Below are positions 1-52,825 of a DNA stretch of 52,825 nucleotides, piece after piece. The position numbers and the translations under genes were made by a program. Every line of letters starts with the position of its first letter. The stretch's first letter is position 1. The notes below the pieces were generated by a model that saw nothing but the letters and a program-made list of their open reading frames with translations, was not told where the DNA came from and ran no database searches. The stretch is from Bullifex porci (GTDB lineage: Bacteria; Spirochaetota; Spirochaetia; Sphaerochaetales; Sphaerochaetaceae). Location: NCBI RefSeq assembly GCF_009695635.1, contig NZ_VUNN01000017.1:1-52825 (forward strand). The letters are read 5' to 3'.

Positions 1-95
1 ATGTATTAATATTAACAAATGACTATTTATTTTAATAAAGTCCAAGGAATTATTTATTAGTGAATAAAATACTTAAAAAAAATTTCCAAAAAAGA

Positions 96-124
96 TTGAA
101 GAAAAAAAAATATACTCGTATCAT
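96..124 (+). promoter_or_regulatory. Sigma-70 promoter of the ABC importer operon
   Basis: A TTGAAG box (96-101) and a TATCAT box (119-124) are separated by 17 bases, in a very A/T-rich leader. The start point would be near 131, giving a leader of about 28 bases that carries the AAGGAGAG ribosome site at about 143-150. No operator-like dyad is obvious in the first 158 bases. Confidence 0.5.
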
Positions 125-158
125 TTCAAAAAATATTTAAAGTAAGGAGAGAGGAAAA

Positions 159-1373
159 ATGAAAAAACTTTCTGTTGCTCTTTTAGTAATGCTCCTAGCT
201 GTTTCTTTTGTTTTTGCTAATGGTGCTAAAGAGGAAGCAGCTCCAGCTTCAGATGTGTTCCATGTAGGTATCGTTACAGGTACTGTTTCACAGAGTGAAG
301 ATGACCTTAGAGGTGCTGAGGCTCTTATCGCTGAGTATGGTGCAGTTAAGGATGGTGGTATTATCCAGCATGTTACTTATCCTGATAACTTCATGGATGA
401 GCAGGAAACAACAATCGCAGTAATTGTTGGTCTTGCAGATGATCCTTTAATGAAGGCTGTAGTAGTTAACCAGGCAGTTCCTGGTACAACTGAGGCTTTC
501 CGCCAGATTAAGGAGAAGAGACCTGATATCTTATGCTTTGCTGGTGAATCACATGAGGATATTCCAGTAATTAGCACAACTGCAGACTTAGTATGTAACA
601 ATGACTTCGTTGCACGTGGTTATCTCATCATCAGAACAGCTCATGAGCTTGGATGTGATACATTCGTACATATCTCATTCCCAAGACATATGTCATATGA
701 AACAATGAGCCGCCGTGTTGCTATCATGAAGGCAGCTTGTGATGAATTTGGCATGAAGTTTGTTCTTGAGACAGCTCCAGACCCAACATCAGATGTAGGT
801 GTTGCAGGTGCTCAGCAGTATATTCTTGAGAAGGTTCCAGCATGGATTAACCAGTATGGTAAAAATGCTGCATTCTTCTGTACAAACGATGCTCATACAG
901 AGCCTCTTCTCAAGCAGCTCCTACAGTATGGTGGTTACTTCATCGAAGCTGACCTTCCATCTCCTCTCATGGGATATCCTGGTGCTCTTGGTCTTGACCT
1001 TACTGCAGAGCAGGGTAACTTCTCAGCTATCCTCAACAAGGTTGAGTCTGCAATCGTAGCTAAGGGTGGTGCTAACAGATTTGGTACATGGGCTTACTCA
1101 TATGGCTATACACAGTCTGCAGCTCTCGGACAGCACGCTATTAACTGTATTAAGGGTGAAAGCCAGCCTACAAATCTTAACGACCTTTGGAAGGCTTATA
1201 ACAAGTTCACACCAGGTGCTAATTGGAATGGTTCATTCTATACAAATGCTTCAACAGGCGTAAGATCTAAGAATGCTGTTCTTATCTACCAGGATACTTA
1301 TATCATGGGTGGTAGAGGCTTCATGGGTAACGCTGATGTAGAAGTACCAGAGAAGTATTTCACAATCAAATAG
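159..1373 (+). CDS. DUF3798 periplasmic substrate-binding protein of an ABC importer
   Basis: A 404-residue exported protein. It has a signal peptide of about 20 residues (MKK, a hydrophobic core, then VFA before NGAKEE), but no lipobox cysteine, so it is predicted to be soluble in the periplasm. The rest resembles the DUF3798 family: Rossmann-like binding proteins that sit beside sugar-type ABC transporters in spirochaetes and fusobacteria. It is the first gene of a five-gene operon, whose later genes encode the ATPase and two permeases, so it should bind the imported solute; the solute is unknown. Start chosen by the AAGGAGAG site eight bases upstream. Codon use is strongly biased (GCT, AAG, CTC), like rpsA in this window, suggesting high expression. 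A hairpin just after the stop would keep this gene more abundant than the membrane genes. Confidence 0.88.
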   Translation: MKKLSVALLVMLLAVSFVFANGAKEEAAPASDVFHVGIVTGTVSQSEDDLRGAEALIAEYGAVKDGGIIQHVTYPDNFMDEQETTIAVIVGLADDPLMKAVVVNQAVPGTTEAFRQIKEKRPDILCFAGESHEDIPVISTTADLVCNNDFVARGYLIIRTAHELGCDTFVHISFPRHMSYETMSRRVAIMKAACDEFGMKFVLETAPDPTSDVGVAGAQQYILEKVPAWINQYGKNAAFFCTNDAHTEPLLKQLLQYGGYFIEADLPSPLMGYPGALGLDLTAEQGNFSAILNKVESAIVAKGGANRFGTWAYSYGYTQSAALGQHAINCIKGESQPTNLNDLWKAYNKFTPGANWNGSFYTNASTGVRSKNAVLIYQDTYIMGGRGFMGNADVEVPEKYFTIK

Positions 1374-1400
1374 TTGCTTTTTAAGTAATTTTTTACTAAT

Positions 1401-1427
1401 CCGGAGAGATTTTCTCTCCGGTTTAAT
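1401..1427 (+). terminator. Hairpin between binding protein and ATPase genes (attenuating terminator or mRNA stabiliser)
   Basis: A perfect 9-bp stem (1401-1409 pairing with 1413-1421, arm CCGGAGAGA) with a TTT loop is followed by only a short T-rich tail. It lies inside the operon, 27 bases after the stop of the binding-protein gene. Such hairpins commonly protect or terminate part of the transcripts so that the binding protein is made in excess over the membrane components; that role is inferred here. Confidence 0.7.
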
Positions 1428-1484
1428 GTTCTTGGATAAAACTTATCTTAGAGCATTAAACCACACATAAAGAGGAAGAAAAAT

Positions 1485-3089
1485 ATGAATAAAGCTCCCA
1501 TGCTCCTTCAAGCACGAGGGATAAAAAAAGATTTCTTCGGTAATGTCGTACTAAAAGACATCAACTTTACTCTAGAAAAGGGCCAAATAATGGGTCTAGT
1601 CGGAGAAAATGGTGCTGGTAAAAGTACATTAATGAAGATTCTTTTTGGAATGAAGGATATCACTGAAACAGGTGGGTACCAAGGAGACATTATATTAGAT
1701 GGAGAGAAGGTTCACTTTGAAACTCCTTTTGATGCTCTCGCAGCTGGTATTGGAATGGTTCACCAGGAATTTAGCTTACTTCCAGATTTTAGTTCAACAG
1801 AGAATATTCAGCTAAATCGTGAAAGCGTAAATTACAATGTTACCTCAGAGATTTTTGGAGAGAGGTTAAATACTCTTAATAAAAAGGAAATGAGAAAAAA
1901 AGCTGTTGAAGCTATTAATAAGCTAGGCGTTGACTTATCTCCTGAAATGGTTGTTAGTGAGATGCCGGTAGGTCATAAGCAATTTACAGAGATTTCTCGT
2001 GAGCTTTCTCGAGAGAAAATGAAATTGTTAATCCTAGACGAACCAACAGCTGTTTTAACTGAAAAGGAAGCAGAAACTCTTCTTAAAACAATGAGAAAGC
2101 TTGCTGATTCAGGAATTTCAATTATCTTCATTACACACCGATTAGGTGAGATTATGGAGGTTTGTGATAAGATTCTTGTAATGCGAGATGGCTGTATTAT
2201 TAGCGAGCTCGAGAAGGATAAAACTAACGTCCGCGAAATTACAAAGGCAATGGTTGGACGTGAGGTTAAAGGCATCTCAGAGAATAAGAGAGAGAATAGT
2301 GATGCTCCAGAAATAATGAATATCTCACACCTATGGGTTAACATGCCGGGTGAGATTGTAAGAGATGTAAATCTCTCTGTTAAGAAGGGAGAAATACTTG
2401 GTATTGGTGGTTTAGCTGGACAGGGTAAGCTTGGTATTCCAAATGGAATTATGGGTCTCTATCAAGCAGGCGGTAAGGTTATCTTTGATGGAAAAGAAAT
2501 TCAATTAAATGATGCTAAGCTCTGCTTAAAGGAAGGCTTAGCCTTTGTTTCTGAGGATAGAAGAGGAGTTGGACTATTACTAGATGAATCACTAGAGTGG
2601 AACGTTTCCTTTACCGCTATGCAGGCTCAGGATAAATATTTAAAGAAATATTTTAATGGGCTTATTAAGTGGAGAGACCAAAAGGCAATTGAAGAGGTTA
2701 CTCAAAAATACATCGATGAGCTTCAAATAAAATGTACTAGCTCAAAGCAAAAGGCTAAGGAGCTATCGGGAGGAAATCAACAAAAGATTTGTCTTGCAAA
2801 GGCCTTTGCTCTTGAACCAAGACTTTTAATGGTAAGTGAGCCTACTAGAGGTATTGACGTAGGAGCTAAGGCGCTAGTTCTTGAAGCACTCAAAAAATAC
2901 AATCAGGAAGCTGGTACAACTATTATTATGGTTTCATCAGAGCTTGAGGAGCTTAGAACTACATGTGATAGAATCGCGATCATTACAGATGGTAAGGTTG
3001 CAGGAATATTACCAGCACATACCTCAAGTGAGGAGTTTGGTTATTTGATGGTAGGTGCTAAGGATATGGTTAAGGAAGGAGAGAAGTAA
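1485..3089 (+). CDS. Sugar-type ABC importer ATPase, two nucleotide-binding domains
   Basis: A 534-residue cytoplasmic protein with two fused ATPase domains, as in RbsA/MglA/YufO-type importers. Domain 1 has a normal Walker A (GENGAGKST, 40-48) and Walker B (LLILDE, 181-186), but an altered signature (MPVGHKQ). Domain 2 has a degenerate Walker A (GLAGQGKLG, about residue 300), a good signature (LSGGNQQK) and SEPT where domain 1 has DEPT. One intact and one weakened site is usual in this family. The AGAGGAAG site seven bases before the ATG supports the start. The stop overlaps the first permease start (TAATG), so the two are translationally coupled. Substrate is unknown; nucleosides or sugars are the family norm. 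Confidence 0.9.
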   Translation: MNKAPMLLQARGIKKDFFGNVVLKDINFTLEKGQIMGLVGENGAGKSTLMKILFGMKDITETGGYQGDIILDGEKVHFETPFDALAAGIGMVHQEFSLLPDFSSTENIQLNRESVNYNVTSEIFGERLNTLNKKEMRKKAVEAINKLGVDLSPEMVVSEMPVGHKQFTEISRELSREKMKLLILDEPTAVLTEKEAETLLKTMRKLADSGISIIFITHRLGEIMEVCDKILVMRDGCIISELEKDKTNVREITKAMVGREVKGISENKRENSDAPEIMNISHLWVNMPGEIVRDVNLSVKKGEILGIGGLAGQGKLGIPNGIMGLYQAGGKVIFDGKEIQLNDAKLCLKEGLAFVSEDRRGVGLLLDESLEWNVSFTAMQAQDKYLKKYFNGLIKWRDQKAIEEVTQKYIDELQIKCTSSKQKAKELSGGNQQKICLAKAFALEPRLLMVSEPTRGIDVGAKALVLEALKKYNQEAGTTIIMVSSELEELRTTCDRIAIITDGKVAGILPAHTSSEEFGYLMVGAKDMVKEGEK

Positions 3090-4156
3090 TGAATAAGACA
3101 GAAGGTAAAAGCTTAAAGGAATTTATTAATGACTTCATTGACTCCTTTGGATGGCCAAGATTAATTATTGCATTGTTCTTAATAATGCTATTTATTATTG
3201 CACCACTTGGAGGAATAAGTATTACACAAAGTATTTCAGATGTTCTCCAGCGCTTTGGTATGAATAGTATTATGGTACTAGCAATGGTTCCAATGATTCA
3301 CTCTGGATGTGGCCTTAACTTTGGTCTACCAGTAGGAATTATAGCCGGTCTTCTCGGTGGTACAATTTCAATGCAGTTAGGCTTCACTGGTGGATTATCC
3401 TTTGTAATGGCAGTATTAATTGCAACATTCTTTGGAATTATCTTTGGTTGGGCTTATGGAGTTCTATTAAACAAGGTAAAGGGTGGTGAGATGATGATTG
3501 CTACCTATGTAGGTTATGCAATCGTATCCTTTATGTGTATGATGTGGCTCCTGCTTCCATATAATAATCCACAGATGGTTTGGGGCTATAAGGGTACTGG
3601 ATTGAGAACAACAATCTCAACCGAGGGATATTACTTACACATCTTAAGTGACTTCTTACAGATTAAGATTGGAAACCTAGTAATCCCTACAGGATCTTTA
3701 CTATTCTTTGCTTTCTTTGCTTTCTTAATGTGGGCGTTCTTACATACAAAGAAAGGAACTGCAATGACAGCTGTTGGCTCAAACCCAATCTTTGCTAGAG
3801 CATCTGGAATAAATGTTAACTCAATAAGAACACTTTCTGTAATAATGTCTACAGTTCTTGGTGCTATTGGTATTTTAGCTTATCAACAGGCATTTGGCTT
3901 TATACAGCTATATATGGGACCATTCTACATGGCTCTTCCTGCTGTATCAGCAATTCTAATTGGTGGTGCTTCTGTAAATAAAGCAACAATTTCAAATGTA
4001 ATCATCGGTACTCTCCTTTATCAGGGTATTGTCACGATGACACCATCTGTAATGAACTCACTTGTTCATACAGATATGAGTGAGGTAATAAGAATTATAG
4101 TATCTAACGGTATGATTCTTTACGCTCTCACAAGAAAAACGGAGGGTGCAAAATGA
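3089..4156 (+). CDS. ABC importer permease 1 (BPD_transp_2 family)
   Basis: A 355-residue inner-membrane protein with about eight to ten hydrophobic segments, glycine-rich as in RbsC/YufP-type permeases (for example GCGLNFGLPVGIIAG, about residues 72-86). It should form half of the translocation channel for the solute delivered by the DUF3798 protein. The start overlaps the ATPase stop by one base and the stop overlaps the second permease by four (ATGA), so the subunits are coupled. Permease 2 has a matching GMGLNFGMTLGAMAG segment, showing that the two permeases are distant paralogues and probably form a heterodimer. Confidence 0.88.
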   Translation: MNKTEGKSLKEFINDFIDSFGWPRLIIALFLIMLFIIAPLGGISITQSISDVLQRFGMNSIMVLAMVPMIHSGCGLNFGLPVGIIAGLLGGTISMQLGFTGGLSFVMAVLIATFFGIIFGWAYGVLLNKVKGGEMMIATYVGYAIVSFMCMMWLLLPYNNPQMVWGYKGTGLRTTISTEGYYLHILSDFLQIKIGNLVIPTGSLLFFAFFAFLMWAFLHTKKGTAMTAVGSNPIFARASGINVNSIRTLSVIMSTVLGAIGILAYQQAFGFIQLYMGPFYMALPAVSAILIGGASVNKATISNVIIGTLLYQGIVTMTPSVMNSLVHTDMSEVIRIIVSNGMILYALTRKTEGAK

Positions 4157-5250
4157 AAAAAACTAATATAAAGTCCTTTGTATTAGATAACTTAGTACCA
4201 ATTATTTTCATTGTAATTGGTATCTTTGGTATAATGTTTTCTGGCTTCTCTGCAACTGCAATAGCTAATGAGATGATGACTAGACTTGCAAGAAATAGCT
4301 TCTTAGTTATCTCACTTTTAATTCCTATTATGGCTGGTATGGGTCTTAACTTCGGTATGACCTTAGGAGCGATGGCAGGCCAAATCGGATTAATATTTAT
4401 AACTGAGTGGGGAATTGTTGGAATTCCAGGTATGATTCTTGCTGCTATAATTTCAACACCTATTTCAATATTCCTTGGATATATTTGTGGAAAAATCCTC
4501 AATATGGCAAAGGGTAGAGAGATGGTAACTAGCTACATCATTGGCTTCTTTATCAATGGTGTTTACCAGCTAATTGTACTCTTTTTAATGGGTGTAATTA
4601 TTCCAATTAAATCAGATATTCTGCTTCCAAGAGGATATGGTATTAGAAATACTGTAAACCTTATTGGAATAAGAAAATGCTTAGATAATTTAATTCCATT
4701 AAAGATAGCTGGAGTAAGTATTCCTTTAGCAACCTTTTTAGTAATTGCATTACTTTGCTTATTTATTATTTGGTTTAGAAAAACAAAGCTTGGACAAGAT
4801 ATGAGAGCAGTTAGCCAGGATATGGAGGTTGCTAGAGATAGTGGTATTAAGGTTGAAGAGACAAGAATATTATCTATCATCATTTCAACTGTATTAGCTG
4901 GATATGGAATGATTATTTATCTTCAGAACATGGGAACCTTAAATACATATAATAGCCATAACCAAATTGGTATGTTCTCTGCTGCAGCTCTATTAGTTGG
5001 TGGTGCTTCAGTATCTAAAGCAAATATTAGAAACGTATTCTTGGGTGTTATACTTTTCCACTTAATGTTCTATGTATCTCCATATGCAGGAAAGAACCTT
5101 ATCGGAGAAGCACAGCTTGGTGAGTATTTCAGAGTATTTGTCTCCTACGGCGTTATTACACTCTCACTAGTTCTCTATGAATTAAAGAAGAAGAGAGATA
5201 AGCTTGAAAGAGGTAAGAAGCTCGCTTTAATGCAAGAGGAGGATAAATAA
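4153..5250 (+). CDS. ABC importer permease 2 (BPD_transp_2 family)
   Basis: A 365-residue polytopic membrane protein with about eight to ten hydrophobic stretches and a charged, lysine-rich cytoplasmic tail (ELKKKRDKLERGKKL). It shares the G-M-G-L-N-F-G motif and a GGASVSKANIRN loop with permease 1 (GGASVNKATISN), so it is a paralogue and the likely heterodimer partner. It starts inside the stop of permease 1 and ends inside the start of the next gene, so it is in the middle of a tightly coupled operon. Confidence 0.88.
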   Translation: MKKTNIKSFVLDNLVPIIFIVIGIFGIMFSGFSATAIANEMMTRLARNSFLVISLLIPIMAGMGLNFGMTLGAMAGQIGLIFITEWGIVGIPGMILAAIISTPISIFLGYICGKILNMAKGREMVTSYIIGFFINGVYQLIVLFLMGVIIPIKSDILLPRGYGIRNTVNLIGIRKCLDNLIPLKIAGVSIPLATFLVIALLCLFIIWFRKTKLGQDMRAVSQDMEVARDSGIKVEETRILSIIISTVLAGYGMIIYLQNMGTLNTYNSHNQIGMFSAAALLVGGASVSKANIRNVFLGVILFHLMFYVSPYAGKNLIGEAQLGEYFRVFVSYGVITLSLVLYELKKKRDKLERGKKLALMQEEDK

Positions 5251-5699
5251 TGAAGCTACAATTTAAAAAGCCAACTAAAACCTTTTATATCCGTCTTATT
5301 GCTATTTTAATCATTATCCTAGTTGCTATTTGGATGTATGTTATAGGAAAGCAGCATAATATCTATATCGATAATAAGGATTATGGCTCCTATAAGGCCT
5401 TTAGCTGGGTTGATGTTACTGTAGATAAGCAAGAGCCTCTTGGACTTGCAAAGAGAGATAGAGATGTATTTACAGTTGTAAATCAAACTCATAAATTCAA
5501 GGTTGAAGCTGACGGAGAGACTAAAGAGGTTAAGCTTAGAATTCCTCTTGAGATGAAAAATGTAATCATCAATCTTCCAGCTTTTATGGCAGGGCTTGAT
5601 CAAGCTGAGTGGATGAGTGAATTTATAATTGAAACTGTGAGTGTTGAAAGCCAGACAGAAGCAATCGTAACAGATGACACAGCAGTATTTTTTGAATAA
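5250..5699 (+). CDS. Small membrane-anchored protein of the DUF3798 transporter operon (DUF6672-like)
   Basis: A 149-residue protein with one N-terminal membrane segment (about residues 14-32) after a basic K-rich start. It then has a roughly 110-residue soluble part predicted outside the membrane, rich in beta-forming stretches. I think it corresponds to a small uncharacterised family (possibly DUF6672) that travels with DUF3798 transporters, but I am not certain of the accession. It overlaps the second permease stop (TAATG) and is the last gene before a terminator. Position and topology suggest an accessory subunit that sits on the periplasmic face of the permeases or docks the binding protein; this is inference. 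Confidence 0.7.
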   Translation: MKLQFKKPTKTFYIRLIAILIIILVAIWMYVIGKQHNIYIDNKDYGSYKAFSWVDVTVDKQEPLGLAKRDRDVFTVVNQTHKFKVEADGETKEVKLRIPLEMKNVIINLPAFMAGLDQAEWMSEFIIETVSVESQTEAIVTDDTAVFFE

Positions 5700-5706
5700 G
5701 TTATCG

Positions 5707-5731
5707 GGGCTACAGAAATGTAGCCCTTTAT
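5707..5731 (+). terminator. Rho-independent terminator of the ABC importer operon
   Basis: A 7-bp stem GGGCTAC / GTAGCCC (5707-5713 with 5720-5726) with a 6-base loop is followed by TTTAT. It lies seven bases after the stop of the 149-residue protein gene. Confidence 0.75.
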
Positions 5732-5749
5732 GTTATAAGTTTTTTTGTA

Positions 5750-5763
5750 TATAATTATCAGCT
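5750..5763 (+). promoter_or_regulatory. -10 box for a leaderless rpe transcript
   Basis: A perfect TATAAT (5750-5755) follows a T-tract and ends eight bases before the rpe ATG (5764). Transcription would begin within a base or two of the start codon. No Shine-Dalgarno sequence is present. No good -35 box is visible. Confidence 0.5.
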
Positions 5764-6426
5764 ATGATGAAATTAGCTCCTTCAATTCTTTCATGCAATT
5801 TTTCAAATGTTGCAAAAGCAGTATCACAGGTAGATGAATTAGGTCTTGAGTATTTACATTTAGATGTAATGGATGGAAGCTTTGTTCCAGAAATAACCTT
5901 TGGCGCAAAGCTGATTAAGGATATAAGAAGAAATACAAATATTACCTTCGATGTACATTTAATGGTTGAAAGACCTGAGGATAAGCTAGATGCCTTTATT
6001 GAGGCAGGAAGTGATATAATTACTGTTCATCAGGAAAGCACGATCCACCTTCATAGAGTTTTACAGAAAATTAAAAGTGCTGGAATAAAATGTGGAGTTT
6101 CGATTGTACCATCAACTCCAGTATCAATGATTTTACCAATACTTGATATGGTTGATTTAGTTCTTATTATGACTGTTAATCCTGGCTATGGTGGTCAAAA
6201 GCTAATACAGTCCTGCTTAGATAAGGTTGTAGAGCTTAGAGATATCAGAGAAAAGGAAGATTACACATATTTAATAAGTGTTGATGGTGGAGTAAATCTA
6301 TCAACAGTCCAGGATGTAGCAACAGCAGGTGCTGATTTAGCTGTCACAGGTTCAGCATTCTTTTTAAGTGAGGATAAGGCTGAATTTGTTAATAAGATGA
6401 ATGATTTAATTAGGAAATGTCAATGA
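5764..6426 (+). CDS. rpe: Ribulose-phosphate 3-epimerase
   Basis: A 220-residue TIM-barrel enzyme that interconverts ribulose 5-phosphate and xylulose 5-phosphate in the pentose phosphate pathway. Family motifs are present in order: PSILSCNF near the N-terminus, HLDVMDGSFVP (about 32-42, catalytic Asp), FDVHLMVERP (about 60-69), MTVNPGYGGQ (about 138-147) and VDGGVN (about 177-182, catalytic Asp). There is no ribosome-binding site; the -10 box just upstream implies a leaderless start at the first of two adjacent ATGs. The stop overlaps dtd (ATGA). It directly follows the ABC importer terminator, so it is a separate unit. Confidence 0.93.
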   Translation: MMKLAPSILSCNFSNVAKAVSQVDELGLEYLHLDVMDGSFVPEITFGAKLIKDIRRNTNITFDVHLMVERPEDKLDAFIEAGSDIITVHQESTIHLHRVLQKIKSAGIKCGVSIVPSTPVSMILPILDMVDLVLIMTVNPGYGGQKLIQSCLDKVVELRDIREKEDYTYLISVDGGVNLSTVQDVATAGADLAVTGSAFFLSEDKAEFVNKMNDLIRKCQ

Positions 6427-6875
6427 AAGCTGTTATTCAAACTGTCCACGATGCAAGGGTCACAGTTGATAATAATGTAGTTGGCCAAATTAAGGATGGA
6501 ATGCTTATCTACTTTGGCGTTGCAAAAAATGATGAAGAAAGGGATGTAATTCCATTTTTTGATAAAATATTAAAGATGCGCATCTTTAAGGATGAAAATC
6601 AGAGAATGAATTTAAATTTAAAGAGCGTTAATGGTAGTATTTTACTTGTAAGCCAATTTACTCTAGAAACAAATATTTATGCTGGTAATAGACCTTCCTT
6701 AGATAGTGCCGCTCCAGGAGAAAAGGCAAAGCTATTCTACGAAAAAGCTATACAATACCTAAAGGATTTAGGATATGAGGTAAGTACTGGAGTCTTCGGT
6801 GCACACATGATGGTTTCTTACGTAAATGATGGTCCAGAGACTTTTGTCCTAGATAGTCGTGATCTTTTTAAATAA
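6423..6875 (+). CDS. dtd: D-aminoacyl-tRNA deacylase
   Basis: A 150-residue enzyme that hydrolyses D-amino acids mischarged on tRNA. It begins MKAVIQTV as in the family, and has the SQFTL motif (about residues 77-81) and the C-terminal NDGPET segment containing the Gly-cisPro element that gives chiral selectivity. An ATG six bases upstream (6417) is also in frame, but 6423 is preferred because it overlaps the rpe stop in an ATGA, has TTAGGAAA upstream, and gives the usual N-terminus. It is co-transcribed with rpe. Confidence 0.92.
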   Translation: MKAVIQTVHDARVTVDNNVVGQIKDGMLIYFGVAKNDEERDVIPFFDKILKMRIFKDENQRMNLNLKSVNGSILLVSQFTLETNIYAGNRPSLDSAAPGEKAKLFYEKAIQYLKDLGYEVSTGVFGAHMMVSYVNDGPETFVLDSRDLFK

Positions 6876-6901
6876 TTTGTAAAAATTTTTAATTTTTTTT
6901 G

Positions 6902-6919
6902 TATTATTAGCAGGAGATA
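6902..6919 (+). promoter_or_regulatory. recA -10 box and ribosome-binding site
   Basis: A T-tract leads into TATTAT (6902-6907), followed closely by the AGGAGA ribosome site. A TTGTAA at 6877-6882 could be the -35 box, although the 19-base spacing is long. No clear LexA-type dyad is visible here, so SOS control cannot be claimed. The same arrangement (T-tract, TATTAT, then AGGAGAT) precedes the 66-residue gene at 38365. Confidence 0.4.
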
Positions 6920-6927
6920 AAAAAATT

Positions 6928-7977
6928 ATGGAAAAAAATGAGAATGTAAAAAAGGCTAGGGCGGAAGCGCTTGAAGCAGCAAGAGCCCAAATCGACAAGC
7001 AATTTGGTAAAGGCTCACTCATGAGATTGGGAGATGCAAAAAATACTCTCGATATCGAAGCTATTCCATCTGGATCTCTCCTGCTCGACGAAGCTTTAGG
7101 AGTAGGTGGGTATCCAAAGGGAAGAATCATTGAGATTTATGGACCAGAAAGCTCAGGTAAAACAACCTTAGCTCTTCATGCAATTGCTGAGTGTCAAAAG
7201 AGTGGCGGAACAGCTGCATTTATTGATGCTGAGCATGCTCTTGATCCAACCTATGCAAAGAATTTAGGTGTAAATATCGATGATTTATGGATAAGCCAAC
7301 CAGACAATGGTGAACAGGCTCTAGAGATTACAGAATCTCTAGTACGCTCAGGTGCAGTTGATATTGTAGTTATTGACTCTGTAGCAGCTCTAACTCCTCA
7401 AGCAGAAATTGAAGGTGATATGGGTGATTCACACATGGGTGTACAGGCAAGACTTATGAGCCAGGCTTTAAGAAAGCTCACAGGTATTCTTGCAAAGAGC
7501 AATGCAACTATCATCTTTATCAACCAGCTAAGAATGAAGATTGGTGTAATGTTTGGTAACCCAGAAACAACTACAGGTGGTAATGCATTAAAGTTCTATG
7601 CATCTGTCAGAATGGATGTTAGAAAGATTGAATCTATCGGAAAGAGCCAGGATGAAATCGTTGGAAACCGTGTAAGAGTTAAAATTGTAAAGAATAAGGT
7701 TGCACCTCCATTTAAAAAGTGTGAAATTGATTTACTCTTTGGTAAAGGTATTTCCTACGTTGGCTCTATGCTTGATGCAGCATTAAAATATGAGCTTGTT
7801 GAGAAATCTGGTTCTTGGTTTAGCTATAATGGTGAGAAAATTGGACAAGGTAGAGATAAGACCTTAGATTATTTTACAAACAATCCTCAAATTACAGAGG
7901 AATTGGTAGCAAGTCTAAGAAAGCTAATGTTTAGTCATGATGAAGAAGAGAGCGCTCCAGCTCCTACAGAAGAGTGA
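6928..7977 (+). CDS. recA: RecA recombinase
   Basis: A 349-residue, full-length RecA: ATP-dependent strand exchange, recombinational repair and SOS co-protease. Walker A is GPESSGKT (72-79), Walker B is the VVIDSVAAL segment, and the conserved FINQLR (with [21 protein letters not shown] after it) forms L2 and DNA-binding surfaces. An acidic tail ([12 protein letters not shown]) ends the protein, as usual. Start fixed by AGGAGA ten bases upstream. The stop abuts scpA (TGATG), so recA leads the scpA-scpB-rluB-cmk-rpsA run. Confidence 0.97.
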
Positions 7978-8918
7978 TGGTATTAGAGAGCCAGGAAAAC
8001 TTTGGTGAGGTTAAGCAGGTCTTTAAAACAGAGGAGTTTGAAGGCCCGCTTGATTTACTTTTATATCAAATACAAAAAGCAGAAATAAATATTTATAATA
8101 TTCCTATATCTGAAATTACTGAGCAGTTTATAGAGTATATTGAAAATCATAAAACAACACTGCGTAACCTAGCTGACTTCTATAAGATGGCAGCTGATTT
8201 ACTTTACATTAAATCAAGGATGCTTCTTCCTGTAGAGGTTGAATTTGATGAAGAGTATGAGGACCCTAGAAGAGAGCTTGTAGATAGACTTCTTGATTAT
8301 CAAAAGTTTAAAAAATATACAGATCTATTAATGGGTGTAAATACTAGTGATAGCTTCTACATTCCTAGAAAGGAAAATTTATTTGCTCTTCCTTTTGAGG
8401 ATGAGGATCTATTTAAGGGAGTTGATCTTCAAGCTCTTTTTGATACCTATAGGTCCTTAGTCAGTCAAATTGCTCCTAATAAGCTATTTAACGTTTATGA
8501 GGAGGTAACAGTGAAGGAAAAGATTGCATTAATGCAGGAGCTTTTAGAGAGTAATGAGGAAATAACATTATCTCTATTAATAAAGGATTTTAATAATCCT
8601 CTTCACATTATTTGTTCCTTCATGGCTATATTGGAATCATGTAAATTTAGGATGATTTTAATTAGACAGGATGTTAATTGCGGAGAAATATATATCACAA
8701 AGAGGCCTTTAGATTTTGATCAAAGAGATGCAGATGAATTTGATAAAGCATATGATGAGATTGTTGAGCATAATCTTCAGGATGCAGATGATTTCTCTAT
8801 ATTAACAGAGGAAGCTAAAGAAAAATTTGAGGAAGAAGAAAAGCTAGAGAAAGAAGAGGCTCAAGAAGAAATTGAGTATATTGGAGATGAGGAAAATCTC
8901 TTAGATGAGGAGGATTGA
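7977..8918 (+). CDS. scpA: Segregation and condensation protein A (kleisin)
   Basis: A 313-residue kleisin that bridges the SMC heads. The N-terminal EFEGPLDLLLYQIQKAEINI box is the classic ScpA signature, followed by the DFYKMAADLLYIKSRMLLP segment; the C-terminal winged helix is near residues 190-250. It ends with a long acidic tail (EEEEKLEKEEAQEE), longer than typical. A GTG three bases earlier (7974) is possible; ATG 7977 is preferred as it overlaps the recA stop (TGATG). scpB follows two bases after the stop, and smc is at 28482-31298. Confidence 0.93.
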   Translation: MVLESQENFGEVKQVFKTEEFEGPLDLLLYQIQKAEINIYNIPISEITEQFIEYIENHKTTLRNLADFYKMAADLLYIKSRMLLPVEVEFDEEYEDPRRELVDRLLDYQKFKKYTDLLMGVNTSDSFYIPRKENLFALPFEDEDLFKGVDLQALFDTYRSLVSQIAPNKLFNVYEEVTVKEKIALMQELLESNEEITLSLLIKDFNNPLHIICSFMAILESCKFRMILIRQDVNCGEIYITKRPLDFDQRDADEFDKAYDEIVEHNLQDADDFSILTEEAKEKFEEEEKLEKEEAQEEIEYIGDEENLLDEED

Positions 8919-8920
8919 GG

Positions 8921-9472
8921 ATGCTCTCACATGAAGCTAGAATAGTTGAAGCAATACTTTTTATTGAAAATGAAGCTTTAACAATTGAAAAGCTTGCAGC
9001 TATGTCTAATCTAAGTGAAAAGGATTGTGAAAAAGCCTTAAAGGAGCTTGATAAGCTTTATCAAAATCAGGGACATGGTATTTTCTTAAAGCAAAATGAT
9101 GATGAGAGTGTTTGCTTTGCGCCTTGTAGTGATTTATATGATGATTTAAGACAAACCTATGGAAAAAAGGTTGATAAAAGACTTTCACGTGCTGCATTGG
9201 AAACTCTTTCTATTGTAGCTTATTCACAGCCAATTACTCGTAAGGAAATAGATAATATAAGAGGTGTTACCTCAGATACTATTGTTAGACTTTTAAGAGA
9301 TAGAGAGTATATTAAGATTGTTGGTAGAAAGGATGTTCAAGGACACCCATGCTTATATGGAACAAGTAGAAAATTTCTATTTGAATTTGGACTACAATCT
9401 ATAAGTGATTTGCCTAAGCTCTCAGATATTGATAGAATGCGATTTGATAAAGGCGAAGGAGAAGATAAATGA
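8921..9472 (+). CDS. scpB: Segregation and condensation protein B
   Basis: A 183-residue ScpB: two winged-helix domains that dimerise and bind ScpA within the SMC-ScpAB condensin. Recognisable parts are EARIVEAILFIENEALT (N-terminus) and LETLSIVAYSQPITRKEID with IRGV (the conserved second domain). A TTG six bases upstream (8915) is in frame, but AGGAGG at 8908-8913 is seven bases from the ATG at 8921 and too close to the TTG, so the ATG is chosen. The stop overlaps rluB (ATGA). Confidence 0.93.
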   Translation: MLSHEARIVEAILFIENEALTIEKLAAMSNLSEKDCEKALKELDKLYQNQGHGIFLKQNDDESVCFAPCSDLYDDLRQTYGKKVDKRLSRAALETLSIVAYSQPITRKEIDNIRGVTSDTIVRLLRDREYIKIVGRKDVQGHPCLYGTSRKFLFEFGLQSISDLPKLSDIDRMRFDKGEGEDK

Positions 9473-10290
9473 TTATAGAGTATCCTATTAGGCTACAGGC
9501 TTATTTAGCTAAATGTGGATGTGGAAGCAGAAGATATTGTGAAGAGCTCATAAAAGATGGGCGTGTAATGGTAAATAATAAAACTGTAAGAGAAATGGGA
9601 GTAAAGGTTAACCAGGATGATATTGTCCAGGTTGATACTGAAACTGTAGAGGTAATAGATAAAACATACTATATAGCTCTTAATAAGCCAAAGGGATATG
9701 TTTGTACTAATTTTGATCCAAACGAAACAAAATATGCTCGTGAATTAATTCAAATTAGAGATCAAAATCTTCTATTTAATGTTGGACGCTTGGACCGTGA
9801 TTCAAATGGCTTAATCCTTTTTACAAATGATGGTGATTTTGCAAACAAGGTAATGCATCCTTCTAAGGAAATAGAAAAAGAGTATCTTGTACACCTAGAT
9901 AGAATGTGTACTGTTGAGGATTTAAATAAAGCAATTAAGGGGCTTTATATCGATATGGACAAGCCTTATAGAATTAAATCCTATGAATTTGTCCCAAGAA
10001 GAAAGGATTATATTAAGGTTACTTTAATTGAGGGAAAAAATAGAGAGATAAGAAAAATCTTTTCATTCCTTGGATATGAAGTAAAGGGTCTTACTAGAAT
10101 TAGGATAGGCTGTATTGTTCTTGGTAATATGGTTCCTGGCGAATATAGAGATCTAAGTAAGAAGGAAATTGAAGGCTTACTTGCAGGAAAGACAACATTA
10201 GTTGAAAGAAAGAAATTTGGTGCAGCTTTAAAGAGAGAGAAGGACCAAAAACGATTAGAGAGGGAAAAGCGCAATGATAGTAGCAATTGA
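9469..10290 (+). CDS. rluB: RluB/RsuA-family rRNA pseudouridine synthase
   Basis: A 273-residue enzyme that converts a specific uridine of rRNA to pseudouridine (23S rRNA for RluB). An S4 RNA-binding domain at the N-terminus (LQAYLAKCGCGSRRYCEELI, about 6-25) is followed by the catalytic domain with GRLDRDSNGLILFTNDG, whose Asp is the nucleophile. A basic C-terminal tail (KKFGAALKREKDQKRLEREKR) is an RNA-binding extension. Context scpB-rluB-cmk is the common bacterial order and favours RluB over RsuA or RluE. Overlaps scpB by four bases and cmk by 17. Confidence 0.9.
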   Translation: MIIEYPIRLQAYLAKCGCGSRRYCEELIKDGRVMVNNKTVREMGVKVNQDDIVQVDTETVEVIDKTYYIALNKPKGYVCTNFDPNETKYARELIQIRDQNLLFNVGRLDRDSNGLILFTNDGDFANKVMHPSKEIEKEYLVHLDRMCTVEDLNKAIKGLYIDMDKPYRIKSYEFVPRRKDYIKVTLIEGKNREIRKIFSFLGYEVKGLTRIRIGCIVLGNMVPGEYRDLSKKEIEGLLAGKTTLVERKKFGAALKREKDQKRLEREKRNDSSN

Positions 10291-10915
10291 TGGACCTGCT
10301 GGATGCGGTAAAAGTACTATTGCTAAGCTATTAGCAAAGAGATTAGGCTTCTATTTTCTAAACACAGGCTCCTTTTATAGAGCTGTTACATATGCTCATC
10401 TACAAAAGGGCTTAGATCCTAAGGATAAAGAGAGTGTACTTGAGAGCGCTAAGCAAATAAATATTAGTGTTAATAATGGTAATATTTGTATTGATGGTAA
10501 GGATGTAGAGGATAAGCTACATGGTCCTGATGTAGATTTAAATGCATCATATGTTTCTTCGGATCCTAGAGTAAGAGAAATTATTACTTCTAGAGTAAGA
10601 GAGGTTGCAGCTAACATGGATATTGTTACAGAGGGTAGGGATACAACTACTGTAATTTTCCCAAATGCAGAGTATAAATTTTACTTTGATGCCTCTCCTG
10701 AAATTAGAGCTGAGAGAAGAATAAAACAGCATCCAGAGGGACAAACCTACGAGGAAGTCCTAAGGGATATTATTCTTAGAGACGAAAATGATAAAAATAA
10801 AGAGGTTGGTGCGTTAAAAATATCAAAAGATGCTATATATATTGACACATCTTACTTGACCATTGACCAAGTTTGTGAGAAAGTTGTTTCTGTTATGGGA
10901 AAAGATTTAACATAA
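10274..10915 (+). CDS. cmk: Cytidylate kinase
   Basis: A 213-residue (d)CMP kinase, producing CDP/dCDP in pyrimidine salvage. P-loop GPAGCGKST at 7-15; LNTGSFYRAVT follows as the NMP-binding motif (usual form DTGAMYRA; here N-T-G-S-F-Y-R); the TEGRDTTTVIFP segment and RAERR also match the family. It begins inside rluB, 17 bases before that stop. Followed 28 bases later by rpsA, the usual cmk-rpsA pair. Confidence 0.94.
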   Translation: MIVAIDGPAGCGKSTIAKLLAKRLGFYFLNTGSFYRAVTYAHLQKGLDPKDKESVLESAKQINISVNNGNICIDGKDVEDKLHGPDVDLNASYVSSDPRVREIITSRVREVAANMDIVTEGRDTTTVIFPNAEYKFYFDASPEIRAERRIKQHPEGQTYEEVLRDIILRDENDKNKEVGALKISKDAIYIDTSYLTIDQVCEKVVSVMGKDLT

Positions 10916-10943
10916 CAAACGTAATTTTATAGGAGCAAAAGAA

Positions 10944-12638
10944 GTGGAAGATGAAACTCAGATGACTGACATGCAGTCATTACTGCAAGAGCAGTATCTA
11001 AAGTCACTTGCTGGCATTGAAGACGGTCAGATCGTAACCGGAACTGTTGTACAGTTAAATAACGACTATGTATTTGTAGATGTAGGCTACAAGAGCGAAG
11101 GAAAGATTCCTGTTGATGAATTTATCGAATTACCAAAGGTTGGTGATAAGGTAAATGTTGCTATCATTAACAAGGAAGGTAAGGGTGGTCAGGTCATCGT
11201 ATCAAAGAAGAAGGCCGATGCTAAGGAGAGAACAGAAGCTCTCAAGGAAGCAGCAGAAAACAGAACACCTATCCTTGGTAAGTTCTTAAAAGTAATCAAG
11301 GGCGGCTATGAGGTCGATCTTGGTGCAGATTATAGAGGTTTCTGCCCATTATCAAAGGCAGATGTTTCAAGAGTTGAAGATACTGATTCCTTAATTGGAA
11401 AGACAGATTACTTCATCATTGATAAGTTCCACTCAAGCACAAAGCTTAAGAGTGTAGTTTCAAGAAGAGAGTACCTAGAAGGTATCATCAAGGAGAACAA
11501 GGAAAAGTTCTTTAGTTCTGTTCAGATTGGTGATGTTGTTCAGGGTGAGGTTAAGAGCTTCACTTCATTTGGTGCTTTCATCGATCTCGGTGGTTTCGAT
11601 GGTCTTCTCCATATCAACGATATGTCTTGGGGCCATGTAACAAGACCAAAGGATTTTGTTAAGAAGGGTCAGGTTATCCAGCTCAGACTTATCAATGTTG
11701 ATCCAGAGACACAGAAGATTAACCTTTCTCTCAAGCACATGCAGGAAGATCCTTGGACTAACTTTGAACAGCGCTATAATGTTGGTGATGTTGTAAAAGC
11801 TCCAGTAACAAAGCTTACATCATTTGGTGTATTCATCGAAATTGAACCAGGTATCGAAGGTCTTGCTCACATTTCAGAGCTCTCATGGACTAAGAAGATT
11901 ACAAACCCTAAGGAAGTTTTAAACATTGGTGATGTAGTTGAAGCTAAGATTCTTGGTTATGACCTCGATAAGAAGAGAGTTTCACTTGGTCTTAAGCAGC
12001 TTTCTGAGAACCCATGGGATACTATTGAAGAAAGATACCCAGTTGGTAAGGTTCTAAAGGGTAAGGTTGTAAAGATCACAAATAGTGGTGCATTCGTAAA
12101 CCTTGAAGAAGGTATTGATGGTTTCTTACACATTGATGATGTATCTTGGGTTAAGAAGCTTAAGAATATGAGCCAGTTCTGTGCTGAAGGTGATGAAATT
12201 GATGTTGCTGTTTCAAGAGTTGAACCAGAAAACAGAAGAATCCGCCTTTCTGTAAAGAACCTTGAGGGTAACCCATGGCAGGCTCTTAGAAAGAATCACC
12301 CAAAGAATTCTATCATCACTGGTGAAATTTCAAACATCACAGACTTTGGTGTATTTGTAAAGGTTGATGGTGGTATTGAAGGTCTTATTAGCAAGTTCAA
12401 TCTTGTTGGTCCTGATCAGGAATTCGATGATAAGATTCTCGAGAACTACAAGGTTGGTGATTCAATCACAGCTATGGTTGTTGAAATCAATCCACAGACT
12501 CAGAAGCTCTCACTCTCAGTAAAAGAGATGATTAAGAAGAACCAGGAAAATGAGATGGCTAAGTACATGTCAAATTCTCAGGATGATTCAGATACTTTCT
12601 CTCTTGCTGATATGCTCAATGCAAAGAAAGAGAACTAA
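10944..12638 (+). CDS. rpsA: 30S ribosomal protein S1
   Basis: A 564-residue S1 protein with six OB-fold S1 repeats, starting near residues 22, 108, 193, 278, 365 and 452. They are visible as recurring blocks such as GDVVQGEVKSFTSFGAFIDL, and GIEGLAHISELSW. The protein holds mRNA at the ribosome for initiation. The GTG start is chosen because AGGAGC lies seven bases upstream, and the next ATGs are too far. Codon use is strongly biased, consistent with high expression. Because S1 matters most on mRNAs with leaders, its presence is worth reading alongside the leaderless genes in this window. A GC-rich hairpin follows. Confidence 0.95.
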   Translation: MEDETQMTDMQSLLQEQYLKSLAGIEDGQIVTGTVVQLNNDYVFVDVGYKSEGKIPVDEFIELPKVGDKVNVAIINKEGKGGQVIVSKKKADAKERTEALKEAAENRTPILGKFLKVIKGGYEVDLGADYRGFCPLSKADVSRVEDTDSLIGKTDYFIIDKFHSSTKLKSVVSRREYLEGIIKENKEKFFSSVQIGDVVQGEVKSFTSFGAFIDLGGFDGLLHINDMSWGHVTRPKDFVKKGQVIQLRLINVDPETQKINLSLKHMQEDPWTNFEQRYNVGDVVKAPVTKLTSFGVFIEIEPGIEGLAHISELSWTKKITNPKEVLNIGDVVEAKILGYDLDKKRVSLGLKQLSENPWDTIEERYPVGKVLKGKVVKITNSGAFVNLEEGIDGFLHIDDVSWVKKLKNMSQFCAEGDEIDVAVSRVEPENRRIRLSVKNLEGNPWQALRKNHPKNSIITGEISNITDFGVFVKVDGGIEGLISKFNLVGPDQEFDDKILENYKVGDSITAMVVEINPQTQKLSLSVKEMIKKNQENEMAKYMSNSQDDSDTFSLADMLNAKKEN

Positions 12639-12659
12639 TCTCTTTGACTAACTTAAGTC

Positions 12660-12682
12660 TAGGCGGGGGAATATCCCGCCTA
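12660..12682 (+). terminator. GC-rich hairpin after rpsA
   Basis: An 8-bp stem TAGGCGGG / CCCGCCTA (12660-12667 with 12675-12682) with a 7-base loop, but no T-run after it. It may stabilise the rpsA message or terminate weakly, allowing some read-through into the gene at 12703. Confidence 0.55.
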
Positions 12683-12702
12683 ACTATTTAAATGAGGTAA
12701 AG

Positions 12703-13392
12703 ATGAAAGCTAAAGAAAATACACCTGAACTCACAAAAACAGAGAAATTAGCAGGTTCTGTTGAAAAGTTTTTCAGCAAAAATGGTAAGGTCTTAGCTAT
12801 TGTAGCTGCAGTTGTTCTAATTGTAGTAATTGCTATTGGCATAATTGTTACTGTTAATTCAAATAAATCTGAAAAAGAATTTACTGCTATTGCTAAGCTT
12901 GATAGCCAGTATTCTGCATTAATTAATATGGATAATACATCAGATGAGTATAAAACTGCCGCTGATACATTTGTTTCTGATGCTGACGCTCTTATCTCAT
13001 CAAGCAAGGGTTATCCAGGTATTAAGGCTAAATATCTCAAGGGATTATATAGCTTTGATATGAAGAATTATTCAGATGCTGCTTCAATCTTTGAAGAAGT
13101 AAGTGTTTCTGCTAACAATACATATCTTGGCGCTCTTGCTTTAATTAATGGTGCTGCTTCATATGAAAATGCAGGTAACCAGGATAAGGCACTTGAATTA
13201 TACAACAAGGTATGGGATTCATATGGCAAGAATGCTGCTGAAAGCCAGAAGGCTCTTTTCAATGTAGCTAGAATCTATGAAGAGAAGGGTGATAGTGAGC
13301 TTGCAAAGGCAACATACCAGCAGCTCGTAGATGAGTTTGGTACAACCGGTGAGTATGGAAAGCTTGCTGCTTCAAGAATAATTGTACTATAA
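12703..13392 (+). CDS. Membrane-anchored tetratricopeptide-like protein
   Basis: A 229-residue protein with a cytoplasmic N-terminus, one strong membrane helix (about 29-50) and a C-terminal helical domain of TPR-like pairs (for example GIKAKYLKGLYSFDMKNYSDA, and ALFNVARIYEEKGDSELAKA). The architecture resembles YfgM-type periplasmic TPR proteins, which associate with the Sec translocon and chaperones; this is a structural analogy, not a proven orthology. A GAGGTAAAG ribosome site precedes the ATG. It sits 64 bases after rpsA and may be partly co-transcribed. Confidence 0.75.
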   Translation: MKAKENTPELTKTEKLAGSVEKFFSKNGKVLAIVAAVVLIVVIAIGIIVTVNSNKSEKEFTAIAKLDSQYSALINMDNTSDEYKTAADTFVSDADALISSSKGYPGIKAKYLKGLYSFDMKNYSDAASIFEEVSVSANNTYLGALALINGAASYENAGNQDKALELYNKVWDSYGKNAAESQKALFNVARIYEEKGDSELAKATYQQLVDEFGTTGEYGKLAASRIIVL

Positions 13393-13426
13393 TTAATTAT
13401 AGTTTATTGTTCATAAGGAGGATTAT

Positions 13427-14161
13427 ATGAAAAGGTTTCTAACTTTATTCGTCATCCTCCTTTTTTTTGTATCCTGTGGTATTCCTTCAATTAAGGACTT
13501 TTCTTCATCTGTAATAGTAAGTAGTAGAAAATCAAGTAATAAATTTACTTTAACATTTAATCCAAATAGTATAAATTCTAGCTATTTTTATAATGGTCAA
13601 ATAAACCAATATTCACCATCTGTATTATTACTTTATACAGTTACAAATCAAAGTAGTGATGCATATGCAAGCTCGTTTATAAGCCAGTTTAAAACCGATT
13701 ATAGAGGTACTGGTGGAGTTAATGGACTTCCTGTTACAATTAAGCGAGATTCAGGTATTGTTGAAATAACAAAAAATGATAATCAATTATATCTTTATCC
13801 TTTAAAGGAATATAATAGTGAAATCTATGCACCAGGATATACAATAGCTAATAATGTTGATTATACCTTTAATCAATATGGTACTGAGTTTACTTTGTCC
13901 TTAAAGCAAGAAGAAGATGGGTTTACAATTTTATTAACTAACGATAAAAATTCAAATGAAAAAGAATTATATCGCTATACAGGAAATAAAAAGTTCCTTG
14001 AATCCGACAATCTTGAATATAGAAGAAATAGCGACAGCTCAGATCAATTTTATATTCATATTTTTGCTGCAGTTAACGTAACTAAATCAACAACATCAGA
14101 TTTCTCTAATGATTATTGGACAGAGCTATTTAGTGTAGCTGATATCCCAATAAAATATTAA
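13427..14161 (+). CDS. Predicted lipoprotein, function unknown
   Basis: A 244-residue protein with a lipoprotein signal peptide: MKRF, a hydrophobic core, then the lipobox FVSC with the lipidated Cys at residue 17. The mature part is rich in Ser, Asn, Tyr and Thr with alternating hydrophobic residues, suggesting beta structure. No family is recognised. An AAGGAGG site lies seven bases from the ATG. It lies 34 bases after the TPR-like gene in the same direction and may share its transcript. Codon use is AT-rich, like ordinary genes here. Confidence 0.7.
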   Translation: MKRFLTLFVILLFFVSCGIPSIKDFSSSVIVSSRKSSNKFTLTFNPNSINSSYFYNGQINQYSPSVLLLYTVTNQSSDAYASSFISQFKTDYRGTGGVNGLPVTIKRDSGIVEITKNDNQLYLYPLKEYNSEIYAPGYTIANNVDYTFNQYGTEFTLSLKQEEDGFTILLTNDKNSNEKELYRYTGNKKFLESDNLEYRRNSDSSDQFYIHIFAAVNVTKSTTSDFSNDYWTELFSVADIPIKY

Positions 14162-14715
14162 TTTAAGCTCATTTTTAGAAGAAAATTTAATCTAATATCT
14201 ATAGTAGTACTAATTTTTGTCTAAAACGCCCTATTAAAAATTAGATATAATCGATATTCTGTCAACTAGGATATGTATTATTACAGGATATAGCATTCTA
14301 TAATAGTGAGATATAGGGGTAATGCAAAATAAGTTTAAATCTCTTTTACAACATAGGTGCTAATATGGTTGGTAAAATTATTTTCATTAATAATTATTGG
14401 TATTAATACAATCACCCCTGTATAAAATAATTGCAGATTTAAATGGTCCTTATATAATTTTTCAAGTTCATTTTAAGATTGAACTCAAACACATACTTTT
14501 TAAATGTTTAATAACTACAAGCTCTACAACTCCCCTATTATTTTTAATTTAATTATTCAGAAGGATGAAAATGGAAGTTATAAATACATTTACAAAAGTT
14601 AAGCATTTCCTATATTAAAAAAATGGTCTTCCAGCCATAGAAAAGAAGATGAGGCAAGATTACTTACCTCATCTATTTTACTATTAGATTCAATCTTTTT
14701 ATTATCAATAATAAT
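14162..14715. other. 554-base region with no recognisable gene
   Basis: Very AT-rich sequence between two facing lipoprotein genes. I see no open frame with a ribosome site above about 20 codons, no tRNA, and no convincing homology. Weak self-complementary pieces exist (for example AAGTTCA/TGAACTC near 14463-14485). The only clear structure is the hairpin at 14648-14673. It could be a decayed gene or contain a small RNA; nothing decides between these. Confidence 0.5.
14648..14673 (-). terminator. Terminator-like hairpin after the 433-residue lipoprotein gene
   Basis: An 11-bp stem including one G-T pair (14648-14658 with 14663-14673, arms GATGAGG.AAG) and a 4-base loop. On the minus strand it is followed by TTCTTTTC. 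It lies 42 bases beyond the stop of the minus-strand lipoprotein gene and probably ends its transcript; it could act in both directions. Confidence 0.6.
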
Positions 14716-16017
14716 TTATTGTAAACTTATTTTATATTTACTTAAGAAGTCTTCTGTAATAGCACCTACTGGTATTCCACAATTCATTAAATGCTTTTTA
14801 ATAAAAGCTCTCTTTGTTGATTCATCATTATTATTCAAAGTATAACCAAAATGAGGAAAACCAAAGTTATCATCATTTGAAAAAGTTAGACCAGGTAATG
14901 ATTGTATAACAATATTATTATTATCATAGTTATCAAGAATATATTTAAATGCAGGGCTATAGGTAGGATCCATATACTTTGCACTAGCTGTTTTTTTATT
15001 TATGGTATCATAGCATACAGGGTTTTCAGCAAAATCAGCGTTTATATTTGCTTCTGATTCAAAATTATATTCTTTAATTGATGCTGCATTAAAATCATCA
15101 AAGCTACTATAATTATGACTTACAATTTTTTCTCCTGATTTATAAGCATATTTAATAAAACTATTTAATGTATCAATTTTCATAGCTTTAGCTTGATCTG
15201 TAGTACGTATAGGTAAAGTACTTACGGTATTATTAGTACTAGTACTTAATATATCTAGAATTTCTGCTTCTTTTGTATTTAATTTCTTAATAAAGCTTGT
15301 AGGTCTATAAACTGAATAATATATTCCATTATCGAATTTAGAAGAAAGGATTTGTCTCTGGAATTCTAAACTTTTTGTAATACCATATTGTAGCATTATA
15401 AAATCGGCAATTCCATTATCTATAAATGAATTATCTTTATACTCCCCTACTACATATGAGATAATTCCATTGCTAATAGTTAGAGGAATATTTGTGTATT
15501 CAACGGTATATGGAGAAACAAGTATAGGTACAACTTCTGTTCCCATCTTCATACAAATAGTAAGCATTACACTTTGTCTATATGAAAAGCTTTTTGTTGC
15601 AGGGTTATAAACATATTCAATAAAGCCTACCTGTTGGTTATCTTCATAAACATTGTATATTAGGAAAGAAGATCCATCAGATAATAGCTTTGAGTTAGCG
15701 CTATCAAGTTTAATATCAAATCCTAAATCACCAATTCCATCTTGTTTTGAAAGATTTTGAGTAAGAGAATCAAAGGAACCTTCTGCTTCAGAAATACCAA
15801 CCATTAATGGTAAAGAAGTCATAATATTGGAAGCATCCTTCATATTTGTAAATGGATTACCATCTGGCACCATATTAATTAAACCTCTGCTATTTACCTC
15901 AGTTTTAAAAATTGGTACATAGCTTTTCTGCATATTTTCAGGTGTACTAGTATTGTTGTTACAAGAAAATAAAATTAGTAACAAAAAAATAAATAAACAA
16001 AATTTTGTTTTTTTCAT
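14716..16017 (-). CDS. Predicted lipoprotein, function unknown
   Basis: A 433-residue protein with a lipoprotein signal peptide (MKKTKF, a leucine/isoleucine core, lipobox LFSC with Cys at about residue 18, then NNN). The mature part is rich in Asn, Ser, Tyr and Thr and has no family I recognise. The ATG at 16017 is preferred over an in-frame TTG at 16032, because AAGGGG lies between them at the right distance from the ATG. Monocistronic: facing mazG's promoter upstream and a hairpin downstream. A surface or periplasmic role is likely from the signal alone. Confidence 0.72.
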   Translation of the reverse strand: MKKTKFCLFIFLLLILFSCNNNTSTPENMQKSYVPIFKTEVNSRGLINMVPDGNPFTNMKDASNIMTSLPLMVGISEAEGSFDSLTQNLSKQDGIGDLGFDIKLDSANSKLLSDGSSFLIYNVYEDNQQVGFIEYVYNPATKSFSYRQSVMLTICMKMGTEVVPILVSPYTVEYTNIPLTISNGIISYVVGEYKDNSFIDNGIADFIMLQYGITKSLEFQRQILSSKFDNGIYYSVYRPTSFIKKLNTKEAEILDILSTSTNNTVSTLPIRTTDQAKAMKIDTLNSFIKYAYKSGEKIVSHNYSSFDDFNAASIKEYNFESEANINADFAENPVCYDTINKKTASAKYMDPTYSPAFKYILDNYDNNNIVIQSLPGLTFSNDDNFGFPHFGYTLNNNDESTKRAFIKKHLMNCGIPVGAITEDFLSKYKISLQ

Positions 16018-16089
16018 AAATATCCCCTTCAAATCAAAAATATATAATATAAGAGTTTAATATACAATAATTAATATATTCCTAAACCA

Positions 16090-16124
16090 TTGATTACCAT
16101 TTATTCTATGGCTAGAATAACCAC
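16090..16124 (+). promoter_or_regulatory. Promoter giving a leaderless mazG transcript
   Basis: TTGATT (16090-16095), a 17-base spacer and TAGAAT (16113-16118) form a good sigma-70 promoter. Six bases then separate it from the mazG ATG, so the predicted transcription start is the A of the start codon. There is no Shine-Dalgarno sequence. Confidence 0.6.
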
Positions 16125-16940
16125 ATGGTTAACTATAATTTTAATAAAGCAACAAACACAAAAGATGCATTTCAGAATCTATATGATATTGTAACAATAT
16201 TAAGAAGTGAAAATGGATGTCCATATGATAAAGCACTTCATAATAAGGATTCTCTTGCAAGCTTATTAGATGAAGCTTATGAGTATTTAGAGGGTGCTAA
16301 TAATAATGATGTATCATCTTGTAGAGAAGAAATTGGTGATGTTTTTATTAATGCTATGATGATTCTCCGTATACATGAAGAGCAAAAAGACTTTACTCCA
16401 TATGATGCAATAAATGATGTATGTGAAAAGCTCATTAGAAGGCACCCACATGTATTTTCTGATGTTGTAGTACATAATATGGAGGAAGGGTTAAAGTCCT
16501 ATTACAGTGTTAAAGAAAATGTAGAAAAGAAGGCTGCTGACCCTATTTCTAAGCTAGATCATATACCTCACTCTCTTCCACCTCTAGAGAGAAGCTACGA
16601 GATACAGAAAAAGCTTTCAAAGGTTGGCTTTGATTGGCCAAATGTTGATGGTGTTATTGATAAGGTATATGAGGAGCTAGATGAAGTTATATTAGCCTTA
16701 AAGCATAAGGATAATGATAATCTTGAAGAAGAAATTGGGGATCTATTTTCAGCTGTAATTAACCTAGCTAGATTTGTACATGTTAATCCTGCTTTTGCTA
16801 TTGCAAGAGCTAATGAAAAGATAACTAATCGCTTTAAGGCAGTATTTCAGCTTGCAAAGGAGCGTGGTATTACCATTGATAAAGACCATGTCGATGAAAT
16901 GAATTTATTATGGGATGAAGTAAAGCTTAGAGGTATGTAA
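16125..16940 (+). CDS. mazG: MazG nucleoside triphosphate pyrophosphohydrolase
   Basis: A 271-residue two-domain MazG that hydrolyses (d)NTPs to NMP and pyrophosphate, a house-cleaning and stringent-response-related activity. Domain 1 has the LRSENGCPYDKA segment (wild-type form LR...GCPWD) and the metal-binding helices LLDEAYEYLEG and CREEIGDVF (E-x-x-E ... E-x-x-D). Domain 2 repeats this as VYEELDEVILAL and LEEEIGDLFSAVINLAR. Length matches the full-length family. The start is leaderless (see promoter). Its last 14 bases overlap the end of the convergent lipoprotein gene. Confidence 0.93.
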   Translation: MVNYNFNKATNTKDAFQNLYDIVTILRSENGCPYDKALHNKDSLASLLDEAYEYLEGANNNDVSSCREEIGDVFINAMMILRIHEEQKDFTPYDAINDVCEKLIRRHPHVFSDVVVHNMEEGLKSYYSVKENVEKKAADPISKLDHIPHSLPPLERSYEIQKKLSKVGFDWPNVDGVIDKVYEELDEVILALKHKDNDNLEEEIGDLFSAVINLARFVHVNPAFAIARANEKITNRFKAVFQLAKERGITIDKDHVDEMNLLWDEVKLRGM

Positions 16941-17703
16941 GCCTTAGCTTTACTTCCTCTGGATAGCTTTTATATGCATTAGACCAATAGCTACGAGCCA
17001 GGCTGTAATCATTTTCATAGAAATATATATCACCAATAGCTAAGGCTAATGCATCATTAGATGAATTATAATGCTTAATAGCAAGATTAAGTAGCATGCT
17101 ACCCTCACCTCTTTCATTAAGCACATTTATCGCTTGAGTTAAGATAGAATCAAAATCCTCATCATATGCTTCATCTAAATCACGTAGCTCACTTACTATT
17201 AGCTCTGATGAGGCTTTGCCATTAATTAGCATCATGCATCTAGCCTTATTTGAAAGAGCTACTTTACTTTCAGCATAAATTATATCTGCTTCCTGATAAT
17301 CCTCAGTTCTCATAAGAGCTGTAAAGTATGCATTCATCTCAGCTTCTGATAAGGTATAATACTTTTTCATTATATGACCAGCAAAGCATTTTTCTGCATC
17401 ATTAGAATAAAATAGTAATATTCTTAATGCATCACGTAATCTCTGATCCTGAACACTATTATAGCAAGCTACATATAAACGAGCAGAAGGTAAAGAATCA
17501 TCTATGTAACCAAGCTTAAAGTGGCTCATAAATTGATAGTAAATTGCATCTTGATTAAGCTTATGAGATAGATCCTCATTTGCATGTTCTATTACTAAGT
17601 CATAGCTACCAGCTTCATAGCTAGCTTTGTAATCAAAGCTTTTAAAGCAAGAGGATAAAAGAAAAGAGATAAGAATGAGTATAGAAATAATTCTAAGTTT
17701 CAC
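16927..17703 (-). CDS. Predicted TPR-like lipoprotein
   Basis: A 258-residue protein with a lipoprotein signal (hydrophobic core then LLSSC, Cys at about residue 19). The rest is alpha-helical with repeated A/Y/L patterns (for example DALALAIGDIYFYENDYSLARSY near the C-terminus), resembling degenerate TPR repeats. The start is GTG: GGAGG lies six to eight bases upstream, and an overlapping ATG is immediately followed by TGA. Lies just downstream of rnpB on the same strand and may be read from that transcript. Confidence 0.75.
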   Translation of the reverse strand: MKLRIISILILISFLLSSCFKSFDYKASYEAGSYDLVIEHANEDLSHKLNQDAIYYQFMSHFKLGYIDDSLPSARLYVACYNSVQDQRLRDALRILLFYSNDAEKCFAGHIMKKYYTLSEAEMNAYFTALMRTEDYQEADIIYAESKVALSNKARCMMLINGKASSELIVSELRDLDEAYDEDFDSILTQAINVLNERGEGSMLLNLAIKHYNSSNDALALAIGDIYFYENDYSLARSYWSNAYKSYPEEVKLRLTYL

Positions 17704-17730
17704 ATCTTACCTCCAAATAAAAATAATAAT

Positions 17731-18056
17731 CGGTTAGCAATAAGCCGGGTTCTGTATAACGGCAGTCATCTATCCAGGCCTACAGTTACCTGTAGGCTCA
17801 AGCAACCTACCCGAAAAGTATAGTCAAGGACGGGACACTTTTCTTCTTGGTCTTGCTCCAGACGAGGTTTACCATGCCACTTACATCACTGTAAGTGCGG
17901 TAGGCTCTTACCCTACCATTTCACCCTTACCCGAAGGCGGTATACTTTCTGTTGCACTTTCTATTGCATTACTGCATCTGGGTGTTACCCAGCATCTTGT
18001 CCTTAGGAGCCCGGACTTTCCTCTCCAACCTAATGAAGCGACTGCCTAGCTAACCG
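17731..18056 (-). ncRNA. rnpB: RNase P RNA (class A)
   Basis: About 326 bases. The 5' and 3' ends pair in P1 (CGGTTAGC at both ends as inverted arms). The universal core GAGAGGAAAGTCCGGGCTCC is present near the 5' end on the minus strand, and the 3' part has ACAGAACCCGGCTTAT; the GGGTAAGGGTGAAA and CAGAAAGTATACCGCC pieces also match bacterial type A. It is the catalytic RNA that trims tRNA 5' ends. It starts only 13 bases after the stop of the zinc-ribbon gene, so it is either processed from that operon or uses a promoter inside that gene. Confidence 0.97.
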
Positions 18057-18069
18057 ATTGAATTAACAA

Positions 18070-18897
18070 TTAAAGAAGATCGTCGAAATCACCTGTATCA
18101 ACAACATCTGCAAGAGCTTCTTCATCACCCTCATCACCATAAGATGCTGCTGAATAGTCGATATCACTATCCTCGCTCTCTTCATAGTAGAGAATTCTTG
18201 AGCAATAAGGACAATACTCTGTTGTATTACCCATTCTTACATCGTTAACAAACTGAACTGGTAATACCATGTGACAGCCCTGACATACCTGGCCATGAAT
18301 AGCAACAATACCTACACCACTCTTGTTCTTTACAATATTACAGAACTTTGTGTAAATCTCATCGCTAATACCCTGCTCTTTGATCTCAATACACTTTTCT
18401 TCGAGCTGAGCAATCTGCTGCTTCTTCTCATTGATAATACTATCAATTTCAGCATTCTTAGCATCTACATCAGCTTTAATAGCATCACAAACAGCTTCCT
18501 GCTCATCGAGCTGAGTCTTAAGCTGTTCAACAAGTGCTGTTGAAGCATTTCTAGCTCTAAGAAGACCATTTTCCTTAATCTTAGCCTCTTCAATCTGCTT
18601 GGAAAGTGCTTCATACTCTCTTTGAGTAGTGATAGAATCCATCATCTTCTCAGCATTTGTTCTTGTCTGAAATGCTTCATCATAACGGATAGAATTAGAA
18701 GCAGCATCTTCCTTTGCCTTGAGATACTTATCATTAAGCTCCAAGAACTTCTGATTTGCTACTGCAAGCTCTTCCTTTTGAGACTTTAGATTCTCAGGAA
18801 GTAATTCAATCTCTTTTTCAAGATCAAATTTTACCCTTAACACATCCTGTAATGTGAGAAGGAGATTGTCGATTTGCTGTAAATCTTTATCAGCCAT
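18070..18897 (-). CDS. Coiled-coil protein with C4 zinc ribbon (zf-RING_7 family)
   Basis: A 275-residue cytoplasmic protein. Residues about 10-190 form a long coiled coil (many E, K, Q, L heptads). It is followed by a C-terminal zinc ribbon with two knuckles, CQGCHMVLP and CPYC, about 21 residues apart, preceded by the usual GVGIVAIHGQV segment. This is the PF02591-type family found in spirochaetes and chlamydiae, with no settled function. An acidic tail (DSDIDYSAASYGDEGDEE) ends it. It lies 20 bases after rpoD and just before rnpB, suggesting a role near transcription or RNA metabolism; that is inference. Confidence 0.85.
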   Translation of the reverse strand: MADKDLQQIDNLLLTLQDVLRVKFDLEKEIELLPENLKSQKEELAVANQKFLELNDKYLKAKEDAASNSIRYDEAFQTRTNAEKMMDSITTQREYEALSKQIEEAKIKENGLLRARNASTALVEQLKTQLDEQEAVCDAIKADVDAKNAEIDSIINEKKQQIAQLEEKCIEIKEQGISDEIYTKFCNIVKNKSGVGIVAIHGQVCQGCHMVLPVQFVNDVRMGNTTEYCPYCSRILYYEESEDSDIDYSAASYGDEGDEEALADVVDTGDFDDLL

Positions 18898-18917
18898 TAT
18901 ATTTCACTCCTCAAAGA

Positions 18918-21341
18918 TCAAACGTAATCTTTTAATTTTCTACTTCGTTTAGGGTGGCGTAGTCTTCTCAAAGCCTTAGCTTCGATCTGACGAATACGTT
19001 CACGTGTAACATCAAAATACAACCCAACTTCTTCAAGTGTCAATGGATATCCATCGTCAAGACCAAATCTCATGCGAAGGACCTCCTGCTCACGAGCAGG
19101 TAGAGTTGTAAGAACATCTTTAATTTGCTCCTGTAAAAGAACATATGCAGTCTGATTAGCTGGGTTCTCAACATCCTTATCCTCGATGAAGTCAGAAAGT
19201 AAGCTATCTTCCTCCTCACCAACCGGTGTTTCAAGAGAAATTGGTTCACGAGAAACGTTCTTAACAGCCTTAACCTTCTTTTCATCCCATCCGAGGCGCT
19301 CTGCAATTTCTGCATCGGTCGGCTCTCTACCTAAGGACTGTAATAGAGATCTAGACTCTCTTACAACCTTGTTAATCTGCTCAATCATGTGTACTGGAAC
19401 ACGGATTGTTCTAGCTTGGTCAGAAATAGAACGAGTAATAGCCTGTCTAATCCACCAGGTTGCATATGTAGAGAACTTAAAGCCCTTTCTATATTCAAAC
19501 TTCTCAACTGCCTTAATAAGACCAATATTACCCTCTTGTACAAGATCAAAGAAGTGTAAGCCTCTATTGGTATATTTTTTAGCAATTGATACTACAAGTC
19601 TAAGGTTAGCCTTAATGAGACGGTCCTTAGCATCCTTCATCATCTTCTGACCACTCTTGATAGTCTTAACGTTATCAAGAATCTTTTGAGTACCAGTTCT
19701 AAGCTCCTTAGTTGGATTATTTGGGTCAAAACGATCATCAAAGGATTCAAACTCATAGCATATCTGCTTTAGCTTCTTTTCAGTTATCTGAAGCTCTTTA
19801 ATATCCTGCTTAATCTCATCGGCACTAAGACCAAGACGCTCTTCAATTCCAGCAACCTTACTTCTTGTTGCAAGATCACGTCCAAGCTGTCTTAATTCCT
19901 TTGCGATATCACCATCACTAGCGATTTGAAGCTTACGAGTTAAAATTCTATTTTTATCTGTACATTCTTTAATAAAATCAGCAGCTTGAATAAATTTTTC
20001 AGTAAGCTCATCAATTTCTTCCTGCTGAATTACCATAGGATAGTACCAAATAGGAACATATGTACTGTTCTCAGAAACCTGCTTAACAGCCTCTTCATAT
20101 GCTTCATCAACCTCTAAAGCTGCAGAGATACCATCTTCTTCGTTTTCTACAAATTCCTCACCCTCAGCACCTTCTATTACCTCCTCTGAAGAAGCAAAAA
20201 TAGAGGACTCATTTTTATCGATGATATTTGCCTTCTTGACAATCATCTTATTGCCATAAGGGTTTGTAATCTTTACATATTCATTTAACTCATATTCCTT
20301 AAGGTCCTTTACATCAACACCAAGGAACTTAGCTAAATCCTTTTTATTATCATCATCAAAGAATTCAACGTCATCAAGCTTAACCTCAAAGCCACCGAGG
20401 TATAGCTTCATTAACTCATCTCTCTTCTTGTTGAATCTTTCATCATTAATTAATTCTTCACCTGTAAGAATTGCTTTTTGGATTTGGTCGTTATAATCCT
20501 TTAAATATTTGTTAGCGACCTTAAGACCTTCCTTATAGTTTGAAGAGTAGTGCTTTTGCTTACTAATTAAATTCTTAAGCTCTTCAGGAGAGATAGAATC
20601 ATCATCCTCATCGATTTTTGTTGAAATCTGCTGATAGATTTTTGTGTACATAGAGATAAGTACACCACTCTCTCTAATAACAGAACGAATTACTTCATCT
20701 CCAGATTCCATCTGCTTAGAAAGAGTTACTTCCTGAGCTGCATCGAGCAAATTCTCTTTACCAATCTCACGAAGATATAATCTAATAGGGTCATCACCAC
20801 TTGTTTCACCCTTATCAGAGCCTAAGATAGTATGACTTCTTTCATGGTCATGTGAATCACTAATCTGTGAGATATCTACATATTGCTCAGATGAGCCTAC
20901 ATGCTCATCCTCAGATGACCAAGATGAAATAGTAGGTGCATCATTATCAACATCTTCCTCTTCATCGTAGTCTTCATCATCGTCATCATCGTGGGATATT
21001 TCAGTTGAAGCATCACTAGGCTCTGGGATAGCATACTCATCTTCATGGTTCTCATCTCCAAGATCCTCTTCTAAGAATGAATCATCTAGATCATCCCCAC
21101 CTTCCTCTAATACTTCAGCTGTAGGTTCATCACTATTAACTTCGCTTTCATCCTCATGATATTCAATTCCATTATCACTAAGCTCAGCGATGAGATCATC
21201 AATTTCATTGGATATCTTATTTAATTCATCCTCACTCATTTTTAAGAGTGCATTTATATCCTTTTTTAGAATATACCCACCCCTCTCTATGCTCTTCTTT
21301 GTGAGTTCTTTAATTAAAAGATTCCTTGTTTCTTCATTCAT
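18918..21341 (-). CDS. rpoD: Primary sigma factor RpoD (sigma-70)
   Basis: An 807-residue housekeeping sigma factor, much longer than typical (about 600). Residues 1-60 resemble region 1.1; 62-182 is an extended, very acidic, low-complexity linker; region 1.2 starts near 183 ([14 protein letters not shown]). A large non-conserved region with a further acidic block ([15 protein letters not shown]) covers about 230-560. Region 2 ([30 protein letters not shown]), region 3 ([20 protein letters not shown]) and region 4 ([19 protein letters not shown]) are normal. The start overlaps the dnaG stop by eight bases, so the two are coupled. Confidence 0.95.
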
Positions 21342-23178
21342 TATCTACTACCCTTCTGTCATTGAAAAGACGGTCCTTAAGCTCTAAAATTTCCTTCTCG
21401 ATTGAGAACTTTTCATTTAATAAAGTCTTAAGATCCTCATTTGCAATGCCATCCTGCTCACCCTGTTTCAACTGGGCAGAAATTAATTGACGCTCCTCTT
21501 CCTTCTTTCTTAAGCTAAGACGATCAAGAATCTCATCTATAACGACCTGTGGTCGCTCACGTCTGAACTCCTCTAGTTCAAAGGACGTATTAACATCATT
21601 GCGGACTCTCTCGTCAGCAAAAAGCGATAAGAAGATCTCATCACTTGTGCCCATATTGCTTCGACGCATGTTTTCAAGCGCTACAAAGATCATTTGTGCT
21701 TCCTTATCCTTAAGATCACCAAAGTTTAAAACCTTAGTGTACTCAGAGAATAATTCTCTATGATTTGCAAAGATTAACATCAAATACAAATCAAGTGAGA
21801 TAGCACTTGTATTTAGTGGCTCAAAATGTACCTGCTCCTCCCTTATTGGATTTTCATATACCTTTCTAACCACTGGGTTTCGGTTAAGATCAGAGTAAAT
21901 CTGTTCTTGACCAACGCTAAGAAGCTCACTAACTCGTTGTACATAGCTTTCCTTCTCAACCTGGCTTTGAGTTGCGTTGATAAAGTCCTTTAAATACGAT
22001 ACGAAATCAGATTTGCCTTTTGGCGTCCGTATATTATACAAATTCAAGCCATTATTGACAAGATAGCTAAATCCTGTCTGTTTATTAAGTAATATGTTTT
22101 TTACAGCCTCTTCACCCTTTGTTTCTAGTAATTCAGAAGCATCCTTAGCGCCCTCAATTCTTAATACGCCTACCTCTATATTCTTTTCCTGAAGCATTAC
22201 TATTGCCTTCTCTGTGGCCTTCTGTCCAGCACCATCAGAGTCGAAGAGTAAATCTACATGAGAGCAATATCTGCAAATTAAATCTGCCTGCTCACTAGTA
22301 AATGCAGTACCAAAAGGTGCAACAGCATTTCTTATACCTGATTGCTGCAAGGAAATTGCATCAAAGTTTCCCTCACAAACTATTACACTCTTTTCCTTTT
22401 TTATTACATCTAGACCTTCATAAAACGCATATAGATTGTGCTTCTTTGAATATATTACAGTTTCAGGTGTATTAATATACTTTGGAGCATTCTCCCTAAA
22501 AGAGAGATCTCTAGCACCAAAGGCTACAATCTTACCCTGCCAATTTTTAACAGGGAACATTAAACGATTAGCAAATAGTGGATACGGATAGTGATTACTA
22601 CTAAATAATCCACTCTTTTTTAATGCCTCATCACTATATGACTTACTCTTAAGAAAATCATATAACCATTTAGGATCCTGAGGAGCATAGCCTAAGGAGA
22701 AGCGTAAAATAGTTTCATCTGAAATCTTTCTCTTTCTTAGGTAATCAAGAGCCCTTTTTCCACTTTCTGTTTTTAATAGCATATAGGAGAAGGTCTTTGT
22801 TAATCTGTCATAAAGATCAAATAAAGCATCTCTCTCTTCTCTTTCTTTATTAGTATTAGATGATTTCTTATCTGTCTTCTCTAGCTCAACTCCAGCCTTT
22901 TCTGCAAGAAACTCAACACTCTCTGGAAATGTTAAATGCTCCATTTCCATAACAAAATTAAACATTGTTCCTGTCGCATGACAGCCAAAGCAATAATAAC
23001 GTGAGCTTTCAATATCTAATTTACATGAAGGAGTTCTTTCTTGCCCATTACCATGAAAGGGACATTTAATCCAAGGCTTTCCACTCTTTTGATATATTTG
23101 GGTATAAGAGCTTGCAACATCAACTATTGATAGTTTACGTTTAATCTCTTCTATAGTTTTATCAGAATATATCGGCAA
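21334..23178 (-). CDS. dnaG: DNA primase
   Basis: A 614-residue primase that makes RNA primers at the replication fork. The N-terminal zinc-binding domain has C39-P-F-H42 and C63-F-G-C66. The RNA-polymerase basic core and Toprim domain follow ([17 protein letters not shown] for the catalytic Glu; [12 protein letters not shown] for the DxD), and then a helicase-binding C-terminal part. The start is TTG with GTGAGG nine to ten bases upstream; no better ATG exists before the zinc domain. It heads dnaG-rpoD-zinc-ribbon-rnpB; rpsU, often present in this cluster elsewhere, is absent here. Confidence 0.95.
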
Positions 23179-23230
23179 AGCAAAAACCTCACTATTTTAA
23201 CAATATCTTAATTGGGAAAATTTACAACAA

Positions 23231-23671
23231 TTATTTTTTAATTTTTCTATAATTATCTCTTTTTTTTGCTTTATCTAATTGTTCCCTAATTTCCTTCTCA
23301 CTATGTAGTTCTCCCTCTCCTATTCCAGGACAGGCTTCCTTTTCTGCATAAAAGAGTGCTTTATCACTTAATAGATAATCCCAGAAAGGATATGTGGAGC
23401 ATTGTAATGGCTTTACAGGATAAATCGTACACCCCTTATCAGATAAAAAGATACAGGAGTAATCTTCTCTTTCCTTTAGTGAGATATCGTAGTAGGTTCC
23501 TCTATCAATTAAACGAGTGTACTTATTTAAAAACTCTTCTTCAGCTAAGCCTAAATAGGAAGAAATATGCTCTATTTCATCCTTAGATAGAAAAACATAA
23601 CCTGGCTCACCTGAACAGCAGTGACCACAAAGCTTACATGTAAATTTTAATCCTGAGGAATACCAGGCCAT
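23231..23671 (-). CDS. YkgJ-family cysteine-cluster protein
   Basis: A 146-residue cytoplasmic protein of the zinc/iron-chelating CxxxCxxC family (UPF0153/YkgJ). The N-terminal CKLCGHCC, then CIFLSDKGCTIYPVKPLQCSTYPFW, and a C-terminal CPG give the usual set of about eight cysteines that bind a metal or cluster. Function is not established. The start is the ATG at 23671, with AGGAGAT at the right distance; an in-frame ATG at 23704 lies inside the tRNA-Tyr terminator hairpin and is rejected. Confidence 0.85.
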   Translation of the reverse strand: MAWYSSGLKFTCKLCGHCCSGEPGYVFLSKDEIEHISSYLGLAEEEFLNKYTRLIDRGTYYDISLKEREDYSCIFLSDKGCTIYPVKPLQCSTYPFWDYLLSDKALFYAEKEACPGIGEGELHSEKEIREQLDKAKKRDNYRKIKK

Positions 23672-23688
23672 TTTATCTCCTGTATACA

Positions 23689-23716
23689 CAAAAAAACCTT
23701 CCAAATATTGGAAGGC
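23689..23716 (-). terminator. Terminator after tRNA-Tyr
   Basis: An 8- to 9-bp stem CCTTCCAA / TTGGAAGG (23697-23715) with a short loop, followed on the minus strand by seven T. It lies eight bases beyond the tRNA-Tyr 3' end and 18 bases upstream of the YkgJ start. Confidence 0.85.
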
Positions 23717-23723
23717 TTTTTAG

Positions 23724-23805
23724 TGGAGAGAGAAGGATTCGGACCTTCGAAGGCTTAGCCAACAGATTTACAGTCTGCCCCCTTTGACCGCTCGGGAACC
23801 TCTCC
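23724..23805 (-). tRNA. tRNA-Tyr (anticodon GTA)
   Basis: An 82-base class II tRNA with a long variable arm. The acceptor arm GGAGAGG pairs with TCTCTCC (last pair G-T), discriminator A, and the anticodon loop CTGTAAA gives GTA for tyrosine codons TAT/TAC. CCA is not encoded. Oddity: the T-loop reads TCCGAAT, so position 55 is C where nearly all tRNAs have U (pseudouridine). Confidence 0.95.
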
Positions 23806-23827
23806 ATGCTGTCAAAACAACGATTAG

Positions 23828-23857
23828 TATTTAACCTAAAATAGAGATAAATGTCAA
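23828..23857 (-). promoter_or_regulatory. Promoter of tRNA-Tyr
   Basis: On the minus strand, TTGACA (23857-23852) is followed after 17-18 bases by TTAAATA (23834-23828). It lies about 22 bases before the tRNA 5' end. Confidence 0.65.
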
Positions 23858-23926
23858 CCACTATTTAATAAATATTTTACAAAAAATATAGAGGTTTTTG
23901 CTATATCCTTACCCTAAAATTAAATA

Positions 23927-24418
23927 TTAAAAATTATTTCTGCTAACAACCTTTTTACTTAGCTCAATAGCAACATTTTTAGGAACCATTTTAGAAATAT
24001 CTGCTCCAAAGGCTGCCATTTCCTTTATAGCTGAGCTTCTCAATAAGAAATAATGAGGGTCTGTAGGCATGAAAAGAGTTTCAACACCTGGTAGGAGCTG
24101 CTTATTAGTCATTGCAAGCTCAAACTCATAGCCAAAATCAGCAAGAGCTCTAACACCTCTAATCATAACATCAACATTTAATTGCTTAGCAATATCTACA
24201 GTTAACCCTTGGTATGATAGTACCTCAATATTATCAAGACCAATAAAGTTGTCCTTAATAAGCTTTATTCTCTCCTCTGCTGTAAAGAGACATTTCTTCG
24301 CAATGTTATCAGCAACTACTACATAGAGCTTATCATAGAGCTTTGCACTACGCTCGATTATATTAATATGTCCTAAGGTTGGTGGATCAAAGGATCCAGG
24401 AAACATGGCACTAGTCAT
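23927..24418 (-). CDS. coaD: Phosphopantetheine adenylyltransferase
   Basis: A 163-residue enzyme that adenylates 4'-phosphopantetheine to dephospho-CoA, the fourth step of CoA synthesis. N-terminal FPGSFDPPTLGHINII has the nucleotide-binding T/HxGH motif (here T-L-G-H); the second motif appears as YFLLRSSAIKEMAAFGADI (family ISSTxIRE; here LRSSAIKE). The start overlaps the upstream gene's stop (ATGA). coaX, the first step, is at 35623-36384. Confidence 0.94.
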   Translation of the reverse strand: MTSAMFPGSFDPPTLGHINIIERSAKLYDKLYVVVADNIAKKCLFTAEERIKLIKDNFIGLDNIEVLSYQGLTVDIAKQLNVDVMIRGVRALADFGYEFELAMTNKQLLPGVETLFMPTDPHYFLLRSSAIKEMAAFGADISKMVPKNVAIELSKKVVSRNNF

Positions 24419-24867
24419 ACTTTAGTTCCTTCTACATATGCCTTCATCTTCTCAAAGCTTTCTTGGTTCTCATAGACATATCTTTCGACAATAGACCAAG
24501 AGCCATTTTCATCCTTTTCAAGTAAAGCAAAGGTACCTCTACCTATGTAGCTAATTGTTTGGTTTTCATGAACACTATGATTTTTCTTAAGATCCTCTAG
24601 GACACAATCAAAATGGACAAATGAGCCATCAGGATTAATCATAGCTTGAGAAATATTATGAATAGTCTCACCACAGATAGAACAGCTAACTAATGGCTCT
24701 TTAATTATCTTAGCTGGGCTAACTTGTAGCTTAGATTTATATGGATGTGGCTTAGGAACCCCTGACACCTGATTCAGTGTAGCAAACCCTGTGAGCTTTG
24801 AATCATCACATTTCTTCTTTTCTTTTTTCTTTAATTCCTTTTTTGGGAAGTTATTTTTTGCTTTCAT
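24415..24867 (-). CDS. Small zinc-finger-like protein upstream of coaD, function unknown
   Basis: A 150-residue protein with a very basic N-terminus (KKELKKKEKKK) and a probable zinc site: CSICGE, then a short beta hairpin, then HFDC (C-x2-C ... H-x2-C) near residues 62-86. The C-terminus is RGTFALLEKDENGSWSIVER-like. I do not recognise the family. The start is taken at 24867: TATAAT (24879-24874) ends six bases before this ATG, indicating a leaderless message. Earlier in-frame starts (ATG 24873, GTG 24903) lie in the promoter and in the rplS terminator. It overlaps coaD by four bases. Confidence 0.72.
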   Translation of the reverse strand: MKAKNNFPKKELKKKEKKKCDDSKLTGFATLNQVSGVPKPHPYKSKLQVSPAKIIKEPLVSCSICGETIHNISQAMINPDGSFVHFDCVLEDLKKNHSVHENQTISYIGRGTFALLEKDENGSWSIVERYVYENQESFEKMKAYVEGTKV

Positions 24868-24873
24868 ACCCAT

Positions 24874-24904
24874 ATTATAAAAAAAAGGTGACAAATTTGC
24901 CACC
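24874..24904 (-). terminator. rplS terminator merged with the next gene's -10 box
   Basis: The hairpin 24887-24904 (arms GGTGGCAAA / TTTGTCACC, almost palindromic) is followed on the minus strand by eight T, a strong intrinsic terminator for the ffh-rplS operon. TATAAT (24879-24874) begins at the end of the T-run and appears to serve as the -10 box of the next gene, with a weak TGGCAA -35 inside the terminator stem. Confidence 0.75.
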
Positions 24905-24926
24905 CTTAGAAAAATTAGTTATAGAC

Positions 24927-25283
24927 TTAGTTAGCCTTTTTTCTGATAAGCTCCTTAACCTTAGCAGCCTTACCAACCTTACCTCTGATATAATAGAGCT
25001 TAGCTCTTCTAACACGACCACATCTAACAACCTCAATCTTATCGATTCTTGGTGAGTGGAGTGGGAAGATTCTTTCTACGCCTACACCATAGCTAATCTT
25101 TCTAACTACGAAAGATCTACCAATACCTGTATTGTTCTTTGCAATAACAATACCTTCAAAAACCTGAATTCTTTCAGTAGTTCCTTCAACAATCTTGAAG
25201 AAAACTTTAATTGTGTCACCTACAGAGAAATTCTCTGCATCCTTCTTAATCTGCTTTGCTTCAATAGCCTTAATTAAGTCCAT
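24927..25283 (-). CDS. rplS: 50S ribosomal protein L19
   Basis: A 118-residue ribosomal protein at the 30S-50S interface. Family marks: [40 protein letters not shown], and [16 protein letters not shown] followed by [18 protein letters not shown]. It starts 14 bases inside trmD (AAGGGG upstream of the ATG), the last gene of the classical ffh-rpsP-khpA-rimM-trmD-rplS operon, and is followed by a strong terminator. Confidence 0.97.
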
Positions 25284-26016
25284 TTTCGCCGAACCCCTTA
25301 TTATCTAACAATTCAATAAATTTTTTTCTGCTTTCCACGTCGAGAGAGGCGTTAGTCAGCACTTCCGGTCGGCTCAGCATCGTTTTTTCGAGCCTTTGGA
25401 AAACACGCCAGGTAGCAATCCTTTCGTGATGACCGGATAATAATACCTCAGGAACATTTTTTTTGCAATACCTTTCAGGTCTTGTATACTGAGGATATTC
25501 AAGCAAAGGAGATGAAAAACTCTCATCCTCTAAGCTTTCTTTTGAAATAACTCCATCGATTAATCTAAAGATTGCATCGATTATTACGATCGAGCTAGTC
25601 TCACCACTAGTTAGAACGTAATCACCGATAGAAATTTCATCATCAACCCATTCATCTATTACTCTTTGATCAAGGCCCTCATAGTGTCCACAGATAAATG
25701 TTAAGCGATCCTCATTAGATAATTGCTTTGCATATTCCTGATTAAAAAGCTTACCTGAGGGAGTTGGAAATATAACTCTTGATTTAGCTGCATCTATACT
25801 ATTTAGAGCTAAATACAATGGCTCTGGCTTTAAAACCATACCAGCTCCGCCACCATAAGGTACATCATCACAAGTGTGATGATTATCAAAAGTAAAATCT
25901 CTGAAGTTAATTATATTATAAGTAATTATTCCCTTTTCAACAGCACGAGCCATGATAGAATTCTCAAAAAAGGACTTTATCATGTCTGGAAAAAGTGTGA
26001 GGATATCTATATGCAT
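25270..26016 (-). CDS. trmD: tRNA (guanine37-N1)-methyltransferase
   Basis: A 248-residue SPOUT-class enzyme that methylates G37 next to the anticodon and prevents frameshifting. N-terminal [13 protein letters not shown]; the trefoil-knot AdoMet site includes [13 protein letters not shown] and [13 protein letters not shown]; the C-terminal part binds tRNA. The ATG overlaps the rimM stop (TGATG) and its 3' end overlaps rplS by 14 bases. Confidence 0.96.
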
Positions 26017-26525
26017 CAGTCCATCAATTCCTTAATAAGGAGTACAATCTCTTTTTTGTTAAAATCGGGCTTTGACACAAATTGAGGGATATTAGGAACA
26101 ATTTTTATCTCTCCCTTATCATTTCTGACATTAAGATATAAGCCCTGAGCACCATCTGAAAGATATTCTACTTTACCTAAGACTTCCTGGTTATATACAA
26201 TGCTTAAGCCAATTAAATCAGCAATATAGTACTCACCAGCTTTTAATTTAGGAGCCTTTGAACGAGGAATATACATTACTGAGCCAGATAAATATCTTGC
26301 TTTTTCGGGAGAATCATAACCTATAAATTTAAAAAGAATATTTGAAGAATGAACCTCTATGTCTTCAATAGTAACAGCTACCTGTTTACCGTCCCTTGTC
26401 TTTAGGATACATGAATCCAGCTTCATTAAGTGATCATACTCTCCAGATAGAGAGTTAATCTTAATAAAGCCATTAACACCATGTGTTTTTCCTACAGTAG
26501 CGGTAGCAAGTAGCTGTTCTTCCAT
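26016..26525 (-). CDS. rimM: Ribosome maturation factor RimM
   Basis: A 169-residue factor for late 30S assembly, binding S19. N-terminal half has the ATVGKTHGVNGFIKI strand (GxHGxxG form), and a C-terminal PRC-barrel part begins near YYIADLIGLSIVYN and ends with FVSKPDFNKKEIVL. Its start overlaps the khpA stop by one base (TAATG). Confidence 0.94.
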   Translation of the reverse strand: MEEQLLATATVGKTHGVNGFIKINSLSGEYDHLMKLDSCILKTRDGKQVAVTIEDIEVHSSNILFKFIGYDSPEKARYLSGSVMYIPRSKAPKLKAGEYYIADLIGLSIVYNQEVLGKVEYLSDGAQGLYLNVRNDKGEIKIVPNIPQFVSKPDFNKKEIVLLIKELMD

Positions 26526-26758
26526 TAGTCTAAAATCTCCAAAACGGCACGTTTGCCATCTTTAGTTGCGCTGGCGGAAAGAATAGTTCTTATCGCTTTT
26601 GCAATTCTACCTTGTTTTCCGATGACCTTTCCAACATCATCTTGAGCGACATGAAGTTCAAGGATAGTTGATTTCTCTCCTTCAACTTTGTTGACAAATA
26701 CTTCATCAGGGTTATCGACAAGGCTCTTGACTACGAATTCAACAAGTTCCTTCTCCAT
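26525..26758 (-). CDS. khpA: KH-domain RNA-binding protein KhpA
   Basis: A 77-residue single KH domain protein, with the GxxG loop in [18 protein letters not shown]. In other bacteria it pairs with KhpB and binds many RNAs. GGAGG precedes the ATG. The gap from rpsP is 17 bases, and the order rpsP-khpA-rimM is the standard one. Confidence 0.94.
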
Positions 26759-26775
26759 AACTGAACCTCCGGATA

Positions 26776-27042
26776 TTAACCCTGGACAGTACGGTTACAA
26801 GAAATACCTTTTGCGTTAAGAATCTTCTTTACTGTTGCAGATGGGTTTGCACCCTTCTTTAACCATTCTGCTGCTTTTTCTGCATCGATAGTTGTCTGTC
26901 TGTCTTCAGCTTCAATTGGATGATATGTACCAATCTCATCAATAGTTCTGCTTGTTGCTGCAGCTCTGCTGTCCATAACAACAACACGATAGTAAGGTCT
27001 CTTCTTAGACCCAAAGCGCTTTAGTCTCATGCTAACACTCAC
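26776..27042 (-). CDS. rpsP: 30S ribosomal protein S16
   Basis: An 88-residue ribosomal protein: [20 protein letters not shown] near the start and [15 protein letters not shown] later. The start is chosen as GTG at 27042 ([11 protein letters not shown]), as AAGGAG lies seven bases upstream. The ATG at 27030 would give the common N-terminus but has no site at a workable distance, and a longer in-frame start at 27075 lies within ffh without support. Confidence 0.95.
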
Positions 27043-27071
27043 GGCTTTACTCCTTATTCTACTTGATAGAC

Positions 27072-28406
27072 TCACATGCCCATTTTAGAAAGCATGCTAG
27101 CCTGTAATTTCTTATTTCCAAGAAGCTTCTTCATCATAAGCTTACTCTTTTCAAATTTCTTTAAAAGACGATTAACATCGGCAACGCTAGTTCCACTACC
27201 CTTTGCAATCCTCTTTCTTCTTGATGGGCCAATAATCCTATAGTTTGCTCTTTCAAACTTAGTCATACTCTTAATGATTGCTTTCTCAACCTCAACCTCT
27301 TTAAGATTGATATCCTCCTCACTAATATTACCCTTTGCACCAGGAATCATCTCAATTAGCTTATCAACAGAGCCCATCTTATTCATGTTTTCTAGCTGAT
27401 CAAGATAGTCCTGTAAATCGAAGGTGTTCTTCTGCATCTTCTTTGCAAGACGTTCAGCCTCATCCTTATCGAATGCCTGCTGAGCCTTTTCAACGAGAGA
27501 TACAACATCACCCATTCCAAGGATTCTAGATGCAATTCTATCTGGGTGGAATGCTTCTAAATCCTCACTCTTTTCACCTGTACCGATAAACTTAATTGGC
27601 TTACCAACTACACTCTTTAATGATAGTGCAGCACCACCTCTAGTATCAGAATCGAACTTAGATAGAATAACACCAGAAATTCCAACCTTCTCTTCGAATT
27701 CCTTAGCGATGGTAACGGCATTTTGACCAGTCATTGCATCTGCAACAAATAGTGTTTCATCTGGGTTAACTGCCTTTGCGATATCTTGAATTTCCTTCAT
27801 CAAGGTATCATCAAGGTGCATTCTACCACTTGTATCGATGATGACTGTATCATATAGCTCATGACGAGCTGTCTTAACTGCTTCAGTAGCAACCTTAACA
27901 GGGTTCTTCTCACCAGGTATAGTAAATACTCTTACACCAACCTTTTCGCCGAGAACCTGTAACTGTGTAATAGCAGCAGGTCTAACGAGGTCTGCTGCAA
28001 CTAGCATTACCTTTCTGCCCTCTTTTGTGAGCTTTAATGCTAGCTTATGTGCTGTAGTAGTTTTACCTGAGCCCTGTAAACCCATCATAAGGATAACACT
28101 TGTTGTATCCTTACCCTTTAGCTTTAACTCCTGTCCACTCTCATCGCCTAAAAGGGCAACCATCTTATCATAGACAATCTTAGTAAATTGCTGACCTGGA
28201 TCTACAGATAAAAGAACCTTCTCACCTAGAGCTTCTTCTAGAGTACTGTTGATAAATTTTCTGACAACACGAAGATTAACATCGGCATCCAAAAGAGACA
28301 TCTTAATATCTTCTACTGCATCACGAATGTTTTTTTCTGTTATCTTACCTTTACCCGATAAATTCTTCATTATCGAGGAAAATTTAGTGCTTATATTATC
28401 AAACAT
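27072..28406 (-). CDS. ffh: Signal recognition particle protein Ffh
   Basis: A 444-residue GTPase that targets nascent membrane proteins to FtsY. N domain, then G domain with GLQGSGKTTTAHKLA (G1), DTSGRM (G3), SKFDSDTRGG (G4 region; TKLDG-like form altered to SKFDS), and a methionine-rich M domain (LMMKKLLGNKKLQASMLSKMGM) that binds SRP RNA and signal peptides. SRP RNA is not seen in this window. It heads the ffh-rplS operon, with AAGGAAAGG ahead of the ATG. Confidence 0.96.
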   Translation of the reverse strand: MFDNISTKFSSIMKNLSGKGKITEKNIRDAVEDIKMSLLDADVNLRVVRKFINSTLEEALGEKVLLSVDPGQQFTKIVYDKMVALLGDESGQELKLKGKDTTSVILMMGLQGSGKTTTAHKLALKLTKEGRKVMLVAADLVRPAAITQLQVLGEKVGVRVFTIPGEKNPVKVATEAVKTARHELYDTVIIDTSGRMHLDDTLMKEIQDIAKAVNPDETLFVADAMTGQNAVTIAKEFEEKVGISGVILSKFDSDTRGGAALSLKSVVGKPIKFIGTGEKSEDLEAFHPDRIASRILGMGDVVSLVEKAQQAFDKDEAERLAKKMQKNTFDLQDYLDQLENMNKMGSVDKLIEMIPGAKGNISEEDINLKEVEVEKAIIKSMTKFERANYRIIGPSRRKRIAKGSGTSVADVNRLLKKFEKSKLMMKKLLGNKKLQASMLSKMGM

Positions 28407-28438
28407 GTACCTTTCCTTGGTTATATTGCAACTTTTTA

Positions 28439-28468
28439 TTTATACTAGCTTAGAGGTGTTTTAGTCAA
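28439..28468 (-). promoter_or_regulatory. Promoter of the ffh-rplS operon
   Basis: TTGACT (28468-28463), an 18-base spacer and TATAAA (28444-28439) on the minus strand. The start point would be about 25 bases before the ffh ATG, leaving room for the AAGGAAAGG ribosome site. Confidence 0.6.
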
Positions 28469-28481
28469 TAAGAGTTAGCCA

Positions 28482-31298
28482 TTAAGTTCTTCTACCTTCG
28501 CTATCAAAATCGACTTGGTTATCATTTTCATTTAATATGACAGCCTCCCCCTTAATCCTAGCGAGCTTATAGCTTACAGTTGTTGAAACACCTGCCTCCA
28601 TCTGAGTAACACCTAAGAGAGATGCGGAGCCCATAACTGTATGCTTATTGTGAGTAATAATAATAAACTGACTATCCTTTGCGAAATCCTCTAAAACAGA
28701 TAGGAAGAATCCAATATTCTTATCATCTAGCGCCGCATCAATCTCATCAAGAATACAGAATGGAGATGGCTTTACCATGTAGGTTGCAAACAATAGCGCA
28801 ACAGCTGTCATACTTCTTTCACCACCAGAAAGAAGTGTTAAGCTAATAAGCTTCTTTCCTGGAGGCTGAGCAAAGATATCTATTCCACTTGTTAATACAT
28901 TCTCTGGGTCTTGAAGTGTTATTTCAGCTCTACCACCACCAAATAGACGTCTAAACATCACCTGGAAGTTTTCACTAATTTGCTTATATGTATTTAGGAA
29001 CATCTCCTTAGAGCGTGTCTCAATCTCAGCTAAGACAGTCTCAAGATCATGCTTACTCTTATACATATCATCTAGCTGCTTTTGCAAAAACTCATATCTT
29101 TCCTTAGCACCCTCAAATTCATCAACAGCCATATGGTTGATGTTAGGACCAAGTGTTTGTAGCTGCTTTTTTATTTCAGCAAGCTCATTTTCTAAAAGTA
29201 CCTGCTCACCTAGCTCTGCATCCATTCTATCCTCAAATTCCTTAAGGTTACGAGAATATGTATTATAAAATGATGCATAAAGATTTTGAATTAAATCCTG
29301 AGTGTTATTAATCCATAGCTCATTCTTTTCAATTTCATTATTAAGATAGTTAATCTTATCTATTGTATCGTTTTTCTCTTTTTCCTTACTGCTTAAGGCG
29401 CTATAGCGTTCATTAATCTCATCCTGAAGCTCCTTTAGCTGTTTCTTCAGCTCAATAATTTGATTAAGTAGCTCTGCCTTCTCGCTATCTGCCTGCCTTA
29501 GCTGGTTAGCTGTTGCTTCAATTCTAGAATTAGCGATAGTAATAGCACTTTGACTATCAGCAAAGCTTATCTCCTTTTCATCTATACTTCTCTCTAAATT
29601 ATCCTTAACAGCCTTAAAGGATGAAATACCAGCCTCTACAGAGGCTAATTGTATTTCCATATTCTTAATAGTATCTCTTAGGTTATCAACCTCAACCTCT
29701 AGAGATGCAATTTGACTCTTAAAGGAGACTATTTTCTCTCTACTTCTTACATTTGCATCTCTTAATAAAGCTTCCTTTTCTGAAATCTCTCTTTTCTTTG
29801 TTAATAAGCCATCTGGAGACAAGAAGGAATCAATAAAGGGAGGAATAGTATCCTTATAGCTTAAGAAATCATTCTTAAGCTCTTGAAGAGCTGAAATAAT
29901 ATTTTCAAAGGAAATAATTTTATCAGAAAAGGATGAAATAGATTTTTGTAGCTCTGCTTTTTCCTTTAAATCTCTAATTATCATATCAAGTCTGTCATTA
30001 AAGTTTTTCTCAGCACTACTACGACGCTTAAAGGAGTACTTCTCGCCCATCATCTTATCAAGCTCACTAGCTAGAGAATCAACAACTTCCTTTAGGCTTG
30101 CACCAAGCTTTTCTATTTTCTCTTCATTTTCACTAATTAAATTCTCTTCTGCAGTAACCTTAGCTTTGAAATCATCAATTAGCTTTAAGTCATCAGAAAG
30201 CATTAAATTAGCACGCTTAACCTGCCTTTGGCTCTCCTCAAGAATTTGATGCTTTTCATCAAGCTCAGCTTGCATTCTTTCTAATTCACTTTTATCTCTA
30301 TCGAGGGAGGACTTAATACTCTCTGCTCTATTTTCAGCCTCCTTCTTAGCATTTATATAATCACGATAGGTACTTTCTAAAAATGCTATTTTATCATTAC
30401 GACTATTTACAGCCTCTTCATTTCTATTAATTGCATATTGAAGAGAATGAGATTTCTGGCTCTCACTCTGCATCCTAGCCTGCTCCTCTTCAATATTAAC
30501 TCTAAAGCTCTCAAGAGATGACTTTAGAGCTTCAACCTGTGCTGCTAAGCTTTTATTTCTTTCACTTCTCATATCCTTCAAAGCTAAATAGGTCTTTAGC
30601 TTTGAATAGTGAATATCAACATCAACACTAAGCTGTCTTTTAACTAATTCATTATAGCTCTTAGCCTTCTCAGCTTGAGTCTTTAACGATTCATAGCTTC
30701 TCTTTTCAACCTTCATCAGGCTCTCTGCTTGGTTGATATTCTCATCTGTTCTCTCAATCTTCTTTGAAGCCTCATTACACTCCATCTTAAAGCGAGAAAT
30801 ACCTGCAGCCTCTTCAAAAATATATCTTCTATCCTCAGGGCGCTGAGATAGAATTTGGTCGATCTTACCCTGTTCTAGGATAGAATAGGCACTCTTTCCA
30901 ACACCGGTATCAAAAAAGAGCTCTCTAATATTTTTTAATAGACATCTATTTTTATTTATATAGTATTCGCTTTCACCACTTCTAAAAACACGTCTTTTGA
31001 TCTCAACCTCTGTAAGATCTGTTGGAAGATTTCTTTCACTATTATCGATAGTAAGAGCAACCTCTGCATATTGCAGTGGTTTTCTTTTATCTGTTCCATT
31101 AAAAATTACATCCTCCATTCTGCCAGCTCTTAGAGTCTTTGTTGATTGCTCACCTAAAACCCACTTAATGGAATCAACGATATTTGATTTTCCACATCCA
31201 TTTGGTCCAAGGAGCGAAGTAATTCCATCGGCAAAATCTATATGTGTTTTATCTGCAAAGCTTTTAAAGCCTACAATATCAAGACATTTTAAAAACAA
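28482..31298 (-). CDS. smc: Chromosome segregation ATPase SMC, short form
   Basis: A 938-residue SMC protein (B. subtilis form is about 1190). Head parts are normal: Walker A GPNGCGKSN (31-39), the SQRPEDRRYIFEEAAGISRF lobe (about 151-170), signature LSGGERSM (823-830), Walker B FCILDE (847-852). Two coiled-coil arms flank a short midpoint segment (about 482-505, YKDTIPPFIDSFLSPDG), where a normal SMC would have a hinge of about 120 residues. The start is TTG at 31298 with AAGGAG upstream. ScpA and ScpB are encoded at 7977-9472. It diverges from rnhB. Confidence 0.93.
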   Translation of the reverse strand: MFLKCLDIVGFKSFADKTHIDFADGITSLLGPNGCGKSNIVDSIKWVLGEQSTKTLRAGRMEDVIFNGTDKRKPLQYAEVALTIDNSERNLPTDLTEVEIKRRVFRSGESEYYINKNRCLLKNIRELFFDTGVGKSAYSILEQGKIDQILSQRPEDRRYIFEEAAGISRFKMECNEASKKIERTDENINQAESLMKVEKRSYESLKTQAEKAKSYNELVKRQLSVDVDIHYSKLKTYLALKDMRSERNKSLAAQVEALKSSLESFRVNIEEEQARMQSESQKSHSLQYAINRNEEAVNSRNDKIAFLESTYRDYINAKKEAENRAESIKSSLDRDKSELERMQAELDEKHQILEESQRQVKRANLMLSDDLKLIDDFKAKVTAEENLISENEEKIEKLGASLKEVVDSLASELDKMMGEKYSFKRRSSAEKNFNDRLDMIIRDLKEKAELQKSISSFSDKIISFENIISALQELKNDFLSYKDTIPPFIDSFLSPDGLLTKKREISEKEALLRDANVRSREKIVSFKSQIASLEVEVDNLRDTIKNMEIQLASVEAGISSFKAVKDNLERSIDEKEISFADSQSAITIANSRIEATANQLRQADSEKAELLNQIIELKKQLKELQDEINERYSALSSKEKEKNDTIDKINYLNNEIEKNELWINNTQDLIQNLYASFYNTYSRNLKEFEDRMDAELGEQVLLENELAEIKKQLQTLGPNINHMAVDEFEGAKERYEFLQKQLDDMYKSKHDLETVLAEIETRSKEMFLNTYKQISENFQVMFRRLFGGGRAEITLQDPENVLTSGIDIFAQPPGKKLISLTLLSGGERSMTAVALLFATYMVKPSPFCILDEIDAALDDKNIGFFLSVLEDFAKDSQFIIITHNKHTVMGSASLLGVTQMEAGVSTTVSYKLARIKGEAVILNENDNQVDFDSEGRRT

Positions 31299-31312
31299 AT
31301 TTAAAGCTCTCC

Positions 31313-31349
31313 TTGACTATCTATCGAGATAAAATTTAACATTTTTGAA
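31313..31349 (+). promoter_or_regulatory. Promoter giving a leaderless rnhB transcript
   Basis: TTGACT (31313-31318), an 18-base spacer and TAACAT (31337-31342) on the plus strand. Seven bases separate it from the rnhB ATG at 31350, so transcription should start at or just before the start codon. The -35 box lies only 15 bases from the divergent smc start codon. Confidence 0.5.
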
Positions 31350-31991
31350 ATGGAAATGGAAGAATTATTCTCTTTTAATGAGGTGTTAACAATTTGTGGG
31401 ACAGATGAAGCAGGTAGAGGTCCTTTAGCAGGACCTGTAACAGCCGCTGCTGTAGTTTTGCCAAAGGATTTTCCATTTGAAATTTTAGCTGATAGCAAAA
31501 AATTATCTCATAATAAATTAATTGAAGCAGAAAAGGTAATAAGAGAAAAAGCAGTAGCATTTTCAATCTCATTTATTTCTAATGAAGAAATAGATGAAAT
31601 AAATATTTTAAATGCAGCATTAAAGGCTATGGCAAACTCCTATAAAGAGGTTAATAAAATAATTCATGTCGATAAGCTAATGGTCGATGGAAATCGTTCC
31701 CCTAGAAAGTTTATTGAGGATTCAAGCCTTGCTATTGAAACTGTTGTTAAGGGTGACTCAAAGATTCATGAGATAATGGCTGCAAGTATATTAGCTAAAA
31801 CTGCTAGAGATAGATTTATGGAATCACTTGATAAGGAATATCCTCAATATGGATTTTCTAAAAATAAAGGATATCCATCTAAAGAGCATCAAGAGGCGAT
31901 AATCAAATATGGATTATCGCCTTATCATAGAAAAACCTTTCATCTAAAGAATGTAAAAATTAAAGAAGAGCAAGACTTATTCCCATTATAA
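31350..31991 (+). CDS. rnhB: Ribonuclease HII
   Basis: A 213-residue enzyme that cuts RNA in RNA-DNA hybrids and removes single ribonucleotides from DNA. Motif 1 is CGTDEAGRGPLAGPV (catalytic D and E, residues about 16-30); HVDKLMVDG holds the next Asp; HEIMAAASILAKTARD-like segment (here IMAASILAKTARD) holds the fourth. No ribosome site; a leaderless start is proposed at the first ATG, with a second in-frame ATG two codons later. Its last 32 bases overlap the convergent zupT gene. Confidence 0.94.
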   Translation: MEMEELFSFNEVLTICGTDEAGRGPLAGPVTAAAVVLPKDFPFEILADSKKLSHNKLIEAEKVIREKAVAFSISFISNEEIDEINILNAALKAMANSYKEVNKIIHVDKLMVDGNRSPRKFIEDSSLAIETVVKGDSKIHEIMAASILAKTARDRFMESLDKEYPQYGFSKNKGYPSKEHQEAIIKYGLSPYHRKTFHLKNVKIKEEQDLFPL

Positions 31992-32718
31992 GCATTCCTA
32001 GAATAACACCCCATATTACTAGATGGTGTCTTCCATAGGTTTCTGCTGTTGGTAGGATTTCATCAAATGACAGATAAATCATTATACCTGCAACAGCTGC
32101 ATATACATATGATAATACACTAGATGGGAAAATAGTTTTTATTAAAATGAAACCAAGTAAGGCTCCAAGTGGCTCTGCAAGTCCTGAGAATAAGCTCATC
32201 ATAAAGGCTTTACGCTTTGCTCCAGTTGCATGGTAAATTGGAGCTGCAACAGTAATACCTTCAGGAATATTATGTAGTGCAATAGCGATTGCAATAGAAA
32301 TACCCTGTGCAGGATCCTCATACGCAGATAAGAAGGTAGCTAAGCCCTCAGGGAAGTTATGGATTGCAATAACTAAAGCTGAGAATAGTCCCATCTTTTG
32401 TAGTGAAAATTCTGTTCCAAATTCATGTGGATTTTCATTTTCTGGAATTGCTTTATCGATTAAAGCAATAAATAACATTCCTAAGAAAAAGCACGCTAGA
32501 GCTATTATGCCAGATACTCTTGGAGAAAAGGAGTTTTCAAGCAAGGAAATACTCTCTGGTAGAATTTCCATAAAGGATACATATACCATTACACCTGCAG
32601 AAAGACCAAGGCTAAAGCATAAAAAGGAGGATGAAACCTTCTTCTGAAATAGAGGCATTAAGCCACCTATTGCAGTTGATAGACCTGCTAAAAGCGATAA
32701 AATAAATGCGTACGTCAT
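31960..32718 (-). CDS. zupT: ZIP-family zinc transporter
   Basis: A 252-residue inner-membrane protein with eight predicted helices that brings in zinc and related divalent cations. Helix 4 has HNFPEGLATFL and helix 5 has HNIPEGITVAAPIY, the paired metal-binding motifs of ZupT/ZIP proteins. It starts 18 bases after the PUR gene stop. No ribosome site is seen, and a hairpin spans the junction (32728-32757), so it may rely on translational coupling. Confidence 0.9.
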   Translation of the reverse strand: MTYAFILSLLAGLSTAIGGLMPLFQKKVSSSFLCFSLGLSAGVMVYVSFMEILPESISLLENSFSPRVSGIIALACFFLGMLFIALIDKAIPENENPHEFGTEFSLQKMGLFSALVIAIHNFPEGLATFLSAYEDPAQGISIAIAIALHNIPEGITVAAPIYHATGAKRKAFMMSLFSGLAEPLGALLGFILIKTIFPSSVLSYVYAAVAGIMIYLSFDEILPTAETYGRHHLVIWGVILGMLIMGISLALL

Positions 32719-32727
32719 AAAATAGCA

Positions 32728-32757
32728 AAGAGAGGTTTACTCTTCGTCACCTCTCTT
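32728..32757 (-). terminator. Hairpin between the PUR gene and zupT
   Basis: A 9-bp stem AAGAGAGGT / ACCTCTCTT (32728-32736 with 32749-32757), a 12-base loop and a weakly T-rich tail on the minus strand that runs into the zupT start. It covers the last codons of the PUR gene. It could attenuate zupT or mark a transcript end. Confidence 0.45.
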
Positions 32758-32997
32758 AACACTCTTTTTTGCATGAAGCTTTAAATAATCTAAAGACTTT
32801 TGCATCTCTTTGATAAATTCTCCAATGTCCTCTTGATAAACAAGAACTGATTGTCTTAAGAATTTTCCGTTTTCAGTTGGCTTGCTCTCTACAATATTTA
32901 AGTAGAGGTCACCATATAGATTTTCCTTTACATTGAAAAAGTATGTTCTATCTCCAGTAACACACTTTGAGGAAAAATGTTCACCACGCTGTCCCAT
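32737..32997 (-). CDS. PUR-alpha-like nucleic-acid-binding protein
   Basis: An 86-residue protein with one PUR repeat: RTYFFNVKENLYGDLYLNIVE, and a C-terminal helix (DIGEFIKEMQKSLDYLKL). This matches the PUR-alpha/DUF3276 family found in spirochaetes and Bacteroidetes; the Borrelia relative BpuR is a dimeric DNA- and RNA-binding regulator. AAGGAAGG lies nine bases before the ATG. It lies directly after the tRNA-Gly gene on the same strand, with only the tRNA's T-run between, so it may be partly read through from the tRNA promoter. Confidence 0.85.
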   Translation of the reverse strand: MGQRGEHFSSKCVTGDRTYFFNVKENLYGDLYLNIVESKPTENGKFLRQSVLVYQEDIGEFIKEMQKSLDYLKLHAKKSVKRGDEE

Positions 32998-33028
32998 ATT
33001 ATAAGACCTTCCTTTAGATATAAAAAAA

Positions 33029-33100
<72 letters not shown>

Positions 33101-33113
33101 GCTACGAGTAAAG

Positions 33114-33142
33114 AAAATACTCTAATTCTCGATTAATGTCAA
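33114..33142 (-). promoter_or_regulatory. Promoter of tRNA-Gly
   Basis: TTGACA (33142-33137), exactly 17 bases, then TATTTT (33119-33114) on the minus strand, 13 bases before the tRNA 5' end. The region around the -10 (TTAGAGTATTTTCTTT) closely matches that of tRNA-Thr. Confidence 0.75.
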
Positions 33143-33147
33143 CAATA

Positions 33148-33186
33148 CTGGCAAAAAAAATCTCATTTGCTTATACTTTACCAATC
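33148..33186 (+). promoter_or_regulatory. Promoter giving a near-leaderless M29-like transcript
   Basis: CTGGCA (33148-33153), an 18-base spacer and TATACT (33172-33177), ending nine bases before the ATG at 33187. The predicted leader is about three bases. No Shine-Dalgarno sequence is present. The promoter lies back to back with that of tRNA-Gly. Confidence 0.45.
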
Positions 33187-34347
33187 ATGAATAACATTGA
33201 GCAAAAATATGCAGAATTCATTTTAAATGAAGAATTAAGAATTGAAGGTGGTGAAAAGCTTACAATTAACGCCAATGAAGAAACAATAGCCTTTGCACAT
33301 TTACTTGCACATATGGCAGCTGAAAAGACAGGTGTAAATGTACAAATTGTTTTTATTGATCACGGTAAGGTTGAATCTGTTGATGAAATAGAACCAGACT
33401 TTCAGGAAAAGGCAAGTGGTAAGGTTTGTATGCTCCACCTAGCCTCCTTCCCTAGCTTCTCACCTCTTAATGATGAAAATAAAGAGCTAAGTGCTAAGGA
33501 GCTTGGAGAGTATAGAGTTATAAGCGAGCCAGTAATCGCAGGAAGAAGAGTCGCAGTACCTTGGGCTATTTGCTATGTACCAACTCCAGCTTGGGCAGAG
33601 TTTGTTTTTGGTCCAGGAGCTACTACAGACTCCTTGTGGCTTTTACTTTCCGATATATTAAAGCTTGATAGCGAAGATAATTCACTAAGAATGCAGCATC
33701 AAATATTAAAAAATAGATGCGCAAAGCTAAATAATGCAAATATTACTCAACTAATTTTAAAGAGTAATAGCTGTGACCTAAAGCTTGATATCAACCAGGA
33801 ATTACACCTAGCAACAACCTCAACAATGCTTTCATCTGGAAGATTATTCTACCCTACAGCACCTTGCGAGGAAGTAATAATTCCACTTTCAAAGCATAGT
33901 GGCTCTGGTAAATTTATAACTACATACCCATTTAGACTCTTCGATAGAGTATTTAGCTCAGCAGAGGTTTCTATTGAAAATGGTAAAGTAGTATCATTTA
34001 AGGTTGAGGATGGAACAACTCATATAACAAAGTATTTAAGCATCGATGAAGAGAGTAAATGCTTAAGTGAGCTTATACTTTGTGATGGCTACACTCCTTC
34101 CTCAAAGCTAGAGGTTTCAACTGGTATTCCAATGCTTGATAGAATGCGCACTACCTCCTTAGTCTTAGGAGGAATTACACCAGATACACTTCAAGCTGAG
34201 AGCGATGAGGATATAGATAAAACAATTATAAATAATTCCTTTGTTCGTTTAGAGCTTCCATTAGGTTCAAAGGATTTATCTATTCAAGGTATTACAGAAT
34301 TTGGTGAGATTATAGATATCATGGAGGATGGTATAATACTATTCTAG
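33187..34347 (+). CDS. M29 aminopeptidase homologue, probably inactive
   Basis: A 386-residue relative of M29 metallo-aminopeptidases (AmpS/PepS/aminopeptidase T). The fold pieces match the neighbouring paralogue along the length (for example VPTPAWAEFVFG against VPGPKWAKQLLG). Of the metal and catalytic ligands, two glutamates remain (E229 and E295), but the first histidine is replaced by S324, the tyrosine by I330, and the H-x-D pair by R354-L-E356. It is therefore probably a pseudo-enzyme, perhaps a partner of the intact copy downstream. ATG 33187 is chosen over 33136, because the promoter overlaps the longer start and the homologous region begins at MNNIEQKYAEF. The next gene follows after eight bases. 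Confidence 0.8.
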   Translation: MNNIEQKYAEFILNEELRIEGGEKLTINANEETIAFAHLLAHMAAEKTGVNVQIVFIDHGKVESVDEIEPDFQEKASGKVCMLHLASFPSFSPLNDENKELSAKELGEYRVISEPVIAGRRVAVPWAICYVPTPAWAEFVFGPGATTDSLWLLLSDILKLDSEDNSLRMQHQILKNRCAKLNNANITQLILKSNSCDLKLDINQELHLATTSTMLSSGRLFYPTAPCEEVIIPLSKHSGSGKFITTYPFRLFDRVFSSAEVSIENGKVVSFKVEDGTTHITKYLSIDEESKCLSELILCDGYTPSSKLEVSTGIPMLDRMRTTSLVLGGITPDTLQAESDEDIDKTIINNSFVRLELPLGSKDLSIQGITEFGEIIDIMEDGIILF

Positions 34348-34355
34348 GAGGAAAT

Positions 34356-35579
34356 ATGAACAAAAACTATTCAGATAAATTAAATGAGCTAGTATTAACT
34401 AAGGGTGTGTGCTTAAAAAAGGGAGAAAAGCTTTGTATTAATACCTCCCCTTCCTGCTATAGCTATGCACAGGCTATGGCAAAGCGTGCATATGAGCTTG
34501 GAGCTAAATATGTAATTATTAATATTAATGATGGTGATTTAGATTCCTTTAGAACATTAGTTCAAGATAGCGATGAGGTGTCATTTGTTCCAGATTTCTA
34601 TAGATACAATGCTATGGAAAGAGCTAAGGATAGCTACGTTAACGTTCGCTTAGATAGTAATGAGGATAGAATTGGACAAACTCAAGGTGATAGCGATAAG
34701 CTAGCTAAGCTTAATATGTCCTTTAGAAAAGCTGGTAAGGTCGCAAGTGATAGATATATGTCAAATGAGCTTGCTTGGTGCGTATCCTGTGTCCCTGGTC
34801 CAAAGTGGGCAAAGCAGCTTCTTGGTGAAAATGCAACAGAGGATGATTTAGCTAATGTACTAGGAAAGATACTACTCTTTGATAATGAGAATTATCTCTC
34901 AGCCTGGGATGAATTTGATAAAAAGGTTAAAGAGAGAAGAGAAAAGCTAAACTCATTAAATATTGTAAAGCTACACTATAAATCCTCAATTACAGATTTT
35001 ACTATTAGCTTAACAAGCGATGCTCATTTTGAGGGTGGCGCATCAATTTGTGATGATGGTAAGGTCTTCTTCCCTAATCTTCCAACAGAGGAGCTATTTA
35101 CTACTCCTGATATGTACTCTGCAGATGGATATATTACAACAACTAGACCTGTAAATGTATTAGGTCAGCCTACAAAAGCAATTACATTTACATTTAAAGA
35201 AGGAAGAGTTGTTGATGTTAAAGCTGAGGAAGGCTTAGAGATTATCAAAAAGTATTTAGCAATAGATGAAGGTGCTTCAAGGATTGGAGAGGTTGCTTTA
35301 GTTGATAACAATTCACCAATTAGTAAAACTAATTTAATCTTTAATTCAATATTAATCGATGAAAATGCATCATGTCATATAGCCTTAGGAGCAGGATATC
35401 CTGAGTGTATTAGTGGAAGTAGTAGTGCTAAAACAGATGAGGAGCTACATGAGTTAAAGATAAATACTTCATTGATGCATACAGACTTTATGGTAGGAAG
35501 TAGTGACCTAACAATTACAGCTACTACAAGTGATAATAAAGAGGTTGTAATTATGGAAAACGGCTCCTTTACTCTCTAA
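34356..35579 (+). CDS. M29-family aminopeptidase
   Basis: A 407-residue metallo-aminopeptidase that removes N-terminal residues from peptides using two metal ions, in the cytoplasm. The ligands expected from aminopeptidase T (E250, E316, H345, H376, D378) are found at E246, E312, H341, H375 and D377, and the catalytic tyrosine at Y348 (CHIALGAGY; MHTDFMVGSSD). GGAGG precedes the ATG. Eight bases separate it from its ligand-less paralogue, so the two are co-expressed. A terminator follows. Confidence 0.9.
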   Translation: MNKNYSDKLNELVLTKGVCLKKGEKLCINTSPSCYSYAQAMAKRAYELGAKYVIININDGDLDSFRTLVQDSDEVSFVPDFYRYNAMERAKDSYVNVRLDSNEDRIGQTQGDSDKLAKLNMSFRKAGKVASDRYMSNELAWCVSCVPGPKWAKQLLGENATEDDLANVLGKILLFDNENYLSAWDEFDKKVKERREKLNSLNIVKLHYKSSITDFTISLTSDAHFEGGASICDDGKVFFPNLPTEELFTTPDMYSADGYITTTRPVNVLGQPTKAITFTFKEGRVVDVKAEEGLEIIKKYLAIDEGASRIGEVALVDNNSPISKTNLIFNSILIDENASCHIALGAGYPECISGSSSAKTDEELHELKINTSLMHTDFMVGSSDLTITATTSDNKEVVIMENGSFTL

Positions 35580-35586
35580 AATTATT

Positions 35587-35625
35587 AAGTCTTCCAAGCA
35601 TGATAGTTTGGAAGACTTATTTTTA
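35587..35625 (+). terminator. Terminator of the M29 gene pair
   Basis: An 11-bp stem AAGTCTTCCAA / TTGGAAGACTT (35587-35597 with 35608-35618), a 10-base loop and ATTTTTAATTT. It may also serve coaX from the other side. Confidence 0.8.
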
Positions 35626-36384
35626 ATTTAAATCAGAAATTAGCTTTAACCCATTTAAGGTATGATACTTATCTAGGTAATTAATTCTTGGTATTAAGGT
35701 CGCTATAGTCTTTGAAAGACCTCCAGTAGCTATTACAAATAAGCTTTCACCAAGCTCTCTTTCTACCTGCTCGATCATTGAATTTACAAGCCCAGCATAC
35801 CCATACATAATTCCAGCTCTAATAGCATCCTCACTATTTCTTCCAATTGCAGAAGAAGGTATTTTAAGCTCTACCTGAGGAAGCTGAGCTGTTGAGCCAA
35901 ATAGCGCATTTACACTGGTAATTAATCCTGGAACAATTGCAACACCTACAACACTCCCATCCCTTCTTACAGTAGAAAAGGTTAATGCTGTTCCAAAGTC
36001 TACAACCATAACATTTTCACTTTTATAAACATGATGTGCATATGCTAAATTACATAGTAAATCACTACCAAGCTCTTGAGGTATTGAAGCTCTAACAAGA
36101 TTAGTATTTAAATCATGATTAACTATTAATGGATTAACATTAAATAAGCGATTTAGATTCTTTGAAGCTGAAAAGGTAAGATTTGGAACAACCGATGATA
36201 CTATTGCTTTATCAACAGCTGAAAAATCAATATTTGAAGACTCTAAAAGACTTTTGAAGATGACATAGTATTCATCTCCAGTCTTTCTTTGGTCTGTATA
36301 TACCCTCCATGAGTTAATCCAATTATTACCATCATGAAGGGCTAAAACAATATTAGTATTTCCAATATCTAAAGCTGCTAGCAT
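35623..36384 (-). CDS. coaX: Type III pantothenate kinase
   Basis: A 253-residue enzyme phosphorylating pantothenate, the first step of CoA synthesis. ASKHA-fold marks: DIGNTNIVLALHDG at the N-terminus, SSVVPNLT (about 65), VVDFGTALTFSTV (about 125), and VPGLITSVNALFGSTAQLP with GIMYGYAGLV after it. The start overlaps the end of the ABC-F gene by one base (TAATG). Confidence 0.94.
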   Translation of the reverse strand: MLAALDIGNTNIVLALHDGNNWINSWRVYTDQRKTGDEYYVIFKSLLESSNIDFSAVDKAIVSSVVPNLTFSASKNLNRLFNVNPLIVNHDLNTNLVRASIPQELGSDLLCNLAYAHHVYKSENVMVVDFGTALTFSTVRRDGSVVGVAIVPGLITSVNALFGSTAQLPQVELKIPSSAIGRNSEDAIRAGIMYGYAGLVNSMIEQVERELGESLFVIATGGLSKTIATLIPRINYLDKYHTLNGLKLISDLN

Positions 36385-38024
36385 TAAATCATTACAACCT
36401 TATGTGAACCACCAGCATAAGCCTTATCACGAATTTCGTTAACAGAAGCATCATTGATATATGAATCAAAGTTAGTCATGCGGTCAATGATACCAGTAGG
36501 TGTAAACTCAATAATTCTATTTGCGATAGAATCAACAAACTGGTGGTCATGTGAGTTAAATAGGATAACACCATTGAAGTTAATAAGACCATCGTTAAGA
36601 GCCTGAATAGCTTCAAGGTCAAGGTGTGAGGTTGGCTCATCGAAGATTAAGCAGTTTGCACCCTCAAGCATCATCTTAGCTAGAACTACTCTTACCTTCT
36701 CACCACCAGATAGTACTCTACAGCACTTTAATGCTTCATCACCAGTAAAGAGCATTCTACCCAAGAATGATCTAACAAAGGTATCATCATCCTCAGTAGA
36801 GTATTGCTGTAAGAAATCAGCAATAGAGCTATCTGTATCAAACATCTTAGAGTTATCCTTAGGGAAATATGAAAGTGATGTTGTAACACCCCAGTTATAG
36901 GAACCGCTATCAGCTTCCATCTCTCCTGCTAGAATTTGGAAAAGTACTGTTTTTGCATAGTGGTTAGGACCAACAAAAGCAACCTTTTCACCTGGATTAA
37001 TAGTTAAATTTAAGTGGTTAAGAACTAACTCTCCATCGATTGTCTTTGTTAAATCCTTAATTTCGAGACAATTCTTACCAATCTCTCTATTAGGCTTAAA
37101 GGCAACATATGGGAATCTTCTTGAGGAAGGTCTGATATCATCTAAGGTAAGCTTATCAATAAGCTTCTTTCTACTTGTTGCTTGCTTTGCTTTAGCAACG
37201 TTACTACTGAATCTCTGAATAAACTCTTTTAACTCAGCAATCTTATCTTCTCTTCTCTTCTTCTCATCCTTTAACTGCTTTGCAGCAAGCTGTGAGGACA
37301 TATACCAGAAATCATAGTTACCAACATATAGCTGAATCTTACCAAAGTCGATATCACAAACATGAGTACAAACAGTATTTAAGAAGTGTCTATCGTGGCT
37401 GACTACAATAACTGTGTTGTTAAAATCTGCTAAGAAATCCTCTAACCAGTGAATAGACTCTAGGTCAAGGTGGTTAGTAGGCTCATCGAGTAATAGAATA
37501 TCTGGATTACCAAAGAGAGCTTGAGCAAGAAGTACTCTAACCTTTAGGTTATCTTCGATTTCTTCCATTAGCTTTTCATGAAGAGTAGTTGCAATTCCAA
37601 GACCATCAAGCATCTGAGCAGCTTCACTTTCAGCTTCCCAGCCTCCCATCTCAGCAAACTCACTCTCTAGCTCTGCAGCTCTAATTCCATCTTCTTCTGT
37701 GAAATCTTCCTTTTGATAGATTTCATCACGCTCCTTCATTACTGAATAAAGCTTCTTGTGTCCCATGATAACAGTATCAATTACTCTAAACTTATTAAAA
37801 GCAAAGTGATCCTGTCTAAGGGTAGTCATTCTCTCACCTGGAGTAATAATAATCTCACCAGTATCTGGCTCAATTTCTCCAGAAAGAATCTTTAAGAAGG
37901 TTGACTTTCCTGCACCATTTGCACCGATGATACCGTAACAGTTACCAGGTGTGAACTTGATGTTTACTTCTTTAAACAGAACTTGGGTTCCGTAAGAAAG
38001 AGAAATATTACTAGCTGTAATCAT
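36384..38024 (-). CDS. ABC-F family ATPase, YbiT/YkpA type
   Basis: A 546-residue soluble twin-ATPase protein of the ABC-F class, whose members act on the ribosome. NBD1: GANGAGKSTFLKIL and DEPTNHLD. A linker rich in Lys/Arg/Glu follows (about 240-330). NBD2: the Walker A is GPNHYAKTV, with Ala in place of the usual Gly before Lys; WGVTTSLSYFPKDNS and DEPTSHLD follow. That A-K-T form is, as far as I recall, normal in the YkpA branch. No membrane segments. GCGAGG lies seven bases before the ATG, and TATAAT at about 38050 may be its -10 box. Confidence 0.9.
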   Translation of the reverse strand: MITASNISLSYGTQVLFKEVNIKFTPGNCYGIIGANGAGKSTFLKILSGEIEPDTGEIIITPGERMTTLRQDHFAFNKFRVIDTVIMGHKKLYSVMKERDEIYQKEDFTEEDGIRAAELESEFAEMGGWEAESEAAQMLDGLGIATTLHEKLMEEIEDNLKVRVLLAQALFGNPDILLLDEPTNHLDLESIHWLEDFLADFNNTVIVVSHDRHFLNTVCTHVCDIDFGKIQLYVGNYDFWYMSSQLAAKQLKDEKKRREDKIAELKEFIQRFSSNVAKAKQATSRKKLIDKLTLDDIRPSSRRFPYVAFKPNREIGKNCLEIKDLTKTIDGELVLNHLNLTINPGEKVAFVGPNHYAKTVLFQILAGEMEADSGSYNWGVTTSLSYFPKDNSKMFDTDSSIADFLQQYSTEDDDTFVRSFLGRMLFTGDEALKCCRVLSGGEKVRVVLAKMMLEGANCLIFDEPTSHLDLEAIQALNDGLINFNGVILFNSHDHQFVDSIANRIIEFTPTGIIDRMTNFDSYINDASVNEIRDKAYAGGSHKVVMI

Positions 38025-38062
38025 TTATTTCCTCGCAATAAGCTGTATTATATGTGATTAGT

Positions 38063-38093
38063 AAAAAAAAAGCAGTATCTTTGAAGATACTGC
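38063..38093 (-). terminator. Terminator after tRNA-Gln/tRNA-Glu
   Basis: A 9- to 10-bp stem GCAGTATCTT / AAGATACTGC (38072-38093) with a 2- to 4-base loop, followed on the minus strand by nine T. It starts four bases beyond the tRNA-Glu 3' end. Confidence 0.9.
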
Positions 38094-38096
38094 AGT

Positions 38097-38168
38097 TAGT
38101 TCCTAGGGGAATCGAACCCCTATTTAGAGACTGAGAATCTCCCGTCCTAACCGTTAGACGAAGGAACC
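38097..38168 (-). tRNA. tRNA-Glu (anticodon CTC)
   Basis: A 72-base cloverleaf; anticodon loop TTCTCAG gives CTC for GAG codons; T-arm AGGGG-TTCGATT-CCCCT. The acceptor arm GGTTCCT pairs with AGGAACT, so the first pair is G1-U72, a wobble instead of the usual G-C; discriminator A. CCA is not encoded. Confidence 0.95.
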
Positions 38169-38175
38169 ATCTCTA

Positions 38176-38246
38176 CTGGGATGGAGGGATTCGAACCCCC
38201 AAAGGCAGAACCAGAATCTGCAGTGTTACCATTACACTACATCCCA
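38176..38246 (-). tRNA. tRNA-Gln (anticodon CTG)
   Basis: A 71-base cloverleaf. The acceptor TGGGATG / CATCCCA has the U1-A72 pair typical of tRNA-Gln, and discriminator G. Anticodon loop TTCTGGT gives CTG for CAG codons. Seven bases separate it from tRNA-Glu, which is co-transcribed. CCA is not encoded. Confidence 0.96.
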
Positions 38247-38264
38247 ATTAATTTGACCTTGATT

Positions 38265-38293
38265 ACATTACTAAATCACAAAAAAACAGTCAA
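38265..38293 (-). promoter_or_regulatory. Promoter of the tRNA-Gln/tRNA-Glu pair
   Basis: TTGACT (38293-38288), 17 bases, then TAATGT (38270-38265) on the minus strand, about 19 bases before the tRNA-Gln 5' end. Confidence 0.65.
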
Positions 38294-38364
38294 TACATAT
38301 TTTAATAAAAATGTAAATTTGCACAAAACAATTTATATTTTTGTATTATTTATAGGAGATAGTA

Positions 38365-38565
38365 ATGAATAATATTAAAGAAGAACACGTTGCAACCCTA
38401 ATTAACACACTTTATTTCTCAGGAAGGAACGTAATAAAGAAAACACATATTGAACAAATTGAGTCAAAAGCTATAGATGAAATAACTAAATTAATAATGC
38501 CTGGCTCTAAAAGAACAACTAGGTACTCATCAGAGCTAGGCACTATACATCTAGTAGAATATTAA
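38365..38565 (+). CDS. Small protein of unknown function
   Basis: A 66-residue basic-to-neutral protein with no membrane segment or recognised motif. It is probably real: AGGAGAT lies six bases before the ATG, and T-tract/TATTAT (38344-38349) gives a plausible -10 box, the same arrangement as recA. It ends exactly one base before the convergent tsaD stop, so the two 3' ends abut without overlap. Confidence 0.65.
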   Translation: MNNIKEEHVATLINTLYFSGRNVIKKTHIEQIESKAIDEITKLIMPGSKRTTRYSSELGTIHLVEY

Positions 38566-39585
38566 TCAAGGATAGCTCTTTTTGAATGCAGCTACTCTTG
38601 AGTAAGCTGTAAGCTTATCATCATCCTTCCAGCCGTCCTTTAAATATCTATATCCAAGACCTGCTATCATGGCTCCATTATCTGTACAAAGCTTTAGAGA
38701 AGGAAATGTAACTGTATAACCACCCTTCTCTAGTTCCTTAAGCTCGCTACGAAGTAATGAGTTAGCAGCAACACCACCTCCAGCAGATACTCTCTTTAAC
38801 CCAGTATCCTTTAAGGCTGCCTTTACTCTCTTCATCAAAATACCAACTGCAGCTCTCTGAAATGATGCAGCAATATTTTCTTTTGTTGCTGGAGCATTAT
38901 TATTTCTGAATTTATCAAGCTGGTTAATAACACCAGTTTTCAATCCAGAGTAGCTCATATCATATGGATGCTCTCCCCTATCCAAGGTAGGACCAGGGAA
39001 AAGGAATGCCATAGGATCACCAGACTTTGATAATCTATCAATAACTACACCACCTGGATATCCTAAATCATAGAACTTAGCAACCTTATCAAAGGCTTCT
39101 CCAATAGCATCATCTATTGTAGTACCTAAGACATCAACATCATCATATCCATTAACCTTACAAATAACTGTATGTCCACCAGAGACTAATACACCAAGAT
39201 ATGGGTATTCTAATGGATTTTCTATTTGGGATGCATATAGATGTGCTCTAATGTGGTCAACACCTAAAATTGGAATATTTAAGCTAGCAGCAAAGCCCTT
39301 AGCAAAGTTTACTCCAACTAGTAATGAGCCCAATAATCCTGGTCTATTAGTAACTGCTACAGCATCTAAGTCCTTATTAGTTAACCCAGCTTGCATAATA
39401 GCAGCCTTTACTACCTGACTAATCCATTCTGTATGTAATCTAGAAGCTAATTCAGGAACAACTCCCTGATATGGTTTATGTAGCTCTATTTGAGTAGCTA
39501 TTACATTGCTTAAGATTTCTCTTCCATCTTTAACTACTGCAGCTGAGCATTCATCACAGCTTGTTTCTATTCCAAGTACAATCAT
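38566..39585 (-). CDS. tsaD: tRNA N6-threonylcarbamoyladenosine (t6A37) transferase
   Basis: A 339-residue ASKHA-fold enzyme of the TsaBDE complex, which forms t6A at position 37 of ANN-decoding tRNAs. N-terminal GIETSCDECSAAVV; metal ligands H111 and H115 in VDHIRAHLYA; SGGHT motif; a C-terminal CTDNGAMIAGLG with the last metal-binding Asp. Overlaps the upstream 79-residue gene by four bases (ATGA). tRNA-Thr, a t6A substrate, lies nearby, which is probably chance. Confidence 0.95.
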   Translation of the reverse strand: MIVLGIETSCDECSAAVVKDGREILSNVIATQIELHKPYQGVVPELASRLHTEWISQVVKAAIMQAGLTNKDLDAVAVTNRPGLLGSLLVGVNFAKGFAASLNIPILGVDHIRAHLYASQIENPLEYPYLGVLVSGGHTVICKVNGYDDVDVLGTTIDDAIGEAFDKVAKFYDLGYPGGVVIDRLSKSGDPMAFLFPGPTLDRGEHPYDMSYSGLKTGVINQLDKFRNNNAPATKENIAASFQRAAVGILMKRVKAALKDTGLKRVSAGGGVAANSLLRSELKELEKGGYTVTFPSLKLCTDNGAMIAGLGYRYLKDGWKDDDKLTAYSRVAAFKKSYP

Positions 39586-39821
39586 AGCTCTTCCTCATCA
39601 AAATAATCATCTTCATCGGTAGGGCCAGCTGTCAGTAAAGCTGCATAGTAATCCATTAGCTCTAATGGAAGAATATCATTATAAAAGCTTGCAACATTTT
39701 CACAGATAGTCTCACCAACTAATACAGATGGTTCAGGATTATATCTCATTGGGATTGATAACACAATTTCATCGGAAATTGGTCTTCCTGAAAGGATTGC
39801 TCCTCTCTCTTTATTTTCCAT
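39582..39821 (-). CDS. Small acidic protein upstream of tsaD, function unknown
   Basis: A 79-residue acidic protein ending DEDDYFDEEEL, with a hydrophobic middle (NDILPLELMDYYAALLT). The family is not recognised. AGGAGGA lies seven bases before the ATG at 39821; an in-frame upstream start (39863) would add 14 residues without support. Coupled to tsaD by an ATGA overlap. Confidence 0.65.
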   Translation of the reverse strand: MENKERGAILSGRPISDEIVLSIPMRYNPEPSVLVGETICENVASFYNDILPLELMDYYAALLTAGPTDEDDYFDEEEL

Positions 39822-39875
39822 TGAGTTCCTCCTGTAATATAACTTAGTATAATCAAAAAACAATAATATGTAAAT

Positions 39876-39904
39876 TTGACAAAAAATCTATGCTAGAGTA
39901 TTCT
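39876..39904 (+). promoter_or_regulatory. Promoter of tRNA-Thr
   Basis: TTGACA (39876-39881), exactly 17 bases, then TATTCT (39899-39904), 11 bases before the tRNA 5' end. Shares TAGAGTATT.T with the tRNA-Gly promoter. Confidence 0.8.
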
Positions 39905-39915
39905 TTTTTTGTTGT

Positions 39916-39987
39916 GCCGTAGTAGCTCAGGGGTAGAGCACTTCCCTCGTAATGAAGTGGTCATGGGTTCAATTCCCATCTTCGGCT
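39916..39987 (+). tRNA. tRNA-Thr (anticodon CGT)
   Basis: A 72-base cloverleaf. The anticodon loop CTCGTAA gives CGT for ACG codons. G1-C72, C2-G71, G35 and U36 are the threonine identity elements, all present. Discriminator T; CCA not encoded. Two pairs are broken: T5-T68 in the acceptor stem and C31-T39 at the base of the anticodon loop. The accessory block of different composition begins just downstream. Confidence 0.92.
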
Positions 39988-40042
39988 AAATAATTATATC
40001 GTTTTATATGTTGATTTACAAATTAACGTGAAACAGAATAGC

Positions 40043-40066
40043 GAAGCCACCCAAAAAGGTGGCTTC
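40043..40066 (-). terminator. Hairpin after the BspA-like gene
   Basis: A 9-bp stem GAAGCCACC / GGTGGCTTC (40043-40051 with 40058-40066) and A-rich loop. On the minus strand it is not followed by a strong T-run (CGCTATTCTGTTTC). Probably the 3' end of the BspA-like transcript. Confidence 0.55.
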
Positions 40067-40089
40067 TGAAATGTTTGAAGGTCAGAGGA

Positions 40090-42006
40090 TCAGATAGACC
40101 CCGGTCCCGTTGAGTTCCAATGGATTGTACAGGAGACAGATGCATTTGCAAACAGGGGGCTTTCTGGCTGGTTGACGTAGATGTTGGTAAGTCTGTTGCA
40201 ATTTTCGAATGCAGAGCCTCCGATTTCCGTGACACTTGACGGAATCGTGATACTGGTCAGGCCGGTGCAACCATAGAACGCTTTCTCTCCGATTGACTTG
40301 ACACCTTCCGGAATCGTGACGTTGGTTAGCCCGACGCAACTATAGAACGCAGAGCTTCCGATTGACGTGACACTTGCCGGAATCGTGATACTGGTCAATC
40401 CGGTGCAACCAGAGAACGTAGAGTCTTCGATCGAAGTAACACCTTCAGGAATCGTGATACTGGTCAATCTGGTACTATCAGCAAACGCATAGCTTCCGAT
40501 TGAAGTAACACCTTCAGGAATCGTGATACTGGTCAGGCTGGTGCAAGCAGAGAACGCGAAGCTTCCGATTGACTTGACACTTGCCGGAATCGTGATACTG
40601 GTCAGGCTGGTGCAAGCAGAGAACGCGAAGCTTCCGATTGACTTGACACTTGCCGGGATCGTTATACTGGTCAATTTGGTGCAACTAAAGAACGCACCGT
40701 TTTCGATTGACGTTACACTTGACGGAATCGTGATACTGGTCAGGCCGGTACAGTGACTGAACGCAGAGGTTCCGATTGACGTGACGCCTTCCGGAATCGT
40801 AATACTGGTCAGGCCGGTACAGTTCCAGAATGCAGCGCTTGCGATTGACGTGACACCATCCACAAGCCTTACTGAAGCAAGAGTCGTGTTCTCAGTTTCG
40901 GAATAGTCTACTGTTGCTGTCTTACCCCACCATGCCTCAGTCGCACCGGATGTATTCAGGTCCGCGCTTGTAGTTACAGTTATGGGTACCAGTCCAAGGT
41001 CCGACGCCTTGTACCGTCCCTGACTATCAGGTGTAGCGGAAGTGTAGATTGTGTACGGATACGTGATCGGAGTCTGGTCGCCAAGCGCATTCTCCGCATA
41101 TCCGACTACAATTGCGTTATCAGCAACGGTATCAGGATAGATGTCAAAGACACTGTTGAACACCTTCCAGATGACGTTGTCCTCTACTGTTCCTTCCGGC
41201 TTGCTTCCGTTGACCGTTAACTTGACCACGTCCATTGAGATTGTTGCCGTAGTCGTAGTGTGCATGTCGGTCATGATAAGTGTCGTCGCAGTGCCTGCAT
41301 CACCGAAAGGCGTTCCATCGTCATCAAGGTAGTCGACGGTGATCGTTGCGATGCCGTTGTCGACGTTGGTGAACACAGCCGCTTTGCTTGCATCCGTATC
41401 GGTCTCATCGAAGGAAAGGGTGACGGTCTGGTCGAATTTACCGCTCTGGAGCCTTACCGTAGCCTTCTTGCTGACGCCTGCATAGGCTTCATCGAATGTG
41501 ACATTAACGGTACAGGACCCCTTTCCCGTATTGTTTGTGAACTTCAGGGGTACATCCGCGGTAACTGCAAGCACAGTAGAGCCGTTTCCTACGCTGAAAT
41601 TGTCGAGCTTGCCGTTTAATATCGCCTTTGTGTTTTCCGTCTCCGCCATCCCCGCCTCAGTCCTTGCCTCAGCTGTAGCGAAGCCACGCAGGAATATGTT
41701 CCATACGCCTCTGCCCAGCTTCAGGGTATATCCAAGGCCGGGGCGTTCCGAAAGGTTGGTCCATCCTTCGGTCTGTCCGATCGTGATGCCGCTCACGTGC
41801 TCCGCCTTATACTGGAAATAGACGTTCTCTATAAGTACGGAGTCGACGCTTCCTGAACTGACGGTAGTCGTCCTGGCTTTAAGGTTCTGGAACACGACAT
41901 TGACCGTATCCGCTGTATCTTTGAATAAAGAACCCGGCGCCTCACATGACACGACCAACAACATGGTCGCCATCAGCATCACCATTAACTTCTTCATTTG
42001 CTTCAT
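40090..42006 (-). CDS. BspA-like leucine-rich-repeat lipoprotein
   Basis: A 638-residue surface lipoprotein: lipobox LVVSC with Cys at residue 21, a beta-rich region of about 350 residues, then ten 23-residue LRR_5 repeats (consensus LTSITIPEGVTSIGSSAF..C), and a short C-terminal tail. BspA/TpLRR proteins on oral and gut bacteria bind host proteins or other bacteria; that role is only inferred here. Start supported by AAAGGAG seven bases upstream. GC content and codon choice (GTC, GAC, TCC, CGT) are unlike the AT-rich neighbours, indicating transfer. It is the last of a minus-strand set with the genes at 42158 and 43246, separated from the former by about 150 bases. Confidence 0.9.
   Translation of the reverse strand: MKQMKKLMVMLMATMLLVVSCEAPGSLFKDTADTVNVVFQNLKARTTTVSSGSVDSVLIENVYFQYKAEHVSGITIGQTEGWTNLSERPGLGYTLKLGRGVWNIFLRGFATAEARTEAGMAETENTKAILNGKLDNFSVGNGSTVLAVTADVPLKFTNNTGKGSCTVNVTFDEAYAGVSKKATVRLQSGKFDQTVTLSFDETDTDASKAAVFTNVDNGIATITVDYLDDDGTPFGDAGTATTLIMTDMHTTTTATISMDVVKLTVNGSKPEGTVEDNVIWKVFNSVFDIYPDTVADNAIVVGYAENALGDQTPITYPYTIYTSATPDSQGRYKASDLGLVPITVTTSADLNTSGATEAWWGKTATVDYSETENTTLASVRLVDGVTSIASAAFWNCTGLTSITIPEGVTSIGTSAFSHCTGLTSITIPSSVTSIENGAFFSCTKLTSITIPASVKSIGSFAFSACTSLTSITIPASVKSIGSFAFSACTSLTSITIPEGVTSIGSYAFADSTRLTSITIPEGVTSIEDSTFSGCTGLTSITIPASVTSIGSSAFYSCVGLTNVTIPEGVKSIGEKAFYGCTGLTSITIPSSVTEIGGSAFENCNRLTNIYVNQPESPLFANASVSCTIHWNSTGPGSI
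40192..40881 (-). repeat. Ten tandem 69-bp units encoding the LRR repeats
   Basis: Ten in-frame 69-bp units (23 codons each). Units 4 and 5 (40537-40674) encode identical peptides and differ at only a few bases if any, so they look like a recent duplication. The array can gain or lose units by recombination without breaking the frame. Confidence 0.9.
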
Positions 42007-42157
42007 GTTTTTACTCCTTTCATTTAAAATAATTACACCTGTATTTACAGATTAAAGAAGACTTAATTATCATTCATATTAATATTTTAACATCCTTAAA
42101 CAGATCTTGCTTTTTGTCCCAAAGGGTCCCTTTTCTGATAATTGCCTGATGGTGACA

Positions 42158-43249
42158 TCAACCTCTTAGCTCAAAAAGCACAGCAGCAACAACTTGATCA
42201 TCTCCATTATGGATGTAGCCGATTATCTGTAGCCGTCCAGGAAAACCTTCTTCGTCTACGATGTAGGACAGGCTACTTGTGGACAGGTCTATGTCGCCGT
42301 TCCTTGTCCATTCGCAGTACCAAGTATCAGGAGCGCTGATATTAATCACATACCTGCCGTCTTTATTTTTGGAGACCACAACATCTTCCTTATCCATCCC
42401 ATATACGTAAATCTTTATGATGTTCAGGGCAGGGATACTGATTGTTGGTTTTTCAGGTTCTGTTTCCGGTTCATCGATTCCTGGCGTAAAATATGGATAT
42501 ACTGTAATCGGATAGGTGGAAGGTTTTTCTCCGGCCTCTGCGTATTCGGCATCCGGATCCACAGACGGATCCGATGTAAACCAGCCGATGAACTTCATTC
42601 CTTCTCTTGTCGGATGGGGCATCGTAGGCCAAGGGACATCGGCATCCAGCGTAATTTCTTTTATGGAAGAGTTTTTACCGCCGATACAGGAAAGGTCAAT
42701 GGAATATCTTGTCTTTCCGGTTATCGTGAGGCTTTCCAGCTTATCAGGATTGGGCAGCGATATATTGAGGGGACGTGTACCCACTGTATCTATCGCTTCC
42801 GCATTGACCGTAAGGGTTGTCAGATTTTCAGGAAGGGAGGCTTCGCCAAGGCTCAGTACATTTGGGATTGAAAGTGTGGTTACATTGGTTGCATGTTCGT
42901 AGGCATGGCTGTTTATAGCCTGTATGCAATCGTCCACATTGATTGTCGTAATCTGGCTGAGGTCTACATTTTCCTTGTAGCCGTTGAACACTGCTACATA
43001 ATAGATGTTGCCGTTGATTTCTACGACCTTTGGAAAATCCGTATCATAAGACGTAAGGAATGTGACTTCAGCATATGCAGACTCATCCCCTAATGGAAAT
43101 GAATAAGGCTGAAATGAAAACTTCGGGTACTGTATCCTGTAGACGGAGCCTTCAACGGAACATGAGGCAAGCACCATCAACATAACCATGATGGAGAAGA
43201 TGGTGGGGAGAATGTATGTCTTCTTTTGGGAGCGTTTACGAAATTTCAT
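42158..43249 (-). CDS. Repeat-type surface lipoprotein with InlB-like domain
   Basis: A 363-residue lipoprotein (basic start KFRKRSQKK, hydrophobic core, lipobox VLASC). The middle resembles degenerate leucine-rich repeats (NVTTLSIPNVLSLGEASLP, NLTTLTVNAEAIDTVG). Around residues 215-255 there is a Listeria-Bacteroides (InlB B-type) repeat: PTREGMKFIGWFTSDPSVD. The start is ATG 43249 (GGAGG five bases upstream); a GTG at 43255 is too close. Overlaps the upstream gene's stop (ATGA). Same high-GC codon use as the BspA-like gene. Confidence 0.78.
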   Translation of the reverse strand: MKFRKRSQKKTYILPTIFSIMVMLMVLASCSVEGSVYRIQYPKFSFQPYSFPLGDESAYAEVTFLTSYDTDFPKVVEINGNIYYVAVFNGYKENVDLSQITTINVDDCIQAINSHAYEHATNVTTLSIPNVLSLGEASLPENLTTLTVNAEAIDTVGTRPLNISLPNPDKLESLTITGKTRYSIDLSCIGGKNSSIKEITLDADVPWPTMPHPTREGMKFIGWFTSDPSVDPDAEYAEAGEKPSTYPITVYPYFTPGIDEPETEPEKPTISIPALNIIKIYVYGMDKEDVVVSKNKDGRYVINISAPDTWYCEWTRNGDIDLSTSSLSYIVDEEGFPGRLQIIGYIHNGDDQVVAAVLFELRG

Positions 43250-43917
43250 GCCCACCTCCAGACTAGAGCAATATTGGGCCTTATGGAAAACATAAGGGTT
43301 CTTTCTTCCTTAGGACCGATTACATCAAGTGCTGCAGCCGCTTCAATACCAAATGCCAAAGTGATAAAACTGCACCCTACATGGAACCTTCCGGAAACCC
43401 CTATGGAAGGACAAAGGGTTGCCCAACTAAGATTTGTCCTCCATGATGCACCAATCATGAGAGCTCCTTCCACAAACGCCCTGCATTCACCTTCTGAGAA
43501 AAGAAGAACAGGAGACAGAACCCCTATCGTTGCAAACACGTCTGTACAGTATACGATACGTCGATCTGGTACGGGACAGAACTCTGGTTTGTACTTTTCC
43601 ATTGCGATACGGATTTCTCCGCCGAAGGAAATCCTGTCATAAAGAGAATAAGAAAGCGACATTGACGTGGCCGGTATTGGGTCGGAAAATCTTACAGGTA
43701 TAATCCCTTCCATGTTATGGAGTGCATAGAAGTCTATGCCGGATAAATTGTATGAAAAGGACGGTATCTGAACTGAAAGCATAACACTTCCCTTATCCCG
43801 CTGTAAGGGTAGTTCTTCTGCTGTGTCAATCGGAATGCTGACTTTTGCCCACACGGAGCCTGTTACCGCAATCAGGACCATTAGGACAACAATTCGCTTT
43901 AGTATTAATCTTTCCAT
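43246..43917 (-). CDS. Predicted outer-membrane or periplasmic beta-rich protein
   Basis: A 223-residue protein with a signal peptide (ILKRIVVLMVLIAV core, cleavage after VWA). The mature part has alternating hydrophobic beta strands and ends with aromatic residues (ALVWRWA), as in small outer-membrane barrels. It contains four cysteines. The family is not recognised. No Shine-Dalgarno sequence precedes the ATG. It heads the minus-strand set with the InlB-like lipoprotein (ATGA overlap) and BspA-like gene, suggesting a surface assembly unit; that is inference. Confidence 0.6.
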   Translation of the reverse strand: MERLILKRIVVLMVLIAVTGSVWAKVSIPIDTAEELPLQRDKGSVMLSVQIPSFSYNLSGIDFYALHNMEGIIPVRFSDPIPATSMSLSYSLYDRISFGGEIRIAMEKYKPEFCPVPDRRIVYCTDVFATIGVLSPVLLFSEGECRAFVEGALMIGASWRTNLSWATLCPSIGVSGRFHVGCSFITLAFGIEAAAALDVIGPKEERTLMFSIRPNIALVWRWA

Positions 43918-44002
43918 ACTACTACTAATTTAGCACTAAATAAGCTTATGATTCGACCCCCACTAAGTTAATCATATGCTAGAGACATGTCAAGACAATT
44001 AG

Positions 44003-44233
44003 TTAAAAAATTATCCAAATAATTAAGCTATCTTCTATATTAATATTAGGGAAAGTTCCCTGTTTATATACTTCATCTGGGGGCGTGATAATCTAAGCTT
44101 TGATGAATACTTTCATAATTAAAATAGTAAACAAATTCATTAAGGCTTTGTTGTAGTTGATAAGATTCATGATAATCTCTTAAAAATACCCACTCATATT
44201 TCAAAGTCCGCCAAGTTCTCTCGACTCGTAATG
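44003..44233 (-). pseudogene. IS3-family transposase (OrfB) C-terminal remnant
   Basis: The minus strand encodes ERTWRTLKYEWVFLRDYHES, then a tail with YFNYESIHQSLDYHAP: the end of an IS3/IS150-type DDE integrase, including the final catalytic Glu region (VERTWRTLKYE). A one-base insertion in a run of five G/C (44079-44083) breaks the frame after HAP; shifting frame restores DEVYKQG and runs to a stop at 44003. Everything upstream of VERT (the rest of OrfB and OrfA) is missing. It abuts the hsdR remnant. Confidence 0.8.
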
Positions 44234-44254
44234 TGAAGTTTCGCATTACGAGTC
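44223..44254. repeat. Perfect inverted repeat at the IS3/hsdR junction
   Basis: GACTCGTAATG (44223-44233) and its exact reverse complement CATTACGAGTC (44244-44254), separated by ten bases. The left arm lies at the end of the IS3 remnant and the right arm at the beginning of the hsdR remnant. It could be a scar of recombination or a foldback; nothing suggests a terminator. Confidence 0.7.
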
Positions 44255-45285
44255 TTGTGGTTGCGGAGAAGTTCTAGACAGGATTTTATGAACCTCTTCT
44301 CCATACTATGATAGTGGATAAGAAGCTCAAGGGAATCAAGGCTGTACAGACTCTTTCAAGGCTTAACAGAACCTGTGCAGGAAAGACCGACACATTTGTC
44401 CTTGACTTCATAAACTCCACTGAAGATATCCAAAATGCCTTCCAGCCTTTTTATCAGGAGATGATGCTTGAAACAGAGGTCAACGCAGATCTTGTCTATA
44501 AGGTAAAAGACGAGCTTCGCGGGTACAATATCTACAGCGACAATGACGTCATCGCTTTAGCGGCAATCTGCTTTGATGCAAATGAAACTAAGGGGACTGA
44601 TGCACAGATGGGTAAGATAGCTGCCGTTCTTAATCCTATCGTCAGCAGATACAATTCCATGGAAGAGGACAAGCGGTATAACTTCCGCCGCAATCTGAGA
44701 TAGTTTACGCGTTGGTATGGTTTCATCTCTCAGGTATGCAGAACTTTCGATGAAATGCTCCTAAAGGAAAATGCCTTTTGTACCTATCTTCTTAAGCTAA
44801 TTCCTTCTGATTCTGTTGAGATTATTGACCTCGAGGGAAAGCTGAAGCTGGAGTATTACCAGCTAAAGAAGACTTTTGAAGGTCAGGTCAATCTCAATGA
44901 AGGTTCGACAGTCATAACACCTGAAACAAAACTTAGACTCAAAGGAAAGGATGAGAAGAAGCCTCTAGATGAAATTCTAGAGCATATAAATGAGAAGTAC
45001 AAAGGAGAATTCACTGATGGCGACAAGGTTGTCATCCAAGATCACCATGACAGGTTGATAAAGAACAAGAAATTCAAAAATGTTGCGAATAACAATGACT
45101 TACAGATGTTCAATGATAGCATGTTCACCAGTTACTTTGATGATGCAGCACAGGACGGATATACTGAGTCACAGCAATCTTATATGAGCATATTTGAGGA
45201 TCCTGCTAAATACAGTGCAATTAAGAGCGCTCTTGCAAGTGTACTATATAAAGAACTGACTGACTTGGGAAACGTGCTATTATAA
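44236..45285 (+). pseudogene. hsdR: Type I restriction endonuclease subunit R (hsdR), C-terminal remnant
   Basis: One continuous frame reads ...LVVAEKF*TGFYEPLLHTMIV, then DKKLKGIKAVQTLSRLNR, the conserved motor motif VI region of HsdR, and runs through the helical C-terminal domain to a stop at 45283-45285. Two in-frame TAG codons interrupt it: 44272-44274 (family consensus EKFQTGFDEP) and 44701-44703 (RQF-type consensus, here LR*FTRWY). Both are at positions where Gln is expected. The Asp of TGFDEP is also changed to Tyr. The N-terminal nuclease and most of the helicase are absent, and no hsdM or hsdS is nearby. It is a dead fragment unless TAG was read as glutamine in the donor. Confidence 0.85.
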
Positions 45286-45455
45286 TGACAACACACCATG
45301 ACAAAGTAGCACATTGAATCGAACTATAGAGGGATTAAGCCTTTCCCCATAATCAAGGAAAGTCCCCTCGTTATAAAGACAATCAATTCCCTTATTAGAG
45401 AAAAAAATAGGATCTTGAATTACTCAAGATCCGTTATTACCTCTCTAATGATTAA
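45286..45455. other. Non-coding stretch after the hsdR remnant
   Basis: About 170 bases with no open frame. It marks the change from the higher-GC block back to AT-rich sequence. Contains a short CTTTCC/GGAAAG foldback and, at 45400-45432, the terminator of the small gene on the minus strand. No copy of the tRNA-Thr 3' end is visible here. Confidence 0.5.
45400..45432 (-). terminator. Terminator after the 51-codon gene
   Basis: A 9-bp stem GGATCTTGA / TCAAGATCC (45410-45418 with 45424-45432), a 5-base loop, then TATTTTTTT on the minus strand. It begins 24 bases beyond the stop of the 51-codon gene and supports that this gene is transcribed. Confidence 0.85.
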
Positions 45456-45611
45456 TTAGCTTGCACTCTTATTAACTGAAGAAGGAGTATTATCATCATA
45501 CTCATGTTTGTGTTCATCGTAAGAATAAGGATAGCTACTAAAGTTACTACCTACCATTGATAGATAAGCCTCTCCTGCATCTACTAGAATGTCTAAAAGT
45601 GTTCTCTTCAT
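45456..45611 (-). CDS. Very small Tyr/His/Asp-rich protein, function unknown
   Basis: A 51-residue protein: a hydrophobic/amphipathic first half (MKRTLLDILVDAGEAYLSMV), then SSYPYSYDEHKHEYDDN, then a Ser-rich tail. AGGAGA seven bases before the ATG, and a strong terminator after the stop, make it a credible gene. No homologue is recognised. It lies downstream of, and on the same strand as, tldD-pmbA and a lipoprotein gene. Possible roles, all inferred: a metal-binding peptide, a regulatory peptide, or a substrate of the TldD/E protease. Confidence 0.65.
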   Translation of the reverse strand: MKRTLLDILVDAGEAYLSMVGSNFSSYPYSYDEHKHEYDDNTPSSVNKSAS

Positions 45612-45636
45612 AGTTTTTTCTCCTATGTATCAATAT

Positions 45637-45653
45637 CTACAACAAGGTTGTAG
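45637..45653. promoter_or_regulatory. Short hairpin in the leader of the 51-codon gene
   Basis: CTACAAC (45637-45643) and GTTGTAG (45647-45653) with a 3-base loop, about 25 bases upstream of the ATG. It could form in the 5' leader. There is no T-run. Confidence 0.4.
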
Positions 45654-45666
45654 TCCGATTCGAATA

Positions 45667-45695
45667 GTTTTAACAGTTAGCGCTATTGTTAAAAC
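45667..45695. promoter_or_regulatory. Operator-like dyad upstream of the 51-codon gene
   Basis: GTTTTAACA (45667-45675) and TGTTAAAAC (45687-45695) are perfect inverted arms around an 11-base centre containing the palindrome AGCGCT. This size and symmetry suit a dimeric repressor. It lies about 56 bases upstream of the small gene's ATG and 74 bases from the end of the lipoprotein gene. Confidence 0.5.
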
Positions 45696-45768
45696 TCCCC
45701 AAAGACACTTTCCTTTTTTATTCTTACACCCTATATAATGAATTTATTTTAATTCGTCTAGATACAAA

Positions 45769-46275
45769 TCATAAATTTGTATACAGATTTCCAATATTTT
45801 TACAAAGATAATTAATATGAACAATCAGAGACTCAAAATTCTCTTTAGACTCTCCGCTCTTAATTGACAGAGAATATGAAAAACCATTATTAGTCCAAAT
45901 AGCAGAGTAATAAATACCATCATTACCTCTAAGCTGTACCTTATTAGAATTAATATTAATTTCTAAATTATCCTTAAAATCATAATAAAGACCTGAAATA
46001 TCACCAGTGATATTCGCTTTTCTTATTACAATTTCATCACCACAAAGTAATTCGATCATCTTATCAGTAGTATTTAATACTCTATAATTTGTTATTCTCT
46101 CACTTATATTATTTGGAATTGAAATTGAAAATCCTGCAAGCCTTTCAGCTTCAATTAAAGAGACACAATCAACAAATGGATTAGCAAGAGTTGTTGTATT
46201 AACACTCTCACTTTGCTTTGTTGATGAACATGAAACTAAACTAAGCAATAAAATAATAACTAATAAATACTTCAT
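45769..46275 (-). CDS. Predicted lipoprotein downstream of pmbA, function unknown
   Basis: A 168-residue lipoprotein (hydrophobic core, lipobox LVSC with Cys at about residue 16, then SSTKQSES). The mature part has no recognised family. ATG 46275 is preferred over GTG 46281, as AGGAAA lies at a workable distance from the ATG only. It starts two bases after the pmbA stop, so it is part of the tldD-pmbA operon. Confidence 0.72.
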   Translation of the reverse strand: MKYLLVIILLLSLVSCSSTKQSESVNTTTLANPFVDCVSLIEAERLAGFSISIPNNISERITNYRVLNTTDKMIELLCGDEIVIRKANITGDISGLYYDFKDNLEININSNKVQLRGNDGIYYSAIWTNNGFSYSLSIKSGESKENFESLIVHINYLCKNIGNLYTNL

Positions 46276-46277
46276 AA

Positions 46278-47615
46278 TCACTTTCCTGAAACAGCTAAAT
46301 CCTTTACTAATACAGAAGGTGTACCAAATCTCTCAGATGATAATGTGACATCAAACTCTAAATCATTAGCAACCTCTACAACATTTTCTAACAGCTTATA
46401 AAAGTTTCCACTTACAGTAAATTCATTTATAGGCTCACATACCTTTGAATCTCTAATTCTAAAGCCAGCACTTTCAATAGAGAAATCTCCAGTAATAGCA
46501 TTAGCTCCCGCATGAAAGCCCTTCATTTGAGTTACATAAATTCCGTTGTTACAAATTTTAAATAGCTCCTCTAACGATAATTCACTTGGCTTAATATAAA
46601 ATGAATAAGAGGCAATTCCAGAAGCCCCACTTATTGCACTTCTATATCCATTACCTGTAGAAGCCTTTCCACATTTTGAGCCATATTCAAGATTATATAA
46701 AAGAGTTTTTAAAACACCATTTTCTATAACATTCTTTGTATAGCAAGGATGACCATCACCATCAAAGGAGGCTTGCATCCTATACCCAGCATAAAATGGG
46801 TCGTCAATAATAGTTATCTTTTCAGAAGCTATTCTTTCACCCTCTTTATCCTTATATCTGGTAAGAGAATAAGCACTACTTTTTCCTGTAAAAACAGAAA
46901 AGAAGGTATCTAGTATTTGGTTCATAGCATCTGGAGAGAAAATAATATTGTAGCTCCCACTTTCTATCTTTTTAGGATTAAGCTGCTTTATTGCTTTATC
47001 AACGCTATCTGTAATATCAGCATTATTAATTAAACCTTCCTTAACAGAATATGCATTTTGAATATCGCTATTATCACTAACCTTACAATTTGCCATTAAA
47101 TATGCATCGTCACTGCTTTGAATGAGCTCTAAGCCCTTAGAGGATGCAAAATATCTAATACTCTTTCCATAAGCTGCTGAGCAGGTACTTCCATCAATAA
47201 CTCTATTATCCTTTTGATAAAGTGTTTCTAAAGCCTTTAAAGCAAGCTTTTTAATATCAGAAAGATTATAATTAAGCTCTGTAAGCTTTTCTATCTCCTT
47301 GTAGCTTACTTTTTCATCAAAGATTATAGGCTTTTCTGTTTTATCATAAAGAGTTGCATTATCAATAGCTCTTTCTATAAGACTTTCAAGCTCACTACTC
47401 TCTAATAGCTGAGTAGAGGCACACCCCTCTTTACCATTTTTAATAACTCTAATAGAAAGTGCTGATGAAAAAGAAGATGCTTCCTTAATTATCTCATGCT
47501 TAAAGGAATTAGCACTTACACTAACACTATCACTAATAATAAGCTCCCAATCATCAACATTGTTTTTCTTACAGATATTAGAAGTATTAATCATCAATTC
47601 ATGATACTTATTCAT
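46278..47615 (-). CDS. pmbA: TldE/PmbA-family protease subunit
   Basis: A 445-residue partner subunit of the TldD/TldE heterodimer, a peptidase known for trimming microcin B17 and degrading unfolded peptides such as CcdA. It lacks the HExxxH motif, as TldE does. The C-terminal GFHAGANAITGDFSIESAGF segment matches the family. Two adjacent ATGs overlap the tldD stop; AGGAGG favours the second (47615). tldD lies immediately upstream. Confidence 0.9.
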   Translation of the reverse strand: MNKYHELMINTSNICKKNNVDDWELIISDSVSVSANSFKHEIIKEASSFSSALSIRVIKNGKEGCASTQLLESSELESLIERAIDNATLYDKTEKPIIFDEKVSYKEIEKLTELNYNLSDIKKLALKALETLYQKDNRVIDGSTCSAAYGKSIRYFASSKGLELIQSSDDAYLMANCKVSDNSDIQNAYSVKEGLINNADITDSVDKAIKQLNPKKIESGSYNIIFSPDAMNQILDTFFSVFTGKSSAYSLTRYKDKEGERIASEKITIIDDPFYAGYRMQASFDGDGHPCYTKNVIENGVLKTLLYNLEYGSKCGKASTGNGYRSAISGASGIASYSFYIKPSELSLEELFKICNNGIYVTQMKGFHAGANAITGDFSIESAGFRIRDSKVCEPINEFTVSGNFYKLLENVVEVANDLEFDVTLSSERFGTPSVLVKDLAVSGK

Positions 47616-49012
47616 CATCTACCTCCTACAGTAATACTCTTTACTCTAATAAGAGGCTGTCCTACATCTGTTGGAATACTTCCTGAGGAAGAGCCACACA
47701 TACCCTGTCCTGTTAACAGATGCTTTCCTACCATATCTATATTTTTAATTACCTCAGAGCCCTTTCCAATTAGTGAGCACCCTCTTACAGGGTATGTAAT
47801 CTTACCTTTTTCAATCATGTAGGCTTCATCAACTGCAAAATTAAAGGCTCCTGTCATAGGATTAACAGATCCACCACCCATCTTACGAGCATAGATACCA
47901 TATTCTATTGAGGAGATAATATCTTCATCCTCATCATTTCCTGCAGCTATAAAGGTATTAGTCATTCTTGAGGTTGGACAGAAAGAAAAATCCTGTCTCC
48001 TAGCAGATCCACTAGAAGGCATATTCATTCTCCTTCCATTGAATCTATCAACCATATAGCGCTTCAATATTCCATTCTCAATTAGTACCTTTCTCTCGGT
48101 AGGAGTTCCTTCATCATCGATATTTACAGAGCCCCATGCATTAGCAATAGTTCCATCATCAATAGCTGTTACCTTCTCATTAGCTATCTTCTCACCTATT
48201 TTCCCTGTAAACTCACTATTTGAATAAGCGACAGAGCTTGCTTCCAAGCTATGTCCCGTTGATTCATGGAATATAACACCACCAAAACCATTTTCAATAG
48301 CAACAGGAAATACTCCTGCTTTGCAATATGGTGCGCTAAGCTTTACTAATGCAGAGCGAGCAGCTTCATTTCCAATATCGCTTGGTGTAATAGAGTCAAA
48401 AAGCTCAAGGCCCATAGATCTTCCAGGAGAGCAGCTACCTGTCTGACACTCACCGTTATCACTTGCAACTGCATTTACACTCATTCTGACTCTTATTTGT
48501 CTATCTGTAGTTAATAGCCCTTCAGAGTTAGCAACTAAAATATTTCGATCAACATCTAAATAGGTACCCATTACCTGAGTAATTTTACTATCTCTATTTG
48601 TAGCAGCAGCTAAAGCACTCTTTAATAAGTCAACCTTAAAGACATTTCTAACAGAGGAAGGAACAACCTTAATTTTATGAATATTTGTATTAACTCTTTC
48701 TGTAAGATAAAAATCACTTACAAGCCGTGATGAATCAGAAATTGATGACGCAACACTCTCTGCACATCTTTTAATTCCATCAATAGAGAAATCTGAGGTT
48801 GATGAATAAGCACTTCTTAAATCCTTATAGGCTCTAATACCAATACCACTAATTGTTCTATCAACTATAGAGTCAATATTAGACGAAGAACCCCTAGAAA
48901 TCATAGAAATAGTTTTATTTAAGGTTCTTTCTACAAATACTTCAGCAAAATCAGCCCCAGTTGATAGCGCAGTATTTAAAGCTAAATAAATCTTATCCTT
49001 ACATAGAAGCAT
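47615..49012 (-). CDS. tldD: TldD metalloprotease subunit
   Basis: A 465-residue zinc peptidase subunit. The metal site HESTGH (H249, E250, H254) fits HExxxH, and the C-terminal TDVGQPLIRVKSITVGGR and SCSLIGKGSEVIKNIDMVG-like stretch (here GCSLIGKGSEVI) match TldD. The start is ATG 49012, with AAGG-type sequence upstream; an earlier in-frame start (49060) lies deeper inside the DUF368 gene. Overlaps that gene's end by 14 bases and pmbA's start by up to four, so DUF368-tldD-pmbA-lipoprotein form one operon. Confidence 0.92.
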   Translation of the reverse strand: MLLCKDKIYLALNTALSTGADFAEVFVERTLNKTISMISRGSSSNIDSIVDRTISGIGIRAYKDLRSAYSSTSDFSIDGIKRCAESVASSISDSSRLVSDFYLTERVNTNIHKIKVVPSSVRNVFKVDLLKSALAAATNRDSKITQVMGTYLDVDRNILVANSEGLLTTDRQIRVRMSVNAVASDNGECQTGSCSPGRSMGLELFDSITPSDIGNEAARSALVKLSAPYCKAGVFPVAIENGFGGVIFHESTGHSLEASSVAYSNSEFTGKIGEKIANEKVTAIDDGTIANAWGSVNIDDEGTPTERKVLIENGILKRYMVDRFNGRRMNMPSSGSARRQDFSFCPTSRMTNTFIAAGNDEDEDIISSIEYGIYARKMGGGSVNPMTGAFNFAVDEAYMIEKGKITYPVRGCSLIGKGSEVIKNIDMVGKHLLTGQGMCGSSSGSIPTDVGQPLIRVKSITVGGR

Positions 49013-49820
49013 CCTTAACACCTTCCCTCTTTGATATTTGATAGATAATAACTGCACCAACGATAAAAGCTATTATAGAAAGTGGAATTTCCCATCCAAT
49101 TGGTGTACCAGGATAGATTGGGAATACCGATCCAATTAAAAAGCCTAAGATAATTAAATATGTAACCTCTGGATATTTGCTCATGCAAATATCTAAGACC
49201 TTAGTTAATAGAATTACTCCAATACAAAAGCCAAGGCCAAATGGAATTAATACAATAATATTTAATGTACTAATAGCACTCATAATAAACTCATAGGAGC
49301 CTAATATTAATAATAGATAAGAGAAGCTAATACCTGGTAAAATAAATCCTACAGCAACAATAATTCCAATTAAGCACTGTGTTAAAGCTAAAGAAGCTGT
49401 AAAAGGAGCAGCTGGATCAAACTCTAGCTTTGGAATTAATTGACAGCTTAAAACAACTATAATTCCTATAATAAAATAAAGTAAATCCAAGAAACTAAAT
49501 TCCTTTATTTGAGCCTTTTTATAAAGCATTGGAACAGAACCAAATACAAGTCCAATAAAGAAGAACATAGCTATTCTAGGAAATCTATCTATTACTCCTA
49601 ATATTGGCTTTGCGCACAATACAATTCCAATTAAAGCAAAAATAGAAAACTGAATAAGAAATTTTAAATTATTCTTTATATCCTTAAAAAAGGAACTAAC
49701 AGCAGTAATTAATTTACCATAAATTCCTAATACCATTGCCATTGACCCACCGGATACACCAGGGACCATCATGGTTGAACCAATTATAAAGCCTTTAATT
49801 ATTGTGTCTAATGAAAACAT
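48999..49820 (-). CDS. DUF368 family membrane protein
   Basis: A 273-residue inner-membrane protein with about eight helices. The DUF368 signature GSTMMVPGVSGGSMAMVLGIY is near the N-terminus, and its internal echo GFILPGISFSYLLLILGSY is about 130 residues later. Some DUF368 proteins have been reported as undecaprenyl-phosphate translocases (PopT-type), which recycle the cell-wall lipid carrier; I infer the same possibility here. Start at ATG 49820: TATATT (49832-49827) ends six bases upstream and no ribosome site is present, suggesting a leaderless message. A longer start (49862) falls in the upstream terminator. Confidence 0.85.
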   Translation of the reverse strand: MFSLDTIIKGFIIGSTMMVPGVSGGSMAMVLGIYGKLITAVSSFFKDIKNNLKFLIQFSIFALIGIVLCAKPILGVIDRFPRIAMFFFIGLVFGSVPMLYKKAQIKEFSFLDLLYFIIGIIVVLSCQLIPKLEFDPAAPFTASLALTQCLIGIIVAVGFILPGISFSYLLLILGSYEFIMSAISTLNIIVLIPFGLGFCIGVILLTKVLDICMSKYPEVTYLIILGFLIGSVFPIYPGTPIGWEIPLSIIAFIVGAVIIYQISKREGVKDASM

Positions 49821-49826
49821 ATAATG

Positions 49827-49832
49827 AATATA
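49827..49832 (-). promoter_or_regulatory. -10 box for a leaderless DUF368-tldD transcript
   Basis: TATATT on the minus strand (49832-49827), exactly six bases before the ATG at 49820. There is no good -35 box; T-rich terminator sequence occupies that place. No Shine-Dalgarno sequence. Confidence 0.4.
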
Positions 49833-49847
49833 CAATATTAATTGAGG

Positions 49848-49876
49848 TAAAAAAAGCCACATCCAAAGATGTGGCT
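49848..49876 (-). terminator. Terminator after the outer-membrane protein gene
   Basis: A 9-bp stem AGCCACATC / GATGTGGCT (49855-49876) with a 4-base loop, followed on the minus strand by seven T. It lies 20 bases after the stop of the gene at 49896. Confidence 0.88.
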
Positions 49877-49895
49877 ATATGAAATTAAATTAGAA

Positions 49896-51119
49896 TTATC
49901 TTTCCCAGAAGAGATTAGCTCTAATTGTGAGTGCATCAATAGGCTTATCACCAACGTTCTTACCAAACTCTAAGCGATAGTAAGAAGCCTCTAGGTGGAT
50001 AACGTTCATTACGTTAACACCAAGACCTAATGAAACATATCCCTGGTTGAGACCAGCTCTAAGCTCGAATACACTTAAGAGCTGAAGTTCAATACCTGCT
50101 CTAAGGTGAACAAGTACATTACTAAGTGATGCACTATTAAAGAAGCCAATAGTATCAACAAAGTCAATTGCAATATTAGGATCAGCAAGCCAAGAAAGTC
50201 CAAACTTTGGCTTCCAACCAAAACCAATATCAAGAGACATTGGAGACTCAATCTTTAGGTTATTTTTGATTGTATCCTTAGCATTGTTATTAGCATTCTT
50301 TAAGCTTGCATATTGAGAGAAGCTAAAGTTACCATTGAGGTTTCTCAATACTGCACTGAAGGTAACTCCGCCTGGTACATTTAAGTTTGCACCAAGATCA
50401 ATAGGAACTGCGTAACCAATCATGATAGGAGTTGTTTCCTTAAGAGATTTAACAAATGTAGAAGAATCATTAACAGCACCCATGATTGTACTTACATCAA
50501 CCTTTTCATAGTAAGCTCTAAGATCTAATCTAGCAGCAATACCTAAATCAAAATTAACCGGGTTATTTTTAAAGAATCTATAGCCGAAACCAAGTGAAGT
50601 AACTACATCTATCTGTGGTACTACTGCGATATCTACAACACTTGTAGATGGTGTATATGTATTAAGATTAAACTGGGTATCAACTGCAAATGCAAATCTA
50701 CCTAATTTAGCTCCAACACCAGCATCTGTAGTTGCAATCTTATTATTACCTGCTTTACCCAAGATATTAATTAATGCATCGGTATATTTTCCCATATCAT
50801 CTTTAATATTCTTGTAGTTATCAACAATGCCGGTAGCTATTAAATCTCTTGTATTATAAAGAGTAATTGCAACATTAGGAACATTCCATACGAGTCCCTT
50901 CTCTCCAAGAGATGCAGGGTTAACATATAACGCATCCTGATTAGATCTTACAGCTATACCAGCTCCACCCATAGAAAGAATTCTAGCACTAGTCTTAGAA
51001 TATCTATTAGTTACCATGTTATATGTAACATCATCTGATGGAAGCATAGAATCTACAGCAAAAATTGATGACATGGAAATAGCCATGACAAGAATAGCAA
51101 TTAATACTTTTTTAACCAT
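49896..51119 (-). CDS. Predicted outer-membrane beta-barrel protein (FadL/PorV-like)
   Basis: A 407-residue exported protein: signal peptide cleaved after IFA (about residue 20), then SARILSMGGAGIAVRSNQDALYVNPASLG, the N-terminal block typical of FadL/PorV/UPF0164-type barrels (MGGA..A..D..A...NPA.L). Repeated amphipathic strands follow, and it ends with an aromatic-rich strand (RANLFWER). Substrate or role unknown. ATG 51119 is chosen as GGAGG lies six bases upstream; the in-frame TTG at 51131 is within that site. Starts eight bases inside the upstream lipoprotein gene. Confidence 0.78.
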   Translation of the reverse strand: MVKKVLIAILVMAISMSSIFAVDSMLPSDDVTYNMVTNRYSKTSARILSMGGAGIAVRSNQDALYVNPASLGEKGLVWNVPNVAITLYNTRDLIATGIVDNYKNIKDDMGKYTDALINILGKAGNNKIATTDAGVGAKLGRFAFAVDTQFNLNTYTPSTSVVDIAVVPQIDVVTSLGFGYRFFKNNPVNFDLGIAARLDLRAYYEKVDVSTIMGAVNDSSTFVKSLKETTPIMIGYAVPIDLGANLNVPGGVTFSAVLRNLNGNFSFSQYASLKNANNNAKDTIKNNLKIESPMSLDIGFGWKPKFGLSWLADPNIAIDFVDTIGFFNSASLSNVLVHLRAGIELQLLSVFELRAGLNQGYVSLGLGVNVMNVIHLEASYYRLEFGKNVGDKPIDALTIRANLFWER

Positions 51120-51945
51120 TGTTTCCTCCAAAAGATGAAATTAACTCATTAATAATACTTTCAGATTCTAAAATATCTACTTTTCCTGTAGCAATCTTTG
51201 CAGCATTATAAAGAGTTAATGTATCATTTAATAGCTCTTTTACTTCTGGTAACTCCAACTTTTTTTTATCAGATAATGTAGAATTATTTTCTAATGCTTT
51301 AGCTGCGTTTACAGCAGAAGCAGCAGCATTAACAATTAACTGAGCTTGAGCCTTATCTGCCTCAGTAAAATTATCTGAATTTGCAGCTTCTTTATAATCT
51401 TCAGCAAGGCCTTTTAATAAATTATTAACATTTTCAGGTATTCCTGTTGTATTAGCTGCAGTTGTTAAAGCACCGGAACCTAATGCATAAGTTCCTTGAA
51501 TAGCTTTTTTAGTATCTTCATCAGTTACAGCCTTACTAAGTTCTTTTGCTAATTGATCTTTAGCAGTAGGAGATGAAATTGCTTCGTTAATGCTTGCTGT
51601 AAGCTGTTCCTTTTTTTCTTCAGTCTGTGGTGCTAGAACGCCTCCATTATTTATTAAATTTTGTAAACCAGTATCAGTAACATCAACTGAAATCGGTTGT
51701 CCACCAATATTAACAGTTACTTCATTACCACTAATGGATGCAGGTGTTTTCTCTGTTTCAAGAGCATCTAATACCTTATCTACAGCTTCTGTGCTTGGCT
51801 TAACGATACCTGTTTTAATATAAACGTTAGTGTCTGTACCATCCATTACCTTTAATAGAGTGTCTGTCAAAGAACCACTACATGATACAAACAATAATAG
51901 TGTTAACAATACTAATGTAAAAACACACAAAAATTGTTTTCTCAT
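51112..51945 (-). CDS. Predicted helical lipoprotein paired with the outer-membrane protein
   Basis: A 277-residue lipoprotein (MRKQF, hydrophobic core, lipobox LFVSC). The mature part is alpha-helical and rich in Ala, Asn, Leu and Thr. No family is recognised. GAGGAGGG lies three to four bases before the ATG at 51945; an in-frame upstream start (52044) would put the signal peptide in mid-protein. Overlaps the barrel gene by eight bases, suggesting that the two products work together at the outer membrane. Confidence 0.75.
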   Translation of the reverse strand: MRKQFLCVFTLVLLTLLLFVSCSGSLTDTLLKVMDGTDTNVYIKTGIVKPSTEAVDKVLDALETEKTPASISGNEVTVNIGGQPISVDVTDTGLQNLINNGGVLAPQTEEKKEQLTASINEAISSPTAKDQLAKELSKAVTDEDTKKAIQGTYALGSGALTTAANTTGIPENVNNLLKGLAEDYKEAANSDNFTEADKAQAQLIVNAAASAVNAAKALENNSTLSDKKKLELPEVKELLNDTLTLYNAAKIATGKVDILESESIINELISSFGGNNG

Positions 51946-52088
51946 ACACCCTCCTCGAGTGATTATAGTTAATTCATTATAGTTATATCTTATAAAAAAA
52001 AACAAGAAGAAATAAAATCGGTTACCCATTGAAGTAATTAACACTAAATAAGTTATTAAAACTGCTATATTTAAATTATCCCTCTATC

Positions 52089-52691
52089 TTATTTAAATAT
52101 TTGACTATCGAGCTTTTTCTTCTCCATTGGCTTAAAGCTTAAATCAAAATCTTCAGCTTCCTTTTCATCAACATAATATACCTTTGGAGTCATATAATTA
52201 GCTTGATCACAATCCTTTAAATAGCCTTCCTCTAATTCTTTATATAGTAAGAAATCTACTGTTGAGCCATAATATAAAATATTTTTGTCTTTTGCTCTTT
52301 CAAAGCCTAGCTTTGAATAAAAATCATAGTTACCTTCCATTAAGAGAGCCTTAATACCTTGCTCTTTAGCTTTATTTAAAGCAAAGGCTAAAAGAATCAT
52401 CCCATATTTTTTTCTTTTATAATCATTATGTATTGCAATAGGACCAAAGGTGGCAATCTCTTTTGTGCTACCATCCTTTAATTTTAATTCAGCCTTATGA
52501 AATACTACTTGGCCAATTAAAACATCATCTAAATACATTACAAAGTTTAATTCCTTGTAAAATCCAGGAGATGATCTCATAACATGTAAAACATAGTGCT
52601 CTAAGCAGCCAGGTCTATAAACATTCCAAAAGGAATCCCTTACTAATTCTTCTACAGCTCTTTCTTCACTATTTAATTCATTTCTAATTAT
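52089..52691 (-). CDS. GNAT acetyltransferase, start codon missing
   Basis: About 200 residues of the N-acetyltransferase family. The homologous frame reads IIRNELNSEERAVEELV, then DSFWNVYRPGCLEHYVLH, then FGPIAIHNDYKRKKYGMILL (acetyl-CoA loop, here K-R-K-K-Y-G) and DFYSKLGFERA. The only ATG gives a protein from 52580 that lacks the first ~37 residues. Upstream of IIRN, no ATG, GTG or TTG occurs before an in-frame TAG at about 52698-52700; only TTA, ATA and ATT are available, so the 5' limit given is approximate. An IS3-type element begins just upstream, and may have removed the start. Either a non-standard start or a recently broken gene. Confidence 0.65.
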   Translation of the reverse strand: MIRNELNSEERAVEELVRDSFWNVYRPGCLEHYVLHVMRSSPGFYKELNFVMYLDDVLIGQVVFHKAELKLKDGSTKEIATFGPIAIHNDYKRKKYGMILLAFALNKAKEQGIKALLMEGNYDFYSKLGFERAKDKNILYYGSTVDFLLYKELEEGYLKDCDQANYMTPKVYYVDEKEAEDFDLSFKPMEKKKLDSQIFK

Positions 52692-52694
52692 TAA

Positions 52695-52776
52695 ACTCTA
52701 TACTAAGAGCATAAATCAGACAGGGAGGTGAAAATAATTCGAATAACAGCTACCATATCAAAGGAGTAAAAAAGAT
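52695..52776 (+). mobile_element. Putative left end of an IS3-family insertion sequence
   Basis: Sequence between the beheaded GNAT gene and the OrfA start. It holds AGACAGGGAGG-type purine-rich sequence and the OrfA ribosome site. The boundary and target duplication cannot be set from one end. Confidence 0.4.
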
Positions 52777-52825
52777 ATGGGTAGAAACAAGAAGACTTAC
52801 ACAGATGAGTTTAAGCTTAAATGCA
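52777..52825 (+). CDS. IS3-type transposase OrfA, first codons only (runs off the window)
   Basis: ATG with AAGGAG about ten bases upstream, encoding MGRNKKTYTDEFKLKC before the window ends. The K-x-Y-T-D-E-F-K start is characteristic of the helix-turn-helix OrfA of IS3-family elements (HTH_Tnp_1). The left end of the element is probably somewhere in 52695-52740, but no terminal inverted repeat can be fixed without the other end. Confidence 0.65.
   Translation, partial: MGRNKKTYTDEFKLKC

Follow-up and report, generated by a model that had tools for sequence, protein, structure and literature searches.

Among spirochaetes, the mixture of leaderless and Shine-Dalgarno (SD)-led genes has been described in Leptospira interrogans, where dRNA-seq gave about 440 mRNAs whose leader is shorter than 10 nt, with 184 primary starts that coincide with the start codon at 30 C (PMC5243855). 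TA-led genes, which have a promoter-like motif a short way upstream of the start codon, were found by Zheng et al. (2011) in 6 of 18 Spirochaetes genomes, at an average of 3.9% of the genes (1.8-6.9) (PMC3160421). Leaderless and SD-led genes are mixed in one bacterium also in Mycobacterium (M. tuberculosis, PMC3898074) and in Deinococcus (D. deserti, cited in PMC5243855), two systems from different phyla that have a higher leaderless usage and were mapped experimentally. Thus, since such genes were already known from the spirochaete genomes of Zheng et al. and from the mRNAs of L. interrogans, the coexistence of the two modes in a spirochaete is not new; the literature searched for Sphaerochaeta together with leaderless contained no earlier report of leaderless genes in Sphaerochaetaceae.

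The DNA analysed here, referred to as the window, is the 52,825-nucleotide contig C9 of Bullifex porci (Sphaerochaetaceae), from a 2.42-Mb assembly of 67 contigs that is 96.7% complete. As in L. interrogans, candidate starts at or near start codons occur beside SD-led genes, and as in the TA-led genes of Zheng et al. a promoter-like motif lies close before the start codon. L. interrogans belongs to a distant order and its starts were mapped by experiment, with RpoN (sigma-54) elements identified and other motifs largely not in the relevant parts of that study (PMC5243855), whereas in B. porci the -10 and -35 elements are clear and the starts are predicted from sequence. The best explanation, to which a probability of roughly 0.88 is given, is that the class consists of leaderless genes, with an mRNA that would start at the A of the ATG or 1-3 nt from it, beside an SD-led majority. 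What is new is a strong demonstration, at the level of sequence, of predicted leaderless genes in Sphaerochaetaceae, together with their higher estimated share, their conservation gene by gene and the correction of the rnhB start.

The first-pass annotation had pointed to six genes of the window with a -10-like box shortly before the ATG, no SD sequence and a position at the head of their unit. On re-reading of the sequence, all six boxes and start codons lie where it had placed them (Table 1; gap here denotes how many bases separate the -10 hexamer from the ATG). None of the six genes has an SD match of 4 or more bases, and by the same measure recA and rpsA are SD-led, as had been proposed. 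The position as first gene holds as well: mazG, rnhB and the M29 gene are divergent from their upstream neighbour, which for M29 is a tRNA-Gly gene facing away, while a terminator hairpin precedes rpe, the zinc-finger-like gene and DUF368. Pfam matches confirm the identity of rpe, mazG, RNase HII, the M29 peptidase and DUF368; the zinc-finger-like gene has no match in Pfam.

Table 1. Coordinates of the candidate leaderless starts, of two SD-led comparison genes and of rpoD in the window
Feature	Position	Strand	Elements
rpe	5750..5766	+	TATAAT 5750-5755, gap 8, ATG 5764; terminator-like hairpin 5707-5726 upstream; Pfam PF00834
mazG	16090..16127	+	TTGATT-17-TAGAAT, gap 6, ATG 16125; PF03819
zinc-finger-like gene	24865..24907	-	rplS terminator 24907-24884, TATAAT 24879-24874, gap 6, ATG 24867
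rnhB	31313..31358	+	TTGACT-18-TAACAT; ATG 31350 gap 7; ATG 31356 gap 13; PF01351
first M29 peptidase	33172..33189	+	TATACT 33172-33177, gap 9, ATG 33187
DUF368 (PF04018, undecaprenyl phosphate translocase-like)	49818..49832	-	TATATT 49832-49827, gap 6, ATG 49820; terminator hairpin upstream
recA, SD-led comparison	6905..6930	+	AGGAG before ATG 6928
rpsA, SD-led comparison	10931..10946	+	TAGGAGC, then GTG 10944
rpoD, housekeeping sigma factor that should recognise these promoters	18918..21341	-	

Two further features of the window can be recorded here. The M29-type metallopeptidase genes form a tandem pair (33187-35579), of which the first has the candidate leaderless start and the second is preceded by a strong SD (AGGAGG); a tandem M29 pair is present also in G010 and G017. 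The gene for a leucine-rich-repeat, PARCEL-like surface protein (40090-42006, minus strand) contains a tandem array of 9.4 copies of a 69-bp unit at 40207-40856.

Within the window, TAnnnT stands at gap 6-9 in 7 of 13 non-SD, non-internal genes (p 0.004), one of the seven, the gene at 17529, looking like a mis-called start; this window-only test is far weaker than that on the genome sample. The latter covered about 850 kb (35% of the genome, window included), with genes called by a home-made dicodon model that uses the coding signal alone and is blind to the upstream sequence. The first-pass annotation had asked for the spacing to be compared with AT-rich background, and in this 35% of the genome the excess is strong: divergent first genes without SD have TAnnnT at gap 6-8 in 62 of 115 cases, against 16.5 expected from shifted windows (p 4e-23). 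No excess is seen at this spacing in SD-led first genes (3/99) or in operon-internal genes (11/269). At gap 6 alone, 37 of 218 genes with an upstream neighbour facing away carry the motif (about 12 at other positions); operon-internal genes have no peak, with 4 of 290. TAnnnT is otherwise distributed fairly evenly over the positions upstream of the start, and it is in the genes with a neighbour facing away that it rises sharply at gap 6 and then at gap 7.

An unsupervised EM search recovered the same signal, giving TATnAT (T.88 A.79 T.52 n A.64 T.89) in the non-SD first genes, with gap 6 in 37% and gap 7 in 17%, and AGGAGG at gaps 5-8 in the operon-internal genes; on shuffled sequence it yielded nothing comparable. 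The excess is thus confined to non-SD first genes and SD-led initiation dominates in operon-internal genes, therefore the two modes would coexist in one spirochaete, as had been suggested from the window; the predicted leaderless class is made up nearly entirely of first genes. Background-corrected sample counts give an estimate of about 75 leaderless genes out of 709 (about 10%), corresponding to about a quarter of the divergent first genes; the spirochaete average of Zheng et al. is 3.9% (PMC3160421).

It could be objected that TAnnnT near an ATG is frequent in AT-rich intergenic DNA and that the six genes are a reader's selection. Indeed, chance background in this genome amounts to about 14% for three positions and about 18% for four, and roughly a third of the individual candidates outside the six (30/95) may be false by chance. 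Moreover, TATAAT-6-ATG counted over the whole genome without restriction is only modestly raised (62 vs 39, with reversed controls at 56-63), because the genome is AT-rich; such crude pattern counts are weak here and serve only for a test across the family. However, positions 10-18, which belong to the same SD-excluded zone, have about 5 matches each, compared with 36 at gap 6, and the peak persists in relatives of 46-53% GC, together with the -35 and -1 signatures and the orthologue conservation described below. Chance is already refuted for the class as a whole, and as a general account it is very improbable.

The genes with a gap of 6 and no SD have TTG at -35 to -33 (T.83 T.70 G.39), i.e. 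at a 17-nt spacer, and a pyrimidine at -1 in 42 of 46 cases (91%), compared with 53% of SD genes; neither feature had been used in their selection. In the gap 6-8 set, 47% have a -35 match at spacers of 16-18, whereas wrong spacers give 13-18%. Of the 95 genes of this set 93 start with ATG, a figure to be read with the 94% ATG of the SD genes and with a start calling that favours ATG. The traits of bacterial leaderless (TA-led) genes, namely a -10 near the start, absence of SD and first-gene position, are all present, and the gap-6 set has a complete sigma-70 promoter with the -35 at about 17 nt. Because of the TTG at -35 and the pyrimidine at -1, the A of AUG is the most likely transcription start in the gap-6 class.

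Position, anatomy and conservation of these promoters are apparent in the DNA itself; the exact transcription start and a direct use of the 5' AUG by the ribosome are inferred from what is established for leaderless mRNAs in other bacteria. RpoD (sigma-70) holoenzyme would bind the -35 (TTGnnn) and -10 (TAtnaT) elements, whose placement would set transcription to start on, or 1-3 nt from, the A of the ATG; the resulting mRNA would have no 5' leader, and the ribosome would bind the 5'-terminal AUG directly. The RpoD of the window has 807 aa and carries a long acidic stretch at its N-terminal end; PRK05658, the model of its family, covers about 630 positions.

The same promoters might instead produce leaders of about 4-20 nt, with initiation through S1 or an unstructured leader rather than at a 5'-terminal AUG. 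Such a leader would suit the gaps of 8-9 in some of the B. porci genes, the further 126 non-internal genes with neither SD nor close -10, and an rpsA that encodes five S1 domains; rnhB, considered below, is a case in point. The dominant gap of exactly 6, with the pyrimidine at -1 and the TTG at -35 counted from the A of the ATG, has instead the geometry of a start at A, so that short leaders are improbable as the general rule, though less so than chance.

The comparison with relatives used 120-200 kb from each of seven genomes. The signal recurs in G005, G012, G036, G017 and G060; the same excess over a much lower background is found in two genomes of the same genus at 46-47% GC, in two family members at 50-53% GC and in the class member G060 at 49% GC, and therefore it is no artefact of AT-richness. 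No clear signal came from the few genes of two further class members, G043 and G059, whose first genes are too few for judgement. Of 60 related genomes, 47 have more TATAAT-6-ATG than TATAAT-12-ATG (Wilcoxon p 2e-8). The respective counts are 31/8 in G023 and 39/7 in G028, both of the family, and 46/17 in G046, 22/0 in G047 and 45/8 in G055 of the class; these five genomes suggest that other lineages use leaderless starts heavily.

Among 117 orthologues of the six genes, taken at an identity of at least 42%, 57 carry a -10 at gap 6-8, where 8.8 would be expected. The signal is present in DUF368 (9/11 vs 0.3 expected), where two orthologues are flagged as SD-led despite a TATATT at gap 7, the SD score counting short GTGAT matches; it is present in 5 of 8 close M29 orthologues (0.45 expected), in 16 of 27 for mazG (3.2 expected), the others being SD-led, and in 4 of 16 for the zinc-finger-like gene. 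For rpe, 16 of 29 orthologues carry it (1.6 expected). The TAnnnT pattern is blind to extended -10 promoters that lack the final T, among them the TGcTACAAC and TGgTAGAAG that precede rpe in class relatives, and best-single-site scoring of rpe is confounded in B. porci and L194 by an additional TATAA run upstream. The rpe layout is found in further families of the class, and several of the distant ones have an apparent extended -10 (TGnTAnAA) at gap 6-7. Orthologues of five of the six genes conserve the predicted leaderless signal, with rnhB (7/26) as the exception. Some mazG and M29 orthologues have a normal SD instead, which implies that genes switch their initiation mode.

The coding-only model misplaced some starts, calling rpe at 5767, the zinc-finger-like gene at 24873 and M29 at 33136, an upstream ATG that its ORF does not need, and a real shift of start is seen in rnhB. 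Errors of this kind could mean that the true starts lie downstream, behind an SD-containing leader, and that the boxes are ordinary promoters; however, protein alignments of rpe, mazG, M29 and DUF368 orthologues start at the ATGs of Table 1 or only a few codons away, in relatives with the same -10 spacing, and a general mis-calling is hardly probable.

In rnhB, 13 relatives have a TTGAC...TAnCAT promoter 13 nt before the conserved ATG, and one more has it at 14 nt. The conserved start corresponds to ATG 31356 of the window, while ATG 31350, present here, is absent in the nearest relative. The conserved start thus lies outside gap 6-8 and rnhB is probably not strictly leaderless; from the position of the promoter in the relatives a leader of about 6 nt is likely, and rnhB probably starts at ATG 31356 with this very short leader and no SD. 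The proposal that all six transcripts begin at, or within about three bases of, the ATG stands for five genes, which are assigned to the predicted leaderless class, and gives way to the probable short leader in rnhB.

Leaderless starts also appear to allow terminator, promoter and start codon to be packed into 50-70 nt. Before the zinc-finger-like gene, the T-tract of the rplS intrinsic terminator runs into the -10 hexamer, with the ATG 6 nt on, and the same layout is found in the relatives L302 and L303. In co-directional genes located 35-150 nt after their neighbour, a recognisable terminator precedes 10 of 22 with the leaderless signature versus 18 of 65 SD genes, and in the former the stem often ends 14-34 nt before the ATG. 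Similarly, the spacer of divergent pairs has a median of 67 nt when both genes look leaderless (eight pairs), compared with 166 nt when neither does. Joints like that of rplS and the zinc-finger-like gene recur elsewhere in the genome.

Across much of the class Spirochaetia, leaderlessness may further be a second mode of initiation that is conserved and gene-specific, and not a scattered trait: in rpe, most of 29 genomes of many families keep a promoter at the position for a leaderless start, and M29 and mazG would have switched between leaderless and SD within one genus; this broader reading is tentative, at slightly less than even odds. SD-assuming gene callers will misplace such starts, and the M29, zinc-finger-like and DUF368 ORFs do have longer alternatives. 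The signature would tell where these proteins start and which genes may answer to conditions that favour leaderless translation, while orthologues that are predicted to be leaderless in some members of the family and SD-led in others offer a natural set for asking why the mode differs by gene.
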